Source of the DNA: Streptomyces sp. NBC_00425
GTDB taxonomy: Bacteria > Actinomycetota > Actinomycetes > Streptomycetales > Streptomycetaceae
Reading direction: 5' to 3'
Assembly: GCF_036030735.1 (NCBI RefSeq)
Contig: NZ_CP107928.1
Location: forward strand, 3,224,001 to 3,288,000
DNA: 64,000 nt
Shown: in pieces, positions 1 to 64,000 of the stretch
Position numbering within the stretch: position 1 is the stretch's first letter
How the letters are laid out: every line of letters starts with the position of its first letter
The notes under the pieces: generated by a model
The model's database searches: none
The model's input: only the letters and a program-made list of their open reading frames with translations
What the model was told of the DNA's origin: nothing
Position numbers and translations under genes: made by a program

Positions 1-328
1 CGCCGGGCAGCGAGGTCATCGTCTGCTGGTCGTGGACGGAGGCCGGCGCCCGGTCCTGCGCGGGGCCGGTTCCGGGGGCCGAGGGTTCGTTCGCGGCGAC
101 GGTGTGGCCGGGGCCGCTCTGCGCCGCGCCGCCGGGCGCCGCCCATGGGCTCGGGGTCAGCGGGGAGGCCGCGCCGGGAGCACCGCCGGCCGGGGCGGCC
201 TTGTCCAACGGCACCCGGGGTGTCGTCCCGGGCTCCGCGTCCCACGGTCCGTCCGTCGCGTCGGAGGCGGGTGCGGGCCACGGGTCGCGGGCGGCGTCAC
301 CGGCCGGAGTCGGCGCGTCGTCGGACAT
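1..328 (-). CDS. Partial proline/alanine-rich protein (N-terminal part only)
   Basis: An open frame reads leftward from an ATG at 328 off the window edge, so only about 109 N-terminal residues are visible. A ribosome site (AGAGGGG) lies 8 bases upstream of the start. The visible part begins MSDDAPTPAG and is acidic, rich in Pro, Ala, Gly and Thr, with several short PWxAxP-like elements. No membrane segment or known domain is visible, so it looks like a disordered N-terminal tail, as found on many Streptomyces membrane proteins. I do not recognise the family. It is divergent from the deaminase gene. Confidence 0.55.
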   Translation of the reverse strand, partial: MSDDAPTPAGDAARDPWPAPASDATDGPWDAEPGTTPRVPLDKAAPAGGAPGAASPLTPSPWAAPGGAAQSGPGHTVAANEPSAPGTGPAQDRAPASVHDQQTMTSLPG

Positions 329-631
329 GCGTGGATCCCCTCTGTCGCCCCTCGACCGGGCGGTCGCTCTGCGTTCCGTCATCCGTACGCCGTCCCGCCC
401 TGCGTACGTTCCGTCATGCTACGGCCCGCGGCCGCCGAGAACGGCAGCGGGCCGCACCCCCCTCGAACGCCCGACGACTCCCTCCACCACGTCCTGCCGC
501 GATGCCTCCACCGACCTCCGGCACCGCCGCGCCTGCGCCTACGCCTACGATGATCGGGACTCATCGATCAGCCGATCACACGCGTCCCGTCCGGCCCGCC
601 TGGCTCGGGGTGCCGTCCCGGGGAGGACCCC
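329..631. promoter_or_regulatory. Divergent intergenic region with TGATCG/CGATCA repeats
   Basis: This 303-base gap between two divergent genes must hold both promoters. Near the deaminase side, TGATCG at 551-556 faces CGATCA at 565-570, and a second CGATCA follows at 573-578. Such spaced half-sites suggest a regulator site, but the protein that would bind is unknown. No small gene was convincing here. Confidence 0.3.
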
Positions 632-1759
632 ATGACCGACCGACTCGACGCATCCTCAGCAGCCGCCGCCTCCGGCTCCCCCGTCTCCGGCGTGCCCGCC
701 GGCCCCACCGCCGCGGCGGCGGCCGGCGCCCGCGACCTGCACGCCTTCGTCGCCGGGCTGCCCAAGGCCGAACTGCACGTCCACCACGTCGGCTCCGCGT
801 CCCCCCGCATCGTCTCCGAGCTGGCCGCCCGGCACCCCGACTCCAGGGTGCCCACCGACCCCGAGGCCCTCGCCGACTACTTCACCTTCACGGACTTCGC
901 CCACTTCATCGAGGTCTATCTGTCCGTCGTGGATCTCATCCGCACCCCGGAGGACGTCCGGCTGCTCACCTACGAGGTCGCCCGGGACCTGGCCCGTCAG
1001 CGGGTGCGCTACGCCGAGCTGACCGTCACCCCCTTCTCCTCGACCCGGCGCGGCATCGACGAACGCGCCTTCATGGACGCCATCGAGGACGCCCGCAAGG
1101 CGGCCGAGGCGGAGTTCGGGACCGTGCTGCGCTGGTGCTTCGACATCCCCGGCGAGGCGGGTCTCGAGGCCGCCGAGGAGACCACACGGCTCGCCACCGA
1201 CGACCGGATCCGCCCGGAGGGGCTGGTCTCCTTCGGGCTCGGCGGGCCCGAGGTCGGTGTGGAACGTCCTCAGTTCAAGCCGTACTTCGACCGGGCGATC
1301 GCCGCCGGGCTGCGGTCGGCGCCGCACGCCGGCGAGACCACCGGCCCGCAGACGGTGTGGGACGCGCTGACGCATCTGCGCGCCGAGCGCATCGGCCACG
1401 GCACCAGCTCCGCGCAGGACGAGAAGCTGCTCGCGCACCTCGCCGAACACCGCATCGCCCTGGAGGTGTGCCCGACGTCGAACATCGCCACCCGTGCGGT
1501 CCGCACCCTCGACGAGCACCCGATCAAGGAGTTCGTGCAGGCCGGCGTCCTGGTCACGGTCAACTCCGACGACCCGCCCATGTTCGGCACCGACCTGAAC
1601 AACGAGTACGCGGTCGCCGCCCGGCTCCTCGACCTCGACGAGCGGGGCGTCGCCGATCTCGCGAGGAACGCGGTCGAGGCAGCCTTCCTGGACGAGGCCG
1701 GCAAGGCCCGGCTGCGGACCGAGATCGACGTGTACACCGCCGGATGGCTCGCCCCCTGA
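632..1759 (+). CDS. Adenosine / 6-aminodeoxyfutalosine deaminase family protein
   Basis: The 375-residue protein is a metal-dependent deaminase of the amidohydrolase superfamily. The metal-binding H-x-H motif is in KAELHVHHVGS (about residues 45-55), a catalytic segment reads HAGETTGPQ, and later motifs are IGHGTS and VNSDDPPMFGT. The segment after HxH is HVG rather than the LDG usual in adenosine deaminases. From memory, a closely similar Streptomyces enzyme acts on 6-aminodeoxyfutalosine in the futalosine route to menaquinone, so I favour that role over adenosine salvage. The ATG at 632 has a strong GGGGAGGA site. The next gene follows after 27 bases on the same strand. Confidence 0.85.
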   Translation: MTDRLDASSAAAASGSPVSGVPAGPTAAAAAGARDLHAFVAGLPKAELHVHHVGSASPRIVSELAARHPDSRVPTDPEALADYFTFTDFAHFIEVYLSVVDLIRTPEDVRLLTYEVARDLARQRVRYAELTVTPFSSTRRGIDERAFMDAIEDARKAAEAEFGTVLRWCFDIPGEAGLEAAEETTRLATDDRIRPEGLVSFGLGGPEVGVERPQFKPYFDRAIAAGLRSAPHAGETTGPQTVWDALTHLRAERIGHGTSSAQDEKLLAHLAEHRIALEVCPTSNIATRAVRTLDEHPIKEFVQAGVLVTVNSDDPPMFGTDLNNEYAVAARLLDLDERGVADLARNAVEAAFLDEAGKARLRTEIDVYTAGWLAP

Positions 1760-1786
1760 CCGTCCGGGTACGGCCACAATGGGCCC

Positions 1787-2473
1787 ATGCAGAACGTGAC
1801 CGCCGTGGCCCACCGCGGCGACCCCTACCGTCTCCGTGAGAACACGATCGCTTCGCTGCGTTCCGCGCTCGACCTGGGCGCGGACGCCGTGGAGTGCGAT
1901 GTACGGCTCACCCGGGACGGCGTGCCCGTGCTGCTGCACGACGCGACGTTGAAGCGGCTGTGGGCGCACGACCGTCCGCTGGCCTCGCTGTCCGCGGCCG
2001 AGGTGCGCGGGCTGACGGCCGGCGCGGTGCCGACGCTCGCGGAGGCGCTCGCGGCGACCGAGGGCAGCCGGCTGATGCTCGACCTGCCCGGGACCCGGGA
2101 GGTGGGCGCGGCACGGCGGATCGTCGACGCCGTGCGCGAGGCCGGGGCGACGGACCGGGTGTACTACTGCGCGGGCGCCGTCGCGATGCTCGCCGTGCGC
2201 GCCGCCGACCCGTCCGCCGAGATCGCGCTCACCTGCACGAGCCTGGCGCCCCCGCGACCGGCGCTGCTCGCGGCGGTGCGGCCGCGCTGGCTCAACTACC
2301 GCTTCTCCCTGGTGGACCGGGAGCTCGCCGCGCGCGTCCACCGGGCCGGCCACCTGCTCTCCGTCTGGACCCCCGACACCCGCCGTTCCCTGCGCCGGCT
2401 CATCGGCCTGGGCGTCGACTCGATCACCACGAACCGCATCGACCTCCTGACCGCGCTGCGCAAGGAGGGCTGA
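1787..2473 (+). CDS. Glycerophosphodiester phosphodiesterase
   Basis: The 228-residue protein starts with the GDPD signature: HRG at residues 8-10, then RENTIASLRSALDLGADAVE, ECDV and LLHD, which give the metal and substrate ligands. The family hydrolyses glycerophosphodiesters to glycerol 3-phosphate and an alcohol in phospholipid turnover. No signal peptide or membrane segment is visible, so it is probably cytoplasmic. It is short but spans the barrel, ending with the usual VWTPDT and GVDSITTNRID elements. It lies 27 bases after the deaminase gene, probably co-transcribed, and converges on the sigma-factor gene. Confidence 0.88.
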   Translation: MQNVTAVAHRGDPYRLRENTIASLRSALDLGADAVECDVRLTRDGVPVLLHDATLKRLWAHDRPLASLSAAEVRGLTAGAVPTLAEALAATEGSRLMLDLPGTREVGAARRIVDAVREAGATDRVYYCAGAVAMLAVRAADPSAEIALTCTSLAPPRPALLAAVRPRWLNYRFSLVDRELAARVHRAGHLLSVWTPDTRRSLRRLIGLGVDSITTNRIDLLTALRKEG

Positions 2474-2528
2474 GTCCCGGGGCCGTCGGACACCGGGCGC
2501 GCTGCCGTCTGCCGCGGTGGCGCCGCCC

Positions 2529-4250
2529 TCACACGCGGGAGAGCTGCGGCACGGTCGCCGGGTCGGCCGGGGTCTGCCGGGTCGCGTACTGCGGGACCGG
2601 TGTGTCGTCGCCGCCGGTGTCACGGACCAGCCCGTAGCGCCGCGCGCCCTGTCCCGGTCCGCTCGTGACGTCCCGCTCCACGGCGTCCCACGTTGTCGGG
2701 AAGACGTTGAGTCCGTAGTCGGCGCCCCGCTCGTTCACGGTGAGCGTGACGGTGCCCGTGAGGTAGAAGTACTCGTTCTGCCACATCTGCTGGGCGCCCG
2801 GCGGCAGGACGGCGTAGCCGGTGGCCCTGTCGCCCATGCCGGTGGCCGAGCCGTCCGTGCCGACGGGATCGTCCATCCGGCGTCCGCCGCCGGAGGCAAC
2901 GTGGAAGAGCCGGCCCCTGAGGCCGGTCCAGCTCGGCATGACCAGGGCTCCGGACCGGTACTGGGGCGATATCTGCCAGCGCACGAGGACGTAGCCCTGC
3001 CCGCTGAGCGTCACGCTGTCCCCGCGGTGGTTCATGGTGGCGTGGGCGCCGCCGCTGCTGGTGACGCCGGACGCGGGCCGCTCCGGCAGGGCAGCCGGCG
3101 GGGTGTCCGGGTCGGGCGCGCGGTCGACGGCGTCGACGACGCTTCCGTACCGGGCCGCCTTCTTCACGCTCTTCGACGGTGAGGGCGACGGTGACGCCGA
3201 CGGCGAGCCGGAGGGGGCGGCCTCGCCCGACGTGGAGGCGGCGGGCGAGGCGGGTGCGGCGGACACCGCGGACACCGCGGCCGCCGTCGGCGCGGTGGCC
3301 GCGCGCCCCGGCGGGTCCTCGGGCGTGTGCACGACGACGTACGCGCCGCCCGCGGCGAGCGTCGCGCCGGCCGTGACCGCGACGGCCGGCTTGCTCAGCG
3401 CGGTCAGCACCTTCGCGGACCAGCCGACGGAGGCGGTGCCGGCGGCCGCGGCGGCCGTCTTGCCGCCGAGGGCCAGGGAGATCGCGAATCCGGCCGGGAC
3501 GGGCACCAGGGCGATCCCCACGAGCAGCCGTTCCGCCGGCACGACGGACTCGCAGGCGCCGTCGCAGCAGCCGCAGCCGCGGATGTGCCGGGCCAGCCGC
3601 TTGCGCCAGACGGAGTCGGGGCGACCGGTCCAGCGGGCGGTCAGCTCGCGGAGGCCGGGGCAGGCGCCGTCGAGGGCGCGCACGATGCCCCGTGAGACCT
3701 CCAGCCGCTCCTTGACCCGCTGCACGCGCACGGCCGCGTGCTGCCGGTTGATGCCGACGGCCGCGGCCAGTTCGCGCCGGGTGAGCTCGCCCGCGACCTC
3801 CAGCCACCACAGGGACAGCAGCTGCCGGTCCTCGTCGTCCAGCCAGCGCACCGCCTCCGCGACCTCCCGCCGCTGCCCTTCCAACTGCAGCCGCAGAACG
3901 GTGAGTTCGGCGAAGTCGCTGGTCCCGTCGAGGGTCGTGCTCTCATTGAGAGGGGCGTCGGTCCTGCGGCGGGCCCGGTCACGCACCTGACGCATGGCGA
4001 TGGCCACCAGCCAGGAGCGGAAGCTGTCGGGGTCGCGCAGCGAACCGAGGTTGCCGACGGCCCGCAGCATGGTCTCCTGGACGACGTCGTCGACGTCGGC
4101 GTGGCCGTTGAGGGCCCGGCCGACGACGTTGTAGACGAGCGGCAGCCAGCCCGCCACCAGCTCGTCCAGCGCGTCCCGGTCGCCGGCCTGCGCGGCCGCG
4201 ACGGTGGCGCGCCAGTGCCCCCCGGCCTCGGCGTCGGCGTACGTCCTCAT
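2529..4250 (-). CDS. ECF sigma factor fused to zinc-finger-like, membrane and outer domains
   Basis: The 573-residue protein opens with sigma region 2 (about residues 15-95, including ADVDDVVQETMLRA) and region 4 (about 110-190, including the helix-turn-helix LTRRELAAAVGINRQHAAVRVQRVKE, which is partly quoted). A His/Cys cluster, HIRGCGCCDGAC (222-233), resembles a zinc-binding anti-sigma motif. Two hydrophobic stretches follow (about 240-262 and 288-308), then a Pro/Ala/Ser-rich linker (310-365) and a roughly 200-residue C-terminal domain of unknown type. I infer a membrane-tethered sigma factor carrying its own sensor. The target promoters are unknown. A G-quadruplex motif lies about 95 bases upstream. 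Confidence 0.8.
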   Translation of the reverse strand: MRTYADAEAGGHWRATVAAAQAGDRDALDELVAGWLPLVYNVVGRALNGHADVDDVVQETMLRAVGNLGSLRDPDSFRSWLVAIAMRQVRDRARRRTDAPLNESTTLDGTSDFAELTVLRLQLEGQRREVAEAVRWLDDEDRQLLSLWWLEVAGELTRRELAAAVGINRQHAAVRVQRVKERLEVSRGIVRALDGACPGLRELTARWTGRPDSVWRKRLARHIRGCGCCDGACESVVPAERLLVGIALVPVPAGFAISLALGGKTAAAAAGTASVGWSAKVLTALSKPAVAVTAGATLAAGGAYVVVHTPEDPPGRAATAPTAAAVSAVSAAPASPAASTSGEAAPSGSPSASPSPSPSKSVKKAARYGSVVDAVDRAPDPDTPPAALPERPASGVTSSGGAHATMNHRGDSVTLSGQGYVLVRWQISPQYRSGALVMPSWTGLRGRLFHVASGGGRRMDDPVGTDGSATGMGDRATGYAVLPPGAQQMWQNEYFYLTGTVTLTVNERGADYGLNVFPTTWDAVERDVTSGPGQGARRYGLVRDTGGDDTPVPQYATRQTPADPATVPQLSRV

Positions 4251-4300
4251 GCCCGCACCCTCTCAGCCGGGCCCCCGTGGTTGACAATGTCGCAGATCAC

Positions 4301-4311
4301 ACCTGAGGTGA
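4301..4311. promoter_or_regulatory. 11-base palindrome upstream of the fused sigma gene
   Basis: CACCTGAGGTG is palindromic except for its central base and lies 51-61 bases upstream of the sigma-fusion start. Its position suits an operator or a promoter-proximal site. No known regulator is recognised. Confidence 0.25.
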
Positions 4312-4343
4312 CGGCCCCGACGGCCCGGGGACAACACTTTTCG

Positions 4344-4411
4344 CCCTCCCCCTCCCCACCCCTCCCTCTTCCTCCTCTTCCCCCCTTCTCTTCCCTCTTC
4401 TGCTCTTCTCC
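4344..4411 (-). other. Polypurine tract with G-quadruplex motif
   Basis: The plus strand is almost pure pyrimidine from 4344 to 4411, with only an A at 4358 and a G at 4402. On the minus strand, 4366-4344 holds five G tracts of 3, 4, 4, 5 and 3 bases separated by single-base loops (A, T, A, A). Single-base loops are the arrangement known to give very stable parallel quadruplexes; the plus strand could form an i-motif. The tract lies between the membrane-protein stop (4424) and the sigma-fusion start (4250), so it may affect transcription or readthrough between them. Confidence 0.75.
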
Positions 4412-4423
4412 GGGGCGCGGCGC

Positions 4424-4945
4424 TCACACCGCGGGGACCGACCAGGGGTTCGGGCCGATCTCCGCCAAGCGCAGGATCTTCCTGCGCACGATGTACAGCG
4501 GGACGACCCCGATCACGCCGAAGGACATGTCGATCACGCTCCACCAGAGGGGGATGCCCCGGATCGGTCCACAGATCAGCGCGAGCGGGACGATCCCGGC
4601 ACAGGCGATCATCGCGAACTCCACCACCCAGACGTTGCGGACCGGGTCGCGGTAGGGGCCGTAGAAGGCGACGGCGATCACGAGGTGCGCGAAGGCCAGC
4701 CAGTCCGTGCCGTAGAGGAGGAACGGGTAGTCGGCGTCGGCACTGTCCAGGCCGCGCCGGACGCGCTCGATCCACTCCATCGCGCCGGGCAGCCGCTCCG
4801 GCACGGACAGCGCGCGCAGCGACTCCTCCGTCCAGCGCAGTTCATGGACGAGCGGGAAGGCCGTGACGCCGCTGAGCACCAGACAGACGACGAAGAGGGC
4901 CAGCCAGACACGTATGCCCTTCAGCAGGGCGGCTCTGTCGCTCAT
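4424..4945 (-). CDS. Small integral membrane protein, function unknown
   Basis: The 173-residue protein has about four hydrophobic segments: near residues 12-32 (VWLALFVVCLVLSGVTAFPL), 80-96, 106-127 and 133-152. A soluble loop with acidic and aromatic residues lies between the first two. The C-terminus (RRKILRLAEIGPNPWSVPAV) is probably cytoplasmic. No catalytic motif is visible and I do not recognise the family beyond a conserved actinobacterial membrane protein. A perfect 14-base palindrome sits 21-34 bases upstream of its ATG. The fused sigma-factor gene lies downstream on the same strand. Confidence 0.75.
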   Translation of the reverse strand: MSDRAALLKGIRVWLALFVVCLVLSGVTAFPLVHELRWTEESLRALSVPERLPGAMEWIERVRRGLDSADADYPFLLYGTDWLAFAHLVIAVAFYGPYRDPVRNVWVVEFAMIACAGIVPLALICGPIRGIPLWWSVIDMSFGVIGVVPLYIVRRKILRLAEIGPNPWSVPAV

Positions 4946-4965
4946 GGCGGCAGCGTACGCCGGAA

Positions 4966-4979
4966 TTGAACATGTTCAA
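4966..4979. promoter_or_regulatory. Perfect 14-base palindrome, probable operator
   Basis: TTGAACATGTTCAA reads the same on both strands and lies just upstream of the membrane-protein start at 4945. Its place between promoter and start fits a repressor site. It is two bases too short to match the actinobacterial LexA box (two 6-base arms with a 4-base spacer). Confidence 0.5.
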
Positions 4980-5014
4980 AACACGATTCCCGGACGGCGG
5001 CACGCGTACCGGCG

Positions 5015-5554
5015 TCACCGGCGCGTGGCTGCGGCGGACGGCATGACAGACCGCTCGTCCGACTCCGCCGGAGCGGGCCGGACCCCGGCCTGCGACGGCG
5101 ACGGCGACGGTGGCGACGGCGACCGGTCAGGGCTGCGGCCGCCGGTGGAGGCAGCGGTGTCGGTGGGAGCAGTCGAGGGCCGGGCGTCCGATGGCCGGGT
5201 CGCGATCGCCCCCTCGGTAGGGTCCTCGGCGACCGGGCTCGCCGGGGCCGTAGGGGTGGGCACGGTCGCCGGGCCGCTCGCCGGGGGCGGGGCGAGCGGG
5301 ATCGCGGGCGGCGGCGTCCCGGACGTCGCCGGGCGCAGCGGCAGCAGGACGGCGAGCGCGGCGACGGCGCAGGTGGCGCCGGCCGCGGCCGCGGCACGCA
5401 GGGTCCGGCGGCGGCGCGCACCGCGACGGATCCGCTCGTAGCTGCCGGCGGGCGGCGCGAGACGACCGGAGGCGGGCCGCAGGACGACGGCGAGGGGGTC
5501 GTCGGGGGCGAGGTCAGGACGGCCGTCGTCGAAGTCGTCAACGGGCGTGATCAA
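5015..5554 (-). CDS. Proline-rich single-span membrane protein, last gene of the sortase/sigma operon
   Basis: The 179-residue protein has a short soluble N-terminus containing YERIRRGARRRRTLRAAAAAGA, of which the arginine cluster precedes one hydrophobic helix (about residues 55-75), then a Pro/Ala/Thr-rich tail of about 100 residues. The start is a TTG at 5554 behind GAGGAGAAGCC and overlaps the sigma-factor end by 17 bases. The topology (inside N-terminus, one helix, extended outer tail) and the place right after an ECF sigma gene fit a cognate membrane partner, possibly an anti-sigma factor. No zinc-binding motif is visible, so this is inference. Confidence 0.65.
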   Translation of the reverse strand: MITPVDDFDDGRPDLAPDDPLAVVLRPASGRLAPPAGSYERIRRGARRRRTLRAAAAAGATCAVAALAVLLPLRPATSGTPPPAIPLAPPPASGPATVPTPTAPASPVAEDPTEGAIATRPSDARPSTAPTDTAASTGGRSPDRSPSPPSPSPSQAGVRPAPAESDERSVMPSAAATRR

Positions 5555-6035
5555 GGCTTCTCCTCAGGTGGGCGCGGAGCAGTTCGCGGGCCGCGTGCAG
5601 GTCGGCCTTGACGGTCCCTTCCTTGCGCCCGGTCAGCGCGGACACCTCCCGGATCGGCATGTCAGCGTAGTAGTGCAGCAGGATCGGGACGCGCAGCCGG
5701 TCGGGCAGGGACTGCACGAGCATCCGCACCGAGGGGTCGGCCGGTTCGGCGCAGGGGGCGATCGCCGCCTCGGCGGTGGCGCGGCGCACGGCCCGGCGTT
5801 CCCGTTCGAGCTTGCGCCAGTGGTCGCGGACGAGGTTGGCGGCGGTGACGAACAGGAAGCCCTGGGGCTCAGCCACCGACGTCCAGCGGGCCCACAGCCG
5901 GGTGAACGCCTCCGACGCGATCTCGTGCGCCGTCTCGTCGTCGTCGACGAGACGGCGGCACCAGCCGGCCAGGCGCGGATAGAGGGCGGCGAACAGCTCG
6001 GACGCCGCCCTGTCGCGCGAGCGTGACCGTTTCAA
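5538..6035 (-). CDS. ECF (extracytoplasmic function) RNA polymerase sigma factor
   Basis: The 165-residue protein has sigma region 2 (ASELFAALYPRLAGWCRRLV through FVTAANLVRDHWRK) and region 4 (LPDRLRVPILLHYYADMPI followed by REVSALTGRKEGTVKADLHAARELLRAHL). The best start is the TTG at 6035, behind GGGAGAA, because it gives a standard sigma N-terminus and overlaps the sortase stop codon by 4 bases (TTGA), a usual sign of translational coupling. Longer versions of the frame run through the sortase gene and are not credible. It probably transcribes its own operon from the ECF-like promoter at 7124-7147. Confidence 0.85.
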   Translation of the reverse strand: MKRSRSRDRAASELFAALYPRLAGWCRRLVDDDETAHEIASEAFTRLWARWTSVAEPQGFLFVTAANLVRDHWRKLERERRAVRRATAEAAIAPCAEPADPSVRMLVQSLPDRLRVPILLHYYADMPIREVSALTGRKEGTVKADLHAARELLRAHLRRSLDHAR

Positions 6036-6709
6036 CGTTCTCCCGCAGAACTGCTCGAGCCGCTCGACCCCGCGCCCAGCACGGCGAAGACGATCACGTT
6101 GTCGCGGTATCCGTCGCCGCTGCGGGGGCCGCCGCACGTGATGAGACGCAGTTCGGGGCGGTCCACGTTCCCGTAGACGTCCTGCGTCGGGAAGTGCGAC
6201 TTGTCGACGGTCCGCACCTCGGTGACGGCGAACTCGGCCGTCGTGCCGTTCTCCAGACGCGCCGCGATCCGGTCGCCGGCGTGCAGCCGGCCCAGTCGGC
6301 GGAAGACGCCGTCGCCGTACCGGCCGACCGTGACATGACCGAGGATCACCGACGGCCCCGTCTGCCCCGGAGTCGGCGAATGCTCGTACCAACCCGCCCG
6401 GTCGTGTTCCTCGACCGGAGGCACCTGGACGCTGCCGTCGGCGGCCAGTCCCAGCCGCATGACCGGGGTGTCCACCCCGATGGCCTCGATCCGCAGCCCG
6501 AGCGGCGCCGACCGCGCGAGCGGACGCACCGCCCGCCCGGCGGACACGGGGGGAGCCGAGGAAGCCGGGGAGGGCGAGGAGGCGGCGGGACCCGAGGCGG
6601 CCGTGGAGGCGCCCGGCGTGGACCCGGCCGTCGAGCCGCCGGCGCAGCCCGTGAGCAGCAGCGCTGCCAGGGCCGTCAGGGCCGCGGCGCGCCTGGAGAG
6701 CGGGCTCAT
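6032..6709 (-). CDS. Class F-like sortase with lipoprotein signal
   Basis: The 225-residue protein has the sortase catalytic set: His in ILGHVTVG, Cys in LRLITCGG and Arg in GYRDNVIVFA. Sequence features and size fit actinobacterial class F sortases. The N-terminus (LTALAALLLTGCAGG) carries a lipobox with Cys at residue 22, so it may be lipid-anchored outside the membrane, which is unusual for a sortase. A Ser/Pro/Ala-rich spacer (25-60) precedes the catalytic domain. The ATG at 6709 overlaps the preceding stop codon by 4 bases. The likely substrate is the small exported protein encoded just upstream. Confidence 0.85.
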   Translation of the reverse strand: MSPLSRRAAALTALAALLLTGCAGGSTAGSTPGASTAASGPAASSPSPASSAPPVSAGRAVRPLARSAPLGLRIEAIGVDTPVMRLGLAADGSVQVPPVEEHDRAGWYEHSPTPGQTGPSVILGHVTVGRYGDGVFRRLGRLHAGDRIAARLENGTTAEFAVTEVRTVDKSHFPTQDVYGNVDRPELRLITCGGPRSGDGYRDNVIVFAVLGAGSSGSSSSAGER

Positions 6710-7080
6710 GCGCCGGACGCCCTCCGGCGGCGTACGACGTGGAAGACCACGCCGGCCGCCGCGGAAGCCGCCGCCGCGCCGCCGATCAGTGCGCCGTGGC
6801 CCTCGGACGCAGGCTCGGCGACACCGGTCCCGGCCCCTCCCCTGGGCACCACGCCGACCTGGCTCGGCATGGCCGCCGGGGTCCTGCCGGACTCGGCGGG
6901 AGCGGTGGTCGGCACGGCGGAGGCGTCGGCCGGGGCCTGGGTCGGAGAGGCGGTTCGCCCGGCGGTGGTGGGCGCCGGGGCCGGCGTCGTCGAGTCGGCG
7001 AGTGCGGGCGTTGCGCCCGCCAGCAGGGCGGCACCCGCAATTGCCAGGCCGGCCAGGCCCGTTCGGGACATGAGTCGCAT
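6706..7080 (-). CDS. Small exported protein, probable sortase substrate
   Basis: The 124-residue protein has a signal peptide (about residues 1-28, ending TPALADS), a Thr/Pro/Ala-rich middle, the segment QVGVVPRGGAGTG (about 75-87), a hydrophobic helix (about 96-115) and the basic tail VVRRRRASGA. This is the usual layout of a sortase substrate (motif, helix, positive tail), but there is no LPxTG or LAxTG. From memory, similar VPxGGxxTG motifs recur in Streptomyces proteins, so I suggest it may be the sorting signal here. It is the first gene of the operon. Confidence 0.7.
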   Translation of the reverse strand: MRLMSRTGLAGLAIAGAALLAGATPALADSTTPAPAPTTAGRTASPTQAPADASAVPTTAPAESGRTPAAMPSQVGVVPRGGAGTGVAEPASEGHGALIGGAAAASAAAGVVFHVVRRRRASGA

Positions 7081-7123
7081 GAATCGCTCTCTTTCGTCGG
7101 TCCGTTGACGGATCGGACGAAGA

Positions 7124-7147
7124 GACGAGACAGCCCGGGACCGGGTT
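7124..7147 (-). promoter_or_regulatory. ECF-type promoter motif (AACC-N16-CGTC)
   Basis: On the minus strand, AACC at 7147-7144 is followed after 16 bases by CGTC at 7127-7124, 44 bases upstream of the first gene of the sortase/sigma operon. AAC in the -35 and CGTC in the -10 are typical of many ECF promoters, so autoregulation is likely. Confidence 0.5.
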
Positions 7148-7216
7148 GTAAAGAGCTGGCAAAGTCGAAATCCGACACCCTGACGCCCACCGCCGACCCG
7201 TCAAGGGCACAGCAGA

Positions 7217-7245
7217 CGGCCCCCGGTTCGAGCAACCGAGGGCCG
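7217..7245. terminator. Hairpin between aldehyde dehydrogenase and sortase operon
   Basis: The arms CGGCCC-c-CGGTT and AACCG-a-GGGCCG flank the loop cgagc, giving 11 pairs with one mismatch. It lies downstream of the aldehyde dehydrogenase stop (minus strand) and probably terminates that gene. Confidence 0.55.
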
Positions 7246-7249
7246 AACT

Positions 7250-7319
7250 CCCCAAGGGGCGCGGGGAACCGCGCGACCAGCACGACAACGCGCCCGCACC
7301 CCACCACGAACGGCCGCCC
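7250..7319. repeat. Dispersed Streptomyces intergenic repeat
   Basis: The stretch starting ccccaaggggcgcggggaac and continuing cgcgaccag is a sequence I recognise from memory as recurring, with variation, in non-coding gaps of many Streptomyces genomes. It is the only clear copy in this window. Its function is unknown; CCCCaAGGGG at its start can pair as a tiny hairpin. Confidence 0.45.
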
Positions 7320-7346
7320 GCGAGATCCCGGGCGGCCCGCGGAACG

Positions 7347-8795
7347 TTACGCGTCCAGGGACGTCATGACGTGCTTGATGCGGGTGTAGTCGTCGAAGCC
7401 GTAACCCGAGAGGTCCTTGCCGTAGCCGGACTTCTTGAAGCCGCCGTGCGGCATCTCGGCGACCAGCGGGATGTGGGTGTTGATCCACACGCAGCCGAAG
7501 TCGAGCTTCTTGGACATCCGCATCGCGCGGCCGTGATCCTTGGTCCACACCGAGGACGCGAGGGCGTAGTCGACGCCGTTGGCCCACTCCACCGCCTGCT
7601 CCTCGTCGGTGAAGGACTGGACGGTGATGACCGGCCCGAAGACCTCGTTCTGGATGATCTCGTCGTCCTGGTTCAGCCCGGACACCACGGTCGCGGCGTA
7701 GAAGTAGCCCTTGTCGCCGACCTGCTTGCCGCCCGCCTCGACCTTGGCGTGCGCGGGCAGCCGCTCGATGAAGCCGGACACCTGCTTGAGCTGCTGGGGG
7801 TTGTTCAGCGGGCCGTACAGCACGTCCTCGTCGTCCGGCTGCCCGGTCTTCGTCTCGGACGCGGCCTTCGCGAGCGCGGCCACGAACTCGTCGTGGATGG
7901 ACTCCTGGACGAGGACGCGCGTGGCGGCCGTGCAGTCCTGGCCGGCGTTGAAGTAGCCCGCCACGGAGATGTCCTCGACGGCCTTGGCGATGTCGGTGTC
8001 CTCGAAGACCACGACCGGCGCCTTGCCGCCCAGTTCCAGGTGGACGCGCTTGAGGTCCCTGGAGGCCGACTCGGCCACCGACATGCCCGCGCGCACCGAA
8101 CCGGTGATGGAGGCCATCGCCGGGGTGGGGTGCTCCACCATCAGCCGGCCGGTGTCCCGGTCGCCGGTGACGACGTTGAAGACGCCCTTGGGCAGGATGG
8201 AGCCGACGATGTCGGCGATCAGGACGGTGGAGGCCGGGGTGGTGTCCGAGGGCTTCAGGACCACCGTGTTGCCCGCGGCGATCGCCGGGGCGAACTTCCA
8301 CACGGCCATCATCATCGGGTAGTTCCACGGCGCGACCTGCGCGCAGACGCCGACCGGCTCCCGGCGGACGATCGAGGTCATCCCGTCCATGTACTCGCCG
8401 GCCGAGCGCCCTTCGAGCATCCGGGCCGCGCCCGCGAAGAAGCGGATCTGGTCGACCATGGGCGGGATCTCCTCGGAGCGGGTGAGCCCGACGGGCTTGC
8501 CCGTGTTCTCCACCTCGGCCGCGATGAGCTCCTCGGCCCGCTCCTCGAAGGCGTCCGCGATCTTCAGCAGGGCCTTCTGACGCTCGGCGGGCGTCGTGTC
8601 GCGCCAGCCCGGGAACGCCTCGGCGGCGGCGGCCATCGCGGCGTCGACGTCCGCAGGGCCGGACAGCGGTGCGGTCGCGTACGCCTCGCCGGTCGCCGGG
8701 TTGACCACCTCGGTGGTCCGTCCGTCGGCGGCGTCCCGGAACTCACCGGCGATGTAATTCCGTAGTTTGCGCATCGGACGCAGCTCGGTGCTCAC
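7347..8795 (-). CDS. Gamma-aminobutyraldehyde dehydrogenase-type aldehyde dehydrogenase
   Basis: The 482-residue protein is a full-length NAD(P)-dependent aldehyde dehydrogenase. It shows the catalytic glutamate in LELGGKAP, the catalytic cysteine in FNAGQDCTAATR, and the cofactor/Rossmann segments PWNYPMMMAVWK and ITGSVRAG. FGCVWINTH and the EMPHGGFKKSGYGKDLS ending are typical of gamma-aminobutyraldehyde/betaine-type enzymes. From memory, the S. coelicolor orthologue takes part in polyamine breakdown, in line with the neighbouring aminotransferase. It is divergent from the Lrp regulator gene, with an operator-like palindrome between them. Confidence 0.88.
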   Translation of the reverse strand: MSTELRPMRKLRNYIAGEFRDAADGRTTEVVNPATGEAYATAPLSGPADVDAAMAAAAEAFPGWRDTTPAERQKALLKIADAFEERAEELIAAEVENTGKPVGLTRSEEIPPMVDQIRFFAGAARMLEGRSAGEYMDGMTSIVRREPVGVCAQVAPWNYPMMMAVWKFAPAIAAGNTVVLKPSDTTPASTVLIADIVGSILPKGVFNVVTGDRDTGRLMVEHPTPAMASITGSVRAGMSVAESASRDLKRVHLELGGKAPVVVFEDTDIAKAVEDISVAGYFNAGQDCTAATRVLVQESIHDEFVAALAKAASETKTGQPDDEDVLYGPLNNPQQLKQVSGFIERLPAHAKVEAGGKQVGDKGYFYAATVVSGLNQDDEIIQNEVFGPVITVQSFTDEEQAVEWANGVDYALASSVWTKDHGRAMRMSKKLDFGCVWINTHIPLVAEMPHGGFKKSGYGKDLSGYGFDDYTRIKHVMTSLDA

Positions 8796-8900
8796 TGCCG
8801 GGCCTCCTGATCGGTTTCTGACTGCTGGGGGTGTCCATGTACTGAGACACCCACCCTAATCCGCCCGCCCACGTTTTCAACACCCCCGATCGCGCCATGA

Positions 8901-8915
8901 CTGCGGAATCCGCAG
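8901..8915. promoter_or_regulatory. 15-base palindrome in the dehydrogenase/Lrp divergent region
   Basis: CTGCGGA and TCCGCAG flank a central A, forming a perfect inverted repeat between the divergent starts at 8795 and 8991. It fits a binding site for the adjacent Lrp-type regulator. Confidence 0.5.
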
Positions 8916-8990
8916 ATCTCACTCACGTAAACAACGAATTTCATCGCCTCGACCTTGCGGAACTGTCGAGCTGTCGTGCACAGTGACGTC

Positions 8991-9494
8991 GTGGCCAGTC
9001 GAAGCGCAGAGCACAGGGACTCCCGCGAGTCCAGGAACGGCAGCACCCCTCACCTGGATGCCGTCAGCCTCGCCATCATCGAACAGCTCCAGGAGGACGG
9101 CCGCCGGCCGTACGCCGCGATCGGCAAGGCCGTCGGCCTGTCGGAGGCGGCCGTGCGCCAGCGCGTCCAGAAGCTGCTCGACCAGGGCGTGATGCAGATC
9201 GTCGCCGTCACCGACCCGCTCACCGTGGGCTTCCGGCGGCAGGCGATGGTCGGGATCAACGTCGAGGGCGACGTGGAGTCCATAGCGGAAGCGCTCACCG
9301 ACATGTCCGAGGTCGAGTACGTGGTGATGACCGCGGGCTCCTTCGACGTCCTCGCCGAGATCGTCTGCGAGGACGACGACCACCTGCTGGACGTCATCAA
9401 CAAACGCATCCGGGCCCTGCCCGGCGTGCGCTCCACCGAGAGCTTCGTCTATCTGAAGCTCAAGAAGCAGACCTACATGTGGGGAACCCGATAA
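8991..9494 (+). CDS. Lrp/AsnC family transcriptional regulator
   Basis: The protein (167 residues from the GTG at 8991) has an N-terminal winged helix-turn-helix (LDAVSLAIIEQLQEDGRRPY, then AAIGKAVGLSEAAVRQRVQKL) and a C-terminal ligand-binding domain (VDTMSEVEYVV-like region, AGSFDVLAEIVCEDDDHLLD, INKRIRALPGVRSTESFVYL). Such proteins form multimers and respond to amino acids. A TTG start at 8955 is also possible but has a weaker site. It lies between the aldehyde dehydrogenase and aminotransferase genes, so it probably controls both. Confidence 0.88.
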   Translation: MASRSAEHRDSRESRNGSTPHLDAVSLAIIEQLQEDGRRPYAAIGKAVGLSEAAVRQRVQKLLDQGVMQIVAVTDPLTVGFRRQAMVGINVEGDVESIAEALTDMSEVEYVVMTAGSFDVLAEIVCEDDDHLLDVINKRIRALPGVRSTESFVYLKLKKQTYMWGTR

Positions 9495-9518
9495 CCGTGA
9501 GGACCCGATAACCGTGAG
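9486..9518 (+). repeat. 17-base tandem duplication across the lrp/aminotransferase junction
   Basis: acccgataaccgtgag occurs at 9486-9501 and again at 9503-9518. The first copy carries the regulator's stop codon and the second the GTG start of the aminotransferase. The GTG in the first copy meets a stop after four codons. Confidence 0.85.
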
Positions 9519-10878
9519 CACCAAGGACCTCAGCCGCACCGCGTACGACCACCTGTGGATGCACTTCACCCGCATGTCCTCGTACGAGAACTCGCCGGTA
9601 CCGACCATCGTCCGGGGCGAGGGCACCTACATCTACGACGACAAGGGCAAGCGCTACCTCGACGGCCTCGCCGGCCTGTTCGTGGTGCAGGCGGGCCACG
9701 GGCGCGTGGAGCTCGCCGAGGCGGCCTTCAAGCAGGCCCAGGAACTGGCGTTCTTCCCCGTCTGGTCCTACGCGCACCCCAAGGCCGTGGAACTCGCGGA
9801 GCGTCTGGCCGACCACGCGCCGGGCGACCTCAACAAGGTCTTCTTCACCACCGGCGGCGGCGAGGCCGTGGAGACCGCCTGGAAGCTCGCCAAGCAGTAC
9901 TTCAAGCTGACCGGCAAGCCGACCAAGTACAAGGTCATCTCACGGGCGGTCGCCTACCACGGCACCCCGCAGGGCGCCCTGTCCATCACCGGCCTGCCGG
10001 CCCTCAAGGCCCCCTTCGAGCCGCTCGTCCCGGGCGCGCACAAGGTGCCGAACACCAACATCTACCGCGCCCCGATCCACGGCGACGACCCCGAGGCCTT
10101 CGGCCGCTGGGCCGCCGACCAGATCGAGCAGCAGATCCTCTTCGAGGGCCCGGACACGGTCGCGGCCGTCTTCCTGGAGCCCGTGCAGAACGCCGGCGGC
10201 TGCTTCCCGCCGCCGCCCGGCTACTTCCGGCGGGTGCGCGAGATCTGCGACCAGTACGACGTGCTGCTCGTCTCGGACGAGGTCATCTGCGCCTTCGGCC
10301 GCCTCGGCACGATGTTCGCCTGCGACAAGTTCGGCTACGTCCCGGACATGATCACCTGCGCCAAGGGCATGACGTCGGGCTACTCCCCGATCGGCGCCTG
10401 CATCGTCAGCGACCGGCTGGCCGAGCCGTTCTACAAGGGCGACAACACCTTCCTGCACGGCTACACCTTCGGCGGCCACCCGGTCTCGGCCGCGGTGGGC
10501 CTGGCCAACCTGGACCTGTTCGAGCGCGAGGGCCTGAACCAGCACGTCCTCGACAACGAGGGCGCGTTCCTGTCCACGCTCCAGAAGCTGCACGACCTGC
10601 CGATCGTCGGCGACGTCCGCGGCAACGGCTTCTTCTACGGCATCGAGCTCGTGAAGGACAAGGTCACCAAGGAGTCCTTCGACGAGGAGGAGACCGAGCG
10701 CGTCCTCTACGGCTACCTCTCCAAGGCCCTGTTCGAGAACGGCCTGTACTGCCGTGCGGACGACCGCGGCGACCCGGTCGTCCAGCTCGCCCCGCCGCTG
10801 ATCTCCAACCAGGAGACGTTCGACGAGATCGAGCAGATCCTGCGCGCCACGCTGACGGAGGCGTGGACGAAGCTGTGA
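9514..10878 (+). CDS. Class III aminotransferase, putrescine/GABA type
   Basis: The 454-residue pyridoxal-phosphate enzyme has the class III layout: TTGGGEAVETAWKLAKQY (phosphate cup), AVAYHGTPQGALS, EPVQNAGGCFPPP, LLVSDEVICAFGRLG (Asp contacting the ring nitrogen) and the Schiff-base lysine in ITCAKGMTSGY. Length and motifs suit omega-aminotransferases acting on putrescine, GABA or related amines with pyruvate or oxoglutarate. Together with the aldehyde dehydrogenase it would convert a diamine to an amino acid in two steps. The exact substrate cannot be told from sequence. Confidence 0.87.
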   Translation: MSTKDLSRTAYDHLWMHFTRMSSYENSPVPTIVRGEGTYIYDDKGKRYLDGLAGLFVVQAGHGRVELAEAAFKQAQELAFFPVWSYAHPKAVELAERLADHAPGDLNKVFFTTGGGEAVETAWKLAKQYFKLTGKPTKYKVISRAVAYHGTPQGALSITGLPALKAPFEPLVPGAHKVPNTNIYRAPIHGDDPEAFGRWAADQIEQQILFEGPDTVAAVFLEPVQNAGGCFPPPPGYFRRVREICDQYDVLLVSDEVICAFGRLGTMFACDKFGYVPDMITCAKGMTSGYSPIGACIVSDRLAEPFYKGDNTFLHGYTFGGHPVSAAVGLANLDLFEREGLNQHVLDNEGAFLSTLQKLHDLPIVGDVRGNGFFYGIELVKDKVTKESFDEEETERVLYGYLSKALFENGLYCRADDRGDPVVQLAPPLISNQETFDEIEQILRATLTEAWTKL

Positions 10879-10914
10879 CGTCCGTGACGTCAGCCTGATC
10901 AGCTGATCAACACC

Positions 10915-10959
10915 GGCCCCGGTGTCTGCCGTTCGAGTGGGAAACGGCGGTCCGGGGCC
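10915..10959 (+). terminator. Nested hairpin after the aminotransferase gene
   Basis: GGCCCCGG (10915-10922) pairs with CCGGGGCC (10952-10959), and inside it GCCGTT pairs with AACGGC. It begins 36 bases after the stop codon, with no U tract, as is usual in Streptomyces. Confidence 0.65.
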
Positions 10960-11081
10960 GTGTGCTGTCCGGCCTCCCGCCGTCGCCTGCCTAGCGTGCC
11001 AGTGACCGATCGGCCCTGCCTTCGTTCCCCCGCTCGGGGGATCGGCACGGGAACCACAGATCTGAACCGAGGTGTACGCCC

Positions 11082-11825
11082 ATGGAGGCTCCGCCGGACA
11101 ACGACGTGCTCTGGGCACGCTCCCTGCACTTCACGCACCCCGACGGCTCCCCCGGGCTGGCCGGGGTCTCGATGGGTGTGCGGGAGGGCGAGATCCTCGC
11201 CGTCGGCGGGCCCCGCGGCAGCGGCAAGACGACGCTGCTGCGCTGTCTGTCCGGCCTCGCCTCCGCCCGGCGCGGCGAGGTCTGGTTCAACAGCGTGCCC
11301 GTGCACACGATGGGCCCGTCGGCCCGCGAACGGCTGCGCCGGGACCGCTTCGGCTGGATCGACCCGGTCCCCCTCCTCGTCCCCGAGCTGAACGTCTGGG
11401 AGAACGCCGCCCTGCCCCTCATGCTGCGCGGCACCAGCCGCCGGCGGGCCAAGGTCGCCGCGCTGGAATGGCTGGAACGCCTGGACGTCGGCGACCGCTC
11501 CCGGCTGCGCCCGCACGAACTCACCCAGGCCGAGCGGCAGCGGGTCTGCATCACCCGGGCCCTGGCCCCGGCCCCCTCGATCCTCTTCGCGGACGAGCCC
11601 ACCGCGCCGCTCCACCGGGCGGACCGCGCCCACGTCCTGCGCACCCTGACCTCGGCGGCCCGCTCGCACGGCATCACGGTGGTGCTCGCCACCCACGACC
11701 CGCAGACCGCGGCCCTCGCGGACCGCACGGTCGCCCTGCTGGACGGGCGCCGGGTGAACACCGTCCATCTGCCGCCCGTCACGGAGCCGGAAGGCCGGGA
11801 AGCCGCGTGCTCGCTCTCCGTCTGA
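11082..11825 (+). CDS. ABC transporter ATP-binding protein (LolD/MacB-like), degenerate signature
   Basis: The 247-residue ATPase has a good Walker A (GPRGSGKT, residues 43-50), Walker B with catalytic Glu (SILFADEPTA) and H-loop (ATHD). The ABC signature, normally LSGGQ/E, reads LTQAE within HELTQAERQRVCITRAL, which lacks both glycines. Helix-loop features match exporters of the LolD/MacB group that act with FtsX-like permeases. The next gene encodes a large membrane protein and overlaps by 19 bases. The cargo is unknown. ATP hydrolysis may be weak or need a partner site. Confidence 0.82.
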   Translation: MEAPPDNDVLWARSLHFTHPDGSPGLAGVSMGVREGEILAVGGPRGSGKTTLLRCLSGLASARRGEVWFNSVPVHTMGPSARERLRRDRFGWIDPVPLLVPELNVWENAALPLMLRGTSRRRAKVAALEWLERLDVGDRSRLRPHELTQAERQRVCITRALAPAPSILFADEPTAPLHRADRAHVLRTLTSAARSHGITVVLATHDPQTAALADRTVALLDGRRVNTVHLPPVTEPEGREAACSLSV

Positions 11826-13786
11826 CCCGCAGCGCCCACCCCGCCGTCCAGCTCCGCCGGCTCCTGGTGGCGGCGGCCTCGGCGGGCACCGGCTTCCTCC
11901 TGCTGAGCACCCTCGGCCACGCGCTCACCCACCCCGAGGCGCCGGCGTCCGCCGCACTCCGGCTCGCCTGGTGCGCGGCGCCGCTGGCCGCCACGGTCTA
12001 CTTCGCCAGGGCGGTCGCCCGCACGGACCCCGGCACCCGCCCGCGCCCCGGGCTGGCGGCGATCGGTCTCGGGCCGACCCGTCTGATGGTCGTCTCGGCG
12101 ACGACGACGGCCCTGTCGACGCTGCTCGGCTCGATGCTGGCCCTGCTGCTCTTCCTCCACCTCCGCGGCGACCTCACGGGCATGCCGTTCGACGGGGCGG
12201 CGAGCGACTTCCTGGCGGCGGGCCGGCCGCTGCCCCTGCCGGCCGCGCTGACCCTCCTCGCCCTGGTCCCCGCGGCCTCGTCCGTGGCGGTGGCGCTGAT
12301 GCTCCGGCCGAGGGACGCGCGCGTGGCGGCCCGGGCGACCCCGAGACTGCTCGGCCGCTTCGGCGCACCCGGTGCGAAGGGCCCGGGCGGGACGTTCGGC
12401 GCGTACGGCAGATACGGCACCAACCGCACGACGGCGTCCCGCGCATCCCGTCCGTCCCCTCGGTCCCCCGACGGAAATCCCCGGACCGGCGCCCGGGCCG
12501 CCGGGGCCCCGGTCGACGACGGCACCCGGACCGCGGACGGCCCGGACGGCCCCCACGGCCCCGGCGCGCGCGAGCGTGCCGCTCGGAACGCCGACGGCCA
12601 CGAGCACGGGCCCACGGCCGCGGAGGACCGTACCGGCCAGGCAGGGGACGGCCGGGCGCGCCGCACACCCGACGGCCGCGCCGAACCCGACGGCCGGACC
12701 GCTTCCGACGCGGTCGCAGAGGCCACGGGCGGCCTGGTGGCCCGGTCGACCGGCGGCGACGACGCCGCGGCCGCGGGGCCGCGGGGCTCCCGGCAGGCCG
12801 ACGGCGGCGGCGTCCCGGACGCGCTCCGGCGCACCGTCCCGGCCGCCGCCGCCCGCCCCGCCCGTACGGCGACCGAACGCCTCGCCCTTCCCGACGGCCC
12901 GGACGTCCACCCGGCGAACGGCACCGACGCGAAGGCGGCCGACGGCCGAGGCGACAGGGCCGCGAACGGACGGCCCACGAACGGACGGCACGCCGACAAC
13001 CTCCCCGGCCCGGCGGCCGAGGACCACCCGGCCGTGGAGGGCCGTCGTACGGCGGCTCAGCGCTCCACGGCGGACGTCGCGCCGCAGGGCTCGAGCATCG
13101 AACCGCCTCCGCCGGCGGACGGCGACCCCGCGGAGGACCCGGCCGGCCCGGGGTTCCACGCCCCGCGGAACCCGCCGGCCCCCGACCCCACCGCCCTCCC
13201 CTGGGGCGCCGCACTGCTCGCCACCGGGCTGGCGGTGGAGGGGTACGCGAGCCGGACAGCCGACGGCGGCGGGCTCCCCCTGCCCGGCGGTCTGCCCGAG
13301 GGCCCCGCCGCCGTGTTCCTCGGCTGGACCCTCACGGTCGTGGGTCTCGCCCTCGCCGGCCCGGGCCTCACCCACCTGTGCGGCCGTCTGCTGCAGTCGG
13401 CCCGTCCCGGCGCCCTGCGCCTCCTCGCGGGCCGTGGGCTGATGCAGGAGGCGTCCAGGATCGGCCGTCCGCTGGGGGTGGTCTGCGCGGTGACCTCGGG
13501 CGCGTACACGATGGCCGCGCTGTACGACCCGGCCGACCCGTCCTTCGGCCCGCTGTCCACACTGGGCGCGCTGGTCGTGGCGGGCTGCACCGTCGCGACG
13601 CTCCTGACGTCGGCCGTCGAGGCGAGGCAGGCCCGCGCCGACACCACCGCCGCCCTGCTGCGCCTCGGCGCCCCGACCAAGACCCTGCGCAGCGCCGCCG
13701 CACTGCGCGCCGGCGCCCTGCTGACGCTCTTCGTCCCGCTCACCCTGGTGGTGGCCGAACTGGCGGCTCTCCCGTTGGCCCGCTGA
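11807..13786 (+). CDS. FtsX/MacB-like ABC permease with long disordered insert
   Basis: From the GTG at 11807 the protein has 659 residues. Four hydrophobic segments occupy about residues 10-165 (LLVAAASAGTGFLLL, LAWCAAPLAATVYFA, TALSTLLGSMLALLLF, LTLLALVPAASSVAVAL). A hydrophilic stretch of about 280 residues, rich in Gly, Ala, Arg, Pro, Thr and Asp with many DGR and ADG elements, follows. About five more helices fill the last 200 residues. It is the likely permease partner of the overlapping ATPase. The insert is probably cytoplasmic and unstructured. Other frames stay open here only because of GC bias. Confidence 0.72.
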   Translation: MLALRLTRSAHPAVQLRRLLVAAASAGTGFLLLSTLGHALTHPEAPASAALRLAWCAAPLAATVYFARAVARTDPGTRPRPGLAAIGLGPTRLMVVSATTTALSTLLGSMLALLLFLHLRGDLTGMPFDGAASDFLAAGRPLPLPAALTLLALVPAASSVAVALMLRPRDARVAARATPRLLGRFGAPGAKGPGGTFGAYGRYGTNRTTASRASRPSPRSPDGNPRTGARAAGAPVDDGTRTADGPDGPHGPGARERAARNADGHEHGPTAAEDRTGQAGDGRARRTPDGRAEPDGRTASDAVAEATGGLVARSTGGDDAAAAGPRGSRQADGGGVPDALRRTVPAAAARPARTATERLALPDGPDVHPANGTDAKAADGRGDRAANGRPTNGRHADNLPGPAAEDHPAVEGRRTAAQRSTADVAPQGSSIEPPPPADGDPAEDPAGPGFHAPRNPPAPDPTALPWGAALLATGLAVEGYASRTADGGGLPLPGGLPEGPAAVFLGWTLTVVGLALAGPGLTHLCGRLLQSARPGALRLLAGRGLMQEASRIGRPLGVVCAVTSGAYTMAALYDPADPSFGPLSTLGALVVAGCTVATLLTSAVEARQARADTTAALLRLGAPTKTLRSAAALRAGALLTLFVPLTLVVAELAALPLAR

Positions 13787-13893
13787 GACACCGTCCGAAA
13801 AAATCTCCCGCATCCCCGATGAGTTCGCGGCGACCCCTCGGTCTACCCCACCGAACAGTACATCTGAACGACACGAACCCTTGGGAGAGCACG

Positions 13894-14313
13894 ATGACCA
13901 CCCCGGCCTACCAGCAGATGATCTTCGTGAACCTGCCCGTGAACGACCTCGACGCGTCGAAGAAGTTCTTCACCGAGCTCGGTTACGGGATCAACCCGCA
14001 GTTCAGCGACGACAACGCGGCCTCCGTGGTGATCAGCGACACGATCGTCGCGATGCTGCTCACCAAGCCGTTCTACTCGACCTTCACCAAGAAGGACATC
14101 GCGGACGCCTCGACGACCAGCGAGGTCCTGATCGCGCTGAGCGCGGAGAGCCGCGAGAAGGTCGACGAGCTGGTGGACCGCGCGCTCGCCCTCGGCGGCT
14201 CCGCCAGCGGTCAGACCCAGGACATGGGCTTCATGTACGGCCGTTCCTTCGACGACCTCGACGGCCACACCTGGGAGATCGTGTGGATGGACCCGTCGGC
14301 CGTCCAGGGCTGA
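13894..14313 (+). CDS. VOC superfamily (glyoxalase-like) protein
   Basis: The 139-residue protein has the paired beta-alpha-beta-beta-beta modules of the VOC fold: IFVNLPVNDLDASKKFFTELGY at the start, and GFMYGRSFDDLDGHTWEIVWM at the end, where the His and Glu are likely metal ligands. It resembles small glyoxalase/bleomycin-resistance-like proteins common in Streptomyces, usually of unknown substrate. The ATG at 13894 has a GGGAGAG site. It stands alone between the ABC permease and the LAETG protein gene. Confidence 0.82.
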   Translation: MTTPAYQQMIFVNLPVNDLDASKKFFTELGYGINPQFSDDNAASVVISDTIVAMLLTKPFYSTFTKKDIADASTTSEVLIALSAESREKVDELVDRALALGGSASGQTQDMGFMYGRSFDDLDGHTWEIVWMDPSAVQG

Positions 14314-14653
14314 ACCCCGCGGAGCCGTGCCCGGGCCCGCACGACGGCGCCCGGCAGGGGCGGGTGCATCCGACGCCACCCGCCCGGCCGCTCCTGCGGC
14401 CACTCGCCGGAAGCGGACGACGACGTCCCGTTTCACCCCGGTTGACCGGATCGAGGAGGTCCGGGAGGCGCCGAAACGTCTCGGTCGTTAATAAGAGGGC
14501 AAAGTCAACCGCCCGGAGGACTCCCCGGATTGACACTTCTTATGAAACGCTTATAGACCTGTGGGTCTGCTGGGGATGGTGACGCACTCGGCTCACCGGG
14601 GGCGCCATCTCCCCCTCCACCCCCCGCAGTTGCGCTTCCCGTAAAGGACAAAC
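14314..14653 (+). promoter_or_regulatory. Intergenic region with probable housekeeping promoter
   Basis: Within this 340-base gap, TTGACA at 14530-14535 and TATAGA at 14552-14557 are 16 bases apart, a reasonable vegetative promoter for the LAETG surface protein about 90 bases downstream. The stretch from 14480 to 14560 is unusually AT-rich. No gene is seen. Confidence 0.5.
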
Positions 14654-15385
14654 GTGTCCCTTTCCCGCCGTATCGCCGCCCGTTCGGTGCGCATGCTCGG
14701 TGTCACCGCCGCCGCCTCCGCCCTCGCCCTCAGCGCCTCGGGCACCGCGCTGGCCTGCGAGATAGGCGACTTCTCCGCCGCAGCCGCCTGCGACGGCGCC
14801 AAGGGCGTCATCACCGTCACCGACAAGGACGCCTCGGGTGTCCCGGCCGTCATCACCGTCTTCCTCGAGAACAACGGCGCCGACTTCCGGCAGGTCGGCA
14901 CGGAACAGACCGTCAAGGGCTCGAAGAAGGGCGTCACCGTCTCCTTCGCCGAGGACTGGGAGCCGGGCGCGATCTACCGGATCCACGTCAAGGCCGTCAA
15001 GGGCAAGAAGCTCCTGGTCGACACCGACATCAACGCCGGCGAGAACCTGACCACCCCGGCCAAGGCGTGCGCGGCCGACACCTCCACGCCGACCGGCACC
15101 CCGTCCTCGACGCCTCCCTCGACGCCGTCGGGCACCACCACCACGCCGCCGGCCGAGACGGCGACCGCCCTGCCGTCGCCGTCCGAATCGACGAGCGACA
15201 GCTCCGCGCCCGGCGCGCCGTCCGCGAGCAACGCGCCCTCGGCCGCGGTCCAGGAGTCCAACCTCGCCGAGACCGGCGCCAGTTCCAGCACCGGCCTGAT
15301 CGTCGGCGTCGCGGGCGCCCTGGTCGTCGTCGGCGGCGGCGCGGTGTTCTTCGGAATGCGTCGCCGCGGGTCCAGCCACCGCTGA
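14654..15385 (+). CDS. LAETG-anchored surface protein (sortase substrate)
   Basis: The 243-residue protein has a twin-basic signal peptide (to about residue 33, ending GTALA), a compact domain of about 100 residues with two Cys near its start ([15 protein letters not shown]), a Thr/Pro/Ser-rich wall-spanning stretch (about 140-205), the sorting motif LAETG (about 212-216), a hydrophobic helix and the tail MRRRGSSHR. LAxTG is the motif used by class E sortases of Streptomyces, so it should be linked to peptidoglycan. The GTG start lies behind AAAGGACA. The ligand or role of the outer domain is unknown. Confidence 0.85.
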
Positions 15386-15406
15386 CCGCGCGACGGACAC
15401 ACGGAT

Positions 15407-15440
15407 GCGCGGCCCGTCCCCTCACCGGGACGGGCCGCGC
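15407..15440 (+). terminator. Strong hairpin after the LAETG gene
   Basis: A perfect 14-base stem (GCGCGGCCCGTCCC and its complement) with the loop ctcacc begins 22 bases after the stop codon and is followed by gcgtgtttct. It is probably an intrinsic terminator. Confidence 0.75.
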
Positions 15441-15647
15441 GCGTGTTTCTCGGCGGCCCACATGTTCCGCGGCGGCCCGCCGTCCGGCTCCCCTCAGCCG
15501 GACGGGGTCTTCGCCGGCCGGAACTCCGGCGCCTCCCGCTCGCCGGACACCTCCGACCCGGGGCTGCCCCACGGCAGTCGGCGGTGGAAGCCGCGCGGGA
15601 CGGAGCCGAGCGGGGCACGCCGGGCGACCGTCGCCCGGCGGCGCGGA

Positions 15648-16667
15648 TCACTCCAGCACCACGATCTCGGCCGGGTCGAAGGAGACTCCCACCGCGTCGC
15701 CGACCCCGGGTGCGTCCCGCAGCGCACACGCCGCCTCGAGCGTCGGCGCGTCCTCCGGCCGCAGCCGCAGGGCGACATGGGTGCCGCGGAACGTGCGCGC
15801 GGCGACCGTGCAGCGCAGCCCCTCGTCCGCGCCGGCCAGGCGGACGCCGGCGGGCCGCACGAGCAGCGTGCGCGCCCCCTGACCGGAGCCGGCCGGCACC
15901 GGCACCTTCCCCCACGGCGTGACCGCCGCCTCGCCCGTGACGGTCGCCGCCACCACGTTGTCGAAGCCGAGGAAGCGGGCCACGAACGCGTCCGCCGGCC
16001 GCTGCCACACCTCGAGGGGCGTGCCCGACTGGGCGATCCGGCCGTCCCGCATCACCACGACCCGGTCGGCGAGCGCGAACGCCTCACCCTGGTCGTGCGT
16101 GACCGCGAGCACGGTCGTGCCCAACCGGCCGAACAGCTCCCGCAGTTCTCCCACGAGGCGCTCGCGCAGTGACCGGTCGAGCTGCCCGAGCGGCTCGTCG
16201 AGCATCAGCAGCCGGGGCCGCGGGGCGAGCGCCCGGGCCAGCGCCACCCGCTGCTGCTCACCGCCGGAGAGCGCCGCCACGGCGCGGCCCCCCGCCCCCG
16301 GCAGCCCGACCAGCTCGAGCAACTCCCGCACCCGGTCGCCCCGTCGACCCTTCGGCATACCGCGCATACGCAGCCCGAAGGCCACGTTGCCGGCCACGTC
16401 CCGCTGCGGGAACAGCTGGTGGTCCTGGAACATCAGCCCGATCTCCCGCTGGTGCGCGGGCGTCCCGGCCTGGTCGCGTCCGTCGAGCCGGACCCGTCCG
16501 CCGTCCAGCGGCTGGAGCCCGGCCACCGCCCGCAGCAGCGTCGACTTGCCGCTGCCGCTGGGCCCGAGCACACACACCACCTCGTGCTCGGCGACCGCGA
16601 GATCGACCTCGTCGAGTGCGGCGTGCCCGCCGAACCGCACGGTCGCGCGTTCCAGCTCCAGCAGCAT
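15648..16667 (-). CDS. Thiamine-type ABC importer ATPase
   Basis: The 339-residue ATPase has Walker A (GPSGSGKST, about residues 35-43), Q-loop (MFQDHQLFPQRDVAGN), signature (ALSGGEQQRVALARAL), Walker B (LLMLDEP) and H-loop (AVTHD). A C-terminal extension of about 100 residues with a TOBE-like region resembles FbpC/PotA-class importers. Its ATG overlaps the permease stop codon by one base (TGATG). The operon lies behind a TPP riboswitch, so the cargo is thiamine or a derivative. Confidence 0.88.
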   Translation of the reverse strand: MLLELERATVRFGGHAALDEVDLAVAEHEVVCVLGPSGSGKSTLLRAVAGLQPLDGGRVRLDGRDQAGTPAHQREIGLMFQDHQLFPQRDVAGNVAFGLRMRGMPKGRRGDRVRELLELVGLPGAGGRAVAALSGGEQQRVALARALAPRPRLLMLDEPLGQLDRSLRERLVGELRELFGRLGTTVLAVTHDQGEAFALADRVVVMRDGRIAQSGTPLEVWQRPADAFVARFLGFDNVVAATVTGEAAVTPWGKVPVPAGSGQGARTLLVRPAGVRLAGADEGLRCTVAARTFRGTHVALRLRPEDAPTLEAACALRDAPGVGDAVGVSFDPAEIVVLE

Positions 16668-18289
16668 CAGAACTCTCCCGTCCGGTCGGTGCGCAGTCGC
16701 TCGAGCACCAGCAGCGCCACCGCGCACACCACCATCAGAATCGTCGAAAGGGCCATCGCCTGGCCGTAGTTGAGCTCTCCTGCCCGGCCGAGCAGTCGCG
16801 CCACGGCGACCGGCAGGGTCGGGTTGTCGGGCCGTGCGATGAACACGGTCGCCCCGAACTCCCCGAGCGACACCGCGAAGGCGAACCCGGCCGCGACGAG
16901 CAGCGCCCGCCGCACCAACGGCAGGTCCACCTCCCGCCAGACCCGCCACGGGGACGCGCCCAGCACGGCGGCGGCCTCGCGCAGTCGCTGATCCACCGCC
17001 CGCAGCACCGGCAGCATGGTCCGCACGACGAAGGGGACGCCGACCAGCGCCTGCGCGAGCGGGACGAGAATCCAGCTGGTCCGCAGGTCCAGCGGAGGCT
17101 CGTCCAGCGCGATCAGGAAGCCGAAGCCGACGGTCACCGCGGAGACGCCCAGCGGCAGCATCAGCAGGGCGTCGAAGCCGCGTACCAGCCGTCCGGCGTC
17201 CCGTCGGGCCAGCGCGGCCGCGGCGAGCCCGCCGACGAACACGGCGACGGCGGTCGCGACGACGGCGTACTCCAGCGAGTTGCCGATCGCGTCGATCGGC
17301 GGAACCAGGAAGACGTTGCCGTCGTCGCTGGTCAGCGCACGGTAATAGGCGAAGTCGGGCGCGTCGAAAGAGCGTTGCACCAGCACCGCGAGCGGCAGCG
17401 CCAGCAGCACGGCGATCGTGGCGAGCACCCCGGCCAGCAGCGTCCACTGCCCCGCCCCACGCGGCCGGCGCGCCGTGCCGGCCGCGTCGACCAGCCGCAG
17501 CGCTGACTCCCGCCGCCGCACCGTCCAGGCGTGCACGGCGAGGATCGCGCCCACGGCGGCGAACTGGACGATCGTGAGGACGGCGGCCGTCGACAGGTCG
17601 AGGATCTCGGAGGTCTGCCGGTAGATCTCCACCTCGAGGGTGGAGAAGGTGGGGCCGCCGAGGATCTGCACCACGCCGAACGAGGTGAAGGTGAACAGGA
17701 ACACCATCAGCGCGGCAGCCGCGACGGCGGGTCCGAGCGCCGGCAGGGTGACCGTGCGCCAGGCACGCAGACGGGACGCGCCCAGCATCCTCGCCGCCTC
17801 CTCCTGCCGGGGGTCCAGCTGCGCCCACAGCCCGCCCACCGTCCGGACGACGACCGCGTAGTTGAAGAACACGTGCGCCAGCAGGATCGCCCACACCGTG
17901 GTGTCCAGCCGTACGCCCCACAGCTCGTCGAGCAGCCCGCCCCGGCCGACCAGCGCCAGGAACGCCGTGCCGACGACGACCGTCGGCAGCACGAACGGCA
18001 CGGTGACGACGGCCCGCAACACCTGCTTCCCGGGGAAGTCGAGGCGCGCGAAGACATAGGCGGCGGGCAGCGCGACCAGCAGGGTGAGAGCGGTGGAGGC
18101 CAGCGCCTGCCAGAGGGTGAACCACAGGACGTGCCGGATGTCGGACTGCGCGAGCACGTCCCCCACCCGCCCGAACCGCCAGGAGCCGTCGGCGTCCAGC
18201 CCCCGGGCGACGATCGCGGCGACCGGGTAGGCGAAGAAGATCGCGAAGAACGCGACGGGCACGGCCATGAGACCGAGCCGCGCCGCCAC
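16667..18289 (-). CDS. Thiamine-type ABC importer permease (fused double permease)
   Basis: The protein of about 540 residues has two binding-protein-dependent permease modules in tandem, each with about six helices and an EAA-type loop (EEAARMLGASRLRAWRTVTLP in the first, REAAAVLGASPWRVWREVDLP in the second, both just partly needed). This matches ThiP-like permeases. I chose GTG 18289; ATG 18268 is the alternative and neither has a strong site, so coupling to the binding-protein gene 90 bases upstream is likely. It ends where the ATPase gene begins. Confidence 0.86.
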   Translation of the reverse strand: MAARLGLMAVPVAFFAIFFAYPVAAIVARGLDADGSWRFGRVGDVLAQSDIRHVLWFTLWQALASTALTLLVALPAAYVFARLDFPGKQVLRAVVTVPFVLPTVVVGTAFLALVGRGGLLDELWGVRLDTTVWAILLAHVFFNYAVVVRTVGGLWAQLDPRQEEAARMLGASRLRAWRTVTLPALGPAVAAAALMVFLFTFTSFGVVQILGGPTFSTLEVEIYRQTSEILDLSTAAVLTIVQFAAVGAILAVHAWTVRRRESALRLVDAAGTARRPRGAGQWTLLAGVLATIAVLLALPLAVLVQRSFDAPDFAYYRALTSDDGNVFLVPPIDAIGNSLEYAVVATAVAVFVGGLAAAALARRDAGRLVRGFDALLMLPLGVSAVTVGFGFLIALDEPPLDLRTSWILVPLAQALVGVPFVVRTMLPVLRAVDQRLREAAAVLGASPWRVWREVDLPLVRRALLVAAGFAFAVSLGEFGATVFIARPDNPTLPVAVARLLGRAGELNYGQAMALSTILMVVCAVALLVLERLRTDRTGEF

Positions 18290-18378
18290 GCTCCCCCGGG
18301 CGTGGCGGACGCCGCGGACGCCCTCACCACTCCCGCCTCCCCCGCCTCCCGGAGCCTTGGGAGCTCCCTCGGCCGGGT

Positions 18379-19455
18379 CTACTTCAGTACGAGCGAGGTC
18401 CACGACTTGACCCACTGGTCGCGACGGTCGGCGATCTTCGCCGGGTCCATGGTCTCGGGGTGCTCGGCGGCGGGCCCGTACTGCGTGAACTCGGCGGGCA
18501 CGGCCGCCCCCTTCACCACCGGGTAGACGAACATGTTGAGCGGCATGTCCTGCTGGAACTTCTTGCTGATCAGGAAGTCGATCAGCGCCTTGCCGCCCTT
18601 GGCGTCGGCCGCGTTGCTCAACAGCCCGGCGAACTCGATCTGCCGGAAGCAGGTGCCGGTCGCGACACCGGTGGGTGCGGTGGTCGGCTTGGGGTCGCCG
18701 AAGACCACCTCGGCGGGCGGCGAGGAGGCGTAGGAGACGACCAGCGGACGGTCGGCCTTCGCCTTCCTGCCGCCGGCGGACCCGGAGAACTCCTCGTTGT
18801 AGGCCTGGTCCCAGCCGTCGACCACCTTCACCCCGTTCGCCTTGAGCTTCTTCCAGTAGCCCTCCCAGCCGGCGTCGCCGTACTGCGCGGCCGTGCCGAG
18901 CACGAAGCCGAGGCCGGGCGAGGAGGTGGCGGCGTTCTCGGTGACGAGGAGGTCCTTGTACGCGGGCTTCACCAGGTCGTCGAAGGTGGCCGGCGGGGCC
19001 AGCTTGTGCGCGGTGAAGTACGCCTTGTCGTAGTTGACGCAGATGTCGCCGAAGTCGACGGGCGTGACCCGGTGCTTGTCGGCGTCCAGCCGGTACCGGG
19101 CGTCGACCTGGTCCAGCCCCTTCGCCTCGTACGGCTGGAACAGCCCGTTGTCGAGCGCGCGGGAGAGAAGGGTGTTGTCGACGCCGAAGAAGACGTCGCC
19201 CTGCGGGTGGTCCTTGGTGAGGATCGCCTTGTTGACGGCCTGCCCGGCGTCGCCGTCCTTGAGGACCTTCACCCGGTAGCCGGACTGCTTCTCGAAGTCC
19301 GCGAGCACGCTCTTGGAGACGGCCCACGAGTCGTGGCTGACGAGGGTGACGGTCTTGGAGTCCGCCTCGCTCTTCCCGTCCGTCGACGACCCGCACGCGG
19401 ACAGGACGACCAGGCCGAGCCCGACGGCCGCGGCGACGAAGGTCTTGTTCTGCAC
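18379..19455 (-). CDS. Thiamine-binding lipoprotein of the ABC importer
   Basis: The 358-residue protein has a lipoprotein signal with lipobox LSAC (Cys about residue 21) and a periplasmic-binding-protein fold resembling ThiB/TbpA: VTLVSHDSWAVSKSVLADFEK, then VNKAILTKDHPQGDVFFGVDN, DFGDICVNYDK and a long C-terminal lobe. It would capture thiamine outside the cell and deliver it to the permease encoded downstream. The start is GTG 19455 behind AGGAGGAA. It is the first gene of the riboswitch-controlled operon. Confidence 0.88.
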   Translation of the reverse strand: MQNKTFVAAAVGLGLVVLSACGSSTDGKSEADSKTVTLVSHDSWAVSKSVLADFEKQSGYRVKVLKDGDAGQAVNKAILTKDHPQGDVFFGVDNTLLSRALDNGLFQPYEAKGLDQVDARYRLDADKHRVTPVDFGDICVNYDKAYFTAHKLAPPATFDDLVKPAYKDLLVTENAATSSPGLGFVLGTAAQYGDAGWEGYWKKLKANGVKVVDGWDQAYNEEFSGSAGGRKAKADRPLVVSYASSPPAEVVFGDPKPTTAPTGVATGTCFRQIEFAGLLSNAADAKGGKALIDFLISKKFQQDMPLNMFVYPVVKGAAVPAEFTQYGPAAEHPETMDPAKIADRRDQWVKSWTSLVLK

Positions 19456-19491
19456 TGGAATTCCTCCTGGGGTGGACCAGGAAGAGACGCG

Positions 19492-19528
19492 GCCCTGCCC
19501 GGGGTCCGCACGGGACCCCGGGCAGGGC
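19492..19528 (-). terminator. Perfect 16-base hairpin in the thiamine operon leader
   Basis: GCCCTGCCCGGGGTCC (19492-19507) and its exact complement (19513-19528) flank a 5-base loop. It lies between the TPP riboswitch and the first gene and is probably the expression platform: a terminator whose formation depends on the aptamer. No long U tract follows. Confidence 0.75.
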
Positions 19529-19549
19529 GCAACAGCTCGAGTGATGACC

Positions 19550-19637
19550 GAACTTCCTACCCAGAATGACCTGGGCGAGGTTCAGAGGGTCTGCGGCCCG
19601 GTTGCCGCACTCTCAGCGCTGTGGCGCTCCCCTGTCG
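19550..19637 (-). promoter_or_regulatory. TPP (THI-box) riboswitch
   Basis: On the minus strand the leader shows the conserved TPP aptamer blocks in order: CGCTGAGAG, then GACCCTCTGAACCT, then GGTCATTCTGGGTAGGAAG, with pairing arms near both ends. TPP binding lowers expression of thiamine genes, so the downstream transporter should be made when thiamine is scarce. Confidence 0.95.
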
Positions 19638-19679
19638 GAATATGAAGATGTCTGAATCTGACGATGCGATGTGGCCAGA

Positions 19680-20786
19680 TTACCTCTCCGTGGCCGCGAG
19701 CTGACCACAGGCGCCGTCGATCTCCTGACCACGGGTGTCCCGGACGGTGACCGGCACCCCGTGCGCGGCGATCGCCTCGACGAACGCCTTCTCGTCCTCG
19801 GGCCGGGACGCCGTCCACTTCGAGCCCGGGGTCGGGTTCAGCGGGATCAGGTTCACATGCACGGGCTTGCCGCGCAGCAGCCGGCCGAGCCGGTCACCGC
19901 GCCAGGCCTGGTCGTTGATGTCCCGGATCAGCGCGTACTCGATGGACAGCCGACGGCCGGACCGCTCGGTGTACTCGAACCCGGCGTCCAGCACCTCGCG
20001 CACCTTCCACCGCGTGTTCACGGGGACGAGGGTGTCGCGCAGTTCGTCGTCGGGGGCGTGCAGGGAGATCGCGAGCCGGCACTTGAAGCCCTCGTCGGCG
20101 AACCGGTGGATGGCCGGCACCAGCCCGACCGTCGACACGGTGATGCCCCGCTGGGACAGCCCGAGGCCGTCGGGCGCCGGATCGGTGAGGGCGCGCACGG
20201 CTCCCACGACCCGCTTGTAGTTGGCGAGCGGCTCGCCCATCCCCATGAACACGATGTTCGACAGCCGCGCCGGCCCGCCGGGGACCTCCCCGTCCCGCAG
20301 CGCACGCATCCCGTCGACGATCTGGTGCACGATCTCGGCGGTGGACAGGTTCCGGTCGAGCCCCGCCTGCCCGGTCGCGCAGAACGGGCAGTTCATCCCG
20401 CACCCCGCCTGCGAGCTGATGCACATGGTCACCCGGTCCGGGTACCGCATCAGCACCGACTCCACGAGCGTGCCGTCGAACAGCCGCCACAGCGTCTTGC
20501 GCGTGGTCCCCTGGTCCGTCGACAGATGCCGCACGACCGACATCAGGTCCGGCAACAGCGCCTCGCGCAGCTTCTCGCGGGAACCGGCGGGGATGTCGGT
20601 CCACTCCGCCGGGTCGTGCGCGTAGCGCGCGAAGTAGTGCTGCGAGAGCTGCTTGGCGCGAAACGGCTTCTCGCCGACCTCCGCCACGACCTCCTTCCGC
20701 TCGGCGGGCGAGAGATCGGCAAGGTGCCGCGGCGGCTTCTGGGCTCCGCGGGGGGCGACGAATGTGAGTTCTCCGGGCTTCGGCAT
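19680..20786 (-). CDS. rlmN: Dual-specificity rRNA/tRNA adenine-C2 methyltransferase RlmN
   Basis: The 368-residue radical-SAM enzyme methylates C2 of A2503 in 23S rRNA and of A37 in some tRNAs. The cluster motif CGMNCPFC gives Cys 129, 133 and 136. A second conserved Cys near the end ([11 protein letters not shown], about residue 360) is the methyl-carrying residue. [14 protein letters not shown] and STVGLVPAI are family hallmarks. I start at the ATG at 20786 because it gives the usual N-terminus; a longer frame exists. The thiamine operon leader starts 43 bases downstream on the same strand. Confidence 0.94.
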
Positions 20787-20944
20787 AACACGACCAGTGT
20801 CGCAGATCATCTCCGGCCCCCCGGTCCGCAGCGGGGTGGGAGTGGTCACCCACGAGCACCGCCTGCCGGCGTCGTTCGGCTCCCTACGGCCCGGAGACGG
20901 CCCGAAGGGCGTGCGACCGGGAATGGGATGATCCCCCCGGAGGG

Positions 20945-21178
20945 ATGCGAGTGGACATGTTCGAACTGATGGAGTGGCTGGCCGAGCGCGGCGTCACGAC
21001 CGTCTTCAAGGTCGACGGTGACCGCGTCGTCGAGCGACGGGCGGCATGGATGGTCATCGTCAGCGGCGGCCCGCTCGGTGACGACTCGTTCTTCCGTGCC
21101 GACCTGGCCACGCCGGACGCATGCCTCGACTCGCTGCTCACGCACCTGGAGACCAACGGCCTGTCCCCGTTCGCATGA
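20945..21178 (+). CDS. Small conserved actinobacterial protein, unknown function
   Basis: The 77-residue protein begins [19 protein letters not shown] after two residues and contains [20 protein letters not shown]. It looks like a small alpha/beta fold without membrane segments or cysteine clusters. I know similar proteins only as conserved hypotheticals beside rlmN/cdsA in Streptomyces. The start at 20945 lies behind GGAGGGA. It is divergent from rlmN and convergent with cdsA, with a strong shared hairpin downstream. Confidence 0.7.
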
Positions 21179-21216
21179 CCAACGGCCTCTGCTCGTGAGC
21201 CGGTCGTGCCACGGCA

Positions 21217-21251
21217 GCGGGCCCCGTCCTGGAGAGGAGGACGGGGCCCGC
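21217..21251. terminator. Bidirectional hairpin between the small gene and cdsA
   Basis: A perfect 14-base stem (GCGGGCCCCGTCCT and its complement) with a 7-base loop lies between two convergent stop codons, so it can end transcription from both sides. Confidence 0.8.
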
Positions 21252-21270
21252 GACGCACGTGTGGGTGCCG

Positions 21271-22473
21271 TCAGCCCGAACCCGCGAACAGGACGAAGAG
21301 GGCCCAGACCACCGGTGCCGTCGGCAGAAGGCTGTCCAGGCGGTCCATGATTCCGCCGTGGCCCGGCAGCAGGGTGCCCATGTCCTTGATGCCCAGGTCC
21401 CGCTTGATCATGGACTCGCCCAGGTCGCCCAGCGTGGCGCTGACCGCGACGGCGAGACCGAGCAGCAGGCCCTGCCACCACGTGCCGTCGTCGATCAGGA
21501 ACTGCATGCACAGCGCACCGGCCACCATCGCGAACGACACCGCGCCGAGCAGGCCCTCGCGGGTCTTGCCGGGGCTGATGCGCGGAGCGAGCTTGGTCTT
21601 GCCGAAGCGCCAGCCGACGGCGTACGCACCCGTGTCGCTGACGACCGTCAGGAGCAGGAAGATCAGGACGCGGAAGGCCCCGTCGTCGGCGGTGAGCATC
21701 AGGGCGACGAACGTGGCCAGGAACGGGACGTAGAAGGCCGCGAAGACGCCGGCGGTGACGTCCTTCAGGTAGCCCTCGGGCGGCTCGGTCATGCGCCAGA
21801 CCAGCACCGCGAGCGCGGTGAGGGCCATGGCGACCCAGGCGCCCTCGGGTCCCCGGACGTATCCGGCGACGACCATCGCGGCCCCGCCGACCGCGAGCGG
21901 CACGAGCGGCGCCTTGATGCCCTTGCGCTCCTGCAGCCTGCTGGTCAGCTCCCACAGACCCACGACGACGGCGACCGCTATCACGCCGACGAACACGGCC
22001 TTGACGACGAACAGCGACGCCACGATCACGACGCCGAGCCCGACGCCGACCCCTATGGCCGCGCCCAGGTCTCGGCCCGCGCTCTTCTTCTGCGGTGCGG
22101 GCGCCGGCTGAGGGGCGTCGGGCATGGGCTCCGGATTCTGCGGCACCGCCGCAGGGGGCTGTGCCGACGGGGTGTCGTTGCCGTGGGCGGCGTCGCCGTA
22201 GGACTGGGTGCCGTAGGGCGCGCCGCCGTAGTTCTCGTCTCGGAACAAGGGGCCGCCCGGCCGAGCGGCCCCCCGGTCGTCATCCTGGTGACCGCCGTGT
22301 GCGGGTACGTCGGGGACGATGGGCATGGGGCGAGTCTGCTGCGCCTCAGGCGCATCGTACGCGGGACCCGCCGGGGCGGCCCCCTGGACAGGTCCCGGCC
22401 CCTGGTCGACGGGCCCCCAGTACCCGGCCCTCGGTCCGGCGTGCGGCGGTGAGCCCCAGGAAGAGTCGTTCAT
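21271..22473 (-). CDS. cdsA: Phosphatidate cytidylyltransferase
   Basis: The 400-residue membrane enzyme makes CDP-diacylglycerol from phosphatidate and CTP for phospholipid synthesis. The N-terminal ~120 residues are a Pro/Gly-rich, low-complexity tail typical of Streptomyces. About eight helices follow. The CDP-diglyceride synthase signature is clear: SDTGAYAVGWRFGKTKLAP, RISPGKTREG, and KDMGTLLPGHGGIMDRLDSL near the end. Its ATG overlaps the frr stop codon (TGATG), so the two are coupled. It is the last gene of the rpsB-tsf-pyrH-frr-cdsA series. Confidence 0.95.
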   Translation of the reverse strand: MNDSSWGSPPHAGPRAGYWGPVDQGPGPVQGAAPAGPAYDAPEAQQTRPMPIVPDVPAHGGHQDDDRGAARPGGPLFRDENYGGAPYGTQSYGDAAHGNDTPSAQPPAAVPQNPEPMPDAPQPAPAPQKKSAGRDLGAAIGVGVGLGVVIVASLFVVKAVFVGVIAVAVVVGLWELTSRLQERKGIKAPLVPLAVGGAAMVVAGYVRGPEGAWVAMALTALAVLVWRMTEPPEGYLKDVTAGVFAAFYVPFLATFVALMLTADDGAFRVLIFLLLTVVSDTGAYAVGWRFGKTKLAPRISPGKTREGLLGAVSFAMVAGALCMQFLIDDGTWWQGLLLGLAVAVSATLGDLGESMIKRDLGIKDMGTLLPGHGGIMDRLDSLLPTAPVVWALFVLFAGSG

Positions 22474-23030
22474 CAGACCTCGAGAAGCTCTGATTCCTTG
22501 TGCTTCAGGAGCTCGTCCACCTGGGCGACGTACTTCGCGGTGGTGTCGTCGAGCTCCTTCTCCGCACGGCGGCCCTCGTCCTCGCCGACCTCGCCGTCCT
22601 TGATCAGCTTGTCGATCGCGTCCTTGGCCTTGCGGCGGACCGCGCGGATGGACACCTTGGCGTCCTCGCCCTTGCCCTTGGCGACCTTGATGTAGTCACG
22701 GCGGCGCTCCTCGGTCAGCTCCGGGAACACCACGCGGATGATGTTGCCGTCGTTGCTCGGGTTGACGCCCAGGTCGGAGTCGCGGATCGCCTGCTCGATG
22801 TTGCGCAGCGCGGTCTTGTCGAACGGGGTCACCACCGCCATGCGCGGCTCCGGCACCGAGAACGAGGCCAGCTGGTTGATCGGCGTCGGTGCGCCGTAGT
22901 AGTCGGCGACGATCTTGTTGAACATCGCCGGGTGCGCACGGCCGGTGCGGATCGCGGCGAAGTCCTCCTTGGCGACGACGACGGCCTTCTCCATCTTCTC
23001 CTCGGCCTCGAGGAGGGTCTCTTCGATCAC
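22473..23030 (-). CDS. frr: Ribosome recycling factor
   Basis: The 185-residue protein (from the second of two adjacent GTG codons, [20 protein letters not shown]) is a canonical ribosome recycling factor that splits post-termination ribosomes with EF-G. Family motifs include [27 protein letters not shown] and [18 protein letters not shown]. Length and start match the S. coelicolor protein from memory. It sits between pyrH and cdsA, with 173 bases separating it from pyrH. Confidence 0.97.
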
Positions 23031-23203
23031 CACTTGCTCCTGCGTGTCTTGAGTAGGCCCGGCTGCGGATCCTTGCGGGGGCGGCGGCCGGCTGCGTCGC
23101 GTCTTCTTCCTGCACGGTTCCCGACCGGCAGGACATTGTCCATCCCCCGACCAGGGTCCGCCCCCCGGTCAGGTGTTGTCGTACGAAACCGGGTTTCCAC
23201 CGG

Positions 23204-23962
23204 TCAGGCTCGGCCGCCTTGCTCGTCCACGAGCGTGCCGATCTTCTCACCCTTGACGGCGCGAGCGATATTGCCCTCCGCGAGAAGCTCGAAGACGAGG
23301 ATCGGGAGTTTGTTGTCCCGGCACAGCGTGACCGCCGTGGCGTCGGCGACCTTCAGCTCGCGCGTGATGACCTCGCCGTAGCCGAGGGCGTCGTACTTGA
23401 CGGCCGCCGGGTTGGTCTTGGGGTCGGAGTCGTAGACGCCGTCCACACCGTTCTTGCCCATGAGCAGCGCCTCGGCGTCGATCTCCAGGGCGCGCTGCGC
23501 GGCGGTGGTGTCGGTGGAGAAGTACGGCATGCCCATACCGGCGCCGAAGATCACCACACGGCCCTTCTCCAGATGCCGCACGGCGCGCAGCGGGATGTAC
23601 GGCTCGGCGACCTGGCCCATCGTGATGGCGGTCTGGACGCGGCTGTCGATGCCCTCCTTCTCCAGGAAGTCCTGGAGGGCGAGGCAGTTCATGACGGTGC
23701 CGAGCATGCCCATGTAGTCCGAGCGGGCGCGGTCCATGCCGCGCTGCTGGAGTTCGGCGCCGCGGAAGAAGTTGCCGCCGCCGATGACGACCGCGATCTC
23801 GGCGCCGTCGCGCACGACCGCGGCGATCTCGCGGGCGATCTTGTGCACCACGTCGGGGTCCACGCCCAGGCCCCCACCGCCGGAGAACGCCTCTCCGGAC
23901 AGCTTCAGCAGGAACCGGCCGTGTACCTTGCCGTCGTCGCTCTTCTGGGCCTTGGTGGTCAT
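23204..23962 (-). CDS. pyrH: UMP kinase
   Basis: The 252-residue protein phosphorylates UMP in pyrimidine nucleotide synthesis. It shows the amino-acid-kinase fold: [12 protein letters not shown] at the start, [40 protein letters not shown] and [17 protein letters not shown] start at ATG 23962 behind GGGAACTC. It follows tsf after a hairpin at 24003-24050 that may reduce readthrough, and precedes frr. Confidence 0.97.
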
Positions 23963-24002
23963 GGGAGTTCCCGCCTCTTTCGCGTGGTGCACAAACGAAG
24001 AA

Positions 24003-24050
24003 GGCCACTGCCGGTGGGGTGTCGTTCGCATCCCATGCGCGGCAATGGCC
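24003..24050 (-). terminator. Hairpin between tsf and pyrH
   Basis: GGCCACTGCCG (24003-24013) pairs with CGGCAATGGCC (24040-24050) with one G-U pair. On the minus strand it is followed by TTCTTCGTTTG, so it resembles an intrinsic terminator or attenuator. Confidence 0.65.
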
Positions 24051-24151
24051 TCCTCGTCAGATCTGCTGTCGTCCGCCACGCGTGCGCGTGACGGCGTACC
24101 GGACGACTGCACCCGACCCTATCGGGCCGACGCGTCGATCGCGGTACGGAC

Positions 24152-24988
24152 TCAGATGCCGACCTTGATGCGCGAGAAGCGCTTCAGGGTGACACCGGCC
24201 TCGTCCAGAACCTTCTGGACCGACTTCTTGTTGTCGAGCGCGTACGGCTGGCCGAGCAGCGTGGCGTCCTTGAAGAAGCCGTTGAGGCGACCCTCGACGA
24301 TCTTCGGCAGGGCGGCCTCGGGCTTGCCCTCGGCGCGGGTGGTCTCCTCGGCGACGCGGCGCTCGGACTCGACGACCTCGGCCGGCACGTCCTCCTTGGA
24401 GAGGTACTTCGGCGCGAAGGCGGCGATGTGCTGGGCGACGCCCTTGGCGATCTCGGCGTTCGGCTTGTCCAGCTCGACGAGAACACCGATCTGCGGGGGC
24501 AGGTCGGGCATCGTGCGGTGCATGTACGCGGTGACGTAGCCGTCGGCGAACTGCGCGAAGCGGTCCAGCACGATCTTCTCGCCGAGGTTGGCGTTGGCCT
24601 CGTCCACGAACGCCTGGACGGTCTTGCCGGCCTCGATCTCGGAGCCGAGCAGCGCCTCGATGTCGGCCGGGGCGGTCTTCGCCACGTGCTCGGCGATCGC
24701 GGCCGCGACGGCCTGGAACTTGTCGCCCTTGGCGACGAAGTCGGTCTCGCACTTCAGCTCGACGATGACGCCGGAGGAGTTGTCGTCGGCGATGATCGAG
24801 ACCACGGCGCCGTTCTCGGCGGAGCGGCCCTCGCGCTTGGCGACGCCCTTCTGGCCCTTGATGCGGAGCGCCTCGACGGCCTTGTCGACGTTGCCCTCGG
24901 CCTCGTCCAGCGCCTTCTTGCAGTCCATCATGCCGGCGCCGGTGAGCTCACGGAGCTTCTTGACGTCAGCGGCGGTGTAGTTCGCCAT
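24152..24988 (-). CDS. tsf: Elongation factor Ts
   Basis: The 278-residue protein exchanges GDP on EF-Tu. The N-terminal UBA-like module (YTAADVKKLRELTGAGMMDCKKALDE) and the EF-Tu-contacting CETDFVAKGDKFQ are intact. Length is usual for actinobacteria. It follows rpsB on the same strand with a 155-base gap holding a hairpin, the standard rpsB-tsf arrangement. Confidence 0.97.
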   Translation of the reverse strand: MANYTAADVKKLRELTGAGMMDCKKALDEAEGNVDKAVEALRIKGQKGVAKREGRSAENGAVVSIIADDNSSGVIVELKCETDFVAKGDKFQAVAAAIAEHVAKTAPADIEALLGSEIEAGKTVQAFVDEANANLGEKIVLDRFAQFADGYVTAYMHRTMPDLPPQIGVLVELDKPNAEIAKGVAQHIAAFAPKYLSKEDVPAEVVESERRVAEETTRAEGKPEAALPKIVEGRLNGFFKDATLLGQPYALDNKKSVQKVLDEAGVTLKRFSRIKVGI

Positions 24989-25101
24989 GATCTGTGAATC
25001 TCTCTCGGAGTTCGAAGTCTCGAAGATCTACGAAGATCTGCGGGCTGTGGGTGGACGGCGGGCGGCACGCTCGGTGCCCCCCGCCGTCACTCAGCCCTAC
25101 G

Positions 25102-25131
25102 GCCGTACGGACCGCGTGGCGACCGTACGGC
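25102..25131 (-). terminator. Hairpin between rpsB and tsf
   Basis: GCCGTACGG (25102-25110) pairs with CCGTACGGC (25123-25131) around a 12-base loop just after the rpsB stop. It may attenuate readthrough into tsf. Confidence 0.5.
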
Positions 25132-25143
25132 TCACGGCCTGAC

Positions 25144-26085
25144 TCAGGCCTGCTCGCCCTCGGCGGCCGGAGCGGCCTCCGCGGCGGGAGCCTCGTCGGC
25201 GGCAGCCTCGGCGGCGGGGGCCTCGGCAGCGGCGGCCTCGGCGGCCGGAGCCTCGTCAGCGGCCTCGGCCGGCTTCTCGGCAGCCTCGTCCGCCTTCTCG
25301 GCGTCGGCCTTCTTCTCGCCCTCGAGCAGGTCGCGCTCCCACGCGGCCAGCGGCTCGCCGGCGGCCTTGTCGCCCTTGTCGCCCGTGGCGACGCCGGAAC
25401 GGGAGATGAGGCCCTCGGCGACGGCGTCGGCGATCACGCGGGTGAGCAGGGTGACGGAGCGGATCGCGTCGTCGTTGCCCGGGATCTTGTAGTCGACCTC
25501 GTCGGGGTCGCAGTTGGTGTCGAGGATGGCGACGACCGGGATGTTGAGCTTCCGGGCCTCACCGACCGCGATGTGCTCCTTCTTGGTGTCCACGATCCAG
25601 ACGGCGCTGGGGACCTTGGACATCTCGCGGATACCACCGAGGGTCTTCTCGAGCTTGGCCTTCTCACGCGAGAGGACCAGGAGCTCCTTCTTCGTCAGAC
25701 CCGAGGCGGCGACGTCCTCGAAGTCGATGAGCTCGAGCTCCTTGAGGCGCTGCAGGCGCTTGTAGACGGTCGAGAAGTTGGTGAGCATGCCGCCCAGCCA
25801 GCGCTGGTTGACGTAGGGCATGCCGACGCGGGTGGCCTGCTCCGCGATGGCCTCCTGCGCCTGCTTCTTCGTGCCGACGAACATGACCGTGCCGCCGTGG
25901 GCGACGGTCTCCTTGACGAACTCGTAGGCGCGGTCGATGTACGACAGCGACTGGAGCAGGTCGATGATGTAGATGCCGTTGCGCTCGGTGAAGATGAAGC
26001 GCTTCATCTTCGGGTTCCAGCGACGGGTCTGGTGACCGAAGTGGACGCCGCTTTCCAGCAGCTCCCGCATCGTGACGACGGCCAT
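25144..26085 (-). CDS. rpsB: 30S ribosomal protein S2
   Basis: The 313-residue protein begins [20 protein letters not shown] and carries the S2 hallmarks [22 protein letters not shown] and [16 protein letters not shown]. The last ~70 residues form an Ala/Glu/Pro-rich acidic tail with PAAEAA-like repeats, common in Streptomyces S2 and absent from the E. coli protein. The start is ATG 26085 behind AAGGAGAA. It is divergent from the M23-like gene. Confidence 0.97.
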
Positions 26086-26366
26086 GGCCGTTCTCCTTGG
26101 GTTTCTCGGTTGTGCCGCGGGAACCGGACGGCTCCCGCGCCTGACGCCCGCGATGCGCCGAGCCACGAAGGACCGAGGGGCGCGGATACCGGAAGACCGA
26201 CCGTGGCCGGACCCCCGATATTGGGGCGTGCGAAGTCGACCCGGTGACCCGGATCGCCAGAAGAAGTGTACGGGACCCGCGGGGTGCCGGGTGACGCCGC
26301 TGTCCACAAGCGGTGCACGGTCCACAGGCCGCAGCCCTGATCGGCGGGATGCGGGACCGTTCGGTC

Positions 26367-27176
26367 ATGTATGCGAAGCGATGCCTCGGCAGCCTGGCGC
26401 TGCTCCTGTCGATCATGATGCTGACGTCCACGGCGTGGGCCGGCCCACCCGCCTCACCGGACTCGTCCGCCCGCCCCGTCCCACCGCACCCGTCCGCCTC
26501 GCCCGTCCCACCGAGCCCGGCAGACCCACCCGACACCCCGCGCCCGGCAGACCCGACCGACCCGCAGAGCCGGTCCGACCTGCCGGGCCCGCCTGTCCCG
26601 CCGGACCTGCCTGTTCCTCCGGACCCGCCTGTCCCGGCCGCGCCGCCGTCGGCCTCCCCGTCCTCTGGTCACGCCCCCGCACCCGCCGAGGCCGAGGCGG
26701 GCGGCGAGGCGTCTCCCGTCCCGGCGATCGGCCGGACATGGCCGGTGGGCACGCGTCCGCCGGTGGTACGCGGCTGGGAGCCCCCGGCGACGCCGTACGC
26801 CCGCGGCCATCGAGGCGTGGATTTGGGGGCCCCGCCGGGCGCCCCGGTACGGGCGGTGGCGGCCGGACGCGTGTCCTTCGCCGGCCGGGTGGCGGGCCGG
26901 GGCGTCGTCTCGGTGGAGCTGACGGCCACGGGCCTGCCGCCGCTGCGCACGACGTACGAGCCCGTGCGGGCGTCAGTGCGCGAGGGCGACCAGGTGATGC
27001 CGGACCAGGTCGTCGGCACGGTGGAGCCGACGGGCTCGCACTGTGAGCGGACCTGTGTGCACTGGGGACTGCGGCGCGGCGGGACCTACCTGGACCCGTT
27101 GTCCCTGCTGCCGCCGTGGCTGCGGCGCACGGCCCCCTCCAGACTCCTGCCGGTACTGGGCGTGCCCCTGCCGTGA
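26367..27176 (+). CDS. Exported M23-like peptidase with altered active site
   Basis: The protein (269 residues from ATG 26367; an ATG at 26349 is possible) has a signal peptide ending near TAWAGPP, a Pro-rich spacer of about 90 residues with PVPPDP-like repeats, and a C-terminal LytM-type domain. The metal motif HRGVD (H-x3-D) is present, but the usual H-x-H reads CVHWG: the second His is kept and the first, catalytic one is Cys. GSHCERTCVHWGLRRGGTYLDP surrounds it. It may be a non-catalytic wall-binding protein or a variant hydrolase. It is divergent from rpsB. Confidence 0.8.
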   Translation: MYAKRCLGSLALLLSIMMLTSTAWAGPPASPDSSARPVPPHPSASPVPPSPADPPDTPRPADPTDPQSRSDLPGPPVPPDLPVPPDPPVPAAPPSASPSSGHAPAPAEAEAGGEASPVPAIGRTWPVGTRPPVVRGWEPPATPYARGHRGVDLGAPPGAPVRAVAAGRVSFAGRVAGRGVVSVELTATGLPPLRTTYEPVRASVREGDQVMPDQVVGTVEPTGSHCERTCVHWGLRRGGTYLDPLSLLPPWLRRTAPSRLLPVLGVPLP

Positions 27177-27271
27177 CCCGGCCGGGGCGCCCCTGCCGTG
27201 CCGCGGCCGGCGCCGTCTTCGGGCGCCGGGGCGGCAGCGCCGAGCGCGGAAGCACGGAATCCGCGGCAGGG

Positions 27272-27862
27272 TCAGCCGCGGACTCCGCGCAGGACCATGC
27301 CGACCGCGGCCTCCGTGATCGCCGCCGGGTCCTCCGCGGCGCCCAGTTCGATCCGCCGCACCGCCGCGTCCACGACGCCCTGCAGCAGCATCGCCGCCAG
27401 CCGGGGCTCCGCATGACCCAGCTCGGCCAGCGCCTCGCCGATCATCGTCACGAGGCCGCCGTGCGCCGCCCGGATCTTCTCCCGGGCCCCGGCGTCCAGC
27501 TCGCTGGCCGAGATCGCCACGACGGCCCGGTGCCGCCGGTCCCCGACCAGCGCGAGCTGCCGCCGCACATACGCCTCGACCTTGGCCTCGGCACCGTCGG
27601 CGGCGGTCATCGCCGCCCCGACCTCCGCCGTCCACACGGGGAAGTCGACCTCGCACAGCTCCTCGACCACCGCGGCCCGCGACCGGAAGTACTCGTACAC
27701 GGACGAGCGCGCGAGACCCGTCCGCTCGGCGAGGGCCGGGAACGTCAGCGCTTCCGTCCCGCCCTCGGACAACAGGGAACGTGCCGCGTCCAGCAGGGCG
27801 GCACGCTGCATCGACCGGTGCTCGGCCACGGAGGCCGCTCGAATCCTTGGCACGTCGTCCAC
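27272..27862 (-). CDS. TetR family transcriptional regulator
   Basis: The 196-residue protein has the TetR DNA-binding domain near the start: QRAALLDAARSLLSEGGTEA, then LTFPALAERTGLARSSVYEYF. The C-terminal domain (helical, ending AAITEAAVGMVLRGVRG) would bind an unknown ligand. The GTG at 27862 was chosen; GTG 27853 is equally possible. It follows whiG on the same strand after 60 bases, so co-transcription is possible, but a role in sporulation is not shown by the sequence. Confidence 0.88.
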   Translation of the reverse strand: MDDVPRIRAASVAEHRSMQRAALLDAARSLLSEGGTEALTFPALAERTGLARSSVYEYFRSRAAVVEELCEVDFPVWTAEVGAAMTAADGAEAKVEAYVRRQLALVGDRRHRAVVAISASELDAGAREKIRAAHGGLVTMIGEALAELGHAEPRLAAMLLQGVVDAAVRRIELGAAEDPAAITEAAVGMVLRGVRG

Positions 27863-27921
27863 TGTACGGACGCGCCACGCGCGGCGGGAGTGACTGCGCG
27901 CGCAGAGCGGCAACAGGCAGG

Positions 27922-28764
27922 TCAGCGACCGAAGCTCGCCAGTTTGGCCCGCAGCTGGAGCACCGATTTGGTGTGGATCTGGCTGACCCTGCTCTCGGTC
28001 ACCCCCAGCACGTTGCCGATCTCGGCGAGCGTCAGCCCCTCGTAGTAGTACAGGGTGACGACCGTCTTCTCCCGGGCGGGCAGCGTGTTGATCGCCCGGG
28101 CGAGGAACCGTCTGAGCTCCCGGTCCTCGGCCACCTCCACGGGGTTGTCGGCCGCCGTGTCCTCGAGCGTGTCCATCAGGCTGAGGCGGTCGCCGCCCTC
28201 GCCGCCGACGTGCAGCAGCTCCTCCAGCGCCACCACGTTCGCCAGCGACAACTGACTGAAGACGGCGTGCAGTTCCTCGACGGCGATGCCGAGCTCGGCC
28301 GCGACCTCGCACTCCGAGGGGGTCCGCCGCAGCCGCGCCTCCAGCGTGGCGTAGGCCCGCTCCACGTTGCGCGCCTTCTGCCGGACCGACCTCGGGATCC
28401 AGTCCAGCGCCCGCAGCTCGTCGATCATCGCGCCCCGGATCCGGGTGATCGCGTACGTCTCGAACTTGATCTCCCGGTCGACGTCGAACTTCTCGATCGC
28501 GTCGATCAGCCCGAAGACCCCGGAGGACACGAAGTCGGCCTGCTCCACGTTGGGCGGCAGGCCGACGCTCACCCTTCCCGCCACGTACTTCACCAGCGGC
28601 GAGTAGTGCAGGATCAACTGCTCCCGCAGCCGCTCGTCGCCCGTCGCCTTGTACGAGCGCCACAGCTCGTCGAGCGTCGAGGGAGCGGGCGGCCGCACGC
28701 TGCCACCGTCACGGGCGGCTGGGGGGACCGCCGCCCGGTCGGACCCGGAGGTGTGCTGGGGCAT
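27922..28764 (-). CDS. whiG: Sporulation sigma factor WhiG
   Basis: The 280-residue protein is a FliA/WhiG-type sigma factor with regions 2 ([40 protein letters not shown]), 3 ([20 protein letters not shown]) and 4 ([24 protein letters not shown]). In Streptomyces it starts sporulation in aerial hyphae and drives whiH and whiI. An N-terminal tail of about 30 residues is rich in Pro and Ala. It lies in its own transcription unit, 273 bases downstream of dprA. Confidence 0.97.
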
Positions 28765-29037
28765 TCGTCGCCTTGTGCCGTTCTGCCGTGAAGTGCGTCA
28801 TGGTGGGTGTAGGTGCTACCAGGTGGTGCAGTGGTGCCGGTCTGTGACGGAATCCTCGTGAGCGTAGCGTGACTGCGGTGTCGCGGTGCGCGAAGGTCGC
28901 GGCCGGACCGGTACGCAGATACGTTCCGCTGGGCGCCCTCCCGGGGCAGGTCCATCGCGGTCGTCATCGCGAGGTCGCGTCAACTACGGGATTCCGCAAG
29001 GCATTCGGCGTTCCCCCGGACGGCCGAACCCCCCTGG

Positions 29038-30195
29038 TCAACACGGAGGCCGATCCCCTCGAACGGAGACCATCGCCTGGCGTGTCAACTTCCAGCCGTC
29101 GCCGTGTCGTTCGACGTAGCCGAGCGCTCTGAGTTCGTACAGCCTCGCGATCGCGTCGTCCGGCGTCGTCCGGGCCTCGCGGGCGAGCTCGTCGACCGCC
29201 GCGGTCCGGCGCGCCGGGAGCGCGGCCAGCACGCGCCGGGCACCCGGTTCGAGGAGGTCGCGCGGCAGCGTCGGCCCGCGCCGGTCGGGTGCCAGCTCCC
29301 CCATGTCGCCGACCAGCTCGACGACTTCCGCGGCGTCCGTGACCAGCACGGCCTCCTGCCGCAGCAGTTCGTGCACCCCTGCGGAGAGGCTGCTGGTGGC
29401 CGGACCCGGCACTCCTATCGTGTGCCGCCCCAGCCGCTGCGCCGCCCGGGCGGTGACCAGCGAGCCGCTGCGGTGGGCTGCCTCCACGACGACCGTGCCC
29501 CGGGTCAGTGCGGCGATCACCCGGTTGCGCAGGATGAAGCGGCTCGGCGTCGGATGGTCGCCGGGCGGCAACTCCCCGATCACCAGACCCTGTTCGGCGA
29601 TCCTGCCGATCAACTGTGTGTGACCCCGCGGATAGGGCCGGTCGACCCCGCAGGCGAGGACGGCGACGGTGGCGCCGCCCGCCGCGAGGGCGCCCCGGTG
29701 GGCCGCGCCGTCGACCCCGTAGGCGCCGCCGGACACGACGACCCATCCTCGTTCGGCGAGGCCGGCGGCGAGGGAGGCGGCCATGTGGGCGCCGTACTCG
29801 GTGCAGGCGCGGGCGCCGACGACGGCCACCGAGCGCAGCGCCCACATCCGCAGGCTGGGCCGACCCCGCACCCAGAGCCCCAGCGGCCGGGCGTCCCCGA
29901 GCTCCTCCAGCGTCCCGGGCCACTCGGCGTCGCCCGGGGACACGAACCGCACCCCGGCCTCCTCCGCGAGCGCCAGGTCCCGCTCCGGTTCGGCCAGCTC
30001 GGCCCGCGCCCGAAGCCCGGCCCACCGCCGTGCGGTCACTCCCGGCAGCGGCTCGCCGTCCGTGCACAGCCGCCGCACCACCTCCCGCACCCCGCGCTCG
30101 CGCACCCACTGACCGCCCACCTCGTCGCCCGGCTCGACGACCCGGCCGAGGAAGACCCGGGCCAGCCGGTCCTCGGCCCGGGCGCCGGCGTTCAC
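29038..30195 (-). CDS. dprA: DNA-processing protein DprA
   Basis: The 385-residue protein has the DprA Rossmann-like domain (SVAVVGARACTEYGAHMAAS, VVSGGAYGVDGAAHRGAL, LACGVDRPYPRGH, SRFILRNRVIAALTRG) and a C-terminal winged-helix-like region (LPARRTAAVDELAREARTT). DprA loads RecA on single-stranded DNA in transformable bacteria; its role in Streptomyces is unclear. The GTG start overlaps the comM stop by 4 bases (GTGA), showing coupling. It is the last gene of a yraN-comM-dprA operon. Confidence 0.95.
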   Translation of the reverse strand: MNAGARAEDRLARVFLGRVVEPGDEVGGQWVRERGVREVVRRLCTDGEPLPGVTARRWAGLRARAELAEPERDLALAEEAGVRFVSPGDAEWPGTLEELGDARPLGLWVRGRPSLRMWALRSVAVVGARACTEYGAHMAASLAAGLAERGWVVVSGGAYGVDGAAHRGALAAGGATVAVLACGVDRPYPRGHTQLIGRIAEQGLVIGELPPGDHPTPSRFILRNRVIAALTRGTVVVEAAHRSGSLVTARAAQRLGRHTIGVPGPATSSLSAGVHELLRQEAVLVTDAAEVVELVGDMGELAPDRRGPTLPRDLLEPGARRVLAALPARRTAAVDELAREARTTPDDAIARLYELRALGYVERHGDGWKLTRQAMVSVRGDRPPC

Positions 30196-31808
30196 GTGAG
30201 GGCCCCGAGGGCCATCGGCGCCCCGCGGGGCACCCCTGTGCGCAACTGCAGGGCCAGGGCCACGTCCGTCGCGTCCGGCCGGTCGTGACCGACCAGGTCG
30301 GCGACGGTCCAGGCGACCCGCAGCACACGGTCGAGGCCGCGGGCGGTCAGCGTCCCTCGCTCCAGGTTCCGCTCCGCCTCGTCCATCGCGCCGACCGCCG
30401 CGTGCCAGCGGTGGCGCAGCTCACGGCCGGGCACCTCGGAGTTGGTCCGCCACGGGGTTCCCGCCAGCCGGACCGCCGCACGCTCCCGGGCGGCCCGCAC
30501 CCGGTCGGCGACGGTCGTCGTGGACTCGCCTCCGGGCCCGCGGTGCGCGAGCTCGGCCCGGCTGACCGGGTCGACCTCGACGCGCAGGTCGACCCGGTCG
30601 AGCAGTGGTCCGGACAGCCGCGCCTGATAGCGGCGGACCGCGGAGGGCGAACAGTCGCACAGGGCGTCGCGCAGCGAGAAGCGCCCGCACGGACACGGGT
30701 TGGCGGCCAGCACCATGAGGAACCGCGCCGGGAACCGCACGACGCCCGCGCTGCGCGCGATCACCACATGCCCCGCCTCGAGCGGCTGTCGCAGGGCGTC
30801 GAGGACCCGGCTGCCGAACTCGGGGGTCTCGTCGAGGAAGAGCACACCCCGGTGGGCCAGCGACACCGCTCCGGGGCGGGCGATGCCGGGGCCGCCGCCG
30901 ACCAGCGACTGCATCGTGGCCGAGTGGTGCGGGGCGCAGTACGGGGGCACGTCGATGAGGGGCTTGCCGGGCGGCAGCAGGCCGGCCACCGAGTGCACCG
31001 CCGTGACCTCCAGCGACTCCTCCCTGCACAGGGTGGGCAGCACCGCCGGCAGACGCTCCGCGAGCATCGTCTTGCCGGCGCCGGGCGGGCCCTGCAGGAA
31101 GAGGTGGTGTCCGCCCGCCGCGGCGACCTCCACAGCGGTCCGCGCCGAACGCTGGCCGACCACGTCCGCGAGGTCGTGCTCCTGGTCCGGGTGAGCGGCG
31201 CCCATGCCGGTGGCCGCGCCCGTGCCGGGCATCCGCAGGCCCGCCAGGAGCGGATCCGGGCGGCCCGCCTCGTCCGGCTCCTCCTCGGGGACGGGCTCGT
31301 CCGCCAGGACGGCGATCAGCTGGCGCAGGCTGCGCACCCCGAGCACGGAGACGCCCGGCACCAGCGATGCCTCGGCGGCGGCGCTCTCGGGCACGACCAC
31401 CTGTTCGTATCCGGCGGTCGCGGCGGCCAGCACCGCGGGGAGGACGCCCCGCACCGGGCGCACGCGTCCGTCCAGGCCCAGCTCGCCGATCATCACGAGG
31501 TCGGCGAGCACCCGCGGGTCGATCCGTTCGGCCGCGCCGAGCACCGCACAGGCCACGGCGAGGTCGAAGCCCGATCCGCCCTTGGGCACGGAGGCGGGGC
31601 TGAGGCCCACCGTGAGCTTCTTCTGCGGCCACTCGCCGCCCGAGTTCACCACCGCGGCCCGTACCCGGTCGCGGCTCTCGCTCAGGCTCTTGTCCGGCAG
31701 CCCCACCAGGGTGAACGCCGCCACTCCGGGTTCGAGGTCGGCCTGCACCTCGACGACGACGCCCTCGACGCCCACCAGCGCCACCGCACACGTGCGCGCG
31801 AAACCCAT
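30192..31808 (-). CDS. comM: ComM/YifB family Mg-chelatase-like AAA+ ATPase
   Basis: The 538-residue protein has an N-terminal Lon-like domain (about 1-170, GFARTCAVALVGVEGVVVEV), a Mg-chelatase-type AAA+ module with Walker A (GPPGAGKTMLAERL) and Walker B (VLFLDETPEF), and the HHSATMQSLVGGG segment. Related ComM proteins are helicases that aid branch migration in natural transformation. It follows the YraN gene after one base and overlaps dprA, giving a compact DNA-handling operon. Confidence 0.95.
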   Translation of the reverse strand: MGFARTCAVALVGVEGVVVEVQADLEPGVAAFTLVGLPDKSLSESRDRVRAAVVNSGGEWPQKKLTVGLSPASVPKGGSGFDLAVACAVLGAAERIDPRVLADLVMIGELGLDGRVRPVRGVLPAVLAAATAGYEQVVVPESAAAEASLVPGVSVLGVRSLRQLIAVLADEPVPEEEPDEAGRPDPLLAGLRMPGTGAATGMGAAHPDQEHDLADVVGQRSARTAVEVAAAGGHHLFLQGPPGAGKTMLAERLPAVLPTLCREESLEVTAVHSVAGLLPPGKPLIDVPPYCAPHHSATMQSLVGGGPGIARPGAVSLAHRGVLFLDETPEFGSRVLDALRQPLEAGHVVIARSAGVVRFPARFLMVLAANPCPCGRFSLRDALCDCSPSAVRRYQARLSGPLLDRVDLRVEVDPVSRAELAHRGPGGESTTTVADRVRAARERAAVRLAGTPWRTNSEVPGRELRHRWHAAVGAMDEAERNLERGTLTARGLDRVLRVAWTVADLVGHDRPDATDVALALQLRTGVPRGAPMALGALT

Positions 31809-31809
31809 C

Positions 31810-32181
31810 TCAGGCCACCCCCCGCGCGTGCTGCACGACGGCGGCTCCGCGGCGCGGCAGGACCACGCCGACCAGGTCGATCCGGACGCCGCCCGGCGGG
31901 GCTCCGCCGTGTGCCTGGATCCATCGTTCGGCGAGCCCGCGCAGGCGCTGAGCCTTCTTGGGCGTCACCGCCGCCATCGGGTGCTGGAAGCCGCCGTCCC
32001 TGCGGGTCTTCACCTCGCAGACCACCAGCATGTCGCCGTCCCGCGCGACGATGTCGATCTCGCCGCTCCTGCCGCAGCGCCAGTTGCGCCGCAGGACCGT
32101 CATCCCTGCCTCGGCCAGCCGCCGGGCGGCCAGCTCCTCGCCGTACCTGCCGAGTGCTCCACGTGCCCGTTGTGCGTTCAT
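31810..32181 (-). CDS. YraN/UPF0102 family predicted endonuclease-like protein
   Basis: The 123-residue protein has the nuclease-like fold core [20 protein letters not shown], then [20 protein letters not shown] with the E-x-D ... ExK residues of the restriction endonuclease-like fold. Its biochemical role is not established. I start at ATG 32181 ([11 protein letters not shown]); an upstream start exists. It is one base upstream of comM. Confidence 0.92.
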
Positions 32182-32332
32182 GTCGGCACCACCTCCGGCA
32201 CCCACGCTCACGCATCCGCCGCCACCGGAAGGATCTTGGTGGACACGCCGGCCACTGTGGAGAACCCCGTCACCCGTCCGGGGGAATCCGTTTCAGCCGG
32301 ACCCGCCGGGGCGCCCGGCGGGACGGCACGAC

Positions 32333-32641
32333 TCAGCTCCCCGGAAGCTCCAGGTCGCTCTTGTTCAGCTCCTCGATGTTCACGTCCTTGAACGTGAGGA
32401 CCCGCACCTGCTTCACGAAGCGGGCCGGCCGGTACATGTCCCACACCCAGGCGTCGGCCATCGACACCTCGAAGAACACCTCGCCCTGGACCGAGTGCAC
32501 CTGCATCTCGTAGTCGTTGGTCAGATAGAAACGACGCTCGGTCTCGATCACGTATTTGAACAGACCGACGACATCGCGGTACTCCCGGTAGAGCTTCAGC
32601 TCCATCTCGGTCTCGTACTTCTCGAGGTCCTCGGCGCTCAT
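32333..32641 (-). CDS. DUF2469 family protein
   Basis: The 102-residue acidic protein (MSAEDLEKYETEMELKLYRE at the start, then VIETERRFYLTNDYEMQVHS) belongs to a small actinobacterial family of unknown function. There is no signal peptide or membrane segment. It lies in the run of genes between the NUDIX hydrolase and yraN. From memory it is nearly identical across Streptomyces. Confidence 0.92.
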   Translation of the reverse strand: MSAEDLEKYETEMELKLYREYRDVVGLFKYVIETERRFYLTNDYEMQVHSVQGEVFFEVSMADAWVWDMYRPARFVKQVRVLTFKDVNIEELNKSDLELPGS

Positions 32642-32697
32642 GGCATGTTCCCCTTCAGCCGTGCGATCCCCCCATTGTGCGCCAGTCCCGAGCGGCC

Positions 32698-33279
32698 CTA
32701 GACGATTTCCGTGTCAAGGGTCACCGGTCCGGCCGGAGGACCTTCGTCGAGCAGCCTGCGCAGCAGCTCGGCGAGTCTGGTCGGATACACCGTCTCATGT
32801 GCCTGGGTCAGTTCCTGACACGTCCACCAGCGCGCTCCGGCGACACTGCGCCGTTCCAACTCGGTCAGGGCCGTCGCCCGGGTCGCCGTGACCGTCGTCC
32901 GGGCGAGGTAGTACCACTCGTCCTGGTCCCAGCGGCGGCCCGCGAAGGGGAAGGAGCACATCCGCCGCCACAGCACCGGACCGAGATCGACCTCGGTGAT
33001 GCCGGTCTCCTCGACGAGTTCCCGCAGTGCGGCCTCCTCACGGGTCTCGTCGCCCTCCACGCCGCCGCCGGGCGTGAACCACCAGTGGTCGGCGGGGTCG
33101 TCCGGTTCATGCCCGTGCAGCAGCAGGATGCGGTCCTGCGGATCGAGGAGGACGACCCGTGCCACCCTGCGCAGCCCGCCCTCGTAGGAGTCGGCGTCCG
33201 CGCCGGTCGGCTCGTGCGCCGGCTCGGCGGGCGCCGGCTCGGCGGGCGCCGGCTCGGCGGGCGCCGGCTCAGCGGGCAC
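32698..33279 (-). CDS. NUDIX hydrolase
   Basis: The 193-residue protein has a clear NUDIX box, GGVEGDETREEAALRELVEE followed by TGI, which binds divalent metal and cleaves nucleoside diphosphate-linked compounds; the substrate is unknown. The start is a GTG at 33279, 11 bases inside the upstream lepB gene. The N-terminus is PAEPAPAEPAPAEPA, encoded by a 15-base repeat. WWFTPGGG precedes the box. It is the last gene of the lepB cluster. Confidence 0.88.
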   Translation of the reverse strand: MPAEPAPAEPAPAEPAPAEPAHEPTGADADSYEGGLRRVARVVLLDPQDRILLLHGHEPDDPADHWWFTPGGGVEGDETREEAALRELVEETGITEVDLGPVLWRRMCSFPFAGRRWDQDEWYYLARTTVTATRATALTELERRSVAGARWWTCQELTQAHETVYPTRLAELLRRLLDEGPPAGPVTLDTEIV

Positions 33280-33280
33280 C
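33221..33280 (-). repeat. 15-base tandem repeat across lepB end and NUDIX start
   Basis: Three identical units of ggctcggcgggcgcc (33221-33265) are followed by a fourth that differs at two bases (33266-33280). Those two differences, at 33271 and 33278, create the lepB stop codon and the NUDIX GTG start. Confidence 0.9.
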
Positions 33281-34045
33281 GGCGGACTCCGGCCGGGTGC
33301 GGCGGCGGCCCGTCCGCTTGGCGATCGGGCCGTACGCGCCGCCACCGAGCACCAGCGCCGCGCCGGCGACGATCAGCCAGCCGATCGTGCCCAGCGGGCC
33401 CGGCTCGGAGAGGGCGCCGAGGTCCTCGAAGCCCGTGGGGCGCTTCAGCATGCCGTTCATGGGCCAGACGACCGCCTCGACACGGGCCTTGACGGCGCTG
33501 CGGGCCACCGTGCCCTGGGCCGCGTCGGTGAGGTGGGCGGTGGAGTCCAGGGAGCCCTGCCGCTCGTCGCCGAGGAGGAAGAGCCTGCCGTCGGGGACCG
33601 TCACGGTCGGGAAGTTCTTGATCTCGGCCAGCGTTCCCGGTGGCAGATACGGTTCCTCGATCTGCTTGCCGTTGACGGTCAGCTTGCCGTCGGTGCAGCA
33701 GGAGACCGTGTCGCCGCCGACCGCGACCACGCGCTTGACGACGGGCGCGTTGCTCACCCAGGTCTTGTCGATGAAGACGACCACGTCCCCGCGGCGCACC
33801 TCGCCACCGTCGATGCGCTCGGCGAGCACGCGGTCGCCGGCGGCGATCGTCGGGCTCATGGAGCTGGTGGGCACGGTGTAGGGCCGGTAGAGCAGGGCTC
33901 CCCAGGCGAACCCGCCGAGGAACAGCACGAGGCCCAGTGCGACGGCCAGTCCGGACAGGCGCTGTCCGGTCCGGCTGCCCACCGGGCCGCTGCTGGTGCC
34001 ACCGCCGCTGCGCGGGGCCGTTCGTGTAGTGCTCTCGCCACCCAT
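33269..34045 (-). CDS. lepB: Signal peptidase I (fourth of the cluster)
   Basis: The 258-residue protein has one N-terminal membrane helix (about 36-56), the catalytic Ser in VPTSSMSPTI, the Lys in VVKRVVAVGGD, and a second C-terminal helix (GTIGWLIVAGAALVLGG). The box GDERQGSLDST differs from the usual GDNR/GDHR. It removes signal peptides at the outer membrane face. It begins 152 bases after the third lepB and overlaps the NUDIX gene by 11 bases. Confidence 0.93.
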   Translation of the reverse strand: MGGESTTRTAPRSGGGTSSGPVGSRTGQRLSGLAVALGLVLFLGGFAWGALLYRPYTVPTSSMSPTIAAGDRVLAERIDGGEVRRGDVVVFIDKTWVSNAPVVKRVVAVGGDTVSCCTDGKLTVNGKQIEEPYLPPGTLAEIKNFPTVTVPDGRLFLLGDERQGSLDSTAHLTDAAQGTVARSAVKARVEAVVWPMNGMLKRPTGFEDLGALSEPGPLGTIGWLIVAGAALVLGGGAYGPIAKRTGRRRTRPESAGAR

Positions 34046-34197
34046 GGACCCGCACCCTACCCGGCGGTACCGAACCCGGTCAGCCCCCTCTTTCCGGGCC
34101 TCGCCCGGTTCGGCCCGGTCTTCGCAGGCCGAGGTCACACGCTTGGGAAAGGGTTTGCCGAACGAGGGCCCGGTGGGAGGGGCGCGGGGCCCCGCGG

Positions 34198-35178
34198 TCA
34201 GCGGTTCCCGGAGTCCCCGGTCCGTCGGCGACGCCACAGGACCACTGGTACGACTCCGGCGAGGGCGAGACCCTGCGGCGCGACGGTGAGGGCCGCGGAC
34301 GCCGCGGACCGATCGTTCAGACCGGTCTGCTCGAAGGTGTCCGGCACCGGCAGCGTGCCCCAGTGGGTGATCGGCCAGGCCTTGACGATGGCACGGCCGA
34401 CGACCTGGTCGACGGGCACCATGCCGTGGTTCTTGTCCGACTGGTTGTACCGCGAGTCGCGCGAGTTCTGACGGTGGTCGCCCATCACCCAGACGTAGCC
34501 CTTGGGGACCTTGACCGAGAACTGACCGCCCTGGTCGTCCTGGCTGCACGGGGTGTTGCCGGGGTACACGTACGGCTCGTTCAGCGCCTTGCCGTTGACC
34601 GTGAGCGGGCCGGTGCCCTTGCAGGCGACGGTGTCGCCGCCGACGCCGATGACCCGCTTGATGAGGTCCTTCTCCTCCGCGGACGGCATCAGGCCGATCC
34701 AGCTGAGGACGGTCTGGAAGGCGTTCGGCTCGACGGTGTTCTCGCCCGCGAGCCAGTTGTCCGGGTCGTGGAAGACGATGACCTCGCCGCGCTCCGGCTC
34801 GGAGCCGAACCACGGGGTCAGCTTGTCGACGAGAACCCGGTCGCCGATCTTGAGGGTGTTCTCCATCGAGGCCGACGGGATGGAGAAGGCCTGCACCAGG
34901 AACGTCTTGATCAGCAGCGCGAGGACCAGCGCGATGCCGATCAGGATCGGCAGCTCCTTCCAGAAGGAGCGGGGCTTCTTCGCCTTCGGCGCCGGGCCGT
35001 CCGAACCGTCGCCGCCGGTGCGGGGCGGTTCGTCCGACGGCGGACCGTCGCCGCCCGCCACGGGGTCACTCCCGGAGGTCACGGCGCTGTCCGCGACCGG
35101 GTCGGCAGCGCCCACGGGGTGTCCGCGGTGCTCCTCGCCGTCGTGCCCGGACCGTGCGCCAACCGCCACATCCCCCAC
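34198..35178 (-). CDS. lepB: Signal peptidase I (third of the cluster)
   Basis: The 326-residue protein has a hydrophilic Gly/Pro/Asp-rich N-terminus (about 70 residues), a membrane helix (PILIGIALVLALLIKTFLV), the Ser in IPSASMENTL, the Lys in LIKRVIGVGGD, GDHRQNSRDSR and a C-terminal helix. The GTG at 35178 has a strong GAGGAG site, which supports the full 113-base overlap with the second lepB; a GTG at 35082 is an alternative. It has four signal peptidase neighbours on the same strand. Confidence 0.93.
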   Translation of the reverse strand: MGDVAVGARSGHDGEEHRGHPVGAADPVADSAVTSGSDPVAGGDGPPSDEPPRTGGDGSDGPAPKAKKPRSFWKELPILIGIALVLALLIKTFLVQAFSIPSASMENTLKIGDRVLVDKLTPWFGSEPERGEVIVFHDPDNWLAGENTVEPNAFQTVLSWIGLMPSAEEKDLIKRVIGVGGDTVACKGTGPLTVNGKALNEPYVYPGNTPCSQDDQGGQFSVKVPKGYVWVMGDHRQNSRDSRYNQSDKNHGMVPVDQVVGRAIVKAWPITHWGTLPVPDTFEQTGLNDRSAASAALTVAPQGLALAGVVPVVLWRRRRTGDSGNR

Positions 35179-36163
35179 GCCAACTCCTCACCTTGTGCCG
35201 CTGCCTGCCCCACATACGACGCAGGCCCACCACTCCCATAACGAGCGGGAGTTCCGCAGGGGTCGGGAGTCTTCCGATCGATCCGTTCGGACCGTCGGAA
35301 GCAACCCTATGCGACGGCTGGGCGGAGGCGGTCGCCGCGACGGCCGAGCCGGTCACCGACGAGAAAGTTTGCGGTTCCTTGAAACGGATCCAGTGCCCGA
35401 GGGGCCAGGCGATCACCATGGCCCGGCCGACCACCTCGTCCTCCGAGACGGTGCCGCCGTAGTCGGTGTTGCGATGCGCCCTGGAATCGGCGGAGTTGGC
35501 CCGGTGGTCGCCCATCACCCACAGCCGCCCCTGGGGGACGGTGATGTCGAACGGGTCGTCCGAGGGCGTGTTGCCGGGGTAGAGGTAGCTTCCCTCTTCC
35601 AGGGGAACGCCGTTGACGGTGACCCGCCCCTGGGTGTCGCAGCACTTGACGTGGTCGCCGCCCACCCCGACGACGCGCTTGATGAGGTCCTTCTCGTTGT
35701 CGGACGGCAGCAGACCGATGAAGGTGAGCCCTTCCTTGATCTGCTTGACGACGACCGGATCCGCCTTCTTGGCGGTGGTCTGCTCTCCGTCGAGCCAGCC
35801 GCCGGGGTCCTTGAAGACGACGACGTCGCCGCGCTCGGGCTTGGAGCCGAACCACGGGGTGAACTTGTCGACCAGGACGCGGTCGCCGATCCGGATCGTC
35901 TGCTCCATGGAGCCGGACGGGATCACGAAGGCCTGCACCAGGAAGGTCTTCAGCACCAGGGCTATCAGGACGGCGACGCCGACCAGCAGCGGTATCTCCC
36001 GCACGGCCGAGCGCCTGCGCTTGCGCTTGACCTTGCGCTGCAGCTTGCGCCGCTCCGCGCGGGAGCGGCCGGGGCCCGGACCGGAGGTGCGCCGGACGCC
36101 GGTGGGCAGGAGGTTGTCGGCGGCGCGGTCGGAGAGGCCGCGCGGCTTGCCGCGGTTACCCAC
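35066..36163 (-). CDS. lepB: Signal peptidase I (second of the cluster)
   Basis: The 365-residue protein has a basic N-terminus, a membrane helix (IPLLVGVAVLIALVLKTFLV), Ser in IPSGSMEQTI, Lys in LIKRVVGVGGD and GDHRANSADSR. Its last ~60 residues, after a second hydrophobic stretch, are Arg/Gly-rich, lie in the overlap with the next gene and look unconserved. It overlaps the first lepB end by 8 bases. The cysteine pair HVKCCD appears in this and the first enzyme. Confidence 0.92.
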   Translation of the reverse strand: MGNRGKPRGLSDRAADNLLPTGVRRTSGPGPGRSRAERRKLQRKVKRKRRRSAVREIPLLVGVAVLIALVLKTFLVQAFVIPSGSMEQTIRIGDRVLVDKFTPWFGSKPERGDVVVFKDPGGWLDGEQTTAKKADPVVVKQIKEGLTFIGLLPSDNEKDLIKRVVGVGGDHVKCCDTQGRVTVNGVPLEEGSYLYPGNTPSDDPFDITVPQGRLWVMGDHRANSADSRAHRNTDYGGTVSEDEVVGRAMVIAWPLGHWIRFKEPQTFSSVTGSAVAATASAQPSHRVASDGPNGSIGRLPTPAELPLVMGVVGLRRMWGRQRHKVRSWRGGCGGWRTVRARRRGAPRTPRGRCRPGRGQRRDLRE

Positions 36164-36887
36164 GGGCGCCCTCCGAGCCGGGCACGCGCGCGTAGGCGCT
36201 CGGACGCGAGAGTCGGGTGAGGTGGGCGAAGGGCCAGATGATCCAGTCGGCGCGGCCGATCACGTCGTCGACGGGGATCATGCCGCCGCCCGGTGAGCCC
36301 AGGTGGTCGCGGGAGTCGCTGGAGCGGCCGCGGTGGTCGCCCAGGACGAACAGGGCGCCGTCGGGCACGACCACGTCGAAGGCGGCCGTGGACGGGCTGT
36401 CGCCGGGATACAGGAATGTCGACTCGTCGACCGACCGGCCGTTCACCTGGATCCTCCCCTCCTTGTCGCAGCAGACCACGTGATCTCCCCCCACACCCAC
36501 GACGCGCTTGATGTAGTCGGAGTTCCCGAAGTACCCGGTGCCGTCGAACACGACGACGTCGCCGCGCCGCGGCTCGGCACCGAAACGGTACGCCAACTTA
36601 TTTACGAGAACGCGGTCACCGATCCTCAACGCGTTTTCCATGGATCCGCTGGGAATCTGGAATGGTTGCACCACGAAAGCGTTGAGGACGAGCAAAAACA
36701 GCAGGCAGACCAGCGCGGTCAGGCTGTAGCGGCCCCCGGGGACCCAGGACGCGATCCGTCCCGCCCACGCAAAACGCGACCGCCCCTCCGGTCCCTGCGG
36801 GTCCGCGGTCTCCTGGGAGACGTCGGCGGCCACGGAAGGGCGGGAGGAGCGATCGCGCTCCGGCGTCGGCTGAGCTTCGGTGTCCAT
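36156..36887 (-). CDS. lepB: Signal peptidase I (first of the cluster)
   Basis: The 243-residue protein has a membrane helix (about 52-72, LTALVCLLFLLVLNAFVV), the Ser in IPSGSMENAL, Lys in YIKRVVGVGGD, and GDHRGRSSDSRDH. It lacks a clear C-terminal helix. It begins 45 bases after rplS and starts the run of four lepB genes, in line with the multiple type I signal peptidases described in Streptomyces. Confidence 0.93.
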   Translation of the reverse strand: MDTEAQPTPERDRSSRPSVAADVSQETADPQGPEGRSRFAWAGRIASWVPGGRYSLTALVCLLFLLVLNAFVVQPFQIPSGSMENALRIGDRVLVNKLAYRFGAEPRRGDVVVFDGTGYFGNSDYIKRVVGVGGDHVVCCDKEGRIQVNGRSVDESTFLYPGDSPSTAAFDVVVPDGALFVLGDHRGRSSDSRDHLGSPGGGMIPVDDVIGRADWIIWPFAHLTRLSRPSAYARVPGSEGARG

Positions 36888-36932
36888 CGGGGCCAGATGT
36901 TATCCGGCCCCTCCACGAACTCCGGAAGGCGC

Positions 36933-37283
36933 TCAGTTGTCGCGCTTCTCCTTGATCTTCGCGGCCTTGCCGCGCAGCTCACGGAGGTAGTAGAGCTTGG
37001 CGCGACGGACGTCACCGCGGGTCACGAGCTCGATCTTCTCGACGATCGGGGTGTGCACCGGGAAGGTGCGCTCGACGCCGACGGAGAAGGAGACCTTGCG
37101 GACCGTGAAGGTCTCGCGGACGCCGGCGCCCTGGCGGCGGATGACCACGCCCTTGAACTGCTGCACACGGGAGCGGTTGCCCTCGATGACGCGCACGTGG
37201 ACGTTGACGGTGTCGCCCGGGCGGAAGGCCGGAACGTCGCTGCGCAGCGACGCGGCGTCGACGGAGTCGAGCAGGTGAGACAT
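36933..37283 (-). CDS. rplS: 50S ribosomal protein L19
   Basis: The 116-residue protein (start ATG 37283, [17 protein letters not shown]) matches L19, which sits at the subunit interface: [40 protein letters not shown] and the basic C-terminus [14 protein letters not shown]. The length equals the Streptomyces protein. It lies between trmD and the lepB genes, with a small hairpin in its leader. Confidence 0.97.
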
Positions 37284-37376
37284 TTCGTCTGCTTTCTTCG
37301 CTGATGCCACAGGTCATCAACGGAACTAGATGTTCGAGGATTGAGTGCCGTGTGCCCGTCGAGGCGGGCGTCGTGT

Positions 37377-37391
37377 CCCCCTGCGGCAGGG
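37377..37391 (-). promoter_or_regulatory. Small hairpin in the rplS leader
   Basis: CCCCTG and CAGGGG flank a 3-base loop between trmD and rplS. It is short and could be a partial terminator or part of an L19 leader. Confidence 0.3.
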
Positions 37392-37420
37392 GCGCACACC
37401 GGACGGCGCACAACAGCGTC

Positions 37421-38254
37421 CTATTCTTCCACGCCGTCGGTCCTGCGCCAAAATCGGCCGTACGGCGCACCCTCCGGGTCGGGCGTCCAGCCCAGGATGG
37501 AGAGCATCTCGCGGTCCTTCTTGTCGAAGGACGCGGGTGCGCAGCGCTCGATCAGGTCGGGCCGGTGGGCCGTCGTGCGCCGCAGGGCCTCGTCACGGCG
37601 CCATCGGGCGATCTTCCCGTGGTGGCCGCTGAGCAGCACCTCGGGGATCTCCCGGCCGCGCCAGGCGGGCGGCTTGGTATAGACGGGGCCTTCGAGGAGG
37701 TTGGCCATCGCGCCGGGGGCGAAGGAGTCGTCGCGGTGGGACTCGGCGTTGCCGAGCACGCCGGGCAGCAGTCGTGCGACGGCCTCGGTGACGACGAGGA
37801 CGGCCGCCTCCCCGCCGGCCAGCACGTAGTCGCCGATGGACACCTCGTAGACGGGGATCCGGGCGGCGTACTCGTCGACGACCCGCCGGTCGATGCCCTC
37901 GTAGCGGGCCGGCGTGAAGATCAGCCAGGGGCGCCCGGACAGCTCGACGGCCAGTTCCTGGGTGAAGGGCCGGCCGCTGGGGGTGGGGACGACGATCGCC
38001 GGGGCGTGCGCGCCCCGCTCGTAACCGTCGGCGAGGACGGAGTCGAGGGCGTCGCCCCACGGGTCGGTCTTCATGACCATTCCGGGGCCGCCGCCGTAGG
38101 GGGTGTCGTCGACCGTGTTGTGCCGGTCGTACGTCCACTCCCGCAGGTCGTGCACCCGCACGTCGAGCTGCCCGCGGGCGCGTGCCTTGCCGACGAGGGA
38201 GACGTTCAGCGGCTCCAGGTACTCGGGGAAGATCGTGACGACGTCGAGGCGCAT
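37421..38254 (-). CDS. trmD: tRNA (guanine37-N1)-methyltransferase
   Basis: The 277-residue SPOUT methyltransferase modifies G37 of tRNAs to prevent frameshifting. Hallmarks are [34 protein letters not shown], the knot segment IGDYVLAGGEAAVLVV and YTKPPAWRGREIPEVLLSGH. The ATG overlaps the rimM stop (TGATG), showing coupling. It is in the conserved rpsP-khpA-rimM-trmD-rplS order. Confidence 0.97.
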   Translation of the reverse strand: MRLDVVTIFPEYLEPLNVSLVGKARARGQLDVRVHDLREWTYDRHNTVDDTPYGGGPGMVMKTDPWGDALDSVLADGYERGAHAPAIVVPTPSGRPFTQELAVELSGRPWLIFTPARYEGIDRRVVDEYAARIPVYEVSIGDYVLAGGEAAVLVVTEAVARLLPGVLGNAESHRDDSFAPGAMANLLEGPVYTKPPAWRGREIPEVLLSGHHGKIARWRRDEALRRTTAHRPDLIERCAPASFDKKDREMLSILGWTPDPEGAPYGRFWRRTDGVEE

Positions 38255-38808
38255 CAGGACTCTTCTCCGGCCGGGTCCCGGGTGCCGGCCACCTCGGCCC
38301 GGTCGTCGATGAGACCGGGAGGCGGGTCGATGACCGCCCGCTGCTCCTCGAGGTCGATCTCGGTGACGATCGACTCGACGAACGGGATCATCACCTCGCT
38401 GCCGTCGGGCCGCTCGACGATGAAGAGGTCCTGGGAGGGCAGATGCGAGATCTCGGTGATCCGGCCGACCTCGGCGCCGTCCACGGTGACCACGTCCAGG
38501 TCCATCAGCTGATGGTCGTAGTACTCGCCCTCCTCCTCGGGCAGCTCCTCGGGATCGACCTCGGCGATCAGGAGGGTGTTGCGCAGGGCCTCGGCGGCGT
38601 TGCGGTCGCGCACGCCCTCGAAGCGCAGGAGGAGGCGGCCGCTGTGGACGCGGCCGGTCTCGATGGTCAGCGGGCCGGTCGGGGCCGGGTCCGTGAACAG
38701 GACGGCGCCGGGTGCGAGCCGCAGCTCCGGCTCGTCGGTGCGTACCTCGACGGTGACCTCGCCCTTGATGCCGTGGGCGCGGCCGATCCGCGCGACTACG
38801 AGCTGCAC
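38254..38808 (-). CDS. rimM: 16S rRNA processing protein RimM
   Basis: The 184-residue protein assists 30S maturation and binds S19. The N-terminal RimM domain starts [20 protein letters not shown], and a C-terminal PRC-barrel ([20 protein letters not shown], then [14 protein letters not shown]) follows. The GTG start at 38808 gives the usual N-terminus. A Pro/Asp-rich tail closes it. It is coupled to trmD. Confidence 0.96.
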
Positions 38809-38924
38809 TTCTGAAGATCTCCTGTCGTGCCTGTCGGTGCCTGTCGTCACGAGTGCCGTAACGACTGCGGGCCGGGGACGGCCCAGTGGCCTTCCCCGGC
38901 CCGAGCCGGTGGTGCTCAAACGCG

Positions 38925-39164
38925 TCAGCGGACGTGATCCACGTCGACGAGGTCGACACGGACGCCCCGGCCGCCGATGGCGCCCACGACGGTGCGCAGA
39001 GCGCGTGCGGTGCGGCCGTTGCGGCCGATCACCTTCCCGAGGTCGTCCGGGTGGACACGGACCTCGAGCACCCGCCCGCGGCGCAGGTTGCGCGAGGCGA
39101 CCTGCACATCGTCGGGGTTGTCGACGATGCCCTTCACGAGGTGCTCAAGCGCCTCTTCGAGCAT
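38925..39164 (-). CDS. KH-domain RNA-binding protein (KhpA)
   Basis: The 79-residue protein is a single KH domain with the GXXG loop in [20 protein letters not shown]. KhpA-type proteins bind RNA, often with KhpB, and influence cell division and ribosome-related functions. It lies 5 bases after rpsP and before rimM, the usual place in this ribosomal operon. Confidence 0.95.
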
Positions 39165-39169
39165 GCTGC

Positions 39170-39592
39170 TCAGGCCTCGGTCGACTCAGAGGACTCGGCG
39201 GCAGCCTCGTCCTTCTTCTCGGCCTTCTTCTTCTGGGTGATGGCCTCACCCTTGCCCGAGTCGTCGCCACCGAGGGCCTCGAACGACGGGCGGGCCTTCT
39301 TCGGCTCGGCGACGAGCAGCGGAGCCGGGGCGGGCTCGCCCTTGAACTTCTGCCAGTCGCCGGTCTTCTTCAGGATGGCGAGGACGGGCTCGGTCGGCTG
39401 CGCGCCGACACCCAGCCAGTAGGCGACGCGGTCGGCGTCCACCTCCATGACGGACGGGTGGTACGTCGGCTGGTACTTGCCGATCTCCTCGATCGCACGG
39501 CCGTCACGACGGGTGCGGGAGTCGGCGACGACGATGCGGTAGTGAGGCGAACGGATCTTGCCCAGACGCTTCAGCTTGATCTTGACTGCCAC
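39170..39592 (-). CDS. rpsP: 30S ribosomal protein S16
   Basis: The 140-residue protein begins [20 protein letters not shown] and continues [20 protein letters not shown], as expected for S16. The last ~50 residues form an Ala/Glu/Lys-rich extension found in actinobacteria. The start is a GTG at 39592. It leads the operon that continues to the signal peptidases. Confidence 0.96.
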
Positions 39593-40018
39593 GGAAGTGG
39601 TGTCTCCTGGTCTTGACGTGGTTGGGCACGGCGAGATGGCCGCGTGGGGTTGCGGTACCCGAGTGCCCGATGGACGCGTCAGCCGGAGGAGAGAGGGGTC
39701 CTGTGCGACTGTCGAGTACAGCTGACCATTGTGCCATACCCGGCGGGTCGCCTCGGCCGAGGGTCGGCGGCGCCCGGGCACGGCTGAGCGGCACCCGGCG
39801 CGGGCGCGTCGGACGCGCGGCCCGGCGCAGCGGGGCGCCGGGCCGCGTCCGGCAGCGGCCCCTGAAGGTCCCCCGGGCCCGTGGGGCGCCGGGGGAGGCA
39901 CTGCTGAACGCGGCGGACGGGCGCCCCGCCCGCGTCGTGGACCGGCAGCCACGAGATGCCGGTACCGGACCGCCCTCGGCCGGAGCCAGGGCCGGTCGTC
40001 TGGAACAGGGCCCGACGC
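39593..40018 (-). promoter_or_regulatory. rpsP upstream region with large hairpin
   Basis: This 426-base gap contains no credible gene. A large hairpin at 39810-39851 (right arm GCGCCGGGCCGCGTCCG, left arm identical in complement but for a 2-base bulge) probably terminates the upstream metallopeptidase. The promoter for rpsP must lie between it and 39593. Confidence 0.55.
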
Positions 40019-40615
40019 CTAGGCCGCGCCGACGATCTCCGGGATCCGGAACGGCTTGCCGCAGCCCCCGCACACGATCGGCGCCTGGGCCAGGACCGAC
40101 GGCACGACCCGGACGTTGCGCCCGCAGTCGCAGACGGCCTTGACGCGGACGCCTCCGCCGGAGGAGCCGTGCCGGGCGGCCGGGCCCCGGAAGGTGCGGG
40201 CGGTGTCGGCGGAGGTGGCCGCCGTGTGCGCCTTGAGGGCCCGCTGCAGGCGCTCGATCGTCGGGCGGTAGCGGCGCTTGGCCTCGGGGTTGAGCGTGAC
40301 CAGCGAGAAGCCGCTGCTGGGGTGCGGTTCCTCGGGGTGGTCCAGCCCCATCTCCTCGGCGATCGCGAGGAATCTGCGGTTGTGGTAGCGGCCGGCACGG
40401 GAGGTGTCGCGCACGCCGCGGGCGGCGGCGATGCCATGGACTGCCTCATGAAGCAGTCGCTCGAAGGAGAGCTCGTGACCGCAGGCGGACGACGACTCCC
40501 CGATCAGGGACTCTGGCGCGGCGAGATCCGGCAGCTCGGGGTGGTACCGCTGAATGTCGGCCCACGCCTCTGCCAGCTCTGCGGCGAGAACTGGTGGTGT
40601 CTGTGTCGTGCTCAC
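40019..40615 (-). CDS. SprT-like zinc metallopeptidase-type protein
   Basis: The 198-residue protein has a metal-binding HEAVH (residues 56-60), a further His downstream (YHNRRFLAIAEEMGL) and a C-terminal four-Cys ribbon (VCDCGRNVRV ... VCGGCGKPFRI). This resembles SprT/Wss1-type proteins. From memory, Streptomyces and phage-related genomes encode such proteins as orphan hypotheticals. The substrate is unknown. It starts with GTG behind a hairpin-containing leader. The upstream region includes an AT-rich AAATAATTTG stretch. Confidence 0.75.
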   Translation of the reverse strand: MSTTQTPPVLAAELAEAWADIQRYHPELPDLAAPESLIGESSSACGHELSFERLLHEAVHGIAAARGVRDTSRAGRYHNRRFLAIAEEMGLDHPEEPHPSSGFSLVTLNPEAKRRYRPTIERLQRALKAHTAATSADTARTFRGPAARHGSSGGGVRVKAVCDCGRNVRVVPSVLAQAPIVCGGCGKPFRIPEIVGAA

Positions 40616-40631
40616 GTAATGACAACGAGCG

Positions 40632-40665
40632 GGGGTGCCCCAGTGTTCCTATTCCGGGGCATCCC
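40632..40665. other. Imperfect hairpin upstream of the metallopeptidase gene
   Basis: GGGGTGCCCC and GGGGCATCCC face each other across 14 bases, followed on the plus strand by AAATAATTTG. It lies in the leader or promoter region of the minus-strand gene. Confidence 0.35.
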
Positions 40666-40876
40666 AAATAATTTGCACGTACCCGTCAGTCGGCACTGAT
40701 GCGTCCGGACGAGGGCGGGTGCGCTGATCTGCGGAGAAGCCTCACAGCTCGTACCAAGCTGGTGCGTAGTCCCCGGTACGACCCGGCGCGTAGACCATGT
40801 CCGCACGCCGGGGCGCGGAGGTCTTCCGGGGGCGCAAGGGGCGTTTCGGCCGCTCTCGCGCGCGGAGGGCGCCGCC

Positions 40877-41931
40877 TCAGTAAGCGCGTGCCACGACCGC
40901 GACGTTACCGGGGGCGTCCTCGTCGTCCGGCACCGACCCGTCCTCGGCGACGAGACACCGTACGGTCAGCGACTGCTGCTCGGCCAGTCCGGCCTCGCCT
41001 TCTGCGCCGAGGGCCGCCCACGGCAGGCGCGCCCAGCCGCCGGCGCCGACCGCCTCGACGGCTTCCCCGACCGTCGCCACGTCGGCCGTCCGCGACTCGC
41101 GGCGCTCGCGCGACTGCCGCAGCAGCAGCGCCTGGTCCTCCTCGAGGACGGCGGGCAGCAGATCGGCGAGCGCGTCGACCGCCACCGGCTCCTTGCCTCC
41201 CGCGATGCGGCGGACCAGCATCGCCGTGCCGCCGGCCAGGTCGCGGGGCCCGATCTCGACGCGCACCGGCACGCCCTTGAGCTCCCAGTCGACCGCGCGC
41301 CGGCCGAACGGGACGTCGGTGCGGTCGTCGACCCGGACGCGCAGTCCCGCCGCCGTCAGCCGGTCGCCGAGCTCGCGGACCTTGGCCAGAACCGCCTCGT
41401 CGTCCTTGACCGCCAGGACGACGACCTGGATCTGCGCCAGCCGCGGCGGCACCCGCAGCCCGTCGTCGTCGCCGTGGGTCATCACCAGGGCGCCGATCAT
41501 GCGGGTGGTCGAACCCCAGGAGGTCTGCCAGACCAGCTCCCGCGTGCCGTCCCTGGACAGGTACCGGGTGTCGAAGGCCTTGGCGAAGTTCTGGCCCAGC
41601 TCATGGCTGGTGACCATCTGGAGGGCCTTGCCTTCGCCCATCATGCTCTCGAGGGTGAGCGTGTTGACGGCGCCCGCGAAACGCTCCTTCGCCGTCTTGC
41701 GGCCGGCGACGAAGTCGATCGCCAGCACGTTCTCCAGAAAGTCCCCGTAGACCTCGTGGTGGATGCGCGCGGCGAAGTCACGGGCCTCCTCGTACGTGGC
41801 GTGCGCGGTGTGGCCCTCCTGCCAGAGGAACTCGGACGTGCGCAGGAACAGACGGGGGCGCAGCTCCCAACGGACCACATCCAGCGAGGGAAGTCCTCCG
41901 CCCGCGGGGTGAGAACGGGTGCCTTGGCCAT
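40877..41931 (-). pseudogene. Decayed prolyl-tRNA synthetase (internal deletion and frameshift)
   Basis: The frame begins correctly at ATG 41931 (MAKAPVLTPRAEDFPRW), then leaves frame. The remaining ~334 residues continue in another frame from VVRWELRPRLFLRTSEFL, with class II motif 2, motif 3 (WQTSWGSTTRMIGALVMTHG), the anticodon-binding domain and the C-terminal end. Against the known archaeal-type ProRS from memory, about 120 residues are missing between PRW and VVRW, including class II motif 1 and the proline-binding TxE segment. The deletion is not a multiple of three. It cannot make an active enzyme as written; a sequencing or assembly error must be excluded. Confidence 0.8.
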
Positions 41932-42131
41932 GGCGCGATGGTACGGGTCCACGTTGCCGGAATGTGAATTCTCGCCACGGGCACATGCCGTCCTCAAGCA
42001 GGGCTCCGCAACCCCTGGACGCGGCCGCGGACGGGGAGTTACCTGGCATACAGGGGCGGTGCCTGAGCACTGCACGGGGGCCCACTGATCGGGTACAGCA
42101 GCAGACTCTCGGCGGATTGGGGCGCTTTTCC

Positions 42132-42992
42132 ATGACACCTGTGCTCGTGCGACAGCACCTGCCTCACGCGGGGCCGGCGCCCCGCGCGGATCTGGGTGCA
42201 CGCGCGCGTGACTGGTCCGAGATCCAGGAACGGATGCTGGTTCCGCTCTACGAGGCCGTCTACGAGCGGCTGGACGTGGGGCCGGGCACCCGGCTCCTCT
42301 CCCTCGGCTCCGGCTCCGGGCTCGCCCTCGTGATGGCGGCCTCCAGAGGCGCGGCCCTCACCGGCGTCGAGTCCTCCTCCCCGGCACGGCTGGCCCTTGC
42401 GCGTGAGCGGCTGCTCGTGCGGGAGAGCTGGGGGGCACACGCGCGTGCGGACATCCGGCTCACCGACCGGCTGCCCACGGACCGGGCGGGGGCGCAGGCG
42501 CCCCCGTACACCCTGGTCACGGCCTTCGAGCCGATCGGACGCGTGGCCGGCGACACGGAGGAACTGGCCGGGCTGCTGGCGGCGGCGACGCCGCTCGCCC
42601 GGCGCGGCGCACCCGTGGTGCTCGTCGGCTGGGGTCCGCCCGAGCGCTGCGCCACCACGGCGGTGCTCCGGGTCGCGGCGAAGGCGGCGGAACAGGACCG
42701 CGGCACGGTCCGGCTGCGCCCCGCGCTCCGCGACGACCTCGAGGACGTCGCCCGGCGGGCCGGGCTGCGGCCGGACGGATCGGGCCGGGTGGCCTGTCCG
42801 TTCGGGTACGCCGACGTGGACAGCGCCCTCAAGGGGCTGCTCTCCACGGGTCTGTTCGACGCGGCGGTCGCGGCGACCGACCAGGCGCAGGTCGAGAAGG
42901 AGACGGCGGAAGCGCTCCACCCGTACCGACGGCCGGACGGCACGGTCTGGATGCCGAACGTGTTCCGGTACCTGATCGCACGGACCCCGTGA
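42132..42992 (+). CDS. SAM-dependent methyltransferase
   Basis: The 286-residue protein has a class I methyltransferase fold with motif I TRLLSLGSGSGLALVMAASR and the acidic end of strand 2 in LTGVESSSPARLALARERL. The N-terminus (HLPHAGPAPRADLGARARDW) and C-terminus lack further recognised domains. The substrate is unknown. It is divergent from the ProRS remnant and convergent with ftsH. The ATG follows gctttt, not a strong ribosome site, so the start is less certain. Confidence 0.75.
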   Translation: MTPVLVRQHLPHAGPAPRADLGARARDWSEIQERMLVPLYEAVYERLDVGPGTRLLSLGSGSGLALVMAASRGAALTGVESSSPARLALARERLLVRESWGAHARADIRLTDRLPTDRAGAQAPPYTLVTAFEPIGRVAGDTEELAGLLAAATPLARRGAPVVLVGWGPPERCATTAVLRVAAKAAEQDRGTVRLRPALRDDLEDVARRAGLRPDGSGRVACPFGYADVDSALKGLLSTGLFDAAVAATDQAQVEKETAEALHPYRRPDGTVWMPNVFRYLIARTP

Positions 42993-43052
42993 GCGCACGC
43001 CCCCTTCGCCGGAGGCCGTGCGGTCCACCAGACCGCTTCCCGGTCCGGGTCC

Positions 43053-43098
43053 ACCTCCCGGCCCGGCTCGACCTCCCGGCCCGGCTCGACCTCCCGGC
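43053..43098. repeat. 18-base tandem repeat between two convergent genes
   Basis: cctcccggcccggctcga is present twice in tandem (43053-43088), with a partial third copy. It is non-coding, between the methyltransferase and ftsH stop codons. Confidence 0.7.
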
Positions 43099-43197
43099 CG
43101 ACCCGCCCTCCGTCCCGGGACCAGCCTGCGTCCGGGTGCGGTCCATGGTCGGGAGAACGGCCCGTGGCCGGGCCCGGGGGTGTGGCCGGGTCCGGGT

Positions 43198-45138
<1,941 letters not shown>

Positions 45139-45200
45139 ATCTGGACGCTACGACAGAGCGCCGGGCACGGCATGCGCTGAGGGTCGCACCGAAACGCGCC

Positions 45201-45230
45201 AGGGCGCCCTCCGGCACGGGAGGACGCCCT
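45201..45230 (-). terminator. Hairpin after ffh
   Basis: AGGGCG-c-CCTCC pairs with GGAGG-a-CGCCCT around a short loop, between the ffh stop and the ftsH start. It probably terminates ffh. Confidence 0.65.
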
Positions 45231-45245
45231 CGGCGGCTGACGGAA

Positions 45246-46796
45246 TCAGCCCATGAACTTCTTGAACTCGTCCGGCAGCTCGAAGTCCTGGGCGCCCTGC
45301 TGCGGCAGCCCGAGCGCGTTACCGCCCTGGGCCTGGGCCTCGCGGCGCTGGGCCGCCTCAAGCTCCTGCTGCTTGCGCTTCATCGGGTTGCCGGAGCGCT
45401 GCTTGCCCTTGGCCTGCTTCGGCTGCTTCTTCTGCCGGCCGGCGCCGCCGCCCATGCCCGGCATCCCGGGCATACCGGGCATGCCGCCGCCCTGGGCCAT
45501 CCGGGACATCATCTTGCGCGCCTCGAAGAACCGCTCGACCAGCCCCTTCACGGCGCTGACCTCGACGCCGGAACCCTTGGCGATACGGGCGCGGCGCGAG
45601 CCGTTGATGATCGTCGGGTCCTGGCGCTCGCCCGGCGTCATCGACTTGATGATCGCGGCGGTGCGGTCGACGTCGCGCTCGTCGAGGTTGGCGATCTGGT
45701 CCTTGATCTGGCCCATGCCGGGCAGCATGCCGAGCAGCTTGGAGATGCTGCCCATCTTCCTGACCTGCTCCATCTGGGCCAGGAAGTCGTCCAGGGTGAA
45801 GTCCTGGCCCTTCTTGGACGCCAGCTTGGAGGCCATCTTCTCGGCCTCTTCCTGACTGAACGTCTTCTCCGCCTGCTCGATCAGGGTGAGCAGGTCACCC
45901 ATGTCGAGGATGCGGGAGGCCATCCGGTCGGGGTGGAACGCGTCGAACTCGTCGAGCTTCTCGCCGTTGGAGGCGAACATGATCGGCTTGCCGGTCACCG
46001 AGGCGATGGACAGGGCCGCACCGCCGCGGGCGTCGCCGTCGAGCTTGGACAGCACGACGCCGTCGAAGCCGACGCCGTCCCGGAAGGCCTCGGCGGTGTT
46101 GACCGCGTCCTGGCCGATCATCGCGTCGACGACGAAGAGGATCTCGTCGGGCGAGACGGCGTCGCGGATGTCCGCGGCCTGCTGCATCAGCTCGGCGTCG
46201 ATGCCGAGACGGCCCGCGGTGTCGACGACCACGATGTCGTGGACCTTGGCCTTCGCGAACTCGATGGAGTCCTTGGCGACCTGGACCGGGTCGCCCACCC
46301 CGTTGCCGGGCTGCGGGGCGTAGACGGCCACGCCGGCGCGCTCGGCGACGACGCTGAGCTGGTTGACGGCGTTGGGGCGTTGGAGGTCGCAGGCGACGAG
46401 CAGCGGCGAGTGGCCCTGTTCCTTCAGCCAGCGGCCGAGCTTGCCCGCGAGAGTGGTCTTGCCGGCGCCCTGGAGGCCGGCCAGCATGATCACCGTGGGC
46501 GGCTGCTTGGCGAAGCGCAGGCGGCGGGTCTCACCGCCGAGGATCGTGACGAGCTCGTCGTTGACGATCTTCAGGACCTGCTGGGCGGGGTTCAGGGCCT
46601 TGGAGACCTCGGCGCCGAGGGCGCGCTCCTTGACGTTCTTGATGAACGTGCGGACGACCGGCAGGGCCACGTCCGCCTCGAGGAGGGCGATGCGGATCTC
46701 GCGCGCCGTGGCGTCGATGTCCGCTTCGCTCAGGCGCCCCTTGCCGCGCAAGTTCTTGAAGGTCGCTGAGAGGCGATCGGAGAGAGTATCGAACAC
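45246..46796 (-). CDS. ffh: Signal recognition particle protein Ffh
   Basis: The 516-residue SRP GTPase has the N domain (FDTLSDRLSATFKNLRGKGR), G1 (GLQGAGKTTLAGKL), G3 (VDTAGRLGIDA), G4 and the insertion box, and a Met-rich M domain (GMPGMPGMPGMGGGAG). It binds 4.5S RNA and targets nascent membrane proteins to FtsY. The GTG at 46796 gives the standard start. The receptor gene ftsY lies about 9 kb away in this window. Confidence 0.97.
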   Translation of the reverse strand: MFDTLSDRLSATFKNLRGKGRLSEADIDATAREIRIALLEADVALPVVRTFIKNVKERALGAEVSKALNPAQQVLKIVNDELVTILGGETRRLRFAKQPPTVIMLAGLQGAGKTTLAGKLGRWLKEQGHSPLLVACDLQRPNAVNQLSVVAERAGVAVYAPQPGNGVGDPVQVAKDSIEFAKAKVHDIVVVDTAGRLGIDAELMQQAADIRDAVSPDEILFVVDAMIGQDAVNTAEAFRDGVGFDGVVLSKLDGDARGGAALSIASVTGKPIMFASNGEKLDEFDAFHPDRMASRILDMGDLLTLIEQAEKTFSQEEAEKMASKLASKKGQDFTLDDFLAQMEQVRKMGSISKLLGMLPGMGQIKDQIANLDERDVDRTAAIIKSMTPGERQDPTIINGSRRARIAKGSGVEVSAVKGLVERFFEARKMMSRMAQGGGMPGMPGMPGMGGGAGRQKKQPKQAKGKQRSGNPMKRKQQELEAAQRREAQAQGGNALGLPQQGAQDFELPDEFKKFMG

Positions 46797-46865
46797 GGCG
46801 GCGTCGGTCCTCGGTGTCGGGGGCGGTCTGAGCGTCTTCCAGAGTATCGGGCCGCGCAAGACATT

Positions 46866-46899
46866 CGTCCCCGCCTGCTGTATTCAGCGGGCGGGGACG
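46866..46899 (-). terminator. Hairpin after glnD
   Basis: CGTCCCCGCC and GGCGGGGACG form a perfect 10-base stem with an inner CTG/CAG pairing, just after the glnD stop. It is a probable terminator of the amtB-glnK-glnD operon. Confidence 0.7.
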
Positions 46900-46918
46900 G
46901 GCCGCGCGGCGCGTGCGA

Positions 46919-49375
46919 TCACGCCCGCAGCGTCTCCTCCAGCTTCCGGGCGGCGGCGACGGCCTCGTCGCCCGGCAGGGGCGTGCCGTCCGTTCCGGTG
47001 ACGTAGAAGGCGTCCACGGCGTTCGCGCCGAGGGTGGAGACGTGCATGCTGCGCACCCGCAGGCCCTCGTCCTCCAGCGCCCGGCCGATGCGGAACAGCA
47101 GCCCCGGCGCGTCCTGGGCGCGCACCTCGATGACGGTGGCGTGCCGGGAGGCCGCGGAGGCCACCGCCACGCGCGGCGGCGGGGCGACCACGCCCCGGCG
47201 GCGCGGGTAGGCGGCGTCGCGTTCCGCGAGCCGTCCGGCGATGTCCAGCGAGCCGTCGAGGGCGCGCACGAGGTCGGCGCGCAGCCGGGCCGCCTGGGGC
47301 AGCGAGCCGTACTCGGCGGCGACCCGCCAGTTCAGCAGCAGGACCGAGCCGTCGACGCCGTCCGGGAGGTCGTGGGCGCGCAGCTCGGCGGTGCGTACGG
47401 TCAGCCGGTGCACGGCGAGGACGCCGGCCACCGCCGGCAGCACGCCCTCCTGGTCGGGCACGGCGATGAGCAGCTCCACGCCGAGCGGCTCGGGGTCGCC
47501 GGCCGGCTGCTCCCCCGCGGTCTCGGCGGGCGTCTCGGTCTGCGCGCGCAGCGCCAGCACCGGGCTGCCGGTGGCGACCGCCTCGATGGCGAGGCGTTCC
47601 TGCTCGGCGGTGGGCGCGGTGTCGTCCGGCTCCTCCGGCTCGTTGCCGGCGAGCACCGCCGCGACCCGCTTGACGAGGTCCGCCACGAGCGAACCCCGCC
47701 AGGACGACCAGGCGGCGGGCCCGGTGGCCAGCGCGTCCGCCTCGGTGAGGGCGTGCAGCAGCTCCAGCGTGCCCTGCGAGCCGACGGCGTCGGCGACCGC
47801 GCGCACGGTGGCCGGATCCTCCAGGTCGCGCCGGGTGGCGGTGTCGACGAGCAGGAGGTGGTGGCGGACGAGGGCGGCGAGCACGTTCACGTCGGCGCGG
47901 TCGAAGCCGATGCGGGCGGCCACGTCCTTGGCGATGATCTCGCCGGCCACCGAGTGGTCGCCGGGCCAGCCCTTGCCGATGTCGTGCAGCAGCGCGGCGA
48001 CCAGCAGGAGGTCGGGCCGGTGGACGCGGCGGGTGAACTCGGAGGCGCGCACGGCGGTCTCGATGAGGTGCCGGTCGACGGTCCAGATGTGCACGGCGTT
48101 GCGCTGCGGCCGGCACCGGACCCGCTCCCAGTCGGGCAGCAGCTGCGTGATCAGCCCCTCGGCCTCCAGCGCCTCCCAGACCTCGACGGTCGGCTGACCG
48201 GAGCCGAGCAGGGTGACCAGCTGCTCGCGGGCCTCGGCGGGCCACGGCGTGGGCAGCGGGCGCACGGTGGCGGCGAGGCGCCGGACGGCGTGCAGGGACA
48301 GCGGCAGGCCGGCCTGCGCGGCGGCGGCCGCGGCGCGCAGCGGGAGCACGGGGTCGCGTTCGGGGCGCGCGGCGCGGGCGAGCACCACCTCGCCGTCCTG
48401 TTCCACGACCCCTTCGGCCAGCGGAGACCGCTCGGGTGCGGGCTTGCCGCCCCCCAGCATCGCGCGCAGCCGGGGCCGCACGGCGCGCGACCGCAGAACG
48501 CGTCCGACCTCGCGCCAGGTGACGTCGCTCGCGTACGAGATGACGCGGGCCGCCTCGTACACCTGCCGCAGCAGGGTGTCGGCGTCCAGCAGGTCCAGCT
48601 CGGCGGCCACCTGGTCCTGCTCCTGCAGCGCGAGGCGGTCGGTGGCGCGACCGGTGGCGAGGTGCAGGGCGTCGCGTACGTCGAGGAGCCGGCGGCGGGC
48701 GTCGGCGAGGCCCTCGCGGGGGGCGTCGGCCAGCCAGGAGGCGGCGACGGCGCGCAGCGCGGTGGCGTCCCGCAGTCCGCCGCGCGCCTCCTTCAGGTCG
48801 GGTTCCAGCAGGTACTGCAGCTCGCCCTGGCGTTCGGCGCGCTCGGCGCACAGTTCCTGGAGTTCGGGCAGGCGCCTGGGGGCCTGGTTGCGCCAGTCGG
48901 CGAGGACGGACGTCCGCAGTCCGGCGGTGAGGCCGAGGTCGCCGGCGAGGTGGCGGGCGTCCAGCAGGCCGAGCTGGACCTTGAGGTCCTCGCCGGCGGT
49001 CTTGCGGGCCTCCGCCGGGGTGCGGACCGAGTGGTCGAGGGCCAGGCCGAGGTCCCAGACGGGGTACCAGAGACGGTCGGCGAGGGCTGCGACGGTCTTG
49101 CCGTCCGCGCCGTCGTGCAGCAGCAGGAGGTCGAGGTCGCTGCGCGGGGAGAGCTCGCCCCGGCCGTAGCCGCCGACGGCGACCAGGGACACGCCCTTCA
49201 GTTCCTCGGCGCCGGCCGTGAAGAGCCCGGTGAGCCAGTCGTCGGTCAGTTCGGCGAGGGCCGCACGGCGCGGCGGCCCGGACTGCGCCTCCTCGGTGAG
49301 GAGGCGCAGCCGGGCCGCCGCGTAGCCGCTGGGTCCCGAGTCCTCTGCATCCATGCGCACGTCCGTACTCGTCAC
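46919..49375 (-). CDS. glnD: PII nucleotidyltransferase/deadenylylase GlnD
   Basis: The 818-residue protein has an N-terminal nucleotidyltransferase domain (VAVGGYGRGELSPRSDLDLL), an HD hydrolase domain (LLHDIGKGWPGDHSVAG), and two C-terminal ACT domains that sense glutamine. In Streptomyces it is reported to adenylylate GlnK rather than uridylylate it. The GTG at 49375 has an AGGAG site and follows glnK after 26 bases. It is the last gene of the operon. Confidence 0.95.
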   Translation of the reverse strand: MTSTDVRMDAEDSGPSGYAAARLRLLTEEAQSGPPRRAALAELTDDWLTGLFTAGAEELKGVSLVAVGGYGRGELSPRSDLDLLLLHDGADGKTVAALADRLWYPVWDLGLALDHSVRTPAEARKTAGEDLKVQLGLLDARHLAGDLGLTAGLRTSVLADWRNQAPRRLPELQELCAERAERQGELQYLLEPDLKEARGGLRDATALRAVAASWLADAPREGLADARRRLLDVRDALHLATGRATDRLALQEQDQVAAELDLLDADTLLRQVYEAARVISYASDVTWREVGRVLRSRAVRPRLRAMLGGGKPAPERSPLAEGVVEQDGEVVLARAARPERDPVLPLRAAAAAAQAGLPLSLHAVRRLAATVRPLPTPWPAEAREQLVTLLGSGQPTVEVWEALEAEGLITQLLPDWERVRCRPQRNAVHIWTVDRHLIETAVRASEFTRRVHRPDLLLVAALLHDIGKGWPGDHSVAGEIIAKDVAARIGFDRADVNVLAALVRHHLLLVDTATRRDLEDPATVRAVADAVGSQGTLELLHALTEADALATGPAAWSSWRGSLVADLVKRVAAVLAGNEPEEPDDTAPTAEQERLAIEAVATGSPVLALRAQTETPAETAGEQPAGDPEPLGVELLIAVPDQEGVLPAVAGVLAVHRLTVRTAELRAHDLPDGVDGSVLLLNWRVAAEYGSLPQAARLRADLVRALDGSLDIAGRLAERDAAYPRRRGVVAPPPRVAVASAASRHATVIEVRAQDAPGLLFRIGRALEDEGLRVRSMHVSTLGANAVDAFYVTGTDGTPLPGDEAVAAARKLEETLRA

Positions 49376-49401
49376 CCAGCGACTCCTGTTCTCTTCTGCC
49401 G

Positions 49402-51150
<1,749 letters not shown>

Positions 51151-51178
51151 TTATGCGCCATGAGATTCGCGCAGCGCC

Positions 51179-51216
51179 GTTTCGGTGGAGGCCCCTCGTT
51201 GTTTCGCCGCCGTGAC
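51179..51216 (-). promoter_or_regulatory. GlnR-like binding site upstream of amtB
   Basis: On the minus strand GTCAC, GAAAC, GGGCC and GAAAC occur with 6-base spacers, matching the a1-b1-a2-b2 layout of Streptomyces GlnR boxes, with a weak third element. It lies about 100 bases upstream of the amtB start and would activate the operon under nitrogen limitation. Confidence 0.65.
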
Positions 51217-51439
51217 GAAGGCGCCGCGTGCGTTACGCCTCGGTGAACTGGCTGATGTTCGACGAGCGGATCGTTATGGTGGCGCAACCTTCACTGAAGG
51301 AAGGAAACCGGCCGCGGTCGGCCTTCCGATGACCTGGCATGGGGGAGCCGAGTCGGGCAGTTCGGGAGGACCGGCCGCGGCCGGGGTTCTGGGGTTTCGC
51401 CCGGTGGACCGCTGCCGGCGGCCGGTCGGGCGGGGTGGT

Positions 51440-52924
51440 TCAGACCGCTTCGGCCGTCTCCGGCAGCTCGACGGTGAGCCGCTCGGTCAGGTCCACGACC
51501 TCGGAGAGATCCCCGAAATCGCGTACAGCGCTGTCGACCGTCTTTCGGATACGAGTGTTGACGCGCTCGGAGCGCACCTTCTTGGCCTCCTTCATCGCCT
51601 GCGTGGCGAGAACCGTGCTCTGCTCCGGCTCGCGCTGCAGCAGGTGGACCGTGGCCATGCCGATCAGGTTCAGCACATAGGAGCGCTGGTGGTCGCCGTC
51701 GCCCGCGAACAGTTCGACGGCCCGCCGCATCAGGGGCTCGGCCAGCGAGGCGTAGGCGGGGCTGCGGCCGGCGACGTAGGCCAGGTCGCGGAAGGAGTGG
51801 CTGTTCTCGCCGTGCAGCTCGGCCTCGGAGAAGAAGCGGATCCAGTCGGGGTCCGGCTCGTCCCACTCGTCGGTCTCGGCGAAGGTGTCCTCGGCCATCC
51901 GGACCGCGCGCTTGCACCGGCCGGGCTGGCCCATGTTGGCGTAGGCGCGGGCCTCCATCGCATACAGCATGGACTGGGTGCGCGGCCCGGCGCAGTCCCG
52001 GCTGCCGTACTGGGCGAGGTGGATCAGCTCCAGCGCGTCCTCCGGCCGGCCGAGGTGGATCATCTGACGGCTCATGCTCGACAGCACATAACTGCCGAGC
52101 GGCCGGTCGCCGGCCTCCTTCGCCGCGTGCAGGGCCAGGACGAAGTACTTCTGCGCGGTCGGCTGGAGCCCCACGTCGTAGCTCATCCAGCCGGCGAGTT
52201 CGGCCAGCTCGGCGGCCACCTTGAAGAGCCTGCGCGAGGTGGACTCGGGCTGGGGCTCCTGGAGCAGGTCGGTCACCTCGTGCAACTGCCCGACGACCGC
52301 CTTGCGGCGCAGGCCGCCGCCGCACTGGGCGTCCCACTGCCGGAACATCACGGTGGTGGACTCCAGCAGGTCCAGCTCGGGCCGGGAGAGCCGGCCGCGG
52401 GCCCGGCTGGTCGGCACCGACTCCGGCTCCTCGATCAGGGCGGGCGGCGAGGGGACCAGCCAGCGCTGCATCGGCTCGATGAGGGACGGCCCCGCGCACA
52501 GGGCCAGCGACGTCCCGAGGAAGCCGCGGCGGGCCAGCATCAGGTCGCTGCGCGAGAACTCGCTGAGCTGGGCCACCGTCTGCGGGGCCGTCCACGGCAG
52601 GTCGACGCCGGTCGCGGAGGGCACCTGCCGGACCGCGCGCAGTCCGAGGTCCTCGACGGACACGACGCAGCCGAACCGCTCGGAGAACAGCTCGGAGAGG
52701 ATCCTGGGGATGGGCTCGCGGGGGTTCTCGCCGTCCAGCCAGCGGCGCACTCGTGAGGTGTCGGTGGAGATGTGATTGGCGCCCAACTGGCGGGCTCGAC
52801 GGTTCACTTGACGTGCGAGTTCGCCCTTCGACCAGCCGCTGCGCACGAACCACGAGGTGAGCAGCTCGTTCGGGCGCCTGTCCGCGCTCGCAGCGTTGTT
52901 CCCGCTTCCGCCGTTGCCGCTCAC
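51440..52924 (-). CDS. nsdA: Regulator NsdA (negative regulator of differentiation and antibiotic production)
   Basis: The 494-residue protein (from GTG 52924) has an N-terminal helix-turn-helix-like region (SWFVRSGWSKGELARQVNRR) and a long helical, TPR-like body (YVLSSMSRQMIHLGRPEDAL, RAYANMGQPGRCKRAVRMAE). It matches from memory S. coelicolor nsdA, whose loss increases sporulation and antibiotic synthesis. It has no kinase or transport motifs. The gene is on the same strand as amtB and separated from it by 359 bases holding the amtB promoter and a 14-base GC palindrome at 51371. Confidence 0.92.
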   Translation of the reverse strand: MSGNGGSGNNAASADRRPNELLTSWFVRSGWSKGELARQVNRRARQLGANHISTDTSRVRRWLDGENPREPIPRILSELFSERFGCVVSVEDLGLRAVRQVPSATGVDLPWTAPQTVAQLSEFSRSDLMLARRGFLGTSLALCAGPSLIEPMQRWLVPSPPALIEEPESVPTSRARGRLSRPELDLLESTTVMFRQWDAQCGGGLRRKAVVGQLHEVTDLLQEPQPESTSRRLFKVAAELAELAGWMSYDVGLQPTAQKYFVLALHAAKEAGDRPLGSYVLSSMSRQMIHLGRPEDALELIHLAQYGSRDCAGPRTQSMLYAMEARAYANMGQPGRCKRAVRMAEDTFAETDEWDEPDPDWIRFFSEAELHGENSHSFRDLAYVAGRSPAYASLAEPLMRRAVELFAGDGDHQRSYVLNLIGMATVHLLQREPEQSTVLATQAMKEAKKVRSERVNTRIRKTVDSAVRDFGDLSEVVDLTERLTVELPETAEAV

Positions 52925-53371
52925 TGGAACGCCCCCATCCCTGAGACCACTTGTCACTGAGTGCGCCAAGCCTTATCAGAATGCCGGTAAATAGGGCCCG
53001 CCGTACGGCACTTGTCACCCTTCGAACGGAAACCCGACTTGCCCCCGGCATACCCACGAGCGCAAGCACCCACAGGACCCGCCTACTCAAAGTAATCCTA
53101 CGATCACGGTCCCAGCCACGGCGATCCCGGAAACGCCACCATTCGCCACCCCTTCGGATGAACTCCCGGTGACCCGTACGCGATTCACTTGACAGAGAAC
53201 AGCCAGGGGTGAGCGGAGCGAAGCACTCAGGGGCGCGCGAAGCCCGGCCCACCACCCGCGGCGCTCCCGGGCGCTGCCTGGATGGGGCGGCCCCGGGAAA
53301 GCGGAAGCACACAGAGTAACCGTGCTCGACCGCTGCGTAACCAGCGGCGCGTAGGACCCGTTGGAGGGGGC
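52925..53371. other. Divergent intergenic region nsdA / primase-domain gene
   Basis: This 447-base gap holds no credible gene. It is less GC-rich near nsdA, as expected for a promoter region. I see no strong palindrome or hairpin and cannot place a promoter with confidence. Confidence 0.4.
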
Positions 53372-54061
53372 ATGGGCTTCACGATCGGCGGCATTCGCGA
53401 GATCCGCTCCGGCGCGCGCAGGCGCGGTCGCTCGTCCGAGTGCACCGCCGTCGCCGAGTTCACGGGACTGTGGGGCTGGGACGCGGTGCCCGGCGCACGG
53501 GCCGCGGCAGGCGTCTGCTCCTGCGGACACCCCGGGTGCCGCGAACCGGGGGCGCACCCCCTGGAGTTCGCCCCGCGCGTCCCGGCCGGCGCCACCCTCG
53601 ACGACGTGGGCAGGACCTGGGGCGGGTTCCCCGGCGCCGCGGTGATGTTGCCCGTCGGACGCGCGTTCGACGTGCTCGACGTCGCCGAGTCCGCCGGGCG
53701 CCGCGCCCTGGTCCGCCTCGAGCGCATGGGCCTGCCCCTCGGCCCGGTCATCGCCACGCCCGAGGGCCGCACCCAGTTCTTCGTCGCCCCCGGCGCCGCC
53801 GCCGAGCTGACGGACCTGCTCTACCGCATGGGCTGGGACGATCCGGCCGCCCTGGACCTGCGCGGCCTCGGACCCGGCACGTTCATCACGGCCCCGCCCT
53901 CCGACCGCGGCGGGCTCGGTCCGGTGCGCTGGCTGCGCCCGCCCGCGCTGGACTCGGCGACCCGCCCGCCGGAGGCCCGGCTGCTGCTGGGGACGCTGGC
54001 GTACCTGGCGCACCGGTCACGCGCCCAGGGCGCCCGGGAGACCCTCGGCCGCACCGCCTGA
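53372..54061 (+). CDS. Small primase/polymerase (Prim-Pol) domain protein
   Basis: The 229-residue protein resembles the N-terminal bifunctional DNA primase/polymerase domain. Cys-rich CSCGHPGCREPGAHP and WGGFPGAAVMLPVG, then FDVLDV, RTQFFVAPGA and a later PP-rich end are seen in this family. It lacks a helicase or other partner domain. From memory it is conserved beside nsdA in Streptomyces with no known function. The start ATG 53372 has a GGAGGGGG site. Confidence 0.8.
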   Translation: MGFTIGGIREIRSGARRRGRSSECTAVAEFTGLWGWDAVPGARAAAGVCSCGHPGCREPGAHPLEFAPRVPAGATLDDVGRTWGGFPGAAVMLPVGRAFDVLDVAESAGRRALVRLERMGLPLGPVIATPEGRTQFFVAPGAAAELTDLLYRMGWDDPAALDLRGLGPGTFITAPPSDRGGLGPVRWLRPPALDSATRPPEARLLLGTLAYLAHRSRAQGARETLGRTA

Positions 54062-54130
54062 CGCCGTCCCTACCGCCTGACGCCGTCCCTACCGCCTGGC
54101 CTCGGCCGCACCACCGCCTGACGCCGTCCG
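54050..54130 (+). repeat. Tandem repeats spanning the 3-prime end of the primase-domain gene
   Basis: The 19-base unit accgcctgacgccgtccct occurs at 54053-54071 and 54072-54090, and a later segment again shows ctcggccgc...accgcctgacgccgtcc. The first unit contains the stop codon, so the gene end was duplicated. Confidence 0.8.
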
Positions 54131-54236
54131 CGGGGTCGCTCGGCCCCCGCGCGGGACCGCCGCGGACCTGCGCGCCTGGGACGCCAGGGGCCACCGCGGC
54201 GACCCTCCCCCGCGGCCGCCGACGACGCACACGACG

Positions 54237-54273
54237 AAGCGCCCGCTCCGACTGCACCTCGGAGCGGGCGCTT
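54237..54273. terminator. Bidirectional hairpin between primase-domain gene and ftsY
   Basis: A perfect 15-base stem (AAGCGCCCGCTCCGA and its complement) with a 7-base loop, followed by cttccgt, sits between two convergent genes. It is a strong terminator. Confidence 0.85.
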
Positions 54274-54338
54274 CTTCCGTGCCCCGGCCTGCCTCCCGGC
54301 ACACCGTCTGCGGTTCGCGGCCCTGCGGTACCGGCCGG

Positions 54339-55553
54339 TCAGTCCCCGATAAGGGCGTCAACGAAGGCCTCCGGCTCGAACGGCGCGAGGTCGTCCGCCC
54401 CCTCGCCGAGTCCCACCAGCTTGACCGGGACGCCCAGCTCGCGCTGGACCGCGACCACGATGCCGCCCTTCGCCGTGCCGTCCAGCTTGGTCAGCACGAT
54501 GCCGGTGATGTCGACGACCTCGGCGAAGACACGGGCCTGGACGAGCCCGTTCTGCCCGGTGGTGGCGTCGAGCACGAGCAGCACCTCGTCCAGCGGGGCG
54601 TGCTTCTCGACGACCCGCTTGACCTTGCCGAGCTCGTCCATCAGGCCGGTCTTGGTGTGGAGGCGGCCGGCGGTGTCGATGAGGACGACGTCGACGCCCA
54701 TCTCCTTGCCCTCCTTCACCGCGTCGAACGCGACGGAGGCGGGATCGCCGGCCTCGGGACCGCGCACGGTGTGCGCGCCGACCCGCTCGCCCCAGGTCTG
54801 GAGCTGGTCGGCGGCGGCCGCGCGGAAGGTGTCGGCGGCGCCCAGGACGACGGTGCGCCCGTCGGCCACGAGCACGCGCGCGAGCTTGCCGGTGGTGGTG
54901 GTCTTGCCGGTGCCGTTGACGCCGACGACCATCACGATGCCCGGCTTGCGGTCCTCGGGCTCGGTCTTCACGGTGCGGTCGGCCTCGGTGCCGACCAGCT
55001 TGAGCAGCTCCTCGCGCAGCAGCGCGCGCAGCTCCTCCGGGGTGCGGGTGCCGAGCACCTTCACGCGCTCGCGCAGTCGTTCGACCAGCTCCTGGGTGGG
55101 GGCCACGCCGACGTCGGCGGTGAGCAGCGTGTCCTCGATCTCCTCCCAGGTGTCCTCGTCGAGGTGCTCGCGCGAGAGCAGCGTGAGGAGCCCCTTGCCC
55201 AGGGCGTTCTGCGAGCGGGAGAGGCGGGCGCGCAGACGCACCAGCCGCCCCTCGGTGGGCTCCGGGACCTCGAGCTCGGGAACCTCGAGAGGGGGGACGA
55301 CGGGGGGTTCCTCGACCGCGGTACCGGTCGGCCTGCCGTCGGGAAGATCAACCTCCTCGATCGTGCGGCGCGGTTCGTCGCGCGGGGTCTCGGCCTCGTC
55401 GCCGACGTGCGGTTCGGCCGGAGGGGCGGTGATGTCGGGCGCTGCGGGGGGCGGCGGGGGCAGCGGCTTCTTCCGCCGACTGCCGACGACCAGCCCGCCG
55501 AGCACTGCGAGCACGACCACGGCGATGACTACAGCAAGGATGACGGTTTCCAT
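54339..55553 (-). CDS. ftsY: Signal recognition particle receptor FtsY
   Basis: The 404-residue protein has an N-terminal membrane anchor (METVILAVVIAVVVLAVLGG), an acidic linker, the N domain and the SRP GTPase G domain: GVNGTGKTTTTGKLA, VLIDTAGRLHTKTGL, and TKLDGTAKGG. It pairs with Ffh for co-translational insertion. The strong terminator lies downstream and the oxidoreductase gene diverges upstream. Confidence 0.97.
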   Translation of the reverse strand: METVILAVVIAVVVLAVLGGLVVGSRRKKPLPPPPPAAPDITAPPAEPHVGDEAETPRDEPRRTIEEVDLPDGRPTGTAVEEPPVVPPLEVPELEVPEPTEGRLVRLRARLSRSQNALGKGLLTLLSREHLDEDTWEEIEDTLLTADVGVAPTQELVERLRERVKVLGTRTPEELRALLREELLKLVGTEADRTVKTEPEDRKPGIVMVVGVNGTGKTTTTGKLARVLVADGRTVVLGAADTFRAAAADQLQTWGERVGAHTVRGPEAGDPASVAFDAVKEGKEMGVDVVLIDTAGRLHTKTGLMDELGKVKRVVEKHAPLDEVLLVLDATTGQNGLVQARVFAEVVDITGIVLTKLDGTAKGGIVVAVQRELGVPVKLVGLGEGADDLAPFEPEAFVDALIGD

Positions 55554-55760
55554 AACGGGTCCAGTATGCGTGACCCCTCCCGGCCGGGGCGGGCGGCGGC
55601 CCGGCCGCGCGTCAGGCGGCCCCCGTCCGGCCTCTCCCGGCGGCCGGGCCGGCGGGAACGGGCGGCTTGGGGCCGCGGCTCGCAGTCGGACCGTCCCGGC
55701 CCATGGCCATCTGACACCTCGTCAGCTACGGTCCCCCACATCCGCCGAAGGGGGTCCTCC

Positions 55761-56732
55761 ATGCCCGTCACCGTCGTCCGATTCAACCTCGTCGCCCCCG
55801 GTGCGACCCCTGCCGAGCTGGGCGTCCGCTACCGGACCGCGCTGGAGATGGCCACGTACGCCGACCGGCACGGGGTCACCCTCGTACAGACCGAGGAGCA
55901 TCACGGCGTCGAGAACAACTGGCTGCCCTCGCCCTTCGTCTTCGCGGGCGCGGTGCTCGGTGCGACGCGGCGGCTGGCGGTGACCGTCTCGGCCGTCATC
56001 GGACCGCTGCACGACCCGCTGCGGCTGGCCGAGGACATCGCGGTGCTGGACCTGCTGAGCGGCGGGCGGCTGGTCACGGTCGCCGGGATCGGCTACCGGC
56101 CGGAGGAGTACGCCCGGGCCGGAGTGGACTGGAAGCGGCGGGGGCAGCTCCAGGACGAGCTGCTGGAGACCGTGCTGAAGGCCTGGACCGGCGAGGAGTT
56201 CACCTACCGGGGGCGCACGGTACGGGTCACCCCCCGCCCGGCGACCGATCCGCACCCCCTGCTGCTGGTGGGCGGATCCTCGAAGGCCGCCGCCCGCCGG
56301 GCCGCCCGGCTCGGGCTGCCGTTCTTCCCCAGCGCCCATCTGCCGGAGCTGGAGGCCTACTACAAGGAGCGGCTGGCGGAGTACGGGACGGAGGGCTGGA
56401 CGATGATGCCGGGCGCCGAGACGCCCCTGCTGCATGTCGCCGAGGATCCGGACCGGGCGTGGACCGAGTACGGCGAGCGCTTCCTGCACGAGGCGCGGAC
56501 CTACGCCTCCTGGCAGTCGGGCGGGATCCGCTCGGCGGTGAAGTCGGGGGCGACGACGGTGGCGGAGCTGCGGGAGGAGGGCGTGTACCGGATCCTCACG
56601 CCGGACGCGTGCGTGGCGCAGGGGCTCGACAACCTCGTCCTGCATCCGCTGGCGGGCGGGATGCCGGTGGAGGAGGGGTGGCGCAGCCTACGGCTGTTCT
56701 GCGAAGACGTGCTGCCCCGGCTCGGCGGGTGA
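55761..56732 (+). CDS. LLM class flavin-dependent oxidoreductase
   Basis: The 323-residue protein is a luciferase-like monooxygenase: RYRTALEMATYADRHGVTLV, TEEHHGVENNWLPSPFVFAG, VTVSAVIGPLHDPLRLAEDI, and PHPLLLVGGSSKAAARRAARLG. It probably uses reduced FMN or F420; the substrate is unknown. The ATG is preceded by GGGGGTCC. The stop codon falls inside a strong hairpin. Confidence 0.85.
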   Translation: MPVTVVRFNLVAPGATPAELGVRYRTALEMATYADRHGVTLVQTEEHHGVENNWLPSPFVFAGAVLGATRRLAVTVSAVIGPLHDPLRLAEDIAVLDLLSGGRLVTVAGIGYRPEEYARAGVDWKRRGQLQDELLETVLKAWTGEEFTYRGRTVRVTPRPATDPHPLLLVGGSSKAAARRAARLGLPFFPSAHLPELEAYYKERLAEYGTEGWTMMPGAETPLLHVAEDPDRAWTEYGERFLHEARTYASWQSGGIRSAVKSGATTVAELREEGVYRILTPDACVAQGLDNLVLHPLAGGMPVEEGWRSLRLFCEDVLPRLGG

Positions 56733-56745
56733 GCCGGGGCAGCAC
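56709..56745 (+). terminator. Hairpin containing the oxidoreductase stop codon
   Basis: GTGCTGCCCCGGCT and its exact complement form a 14-base stem whose loop carries the TGA region. It is a probable terminator for the oxidoreductase gene. Confidence 0.75.
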
Positions 56746-56757
56746 GTCCCACGGGAT

Positions 56758-56795
56758 TCGAGGAGCGGGCAGCGGGGGCGGGCCCGGCTCCTCGA
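56758..56795. terminator. Second hairpin between oxidoreductase and glcP
   Basis: TCGAGGAGC and GCTCCTCGA flank a G/C-rich loop just after the first hairpin. It can terminate glcP transcription from the right. Confidence 0.65.
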
Positions 56796-56832
56796 GATCG
56801 TGGGCCCTGGCGGCGGAGGCCCTGCCGGAGCC

Positions 56833-58251
56833 TCAGCCCATTTCCTCCAGCGCCTTGCCCTTCGTCTCCTTGACGTACTTCAGGACGAACGGGATGGAGA
56901 GCGCGGCGAAGACCGTGTAGATCACGTAGGTCGCGGAGAGGTTCCAGTCGGCCAGCGACGGGAAGCTCGCGGTGATGGCCCAGTTGGCGATCCACTGCGC
57001 GGAGGCGGCCACGCCGAGGGCCGCGGCGCGGAGACGGTTGGGGAACATCTCGCCGAGGAAGACCCAGACGACGACACCCCAGGACAGGGCGAAGAAGAGG
57101 ACGAACACGTGGGCGGCGATCAGGGCGATCCAGCCCTGGGTGGCCGGCAGCTTGCCGTCGACGAGGTCGAAGGAGAACGCCCAGGCCTCGAACGCGAGGC
57201 CGACGACCATGCCGGCGGAACCGATCAGGGCCAGCGGCCTGCGGCCGACGCGGTCCACGAAGATCATCGCGATGACCGTGCCGACGATGTTGATGATCGA
57301 CGTCGTGAACGAGTAGAAGAACGAGTCGGTCGGGTCGACGCCGACCGACTGCCACAGCGTGGAGGAGTAGTAGAACGCGACGTTGATGCCGACGAACTGC
57401 TGGAAGACCGAGAGGCCGATGCCGATCCAGACGATCGGCTTGAAGAAGAAGGAACCGCCGAGCAGGTCCTTGAACGTCGACTTGTGCTCGCTCTTCATCG
57501 CGTGCTCGATCTCGGCGACGCGGGCGTCCAGGTCGACGCCTGCGCCTTCGACCTCCTCGAGGATCTCGCGGGCCCGCTCGCGCTTGCCCACGGAGATCAG
57601 GAAGCGGGGGGACTCGGGGATGGCGAAGGAGAGCAGGCCGTACAGGACGGCCGGGACCACCATGACGCCGAGCATGACCTGCCAGGCTTCCAGGCCCATG
57701 AGCTTGCCGCGCTGGTCGCCGCCCGCGGAGTTGAGCAGTCCCCAGTTGACCAGCTGCGAGATCGCGATGCCGATGACGATCGCGGCCTGCTGGAAGGAGC
57801 CGAGCCGGCCGCGGTAGGCGGGCGGGGCGACCTCCGCGATGTAGGCGGGGCCGATGACGGAGGCCATGCCGATGGCGAAGCCGCCGACGACCCGCCAGAA
57901 GGCGAAGTCCCACAGCGAGAAGGGCAGCGCCGAGCCGACGGCGCTCACCGTGAACAGCAGGGCGGCGATCTGCATGACCCGGATGCGGCCGATGCGGTCG
58001 GCGATGCGGCCGGCGGTCGCTGCGCCGACGGCGCAGCCGATCAGGGCGATCGCGATGACCTGGGCGAGGGCCGCGGAGCCGATGTCGTAGCGGTCCCGGA
58101 TGGCCTCCACGGCGCCGTTGATCACGGAGCTGTCGTAGCCGAAGAGGAATCCGCCCATCGCGGCCGCCGCCGCGATGAAGACGACGTGCCCGAGATGGTC
58201 GGGATGAGCCCTGCCGGCTCCTGACTTCTGCGCCTGCGTCGTGCTGGTCAC
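56833..58251 (-). CDS. glcP: Glucose permease GlcP (sugar porter family)
   Basis: The 472-residue protein is a major facilitator with about 12 helices and sugar-porter motifs GFLFGYDSSVINGAVEAI, GRIADRIGRIRVMQ, PESPRFLISVGKRERA, and PETKGK-like EVKGKALEEMG at the end. From memory it matches S. coelicolor GlcP, the main glucose permease, in length and start (GTG 58251). A 22-base palindrome lies just upstream. It probably answers glucose. Confidence 0.95.
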   Translation of the reverse strand: MTSTTQAQKSGAGRAHPDHLGHVVFIAAAAAMGGFLFGYDSSVINGAVEAIRDRYDIGSAALAQVIAIALIGCAVGAATAGRIADRIGRIRVMQIAALLFTVSAVGSALPFSLWDFAFWRVVGGFAIGMASVIGPAYIAEVAPPAYRGRLGSFQQAAIVIGIAISQLVNWGLLNSAGGDQRGKLMGLEAWQVMLGVMVVPAVLYGLLSFAIPESPRFLISVGKRERAREILEEVEGAGVDLDARVAEIEHAMKSEHKSTFKDLLGGSFFFKPIVWIGIGLSVFQQFVGINVAFYYSSTLWQSVGVDPTDSFFYSFTTSIINIVGTVIAMIFVDRVGRRPLALIGSAGMVVGLAFEAWAFSFDLVDGKLPATQGWIALIAAHVFVLFFALSWGVVVWVFLGEMFPNRLRAAALGVAASAQWIANWAITASFPSLADWNLSATYVIYTVFAALSIPFVLKYVKETKGKALEEMG

Positions 58252-58266
58252 GTTCAACTCCTCGAG

Positions 58267-58288
58267 CCGTCGGCAGCGCTGCCGACGG
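58267..58288. promoter_or_regulatory. Perfect 22-base palindrome upstream of glcP
   Basis: CCGTCGGCAGC and its reverse complement meet with no spacer, 16-37 bases upstream of the start. It may be an operator or a hairpin near the ribosome site. TTCAACTCTTGAA also occurs farther upstream. Confidence 0.55.
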
Positions 58289-58468
58289 GATCAGCACCTC
58301 CAGATACGTGGCATCTGAAGGTAAAAGCAACGGTGCCGAGACTATGCCTTCAAGTTTCGAAGTCAAGAGGGCCCGGCTGTGACTTTTCAGCGCCCACGTG
58401 CAGGGATTGTGTTCAACTCTTGAAGCAGAAGCGGTGGGAGCTGGATGACGGGTACCCGCTCCCGCCGG

Positions 58469-61400
58469 TCAACGCAGGCGCTGGCTGATGACCTTCGACA
58501 CACCATCGCCCTGCATGGACACGCCGTACAGCGCGTCGGCGACCTCCATCGTGCGCTTCTGGTGCGTGATCACGATCAGCTGCGAGGACTCCTGCAGCTC
58601 CTGCATGATGCGGATCAGCCGCTGCAGGTTGGTGTCGTCGAGGGCGGCCTCGACCTCGTCCATGACGTAGAACGGGCTGGGCCGCGCCTTGAAGATCGAC
58701 ACCAGCATGGCCACCGCGGTCAGCGACCGCTCGCCGCCGGAGAGCAGACTGAGCCGCTTGACCTTCTTGCCCGGGGGCCGGGCCTCCACGTCCACGCCCG
58801 TGGTGAGCATGTTGTCGGGGTCGGTCAGGATCAGCCGCCCCTCGCCGCCCGGGAACAGCCGACCGAACACGCCCTCGAACTGCCGTGCGGTGTCCCGGAA
58901 CGCCTCGGTGAAGACCTGCTCGACACGCTCGTCGACCTCCTTCACCACTTGAAGCAGGTCGGTGCGCGTCTTCTTGAGGTCCTCCAGCTGCTCGCTCAGG
59001 AACTTGTGCCGCTCCTCCAGCGCGGAGAACTCCTCCAGCGCCAGCGGGTTCACCTTGCCGAGCTGCTGGTAGGCGCGCTCGGCCGACTTCAGCCGCTTCT
59101 CCTGCTCGGCGCGCTGGAACGGCCTCGGCCGGTTGCGCGGGTCCTCCGGGTCCTCCGGCAGCACCTCGCCCTCGGCGGGCGGCGAGGGCGGCACGAGCTG
59201 ATGCGGCCCGTACTCGGAGACGAGCCCCGCGGGCTCCACGCCCAGCTCCTCCAGCGCCCTGGTCTCCAGTTGCTCGATGCGCATCCGCTTCTCGGCGCCG
59301 AGCACCTCGCCGCGGTGCACCGAGTCCGTCAGCTTGTCCAGCTCGCCCTTCAGATCGCGCCCGGCGGTGCGGGCGGCGGCCAGTTCCTGCTCCCGCCGCG
59401 CCTTGGCCGCGTCGGCGGCGACCCGCTCCGCCTCGGCCCGGCCCACGGAGACCTCGACGTGGGCGAGCAGCTGCCGCGCGCCCGAGGCCACGGCGTCCGC
59501 GACGGCCGCCTCGTGCCGCAGCCGCGCCCGCCGCTGCTCGGCACGCGCGCGTGCCTCGCGTTCCGCCCGCGCGGCCCGGTCCAGCGAGTCGGCCCGCCCG
59601 GCCAGCCCCTTGACCCGCTCCTCGTGGGTACGGACCTGAAGCCTGGCCTCCATCTCGGTCTGCCGCGCGTTGGCCCCGTCGGCGGCGAGCCGGTCCCGCA
59701 CGGCGGAGTCGGGCTCCTCCTCGGCCGGCATCTCCTCGGCGACGGCCAGCCGTTCCGCCAGTTCCTCAGCCTCTTCCACGGCCCGGTCGAGCGCCTCCTG
59801 CGCCCGCGCCGCGGCCGCCGCGGACCGCTCGGCCTCACCGGCCGCCCCCCGGGCCTGCCCGGCGAGGCGCCCGAGCTGCTGCGCCACGGCCGACTTCTCC
59901 CGGTCGGCGGCCCGCCGCCGCTCGCCCACCTCCTCGACGAACGCGGCACACGCGCGGCGACGCTCGCCGGCCGTGCGCTGTGCCTCCGTCAGCTCCGCGC
60001 AGCGCACGGCCAGCTCGTCGAGCTCGGCGGCGGCCTCGTCGACAGACGCCTGCACCTCCAGCAGGCTGGGCGCCCCGGCGGACCCGCCGTGCGCGAAGTG
60101 CGCGCCCAGCAGATCGCCCTCGGCGGTGACCGCGGTGAGGTCCGGGCGGGCGTAGACCAGCTCCTCGGCGTCCTCCAGGGTGCCCACGACCACGATCCCC
60201 CGCAGGAGCCTGCGCACGGCGGGCATGAGCTCGACGGGACCGCGCACCAGATCGGCGGCGTACGGCGGCCCGTCGGCGCGCTGCCCCTCGGGGCGCTGAA
60301 TGTGGGTGTGCTGAATGTGAGTGTGCTGAATGTCGGCGCGTTGCCCGTCGACGGGTCGGCCGTCCATGAGCCGGTCGTCGACGGGCCGGTCGTCGACGGG
60401 CCGGTCGTCGACGGGCCGGTCGTCGATGAGCCGGCCGCCGGTGCGTTCCTCGGGCACATCGCCCTTGTCACCCACGTCGCCCACGTCGCCCGCGTCACCG
60501 CCGAGGAGCAGCGCGGCGCGCCCCGCGTCCTGCTTGCGCAGCAGCCGGATGGCCTCGGCAGCCGCTGCGGGCGTCGTCACCGCGATCGCGTCCGCGGCGA
60601 CGCCGAAGGCCGCGGCGAGCGCGACCTCGTGGCCCGGCGTCACCGTCAGCAGTCCGGCCGCCGGGCCCAGCAGGCCGTGCAGGCGGTCGCGCGCGGCGAG
60701 CAGCGCGCCCGTGCCGTCCTTGCGTCGCAGCCCCAGGGCCAGGGCGTCCCGGCGGGCCAGGGTCGCGGCGCGGCTGCGTTCGGCGGCCGTGGTCGCCTCG
60801 CGGGCGTCGGCGAGGGCGGACTCCGCCTCGGCGAGCTGGCGCTTGGCGCTCTCGTGCCGTTCGGCGAGCTCGTGGTCGTCCGCGTCGAGGCCGTCGACCT
60901 CCGCCTTGAGCGCCTCGTACTCCTCCTGTGCGGCGACGGCCCGCTCCTGGGCCTCGTCGCGGGCGGCCGCGAGGCGGTCGATCTCGGCCTGCGCGGAGGC
61001 GGCGCGCGAGCGGGCGGCGTTGACCTGGCCGTTCAGCCGGGCCAGGCCCTCGCGACGGTCGGCGATGGCGCGGGCGACGTCCTTCAGCCGCCGTTCCTCG
61101 ACGGCCAGTTCCCGTTCCAGGTCCGCGCGGTGGGCGACGGTGTCGTCGAGTGCGTGCTGGGCCGCTTCGAGGGCGGCCTCCAGTTCGGCCTCCTGCTCGC
61201 GGATCCGGGCCGCCTCCCGTTCCATGTCCTCGGGGTCGCGGCCGTGCCGCTCCTCGGGGGGCGCGGAGGTGGCGCTCTTCACCCGGGCGTCGGCGAGCGA
61301 GACGGTGCCCCGGACGCGTTCGGCGAGCTGGGACAGCTCGTACCAGGTCTGCTGGGCCCGCTGGAGACGCGGAGTGAGCTGCCGGACCACGTCCTCCAGG

Positions 61401-62212
61401 AGGGCCTCGCGCTGGAGGGCCTTCCTCAGCTCCTGCTCGGCCGCCTCCTTGCGCTCCTTGAGGGCGGCCTCGTCGGCGACCTCCGTCTGCAGGGCCTCCC
61501 GCAGCCGTACCAGGTCGTCGGCGAGCAGGCGCAGCCTGGCGTCACGCAGATCGGCCTGGATGACGGCGGCGCGGCGGGCCACGGCGGCCTGCCTGCCGAG
61601 GGGTTTGAGCTGACGCCGGAGTTCGTCGGTGAGGTCCTGCACACGCGCGAGGTTGGCCTGCATCGCGTCCAGCTTGCGGAGCGCCTTCTCCTTGCGCTTG
61701 CGGTGCTTGAGGACGCCCGCGGCCTCCTCGATGAAGGCGCGGCGGCCCATGGGGTCGGCGTGCAGGACGGAGTCGAGCTGGCCCTGGCCGACGATGACGT
61801 GCATCTCGCGCCCGATGCCGGAGTCGGAGAGCAGGTCCTGGATGTCGAGCAGCCGGCAGGTGTCGCCGTTGATCTGGTACTCGCTGCCGCCGTTGCGGAA
61901 CATGATCCGCGTGATGGTGACCTCGGCGTACTCGATGGGGAGCGCCCCGTCGGAGTTGTCGATGGTCAGGGACACCTCGGCGCGGCCCAGCGGGGGGCGG
62001 CCGGTGGTGCCGGCGAAGATGACGTCCTCCATCTTGCCGCCGCGCAGCGACTTCGCGCCCTGCTCGCCCATGACCCAGCTGAGGGCGTCGACGACGTTGG
62101 ACTTGCCCGAGCCGTTCGGTCCGACGACGCACGTGATCCCCGGTTCGAACCGGAGCGTGGTCGCGGAAGCGAACGACTTGAACCCCCGGAGGGTCAGGGC
62201 CTTGAGGTGCAC
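58469..62212 (-). CDS. smc: Chromosome segregation protein SMC with hinge insertion
   Basis: The 1247-residue protein (start GTG 62212) has an N-terminal ATP-binding domain with Walker A GPNGSGKSN, long coiled coils, a hinge, and the C-terminal LSGGERSLTAVAMLVSI and VMDEVEAALDD. It condenses and segregates chromosomes with ScpA and ScpB. From memory the S. coelicolor protein is about 60 residues shorter. The difference is a low-complexity segment at about residues 571-641 in the hinge, made of RPVDD, HIQHT and GDV repeats. Everything else looks intact. Confidence 0.95.
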   Translation of the reverse strand: MHLKALTLRGFKSFASATTLRFEPGITCVVGPNGSGKSNVVDALSWVMGEQGAKSLRGGKMEDVIFAGTTGRPPLGRAEVSLTIDNSDGALPIEYAEVTITRIMFRNGGSEYQINGDTCRLLDIQDLLSDSGIGREMHVIVGQGQLDSVLHADPMGRRAFIEEAAGVLKHRKRKEKALRKLDAMQANLARVQDLTDELRRQLKPLGRQAAVARRAAVIQADLRDARLRLLADDLVRLREALQTEVADEAALKERKEAAEQELRKALQREALLEDVVRQLTPRLQRAQQTWYELSQLAERVRGTVSLADARVKSATSAPPEERHGRDPEDMEREAARIREQEAELEAALEAAQHALDDTVAHRADLERELAVEERRLKDVARAIADRREGLARLNGQVNAARSRAASAQAEIDRLAAARDEAQERAVAAQEEYEALKAEVDGLDADDHELAERHESAKRQLAEAESALADAREATTAAERSRAATLARRDALALGLRRKDGTGALLAARDRLHGLLGPAAGLLTVTPGHEVALAAAFGVAADAIAVTTPAAAAEAIRLLRKQDAGRAALLLGGDAGDVGDVGDKGDVPEERTGGRLIDDRPVDDRPVDDRPVDDRLMDGRPVDGQRADIQHTHIQHTHIQRPEGQRADGPPYAADLVRGPVELMPAVRRLLRGIVVVGTLEDAEELVYARPDLTAVTAEGDLLGAHFAHGGSAGAPSLLEVQASVDEAAAELDELAVRCAELTEAQRTAGERRRACAAFVEEVGERRRAADREKSAVAQQLGRLAGQARGAAGEAERSAAAAARAQEALDRAVEEAEELAERLAVAEEMPAEEEPDSAVRDRLAADGANARQTEMEARLQVRTHEERVKGLAGRADSLDRAARAEREARARAEQRRARLRHEAAVADAVASGARQLLAHVEVSVGRAEAERVAADAAKARREQELAAARTAGRDLKGELDKLTDSVHRGEVLGAEKRMRIEQLETRALEELGVEPAGLVSEYGPHQLVPPSPPAEGEVLPEDPEDPRNRPRPFQRAEQEKRLKSAERAYQQLGKVNPLALEEFSALEERHKFLSEQLEDLKKTRTDLLQVVKEVDERVEQVFTEAFRDTARQFEGVFGRLFPGGEGRLILTDPDNMLTTGVDVEARPPGKKVKRLSLLSGGERSLTAVAMLVSIFKARPSPFYVMDEVEAALDDTNLQRLIRIMQELQESSQLIVITHQKRTMEVADALYGVSMQGDGVSKVISQRLR
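60296..60497 (-). repeat. Three in-frame tandem-repeat arrays inside smc
   Basis: Three units of a 15-base repeat (ctgaatgtgggtgtg) lie at 60296-60340. Four units of another 15-base repeat (ccggtcgtcgacggg) lie at 60371-60430. A 9-base unit (cccacgtcg) repeats at 60471-60497. All have unit lengths divisible by three, so the frame stays open. Confidence 0.9.
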
Positions 62213-62386
62213 GGCGCTGGACTCTACCTTCCGGCGGTGTCTCACTCCATGAACCCGCGGTTTCACCCATGAACGCGCAGGGCACACCAAACGTTAAGAG
62301 ACTGAAAGGGTGCGCGGGGGAACCAATGGCGGGGGCGCGGCCGACGGGGCGGAAGCGGGGGCGCGGAAATGTGCGGAGCAAGAAAG

Positions 62387-62408
62387 AAGGGACGCCGAAG
62401 CGTCCCTT
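62387..62408 (-). terminator. Intrinsic terminator after the coiled-coil gene
   Basis: AAGGGACGC pairs perfectly with GCGTCCCTT around TTCG on the minus strand, followed by CTTTCTTGC. It lies downstream of the 67-residue gene stop (62490). Confidence 0.85.
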
Positions 62409-62489
62409 GCAAACTCTGACAACCTAGCGGTCCGACGCGGTGAGAATGAGCCGCCCGACCCCTGCGTGCTGTTGTGCAGCATGCAGCGA

Positions 62490-62693
62490 TCAGGTGAGCG
62501 CAGGCTCCGCCTGGCGTGCGTCGATGCTCTCCAGAAGCGATTCGTGAGAAGCGGCAGCCGTCAGCGCGTCGTTCTCGGCCTGGATCCGTCCGAGCTCGGA
62601 TTCCAGGTCTTGTACACGCTGCTGGAGCCGTCGCATCTCGGCGAGGAGTCGCGGGTCGGAGCCGCCGACGTAACCGAGAAGCGCCTTTGCCAT
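62490..62693 (-). CDS. Small coiled-coil protein next to smc
   Basis: The 67-residue protein starts MAKALLGYVGGSDPRLLAEM and continues RRLQQRVQDLESELGRIQAE, a clear leucine-zipper-like heptad. From memory it is a conserved Streptomyces hypothetical encoded between smc and acylphosphatase. The start (ATG 62693) is better than longer ones because the N-terminus is conserved. It has no other visible domain, so a scaffold or partner role is only a guess. A strong terminator follows. Confidence 0.78.
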   Translation of the reverse strand: MAKALLGYVGGSDPRLLAEMRRLQQRVQDLESELGRIQAENDALTAAASHESLLESIDARQAEPALT

Positions 62694-63073
62694 GATGGAT
62701 GGTCCTCCACAATGAGTGACCGACCGAAGCGGTGTGGGTCGTGAGGGATGAGCACCCGCGGTGCTTGGCAGGATCTTGTTCGTGCTGCCGTTCATCCATG
62801 CCAAACAGCTGGGGTGCGCGGGGTGCTTTCAGCGTCTCACCAAAAAGTTTGACGGTCAACACGATCACACCCCGTATTGGCGGGCGGCCCGGTGGCGCGC
62901 GGCCGGAACGGCGGCGCTGCGACTCCTGCGGGGGCCCTCGGGGCGTGGCGATCATCCTTGAGTGCGGAGCCTCCCACGACAAGCGGTTCTTGGCAATCAC
63001 CTGCCCCTTTCTGCTGGGGGCACGTGCCCGTGGCATTCCCCTCCGCTTTCACGGGGACGCCCACGGGGAGCTC
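62694..63073. promoter_or_regulatory. Intergenic region acyP / coiled-coil gene
   Basis: The 380-base gap lies upstream of the coiled-coil gene and downstream of acylphosphatase on the same strand. GGGCACGTGCCC at 63018-63029 is a perfect 12-base palindrome that could end acyP transcription weakly or act as a site. No gene is credible here. Confidence 0.35.
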
Positions 63074-63355
63074 TCAACGGATCGCGAAGCCGTCGTAACC
63101 TCCGCGCGGTGTGTCCCATATCTCGGTGACTCCGGCTACGCGTCCGGGCGTGTCGTCACCCAGAAGCCAGCCGAGCAGTTCCTCGCACCCCTCCTTGGCG
63201 CCTTCGGCGACCACCTGGACCCGGCCGTCAGCCAAATTGAGAGCAAAACCACTCAGGCCGCCGATCTCCAGCGCCTTGGCCCGCGTGAACCAGCGGAATC
63301 CCACGCCCTGGACGTGTCCGCGCACCCAGGCGACCAGCCGTACATCCTCGCTCAT
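63074..63355 (-). CDS. acyP: Acylphosphatase
   Basis: The 93-residue enzyme hydrolyses acyl phosphates. The phosphate-binding [16 protein letters not shown] carries the catalytic Arg (residue 22 region), and [13 protein letters not shown] carries the catalytic Asn. It is a small cytoplasmic single-domain protein. It is divergent from the partial gene at the window end, with an operator-like repeat between. Confidence 0.95.
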
Positions 63356-63444
63356 GGGTGCAACCTAACCGCGCAAAGTCTCTCGGGACACTTCCTCCCC
63401 GAGCGCCATGCGGTACCGTCCCCACCCAATGATTCTCATATGAA

Positions 63445-63464
63445 ACTCACTCGATCGGGTGAGT
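63445..63464. promoter_or_regulatory. Inverted repeat in the acyP divergent region
   Basis: ACTCAC and GTGAGT flank a core containing CGATCG, with one mismatched pair. It lies between acyP (start 63355) and the gene at 63554, a suitable place for an operator. Confidence 0.5.
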
Positions 63465-63553
63465 CAGGTCGACCAGAGGGAGCAGGAGGCGCGCGTCGCC
63501 CCAGAGCTTCGGTCGACCGTTGAGAACACCGCTCGGACGAGGAAGGCAAGGAC

Positions 63554-64000
63554 ATGGGACGCCACCGACGCTCCGCCGCCGGCAGCGCCGCCAAGAGCCG
63601 CGCCACGGGGGTCACACAGACGCACGGCTCGCATGCGGACAGCCACAGGACGCAGGACGCGCACACCGAAACCCTCCCCACGATCGGCATCGCGCCGTAT
63701 CTGAACCCCGAGGCGTACGCGGACTCCGTCGCGAGAAGCCAGGAGTACCTGTACGCGGAGGGCGGCTACGCCCACGGCGACACCGCGGTGTTCGCGGGCG
63801 ACGCGTTCACCCCCGACGGCGGCGCCCGCCGGCCGGGCGCGAATCGGGCGGGTGTGGGCCGCCGCCGTAAGCGCAGGGTCGCCACGCCGGTGAAGTCCGG
63901 TCTGCTCGGCGTCTCCGCGGCGGTGGCGATCGGCACGGTCGCCGTGGCCACAGGTGTGGTGCCCGGTATCGACGGCTACCGTCTCGGGGGCGGCAGCGGC
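63554..64000 (+). CDS. Partial membrane-anchored or exported protein (N-terminal part)
   Basis: The open frame starts MGRHRRSAAG and runs off the window after 149 residues. A basic, Gly/His/Thr-rich N-terminal part (about 1-105) precedes RRRKRRVATPVKSGLLGVSA, of which AVAIGTVAVATGVVPGI is a membrane segment or signal anchor. From memory this fits a Streptomyces family whose C-terminal part is a CAP (allergen-like) domain, but that part is not visible here. Confidence 0.6.
   Translation, partial: MGRHRRSAAGSAAKSRATGVTQTHGSHADSHRTQDAHTETLPTIGIAPYLNPEAYADSVARSQEYLYAEGGYAHGDTAVFAGDAFTPDGGARRPGANRAGVGRRRKRRVATPVKSGLLGVSAAVAIGTVAVATGVVPGIDGYRLGGGSG

Follow-up and report, generated by a model that had tools for sequence, protein, structure and literature searches.

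A Streptomyces operon coding for a class F sortase, its probable substrate, an ECF sigma factor and a candidate membrane regulator, preceded by a conserved promoter-like element

The co-occurrence in a single gene run of a class F sortase, a secreted protein, an ECF sigma factor and a membrane protein raises the question of what the sortase acts upon and how the run is switched on; the role of class F sortases is itself called unknown or inconclusive in the available parts of recent papers (PMC13251363, PMC13257024). The run lies on the minus strand of the window, i.e. the 64,000-nucleotide stretch of Streptomyces sp. NBC_00425 analyzed here, and consists of four overlapping genes. The first (7080..6706) codes for a 124-residue tail protein, the probable sortase substrate, with a signal peptide, a Pro/Ala/Ser/Thr-rich segment, a sorting signal, a helix and an RRRR tail. 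It is followed by genes for the sortase (6709..6032; 225 residues; 4-base ATGA overlap with the substrate gene), the sigma factor (6035..5538; 165 residues; its TTG start overlaps the sortase stop by 4 bases, TTGA) and a single-span, Pro/Ser/Thr-rich membrane protein (5554..5015; 179 residues; TTG start; 17-base overlap with the sigma gene). The original prediction had described just such a run with overlaps of 4, 4 and 17 bases, a tail protein with VPRGGAGTG (residues 78-86), a helix and RRRR in place of an LPxTG arrangement, and a sortase lipobox; gene coordinates and a reading of the sequence bear out all three, the lipobox being LLLTGC with its Cys22 shared by all 20 homologues aligned.

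The sortase, which shows the sortase fold, scores 189.4 bits against the class F model NF033748 (cut-off 166), and eight of the twelve sortases of this genome belong to the same class. Its catalytic histidine and cysteine (His125 and Cys192) are invariant across 26 aligned class F sortases, as is Arg188, four residues before Cys192. At least 90% of the same 26 also have Asn204, at what by our reading of the sequences would be the usual position of the catalytic arginine in strand beta8. A His-Cys-Arg triad is stated for all sortases in the part of PMC13257024 seen. A structural model built from an alignment of close homologues reached a pLDDT of 59 and was set aside, while one from a more diverse alignment reached 81.5. 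Among solved structures, a search with the single sortase sequence gave no match, and one with the sortase alignment recovered three distant sortases, none labelled class F; that the fold matches include no class F entry is not evidence either way. The sigma factor in turn is recovered by TIGR02937 (52.1 bits; cut-off 42.9) and contains PF04542 and PF08281, both over cut-off and corresponding to sigma regions 2 and 4; against the SigE-fam_strep model TIGR02983 it scores 75.1 bits, below the cut-off of 141.55.

The same organization recurs widely. Among the best 80 of 330 related loci from named genomes, a sample in which close relatives are over-represented, the tail protein adjoins the sortase in all 80 and the sigma gene is present in 78, the contig ending before it in the remaining two. 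This recurrence of gene order argues that the run is not a product of chance. The sigma factor is the most conserved member (median identity 90% over 78 loci), followed by the sortase (67%) and the fourth protein (57%), with the substrate the least conserved (45%). The arrangement extends to another genus of the same taxonomic order, where the sortase, an APNTG signal, the promoter and the sigma gene occur together in five of five genomes, with a sigma factor 70-73% identical to that of the window and a similar fourth protein in four of the five. At six further loci (L211-L216) the sigma relatives are only 56-60% identical and the stretches examined around them contain no sortase relative; we treat these as another branch. 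Nor did tblastn (E up to 1e-3) detect a sigma gene like that of the window (P0002) within the 8-9 kb examined at each of the seven further class F loci in this genome.

Is the fourth protein, then, a regulator of the sigma factor? Sequence comparisons suggest that it probably is one, and we regard it as the candidate for this role. By a strict pattern, 74 of 78 loci have a relative of it behind the sigma gene, and variants of the pattern add two further loci; a juxtamembrane motif, LAPPAGSYERIRRGARRRR (5405..5461, minus strand), is strongly conserved, being kept in 74 of the 78 loci. Furthermore, two of the four sortase-free sigma relatives that we viewed (L211 and L212) are followed by a protein having a PPPG motif, and both of the scanned neighbors of such relatives (L212 and L213) contain a DUF4232 domain. 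The C-terminal Pro/Ser/Thr-rich part presumably lies outside the cell. The alternative, that this is a co-encoded envelope protein without a part in sigma regulation, draws on three observations: no Pfam or NCBIfam family is recovered over cut-off; none of 94 homologues is named an anti-sigma factor, those with names being hypothetical apart from a few stray labels (Cellulase, Serine/threonine protein kinase); and no cysteine or histidine precedes the helix, leaving its cytoplasmic part without the residues of the zinc anti-sigma motif, HxxxCxxC. Set against its constant place behind the sigma gene and its conserved motif, this alternative appears possible but unlikely. The fourth protein (P0004) was also considered as a second sortase substrate; on reading, this was rejected since it has neither a sorting signal nor a C-terminal helix.

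The predicted target of the sigma factor is a promoter-like element (7124..7152, minus strand) upstream of the substrate ATG at 7080; it consists of TTTACAACC, with a -35 box ACAACC (7144-7149), a 16-base spacer and a -10 box CGTC (7124-7127). Of the 80 loci, 79 have its footprint, CTTTRCAAC[CG]-N16-CGTC, upstream of the substrate gene, L104 being the sole locus without even a near-form. In 28 of 32 operon-bearing genomes the strict footprint occurs exactly once, in every one of these 28 at the operon; it is absent from all 16 of the genomes without the operon. The other four operon-bearing genomes have no strict site and show near-forms at the operon. We consider this footprint, as a predicted element, to be what is mainly new here. 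It is common for an ECF sigma factor to have several targets, and that of the window might accordingly run a wider envelope-stress regulon in which the operon is merely the best-matching target. The four genomes in which the operon persists behind a diverged site would fit such a regulon, as would the count in the window's own genome of 32 sites with up to three mismatches (three with two and 28 with three) against 14 in all in a reversed control, so that weaker targets may exist; a looser -35/-10 pattern gave 18 sites against eight. The best extra site, at 2920312, was dropped as a promoter target, as it lies antisense inside a 1306-residue reading frame; it is the one extra site whose surroundings were read, and together with the uniqueness of the strict site in all 28 genomes having it, this makes the wider regulon rather unlikely. 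On balance, the sigma factor seems to serve its own operon, with the adjacent membrane protein as its likelier regulator.

That likelier role of the membrane protein bears on a further proposal of the original prediction, namely that the sigma factor responds to the state of the anchored protein. That substrate, sortase and sigma factor are so tightly co-encoded is in keeping with this; however, no part linking the substrate to the sigma factor was found, the substrate is the least conserved member of the operon, and the inducer reported in the accessible part of PMC5882110 is loss of the polyprenol phosphate mannose synthase. The proposal thus receives no support and we judge it highly unlikely.

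The tail protein carries the sorting-signal core P-R-G-G-A-G-T-G (6823..6846, minus strand; residues 79-86), as delimited by the consensus of 81 sequences and the class-wide form. The pentapeptide of the window protein (P0003) is GAGTG, on which account it was rejected as an LPXTG or LAXTG protein; an LAETG protein is also encoded in the window. GAGTG is an outlier: among the 81 operon relatives, which are mostly of the AP[DN]TG or AADTG type, we find APDTG in 47, AADTG in 17 and APNTG in 13 (77 in all), GADTG in three and GAGTG in one. None of the 81 sequences departs from the P, T and G of the signal, and P, G, T and G are each kept in 80 or 81 of them. The strict signal is found in 72 of 73 tail ORFs adjoining the sortase and in none of 35 elsewhere in the same loci. 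Beyond this operon, one class F locus was taken from each of 40 genomes, out of 57 from other families that gave a match, so as to cover 18 other families. In 28 of these 40 loci a tail protein of the stretch examined has the pattern P-x-G-[GAHS]-[VAPM]-x-[TA]-G, which shuffled tails match in 0.5% of cases, and 12 of the 18 families show this type of signal; as the strict motif was written after viewing the loci, the counts on it describe rather than predict. The other 12 of the 40 lack the strict motif, a few showing near-forms (e.g. HVDGG in L254), and six of the 40 have no qualifying tail ORF at all. Among the nine tail ORFs in the 64 kb of the window, the probable substrate alone carries the class-wide signal, the pattern having likewise been set post hoc.

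A related model already exists in NCBIfam, namely NF058571, the GVDTG_CTERM sorting domain, and the motif is therefore not wholly new. The window protein aligns to it over its full length with 15.1 bits, and five of its relatives reach 17.6-24.8 bits, all under the cut-off of 29; the layout is alike, the core of the relatives here being mostly AP[DN]TG or AADTG. We hence describe the window protein as related to NF058571 and do not file it as a member. Across 31 Streptomyces genomes at least 40 of the 51 NF058571 matches over cut-off have a listed class F sortase no more than 2 kb away, against about 0.13 expected, a lower bound given that 150 of the 181 class F matches were used; up to 11 of the 51 lie farther away from listed class F sortases. 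At least 19 of 34 weaker matches are also near one, the 85 domain matches used being part of those listed and including all 51 over cut-off. The enrichment of the signal near class F sortases, which had been put forward as a check of the original prediction, is thus found both here and at the 28 of 40 other-family loci. As to its proposal of VPxGGxxTG as the class F signal, the P-x-G...TG type is largely borne out, but the exact consensus was drawn from an outlier, the residue after P-x-G being alanine in 77 of the 81 operon relatives. That the tail protein is instead a plain membrane protein and that the sortase has other substrates, as could be argued from the window protein and its five relatives falling below the cut-off of every curated sorting-domain model reported, is very improbable in light of a signal whose P, G, T and G persist in 80 or 81 of the 81 sequences at 45% median protein identity, its type recurring at class F loci of 12 of 18 other families.

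Taken together, the sequence evidence indicates a class F sortase co-encoded with a signal-bearing secreted protein, an ECF sigma factor and a single-span membrane protein, with one conserved promoter-like element upstream of the substrate gene. We think it likely that these form a self-contained operon for surface display that amplifies its own expression and is probably held in check by the fourth protein. The latter would keep the sigma factor inactive via its conserved cytoplasmic juxtamembrane motif until an envelope signal releases it, the known inducer in Streptomyces coelicolor being a disturbed supply of polyprenol-phosphate-mannose. The sigma factor would then drive mainly the promoter of its own operon and, once active, thereby amplify it, and the sortase would cut the substrate between the threonine and glycine of the signal and join it to the wall. 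A more specific version, to which we give little credence, would have the membrane partner of a private, single-target sigma factor read surface mannosylation: its Pro/Ser/Thr-rich outer part would be O-mannosylated as long as polyprenol phosphate mannose is abundant, and loss of the sugar would release the sigma factor to turn on its own surface-anchoring operon alone.

Many Streptomyces have a sortase, its probable cargo and a sigma switch in one operon, and a signal common to several families allows the cargo of class F sortases to be listed and tested. With what looks to be a single strong target promoter, and co-present and co-absent with the operon in the genomes checked, the sigma factor offers an unusually clean system for the study of ECF switches. 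The strong induction upon loss of polyprenol phosphate mannose synthase, as given in the portion of PMC5882110 at hand, further links the operon to envelope glycosylation, which in S. coelicolor influences susceptibility to antibiotics.

Our literature searches on class F sortases, sorting motifs and ECF contexts turned up, in the parts of papers available, none that gives the motif or the promoter. Comparable systems are known in part, and the following rests on the accessible text of each source. SrtE1 and SrtE2 of S. coelicolor share the sortase fold and wall anchoring within the same genus, but are class E enzymes with LAXTG substrates, whereas the window sortase is class F and is paired with another pentapeptide (PMC5148588). 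SrtF of Cutibacterium acnes is of the same class, but is reported to recognize LPXTG and to be the only sortase of that organism (PMC13257024, PMC7913060). Closer in layout are SrtF1 and SrtF4 of Actinoplanes missouriensis, which adjoin signal-peptide proteins with a helix, a basic tail and no known pentapeptide (AMIS_11010 and AMIS_36440); unlike in the window operon, the text seen mentions no adjoining sigma factor. In that organism srtE and its substrate genes are at separate loci, and a quadruple srtF deletion gave no phenotype (PMC13251363). The nearest counterpart is SCO3736-SCO3738 of S. coelicolor, described as one transcription unit coding for an ECF sigma factor, a lipoprotein-type sortase (cd05829) and a membrane protein proposed as the sortase substrate (PMC5882110). 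SCO3736, SCO3737 and SCO3738 are up 13-, 37- and 32-fold in a ppm1 mutant; SCO3735 is drawn downstream and, in the part seen, is not listed as induced, which does not favor a four-gene unit there (PMC5882110). Judging by the order and kind of genes rather than by sequence, this is probably the same operon as that of the window, to which the present analysis adds what the available description of SCO3736-SCO3738 does not give: a sorting motif, a predicted promoter and a fourth, putatively regulatory gene.

The operon lies in a 9.8 Mb host genome on a single contig, and consists of four minus-strand genes with successive overlaps of 4, 4 and 17 bases. The first (P0003, 7080-6706) codes for a candidate sortase substrate with a signal peptide, a Pro/Ala/Ser/Thr-rich segment, the sequence VPRGGAGTG, a helix and an RRRR tail. 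Next comes a class F sortase above the curated cut-off (P0001, 6709-6032), whose predicted structure is a sortase fold, whose lipobox cysteine is invariant in the alignment (20/20 homologues), and whose named close relatives are Streptomyces proteins. The third gene (P0002, 6035-5538) codes for an ECF sigma factor and the fourth (P0004, 5554-5015) for a protein that begins with a short acidic stretch and continues through a conserved basic juxtamembrane motif and a single helix, the rest being rich in Pro, Ser and Thr; a Pfam search with it recovered no family above cut-off. Alignment shows that the sortase C-terminus, AGER, is retained in many homologues; by direct reading, its codons in the window include GGAGAA immediately ahead of the TTGA overlap, a candidate that could act as ribosome site for the sigma gene.

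One scan of named species genomes recovered 330 stretches encoding a relative, of which we used the best 80; by title, all but one of these ("Actinobacteria bacterium") are from Streptomyces. All 80 loci have a tail protein (C-terminal helix and basic tail) whose gene stops at the sortase start or close to it; the sigma gene follows the sortase in 78, the contig stopping right behind the sortase in the other two. The fourth protein was recognized by a strict motif in 74 of these 78 and as variants in two more; in the last two the contig stops 63 and 73 bases past the sigma gene. Median identity to the window across the best 80 is 90% for the sigma factor, 67% for the sortase, 57% for the fourth protein and 45% for the substrate, the latter two medians covering only tblastn-detected loci (69 and 71, respectively). 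The sigma gene (E <=1e-55) occurs in 28 of 101 drawn Streptomyces genomes, each time as a single copy. The sortase type, signal type and promoter recur in five genomes from another genus of this order, alongside sigma factors 70-73% identical; four of these genomes also have a lookalike of the fourth protein.

Examination of the substrates from the 80 loci and the window revealed the consensus P-x-G-x-x-x-T-G, with P, T and the final G invariant in all 81 sequences and the first G present in 80. The original prediction had taken VPxGGxxTG as the class F signal: its P-x-G...TG core is kept in the operon relatives, whereas the residue after P-x-G is usually Ala (77/81). The pentapeptides are APDTG (47), AADTG (17), APNTG (13), GADTG (3) and GAGTG (1). 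A second set of 63 loci, including the window, has the signal in 61 (APDTG 36, APNTG 10, AADTG 8, GADTG 2, GAGTG 2 and three odd forms), both GAGTG cases being the window and one close relative. The counts in both sets thus make the GG form a local variant of a signal with Ala in place of the Leu of LPxTG.

Class F neighbors elsewhere in the same genome carry, for example, P-R-G-S-V-K-T-G, P-E-G-G-V-H-A-G and P-S-G-G-M-H-T-G. For breadth we took one class F locus each from 40 of the 57 genomes of other families with a match. Since the pattern P-x-G-[GAHS]-[VAPM]-x-[TA]-G was set after viewing the loci, its counts are descriptive: 72 of 73 sortase-adjacent tail ORFs versus 0 of 35 elsewhere in the 80 operon loci, and, at 28 of the 40 other-family loci (12 of 18 families), a tail protein encoded in the DNA fetched. 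In the remaining 12 loci the fetched DNA has no such tail protein; shuffled tails match at 0.5%. An independent test is afforded by NF058571, the NCBI model of the GVDTG sorting domain: across 31 genomes, at least 40 of its 51 over-cut-off matches are no more than 2 kb from a class F sortase among those listed, at least 36 being upstream of it and in the same orientation; 11 have no listed sortase that close. The predicted enrichment of the signal near class F sortases is thereby borne out, and the motif idea is partly covered already by this model. The window's substrate and five other operon substrates all scored below its cut-off. Two proteins precede the class F paralogue at G000:C1:6075938 (locus L039, 1105-2133 and 2208-3758): one is LARTG-type, and the other is a tail protein whose glycine-rich signal is degenerate. 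The window also codes for an LAETG surface protein (14654-15385, plus strand; NF041528, 44.5 bits, cut-off 30), a class E type substrate.

The aligned class F sortases (window 6032-6709 and loci L006, L008-L012, L042, L043, L045, L047-L051 and L206-L210) nearly all have an Asn at the beta8 position, which we take to be the place of the catalytic Arg in other sortases, and they share an invariant Arg four residues ahead of the Cys, to which the catalytic Arg has possibly been relocated. Relative to paralogues, operon-type sortases show a distinctive GHVTVGxYGxGVF (alignment A2, residues ~125-135) and a shorter beta7-beta8 loop (residues ~194-201); these features may go with the operon's different signal.

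The substrate gene is preceded by [AG]CAAC[CG]-N16-CGTC in 72 of 72 regions (71 loci and the window), inside a longer conserved block. The strict form TTTRCAACC-N15-TCGTC lies 404-590 bases ahead of the sortase in 72 of the 80 loci and a near-form within that range in seven; one locus, L104, has neither. No further copy of the strict form is present in the 80 loci. Of 48 whole genomes, 32 have the operon, and 28 of these carry a single strict site; the 16 operon-free genomes carry none, and the reversed control is absent from all 48. The four operon genomes lacking the strict form have near-forms at the operon. By coordinates, 27 of the 28 sites are directly upstream of the operon, and the 28th (genome G063) is on a separate contig bearing the start of the same operon. 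Joint presence or absence of site and sigma gene matches the prediction for a dedicated pair, and this comparative evidence suggests that the promoter is probably dedicated to the operon's own sigma factor. With up to three mismatches, the window's own genome has 32 sites versus 14 in the control, making weaker targets elsewhere possible.

We propose that the fourth protein is most likely what holds the sigma factor until a cell-envelope signal frees it; the freed factor would activate its own promoter and so increase all four products at once, namely substrate, sortase, sigma factor and the putative regulator, and the sortase is predicted to cleave the substrate between T and G and link it to the wall. 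The original prediction that the sigma factor senses the state of the anchored protein finds no support in these findings. Sigma relatives 56-60% identical occur at loci L211-L216, where the stretches examined lack a sortase; a PPPG-motif membrane protein follows in two of four viewed (L211, L212), and DUF4232 is present in both scanned neighbors (L212, L213). Such neighbors may represent a broader family of sigma-factor partners. By reading, the window also codes for a 573-residue ECF-like sigma factor (2529-4250, minus strand) ~0.8 kb from the operon, its long extension containing a hydrophobic span as well as a portion that appears to be extracytoplasmic.

By gene order and kind, SCO3736-3738 of S. 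coelicolor are probably this operon. A ppm1 mutant study (PMC5882110) gives SCO3736, SCO3737 and SCO3738 as up 13-, 37- and 32-fold, the most significant rises, which fits the proposed mechanism; it proposes SCO3738 as substrate of SCO3737, and is inconsistent on sigE (unchanged in the results, down in the discussion). In other reports, SCO3736 is among genes lowered by pH shock (PMC2631018) and appears in a germination network model (PMC3902916). An A. missouriensis study (PMC13251363) describes no phenotype when its four class F sortases are all missing, which would count against their importance; its authors likewise suspect neighboring tail proteins to be substrates. Already known are the three-gene operon, the membrane protein guessed as substrate and the curated GVDTG domain; within the literature searched, the new elements, drawn from sequence comparison, are the putative class F signal in 12 further families with the operon's AP[DN]TG subtype, the fourth gene as a constant member whose product bears the juxtamembrane motif, and the probable private promoter of the operon.
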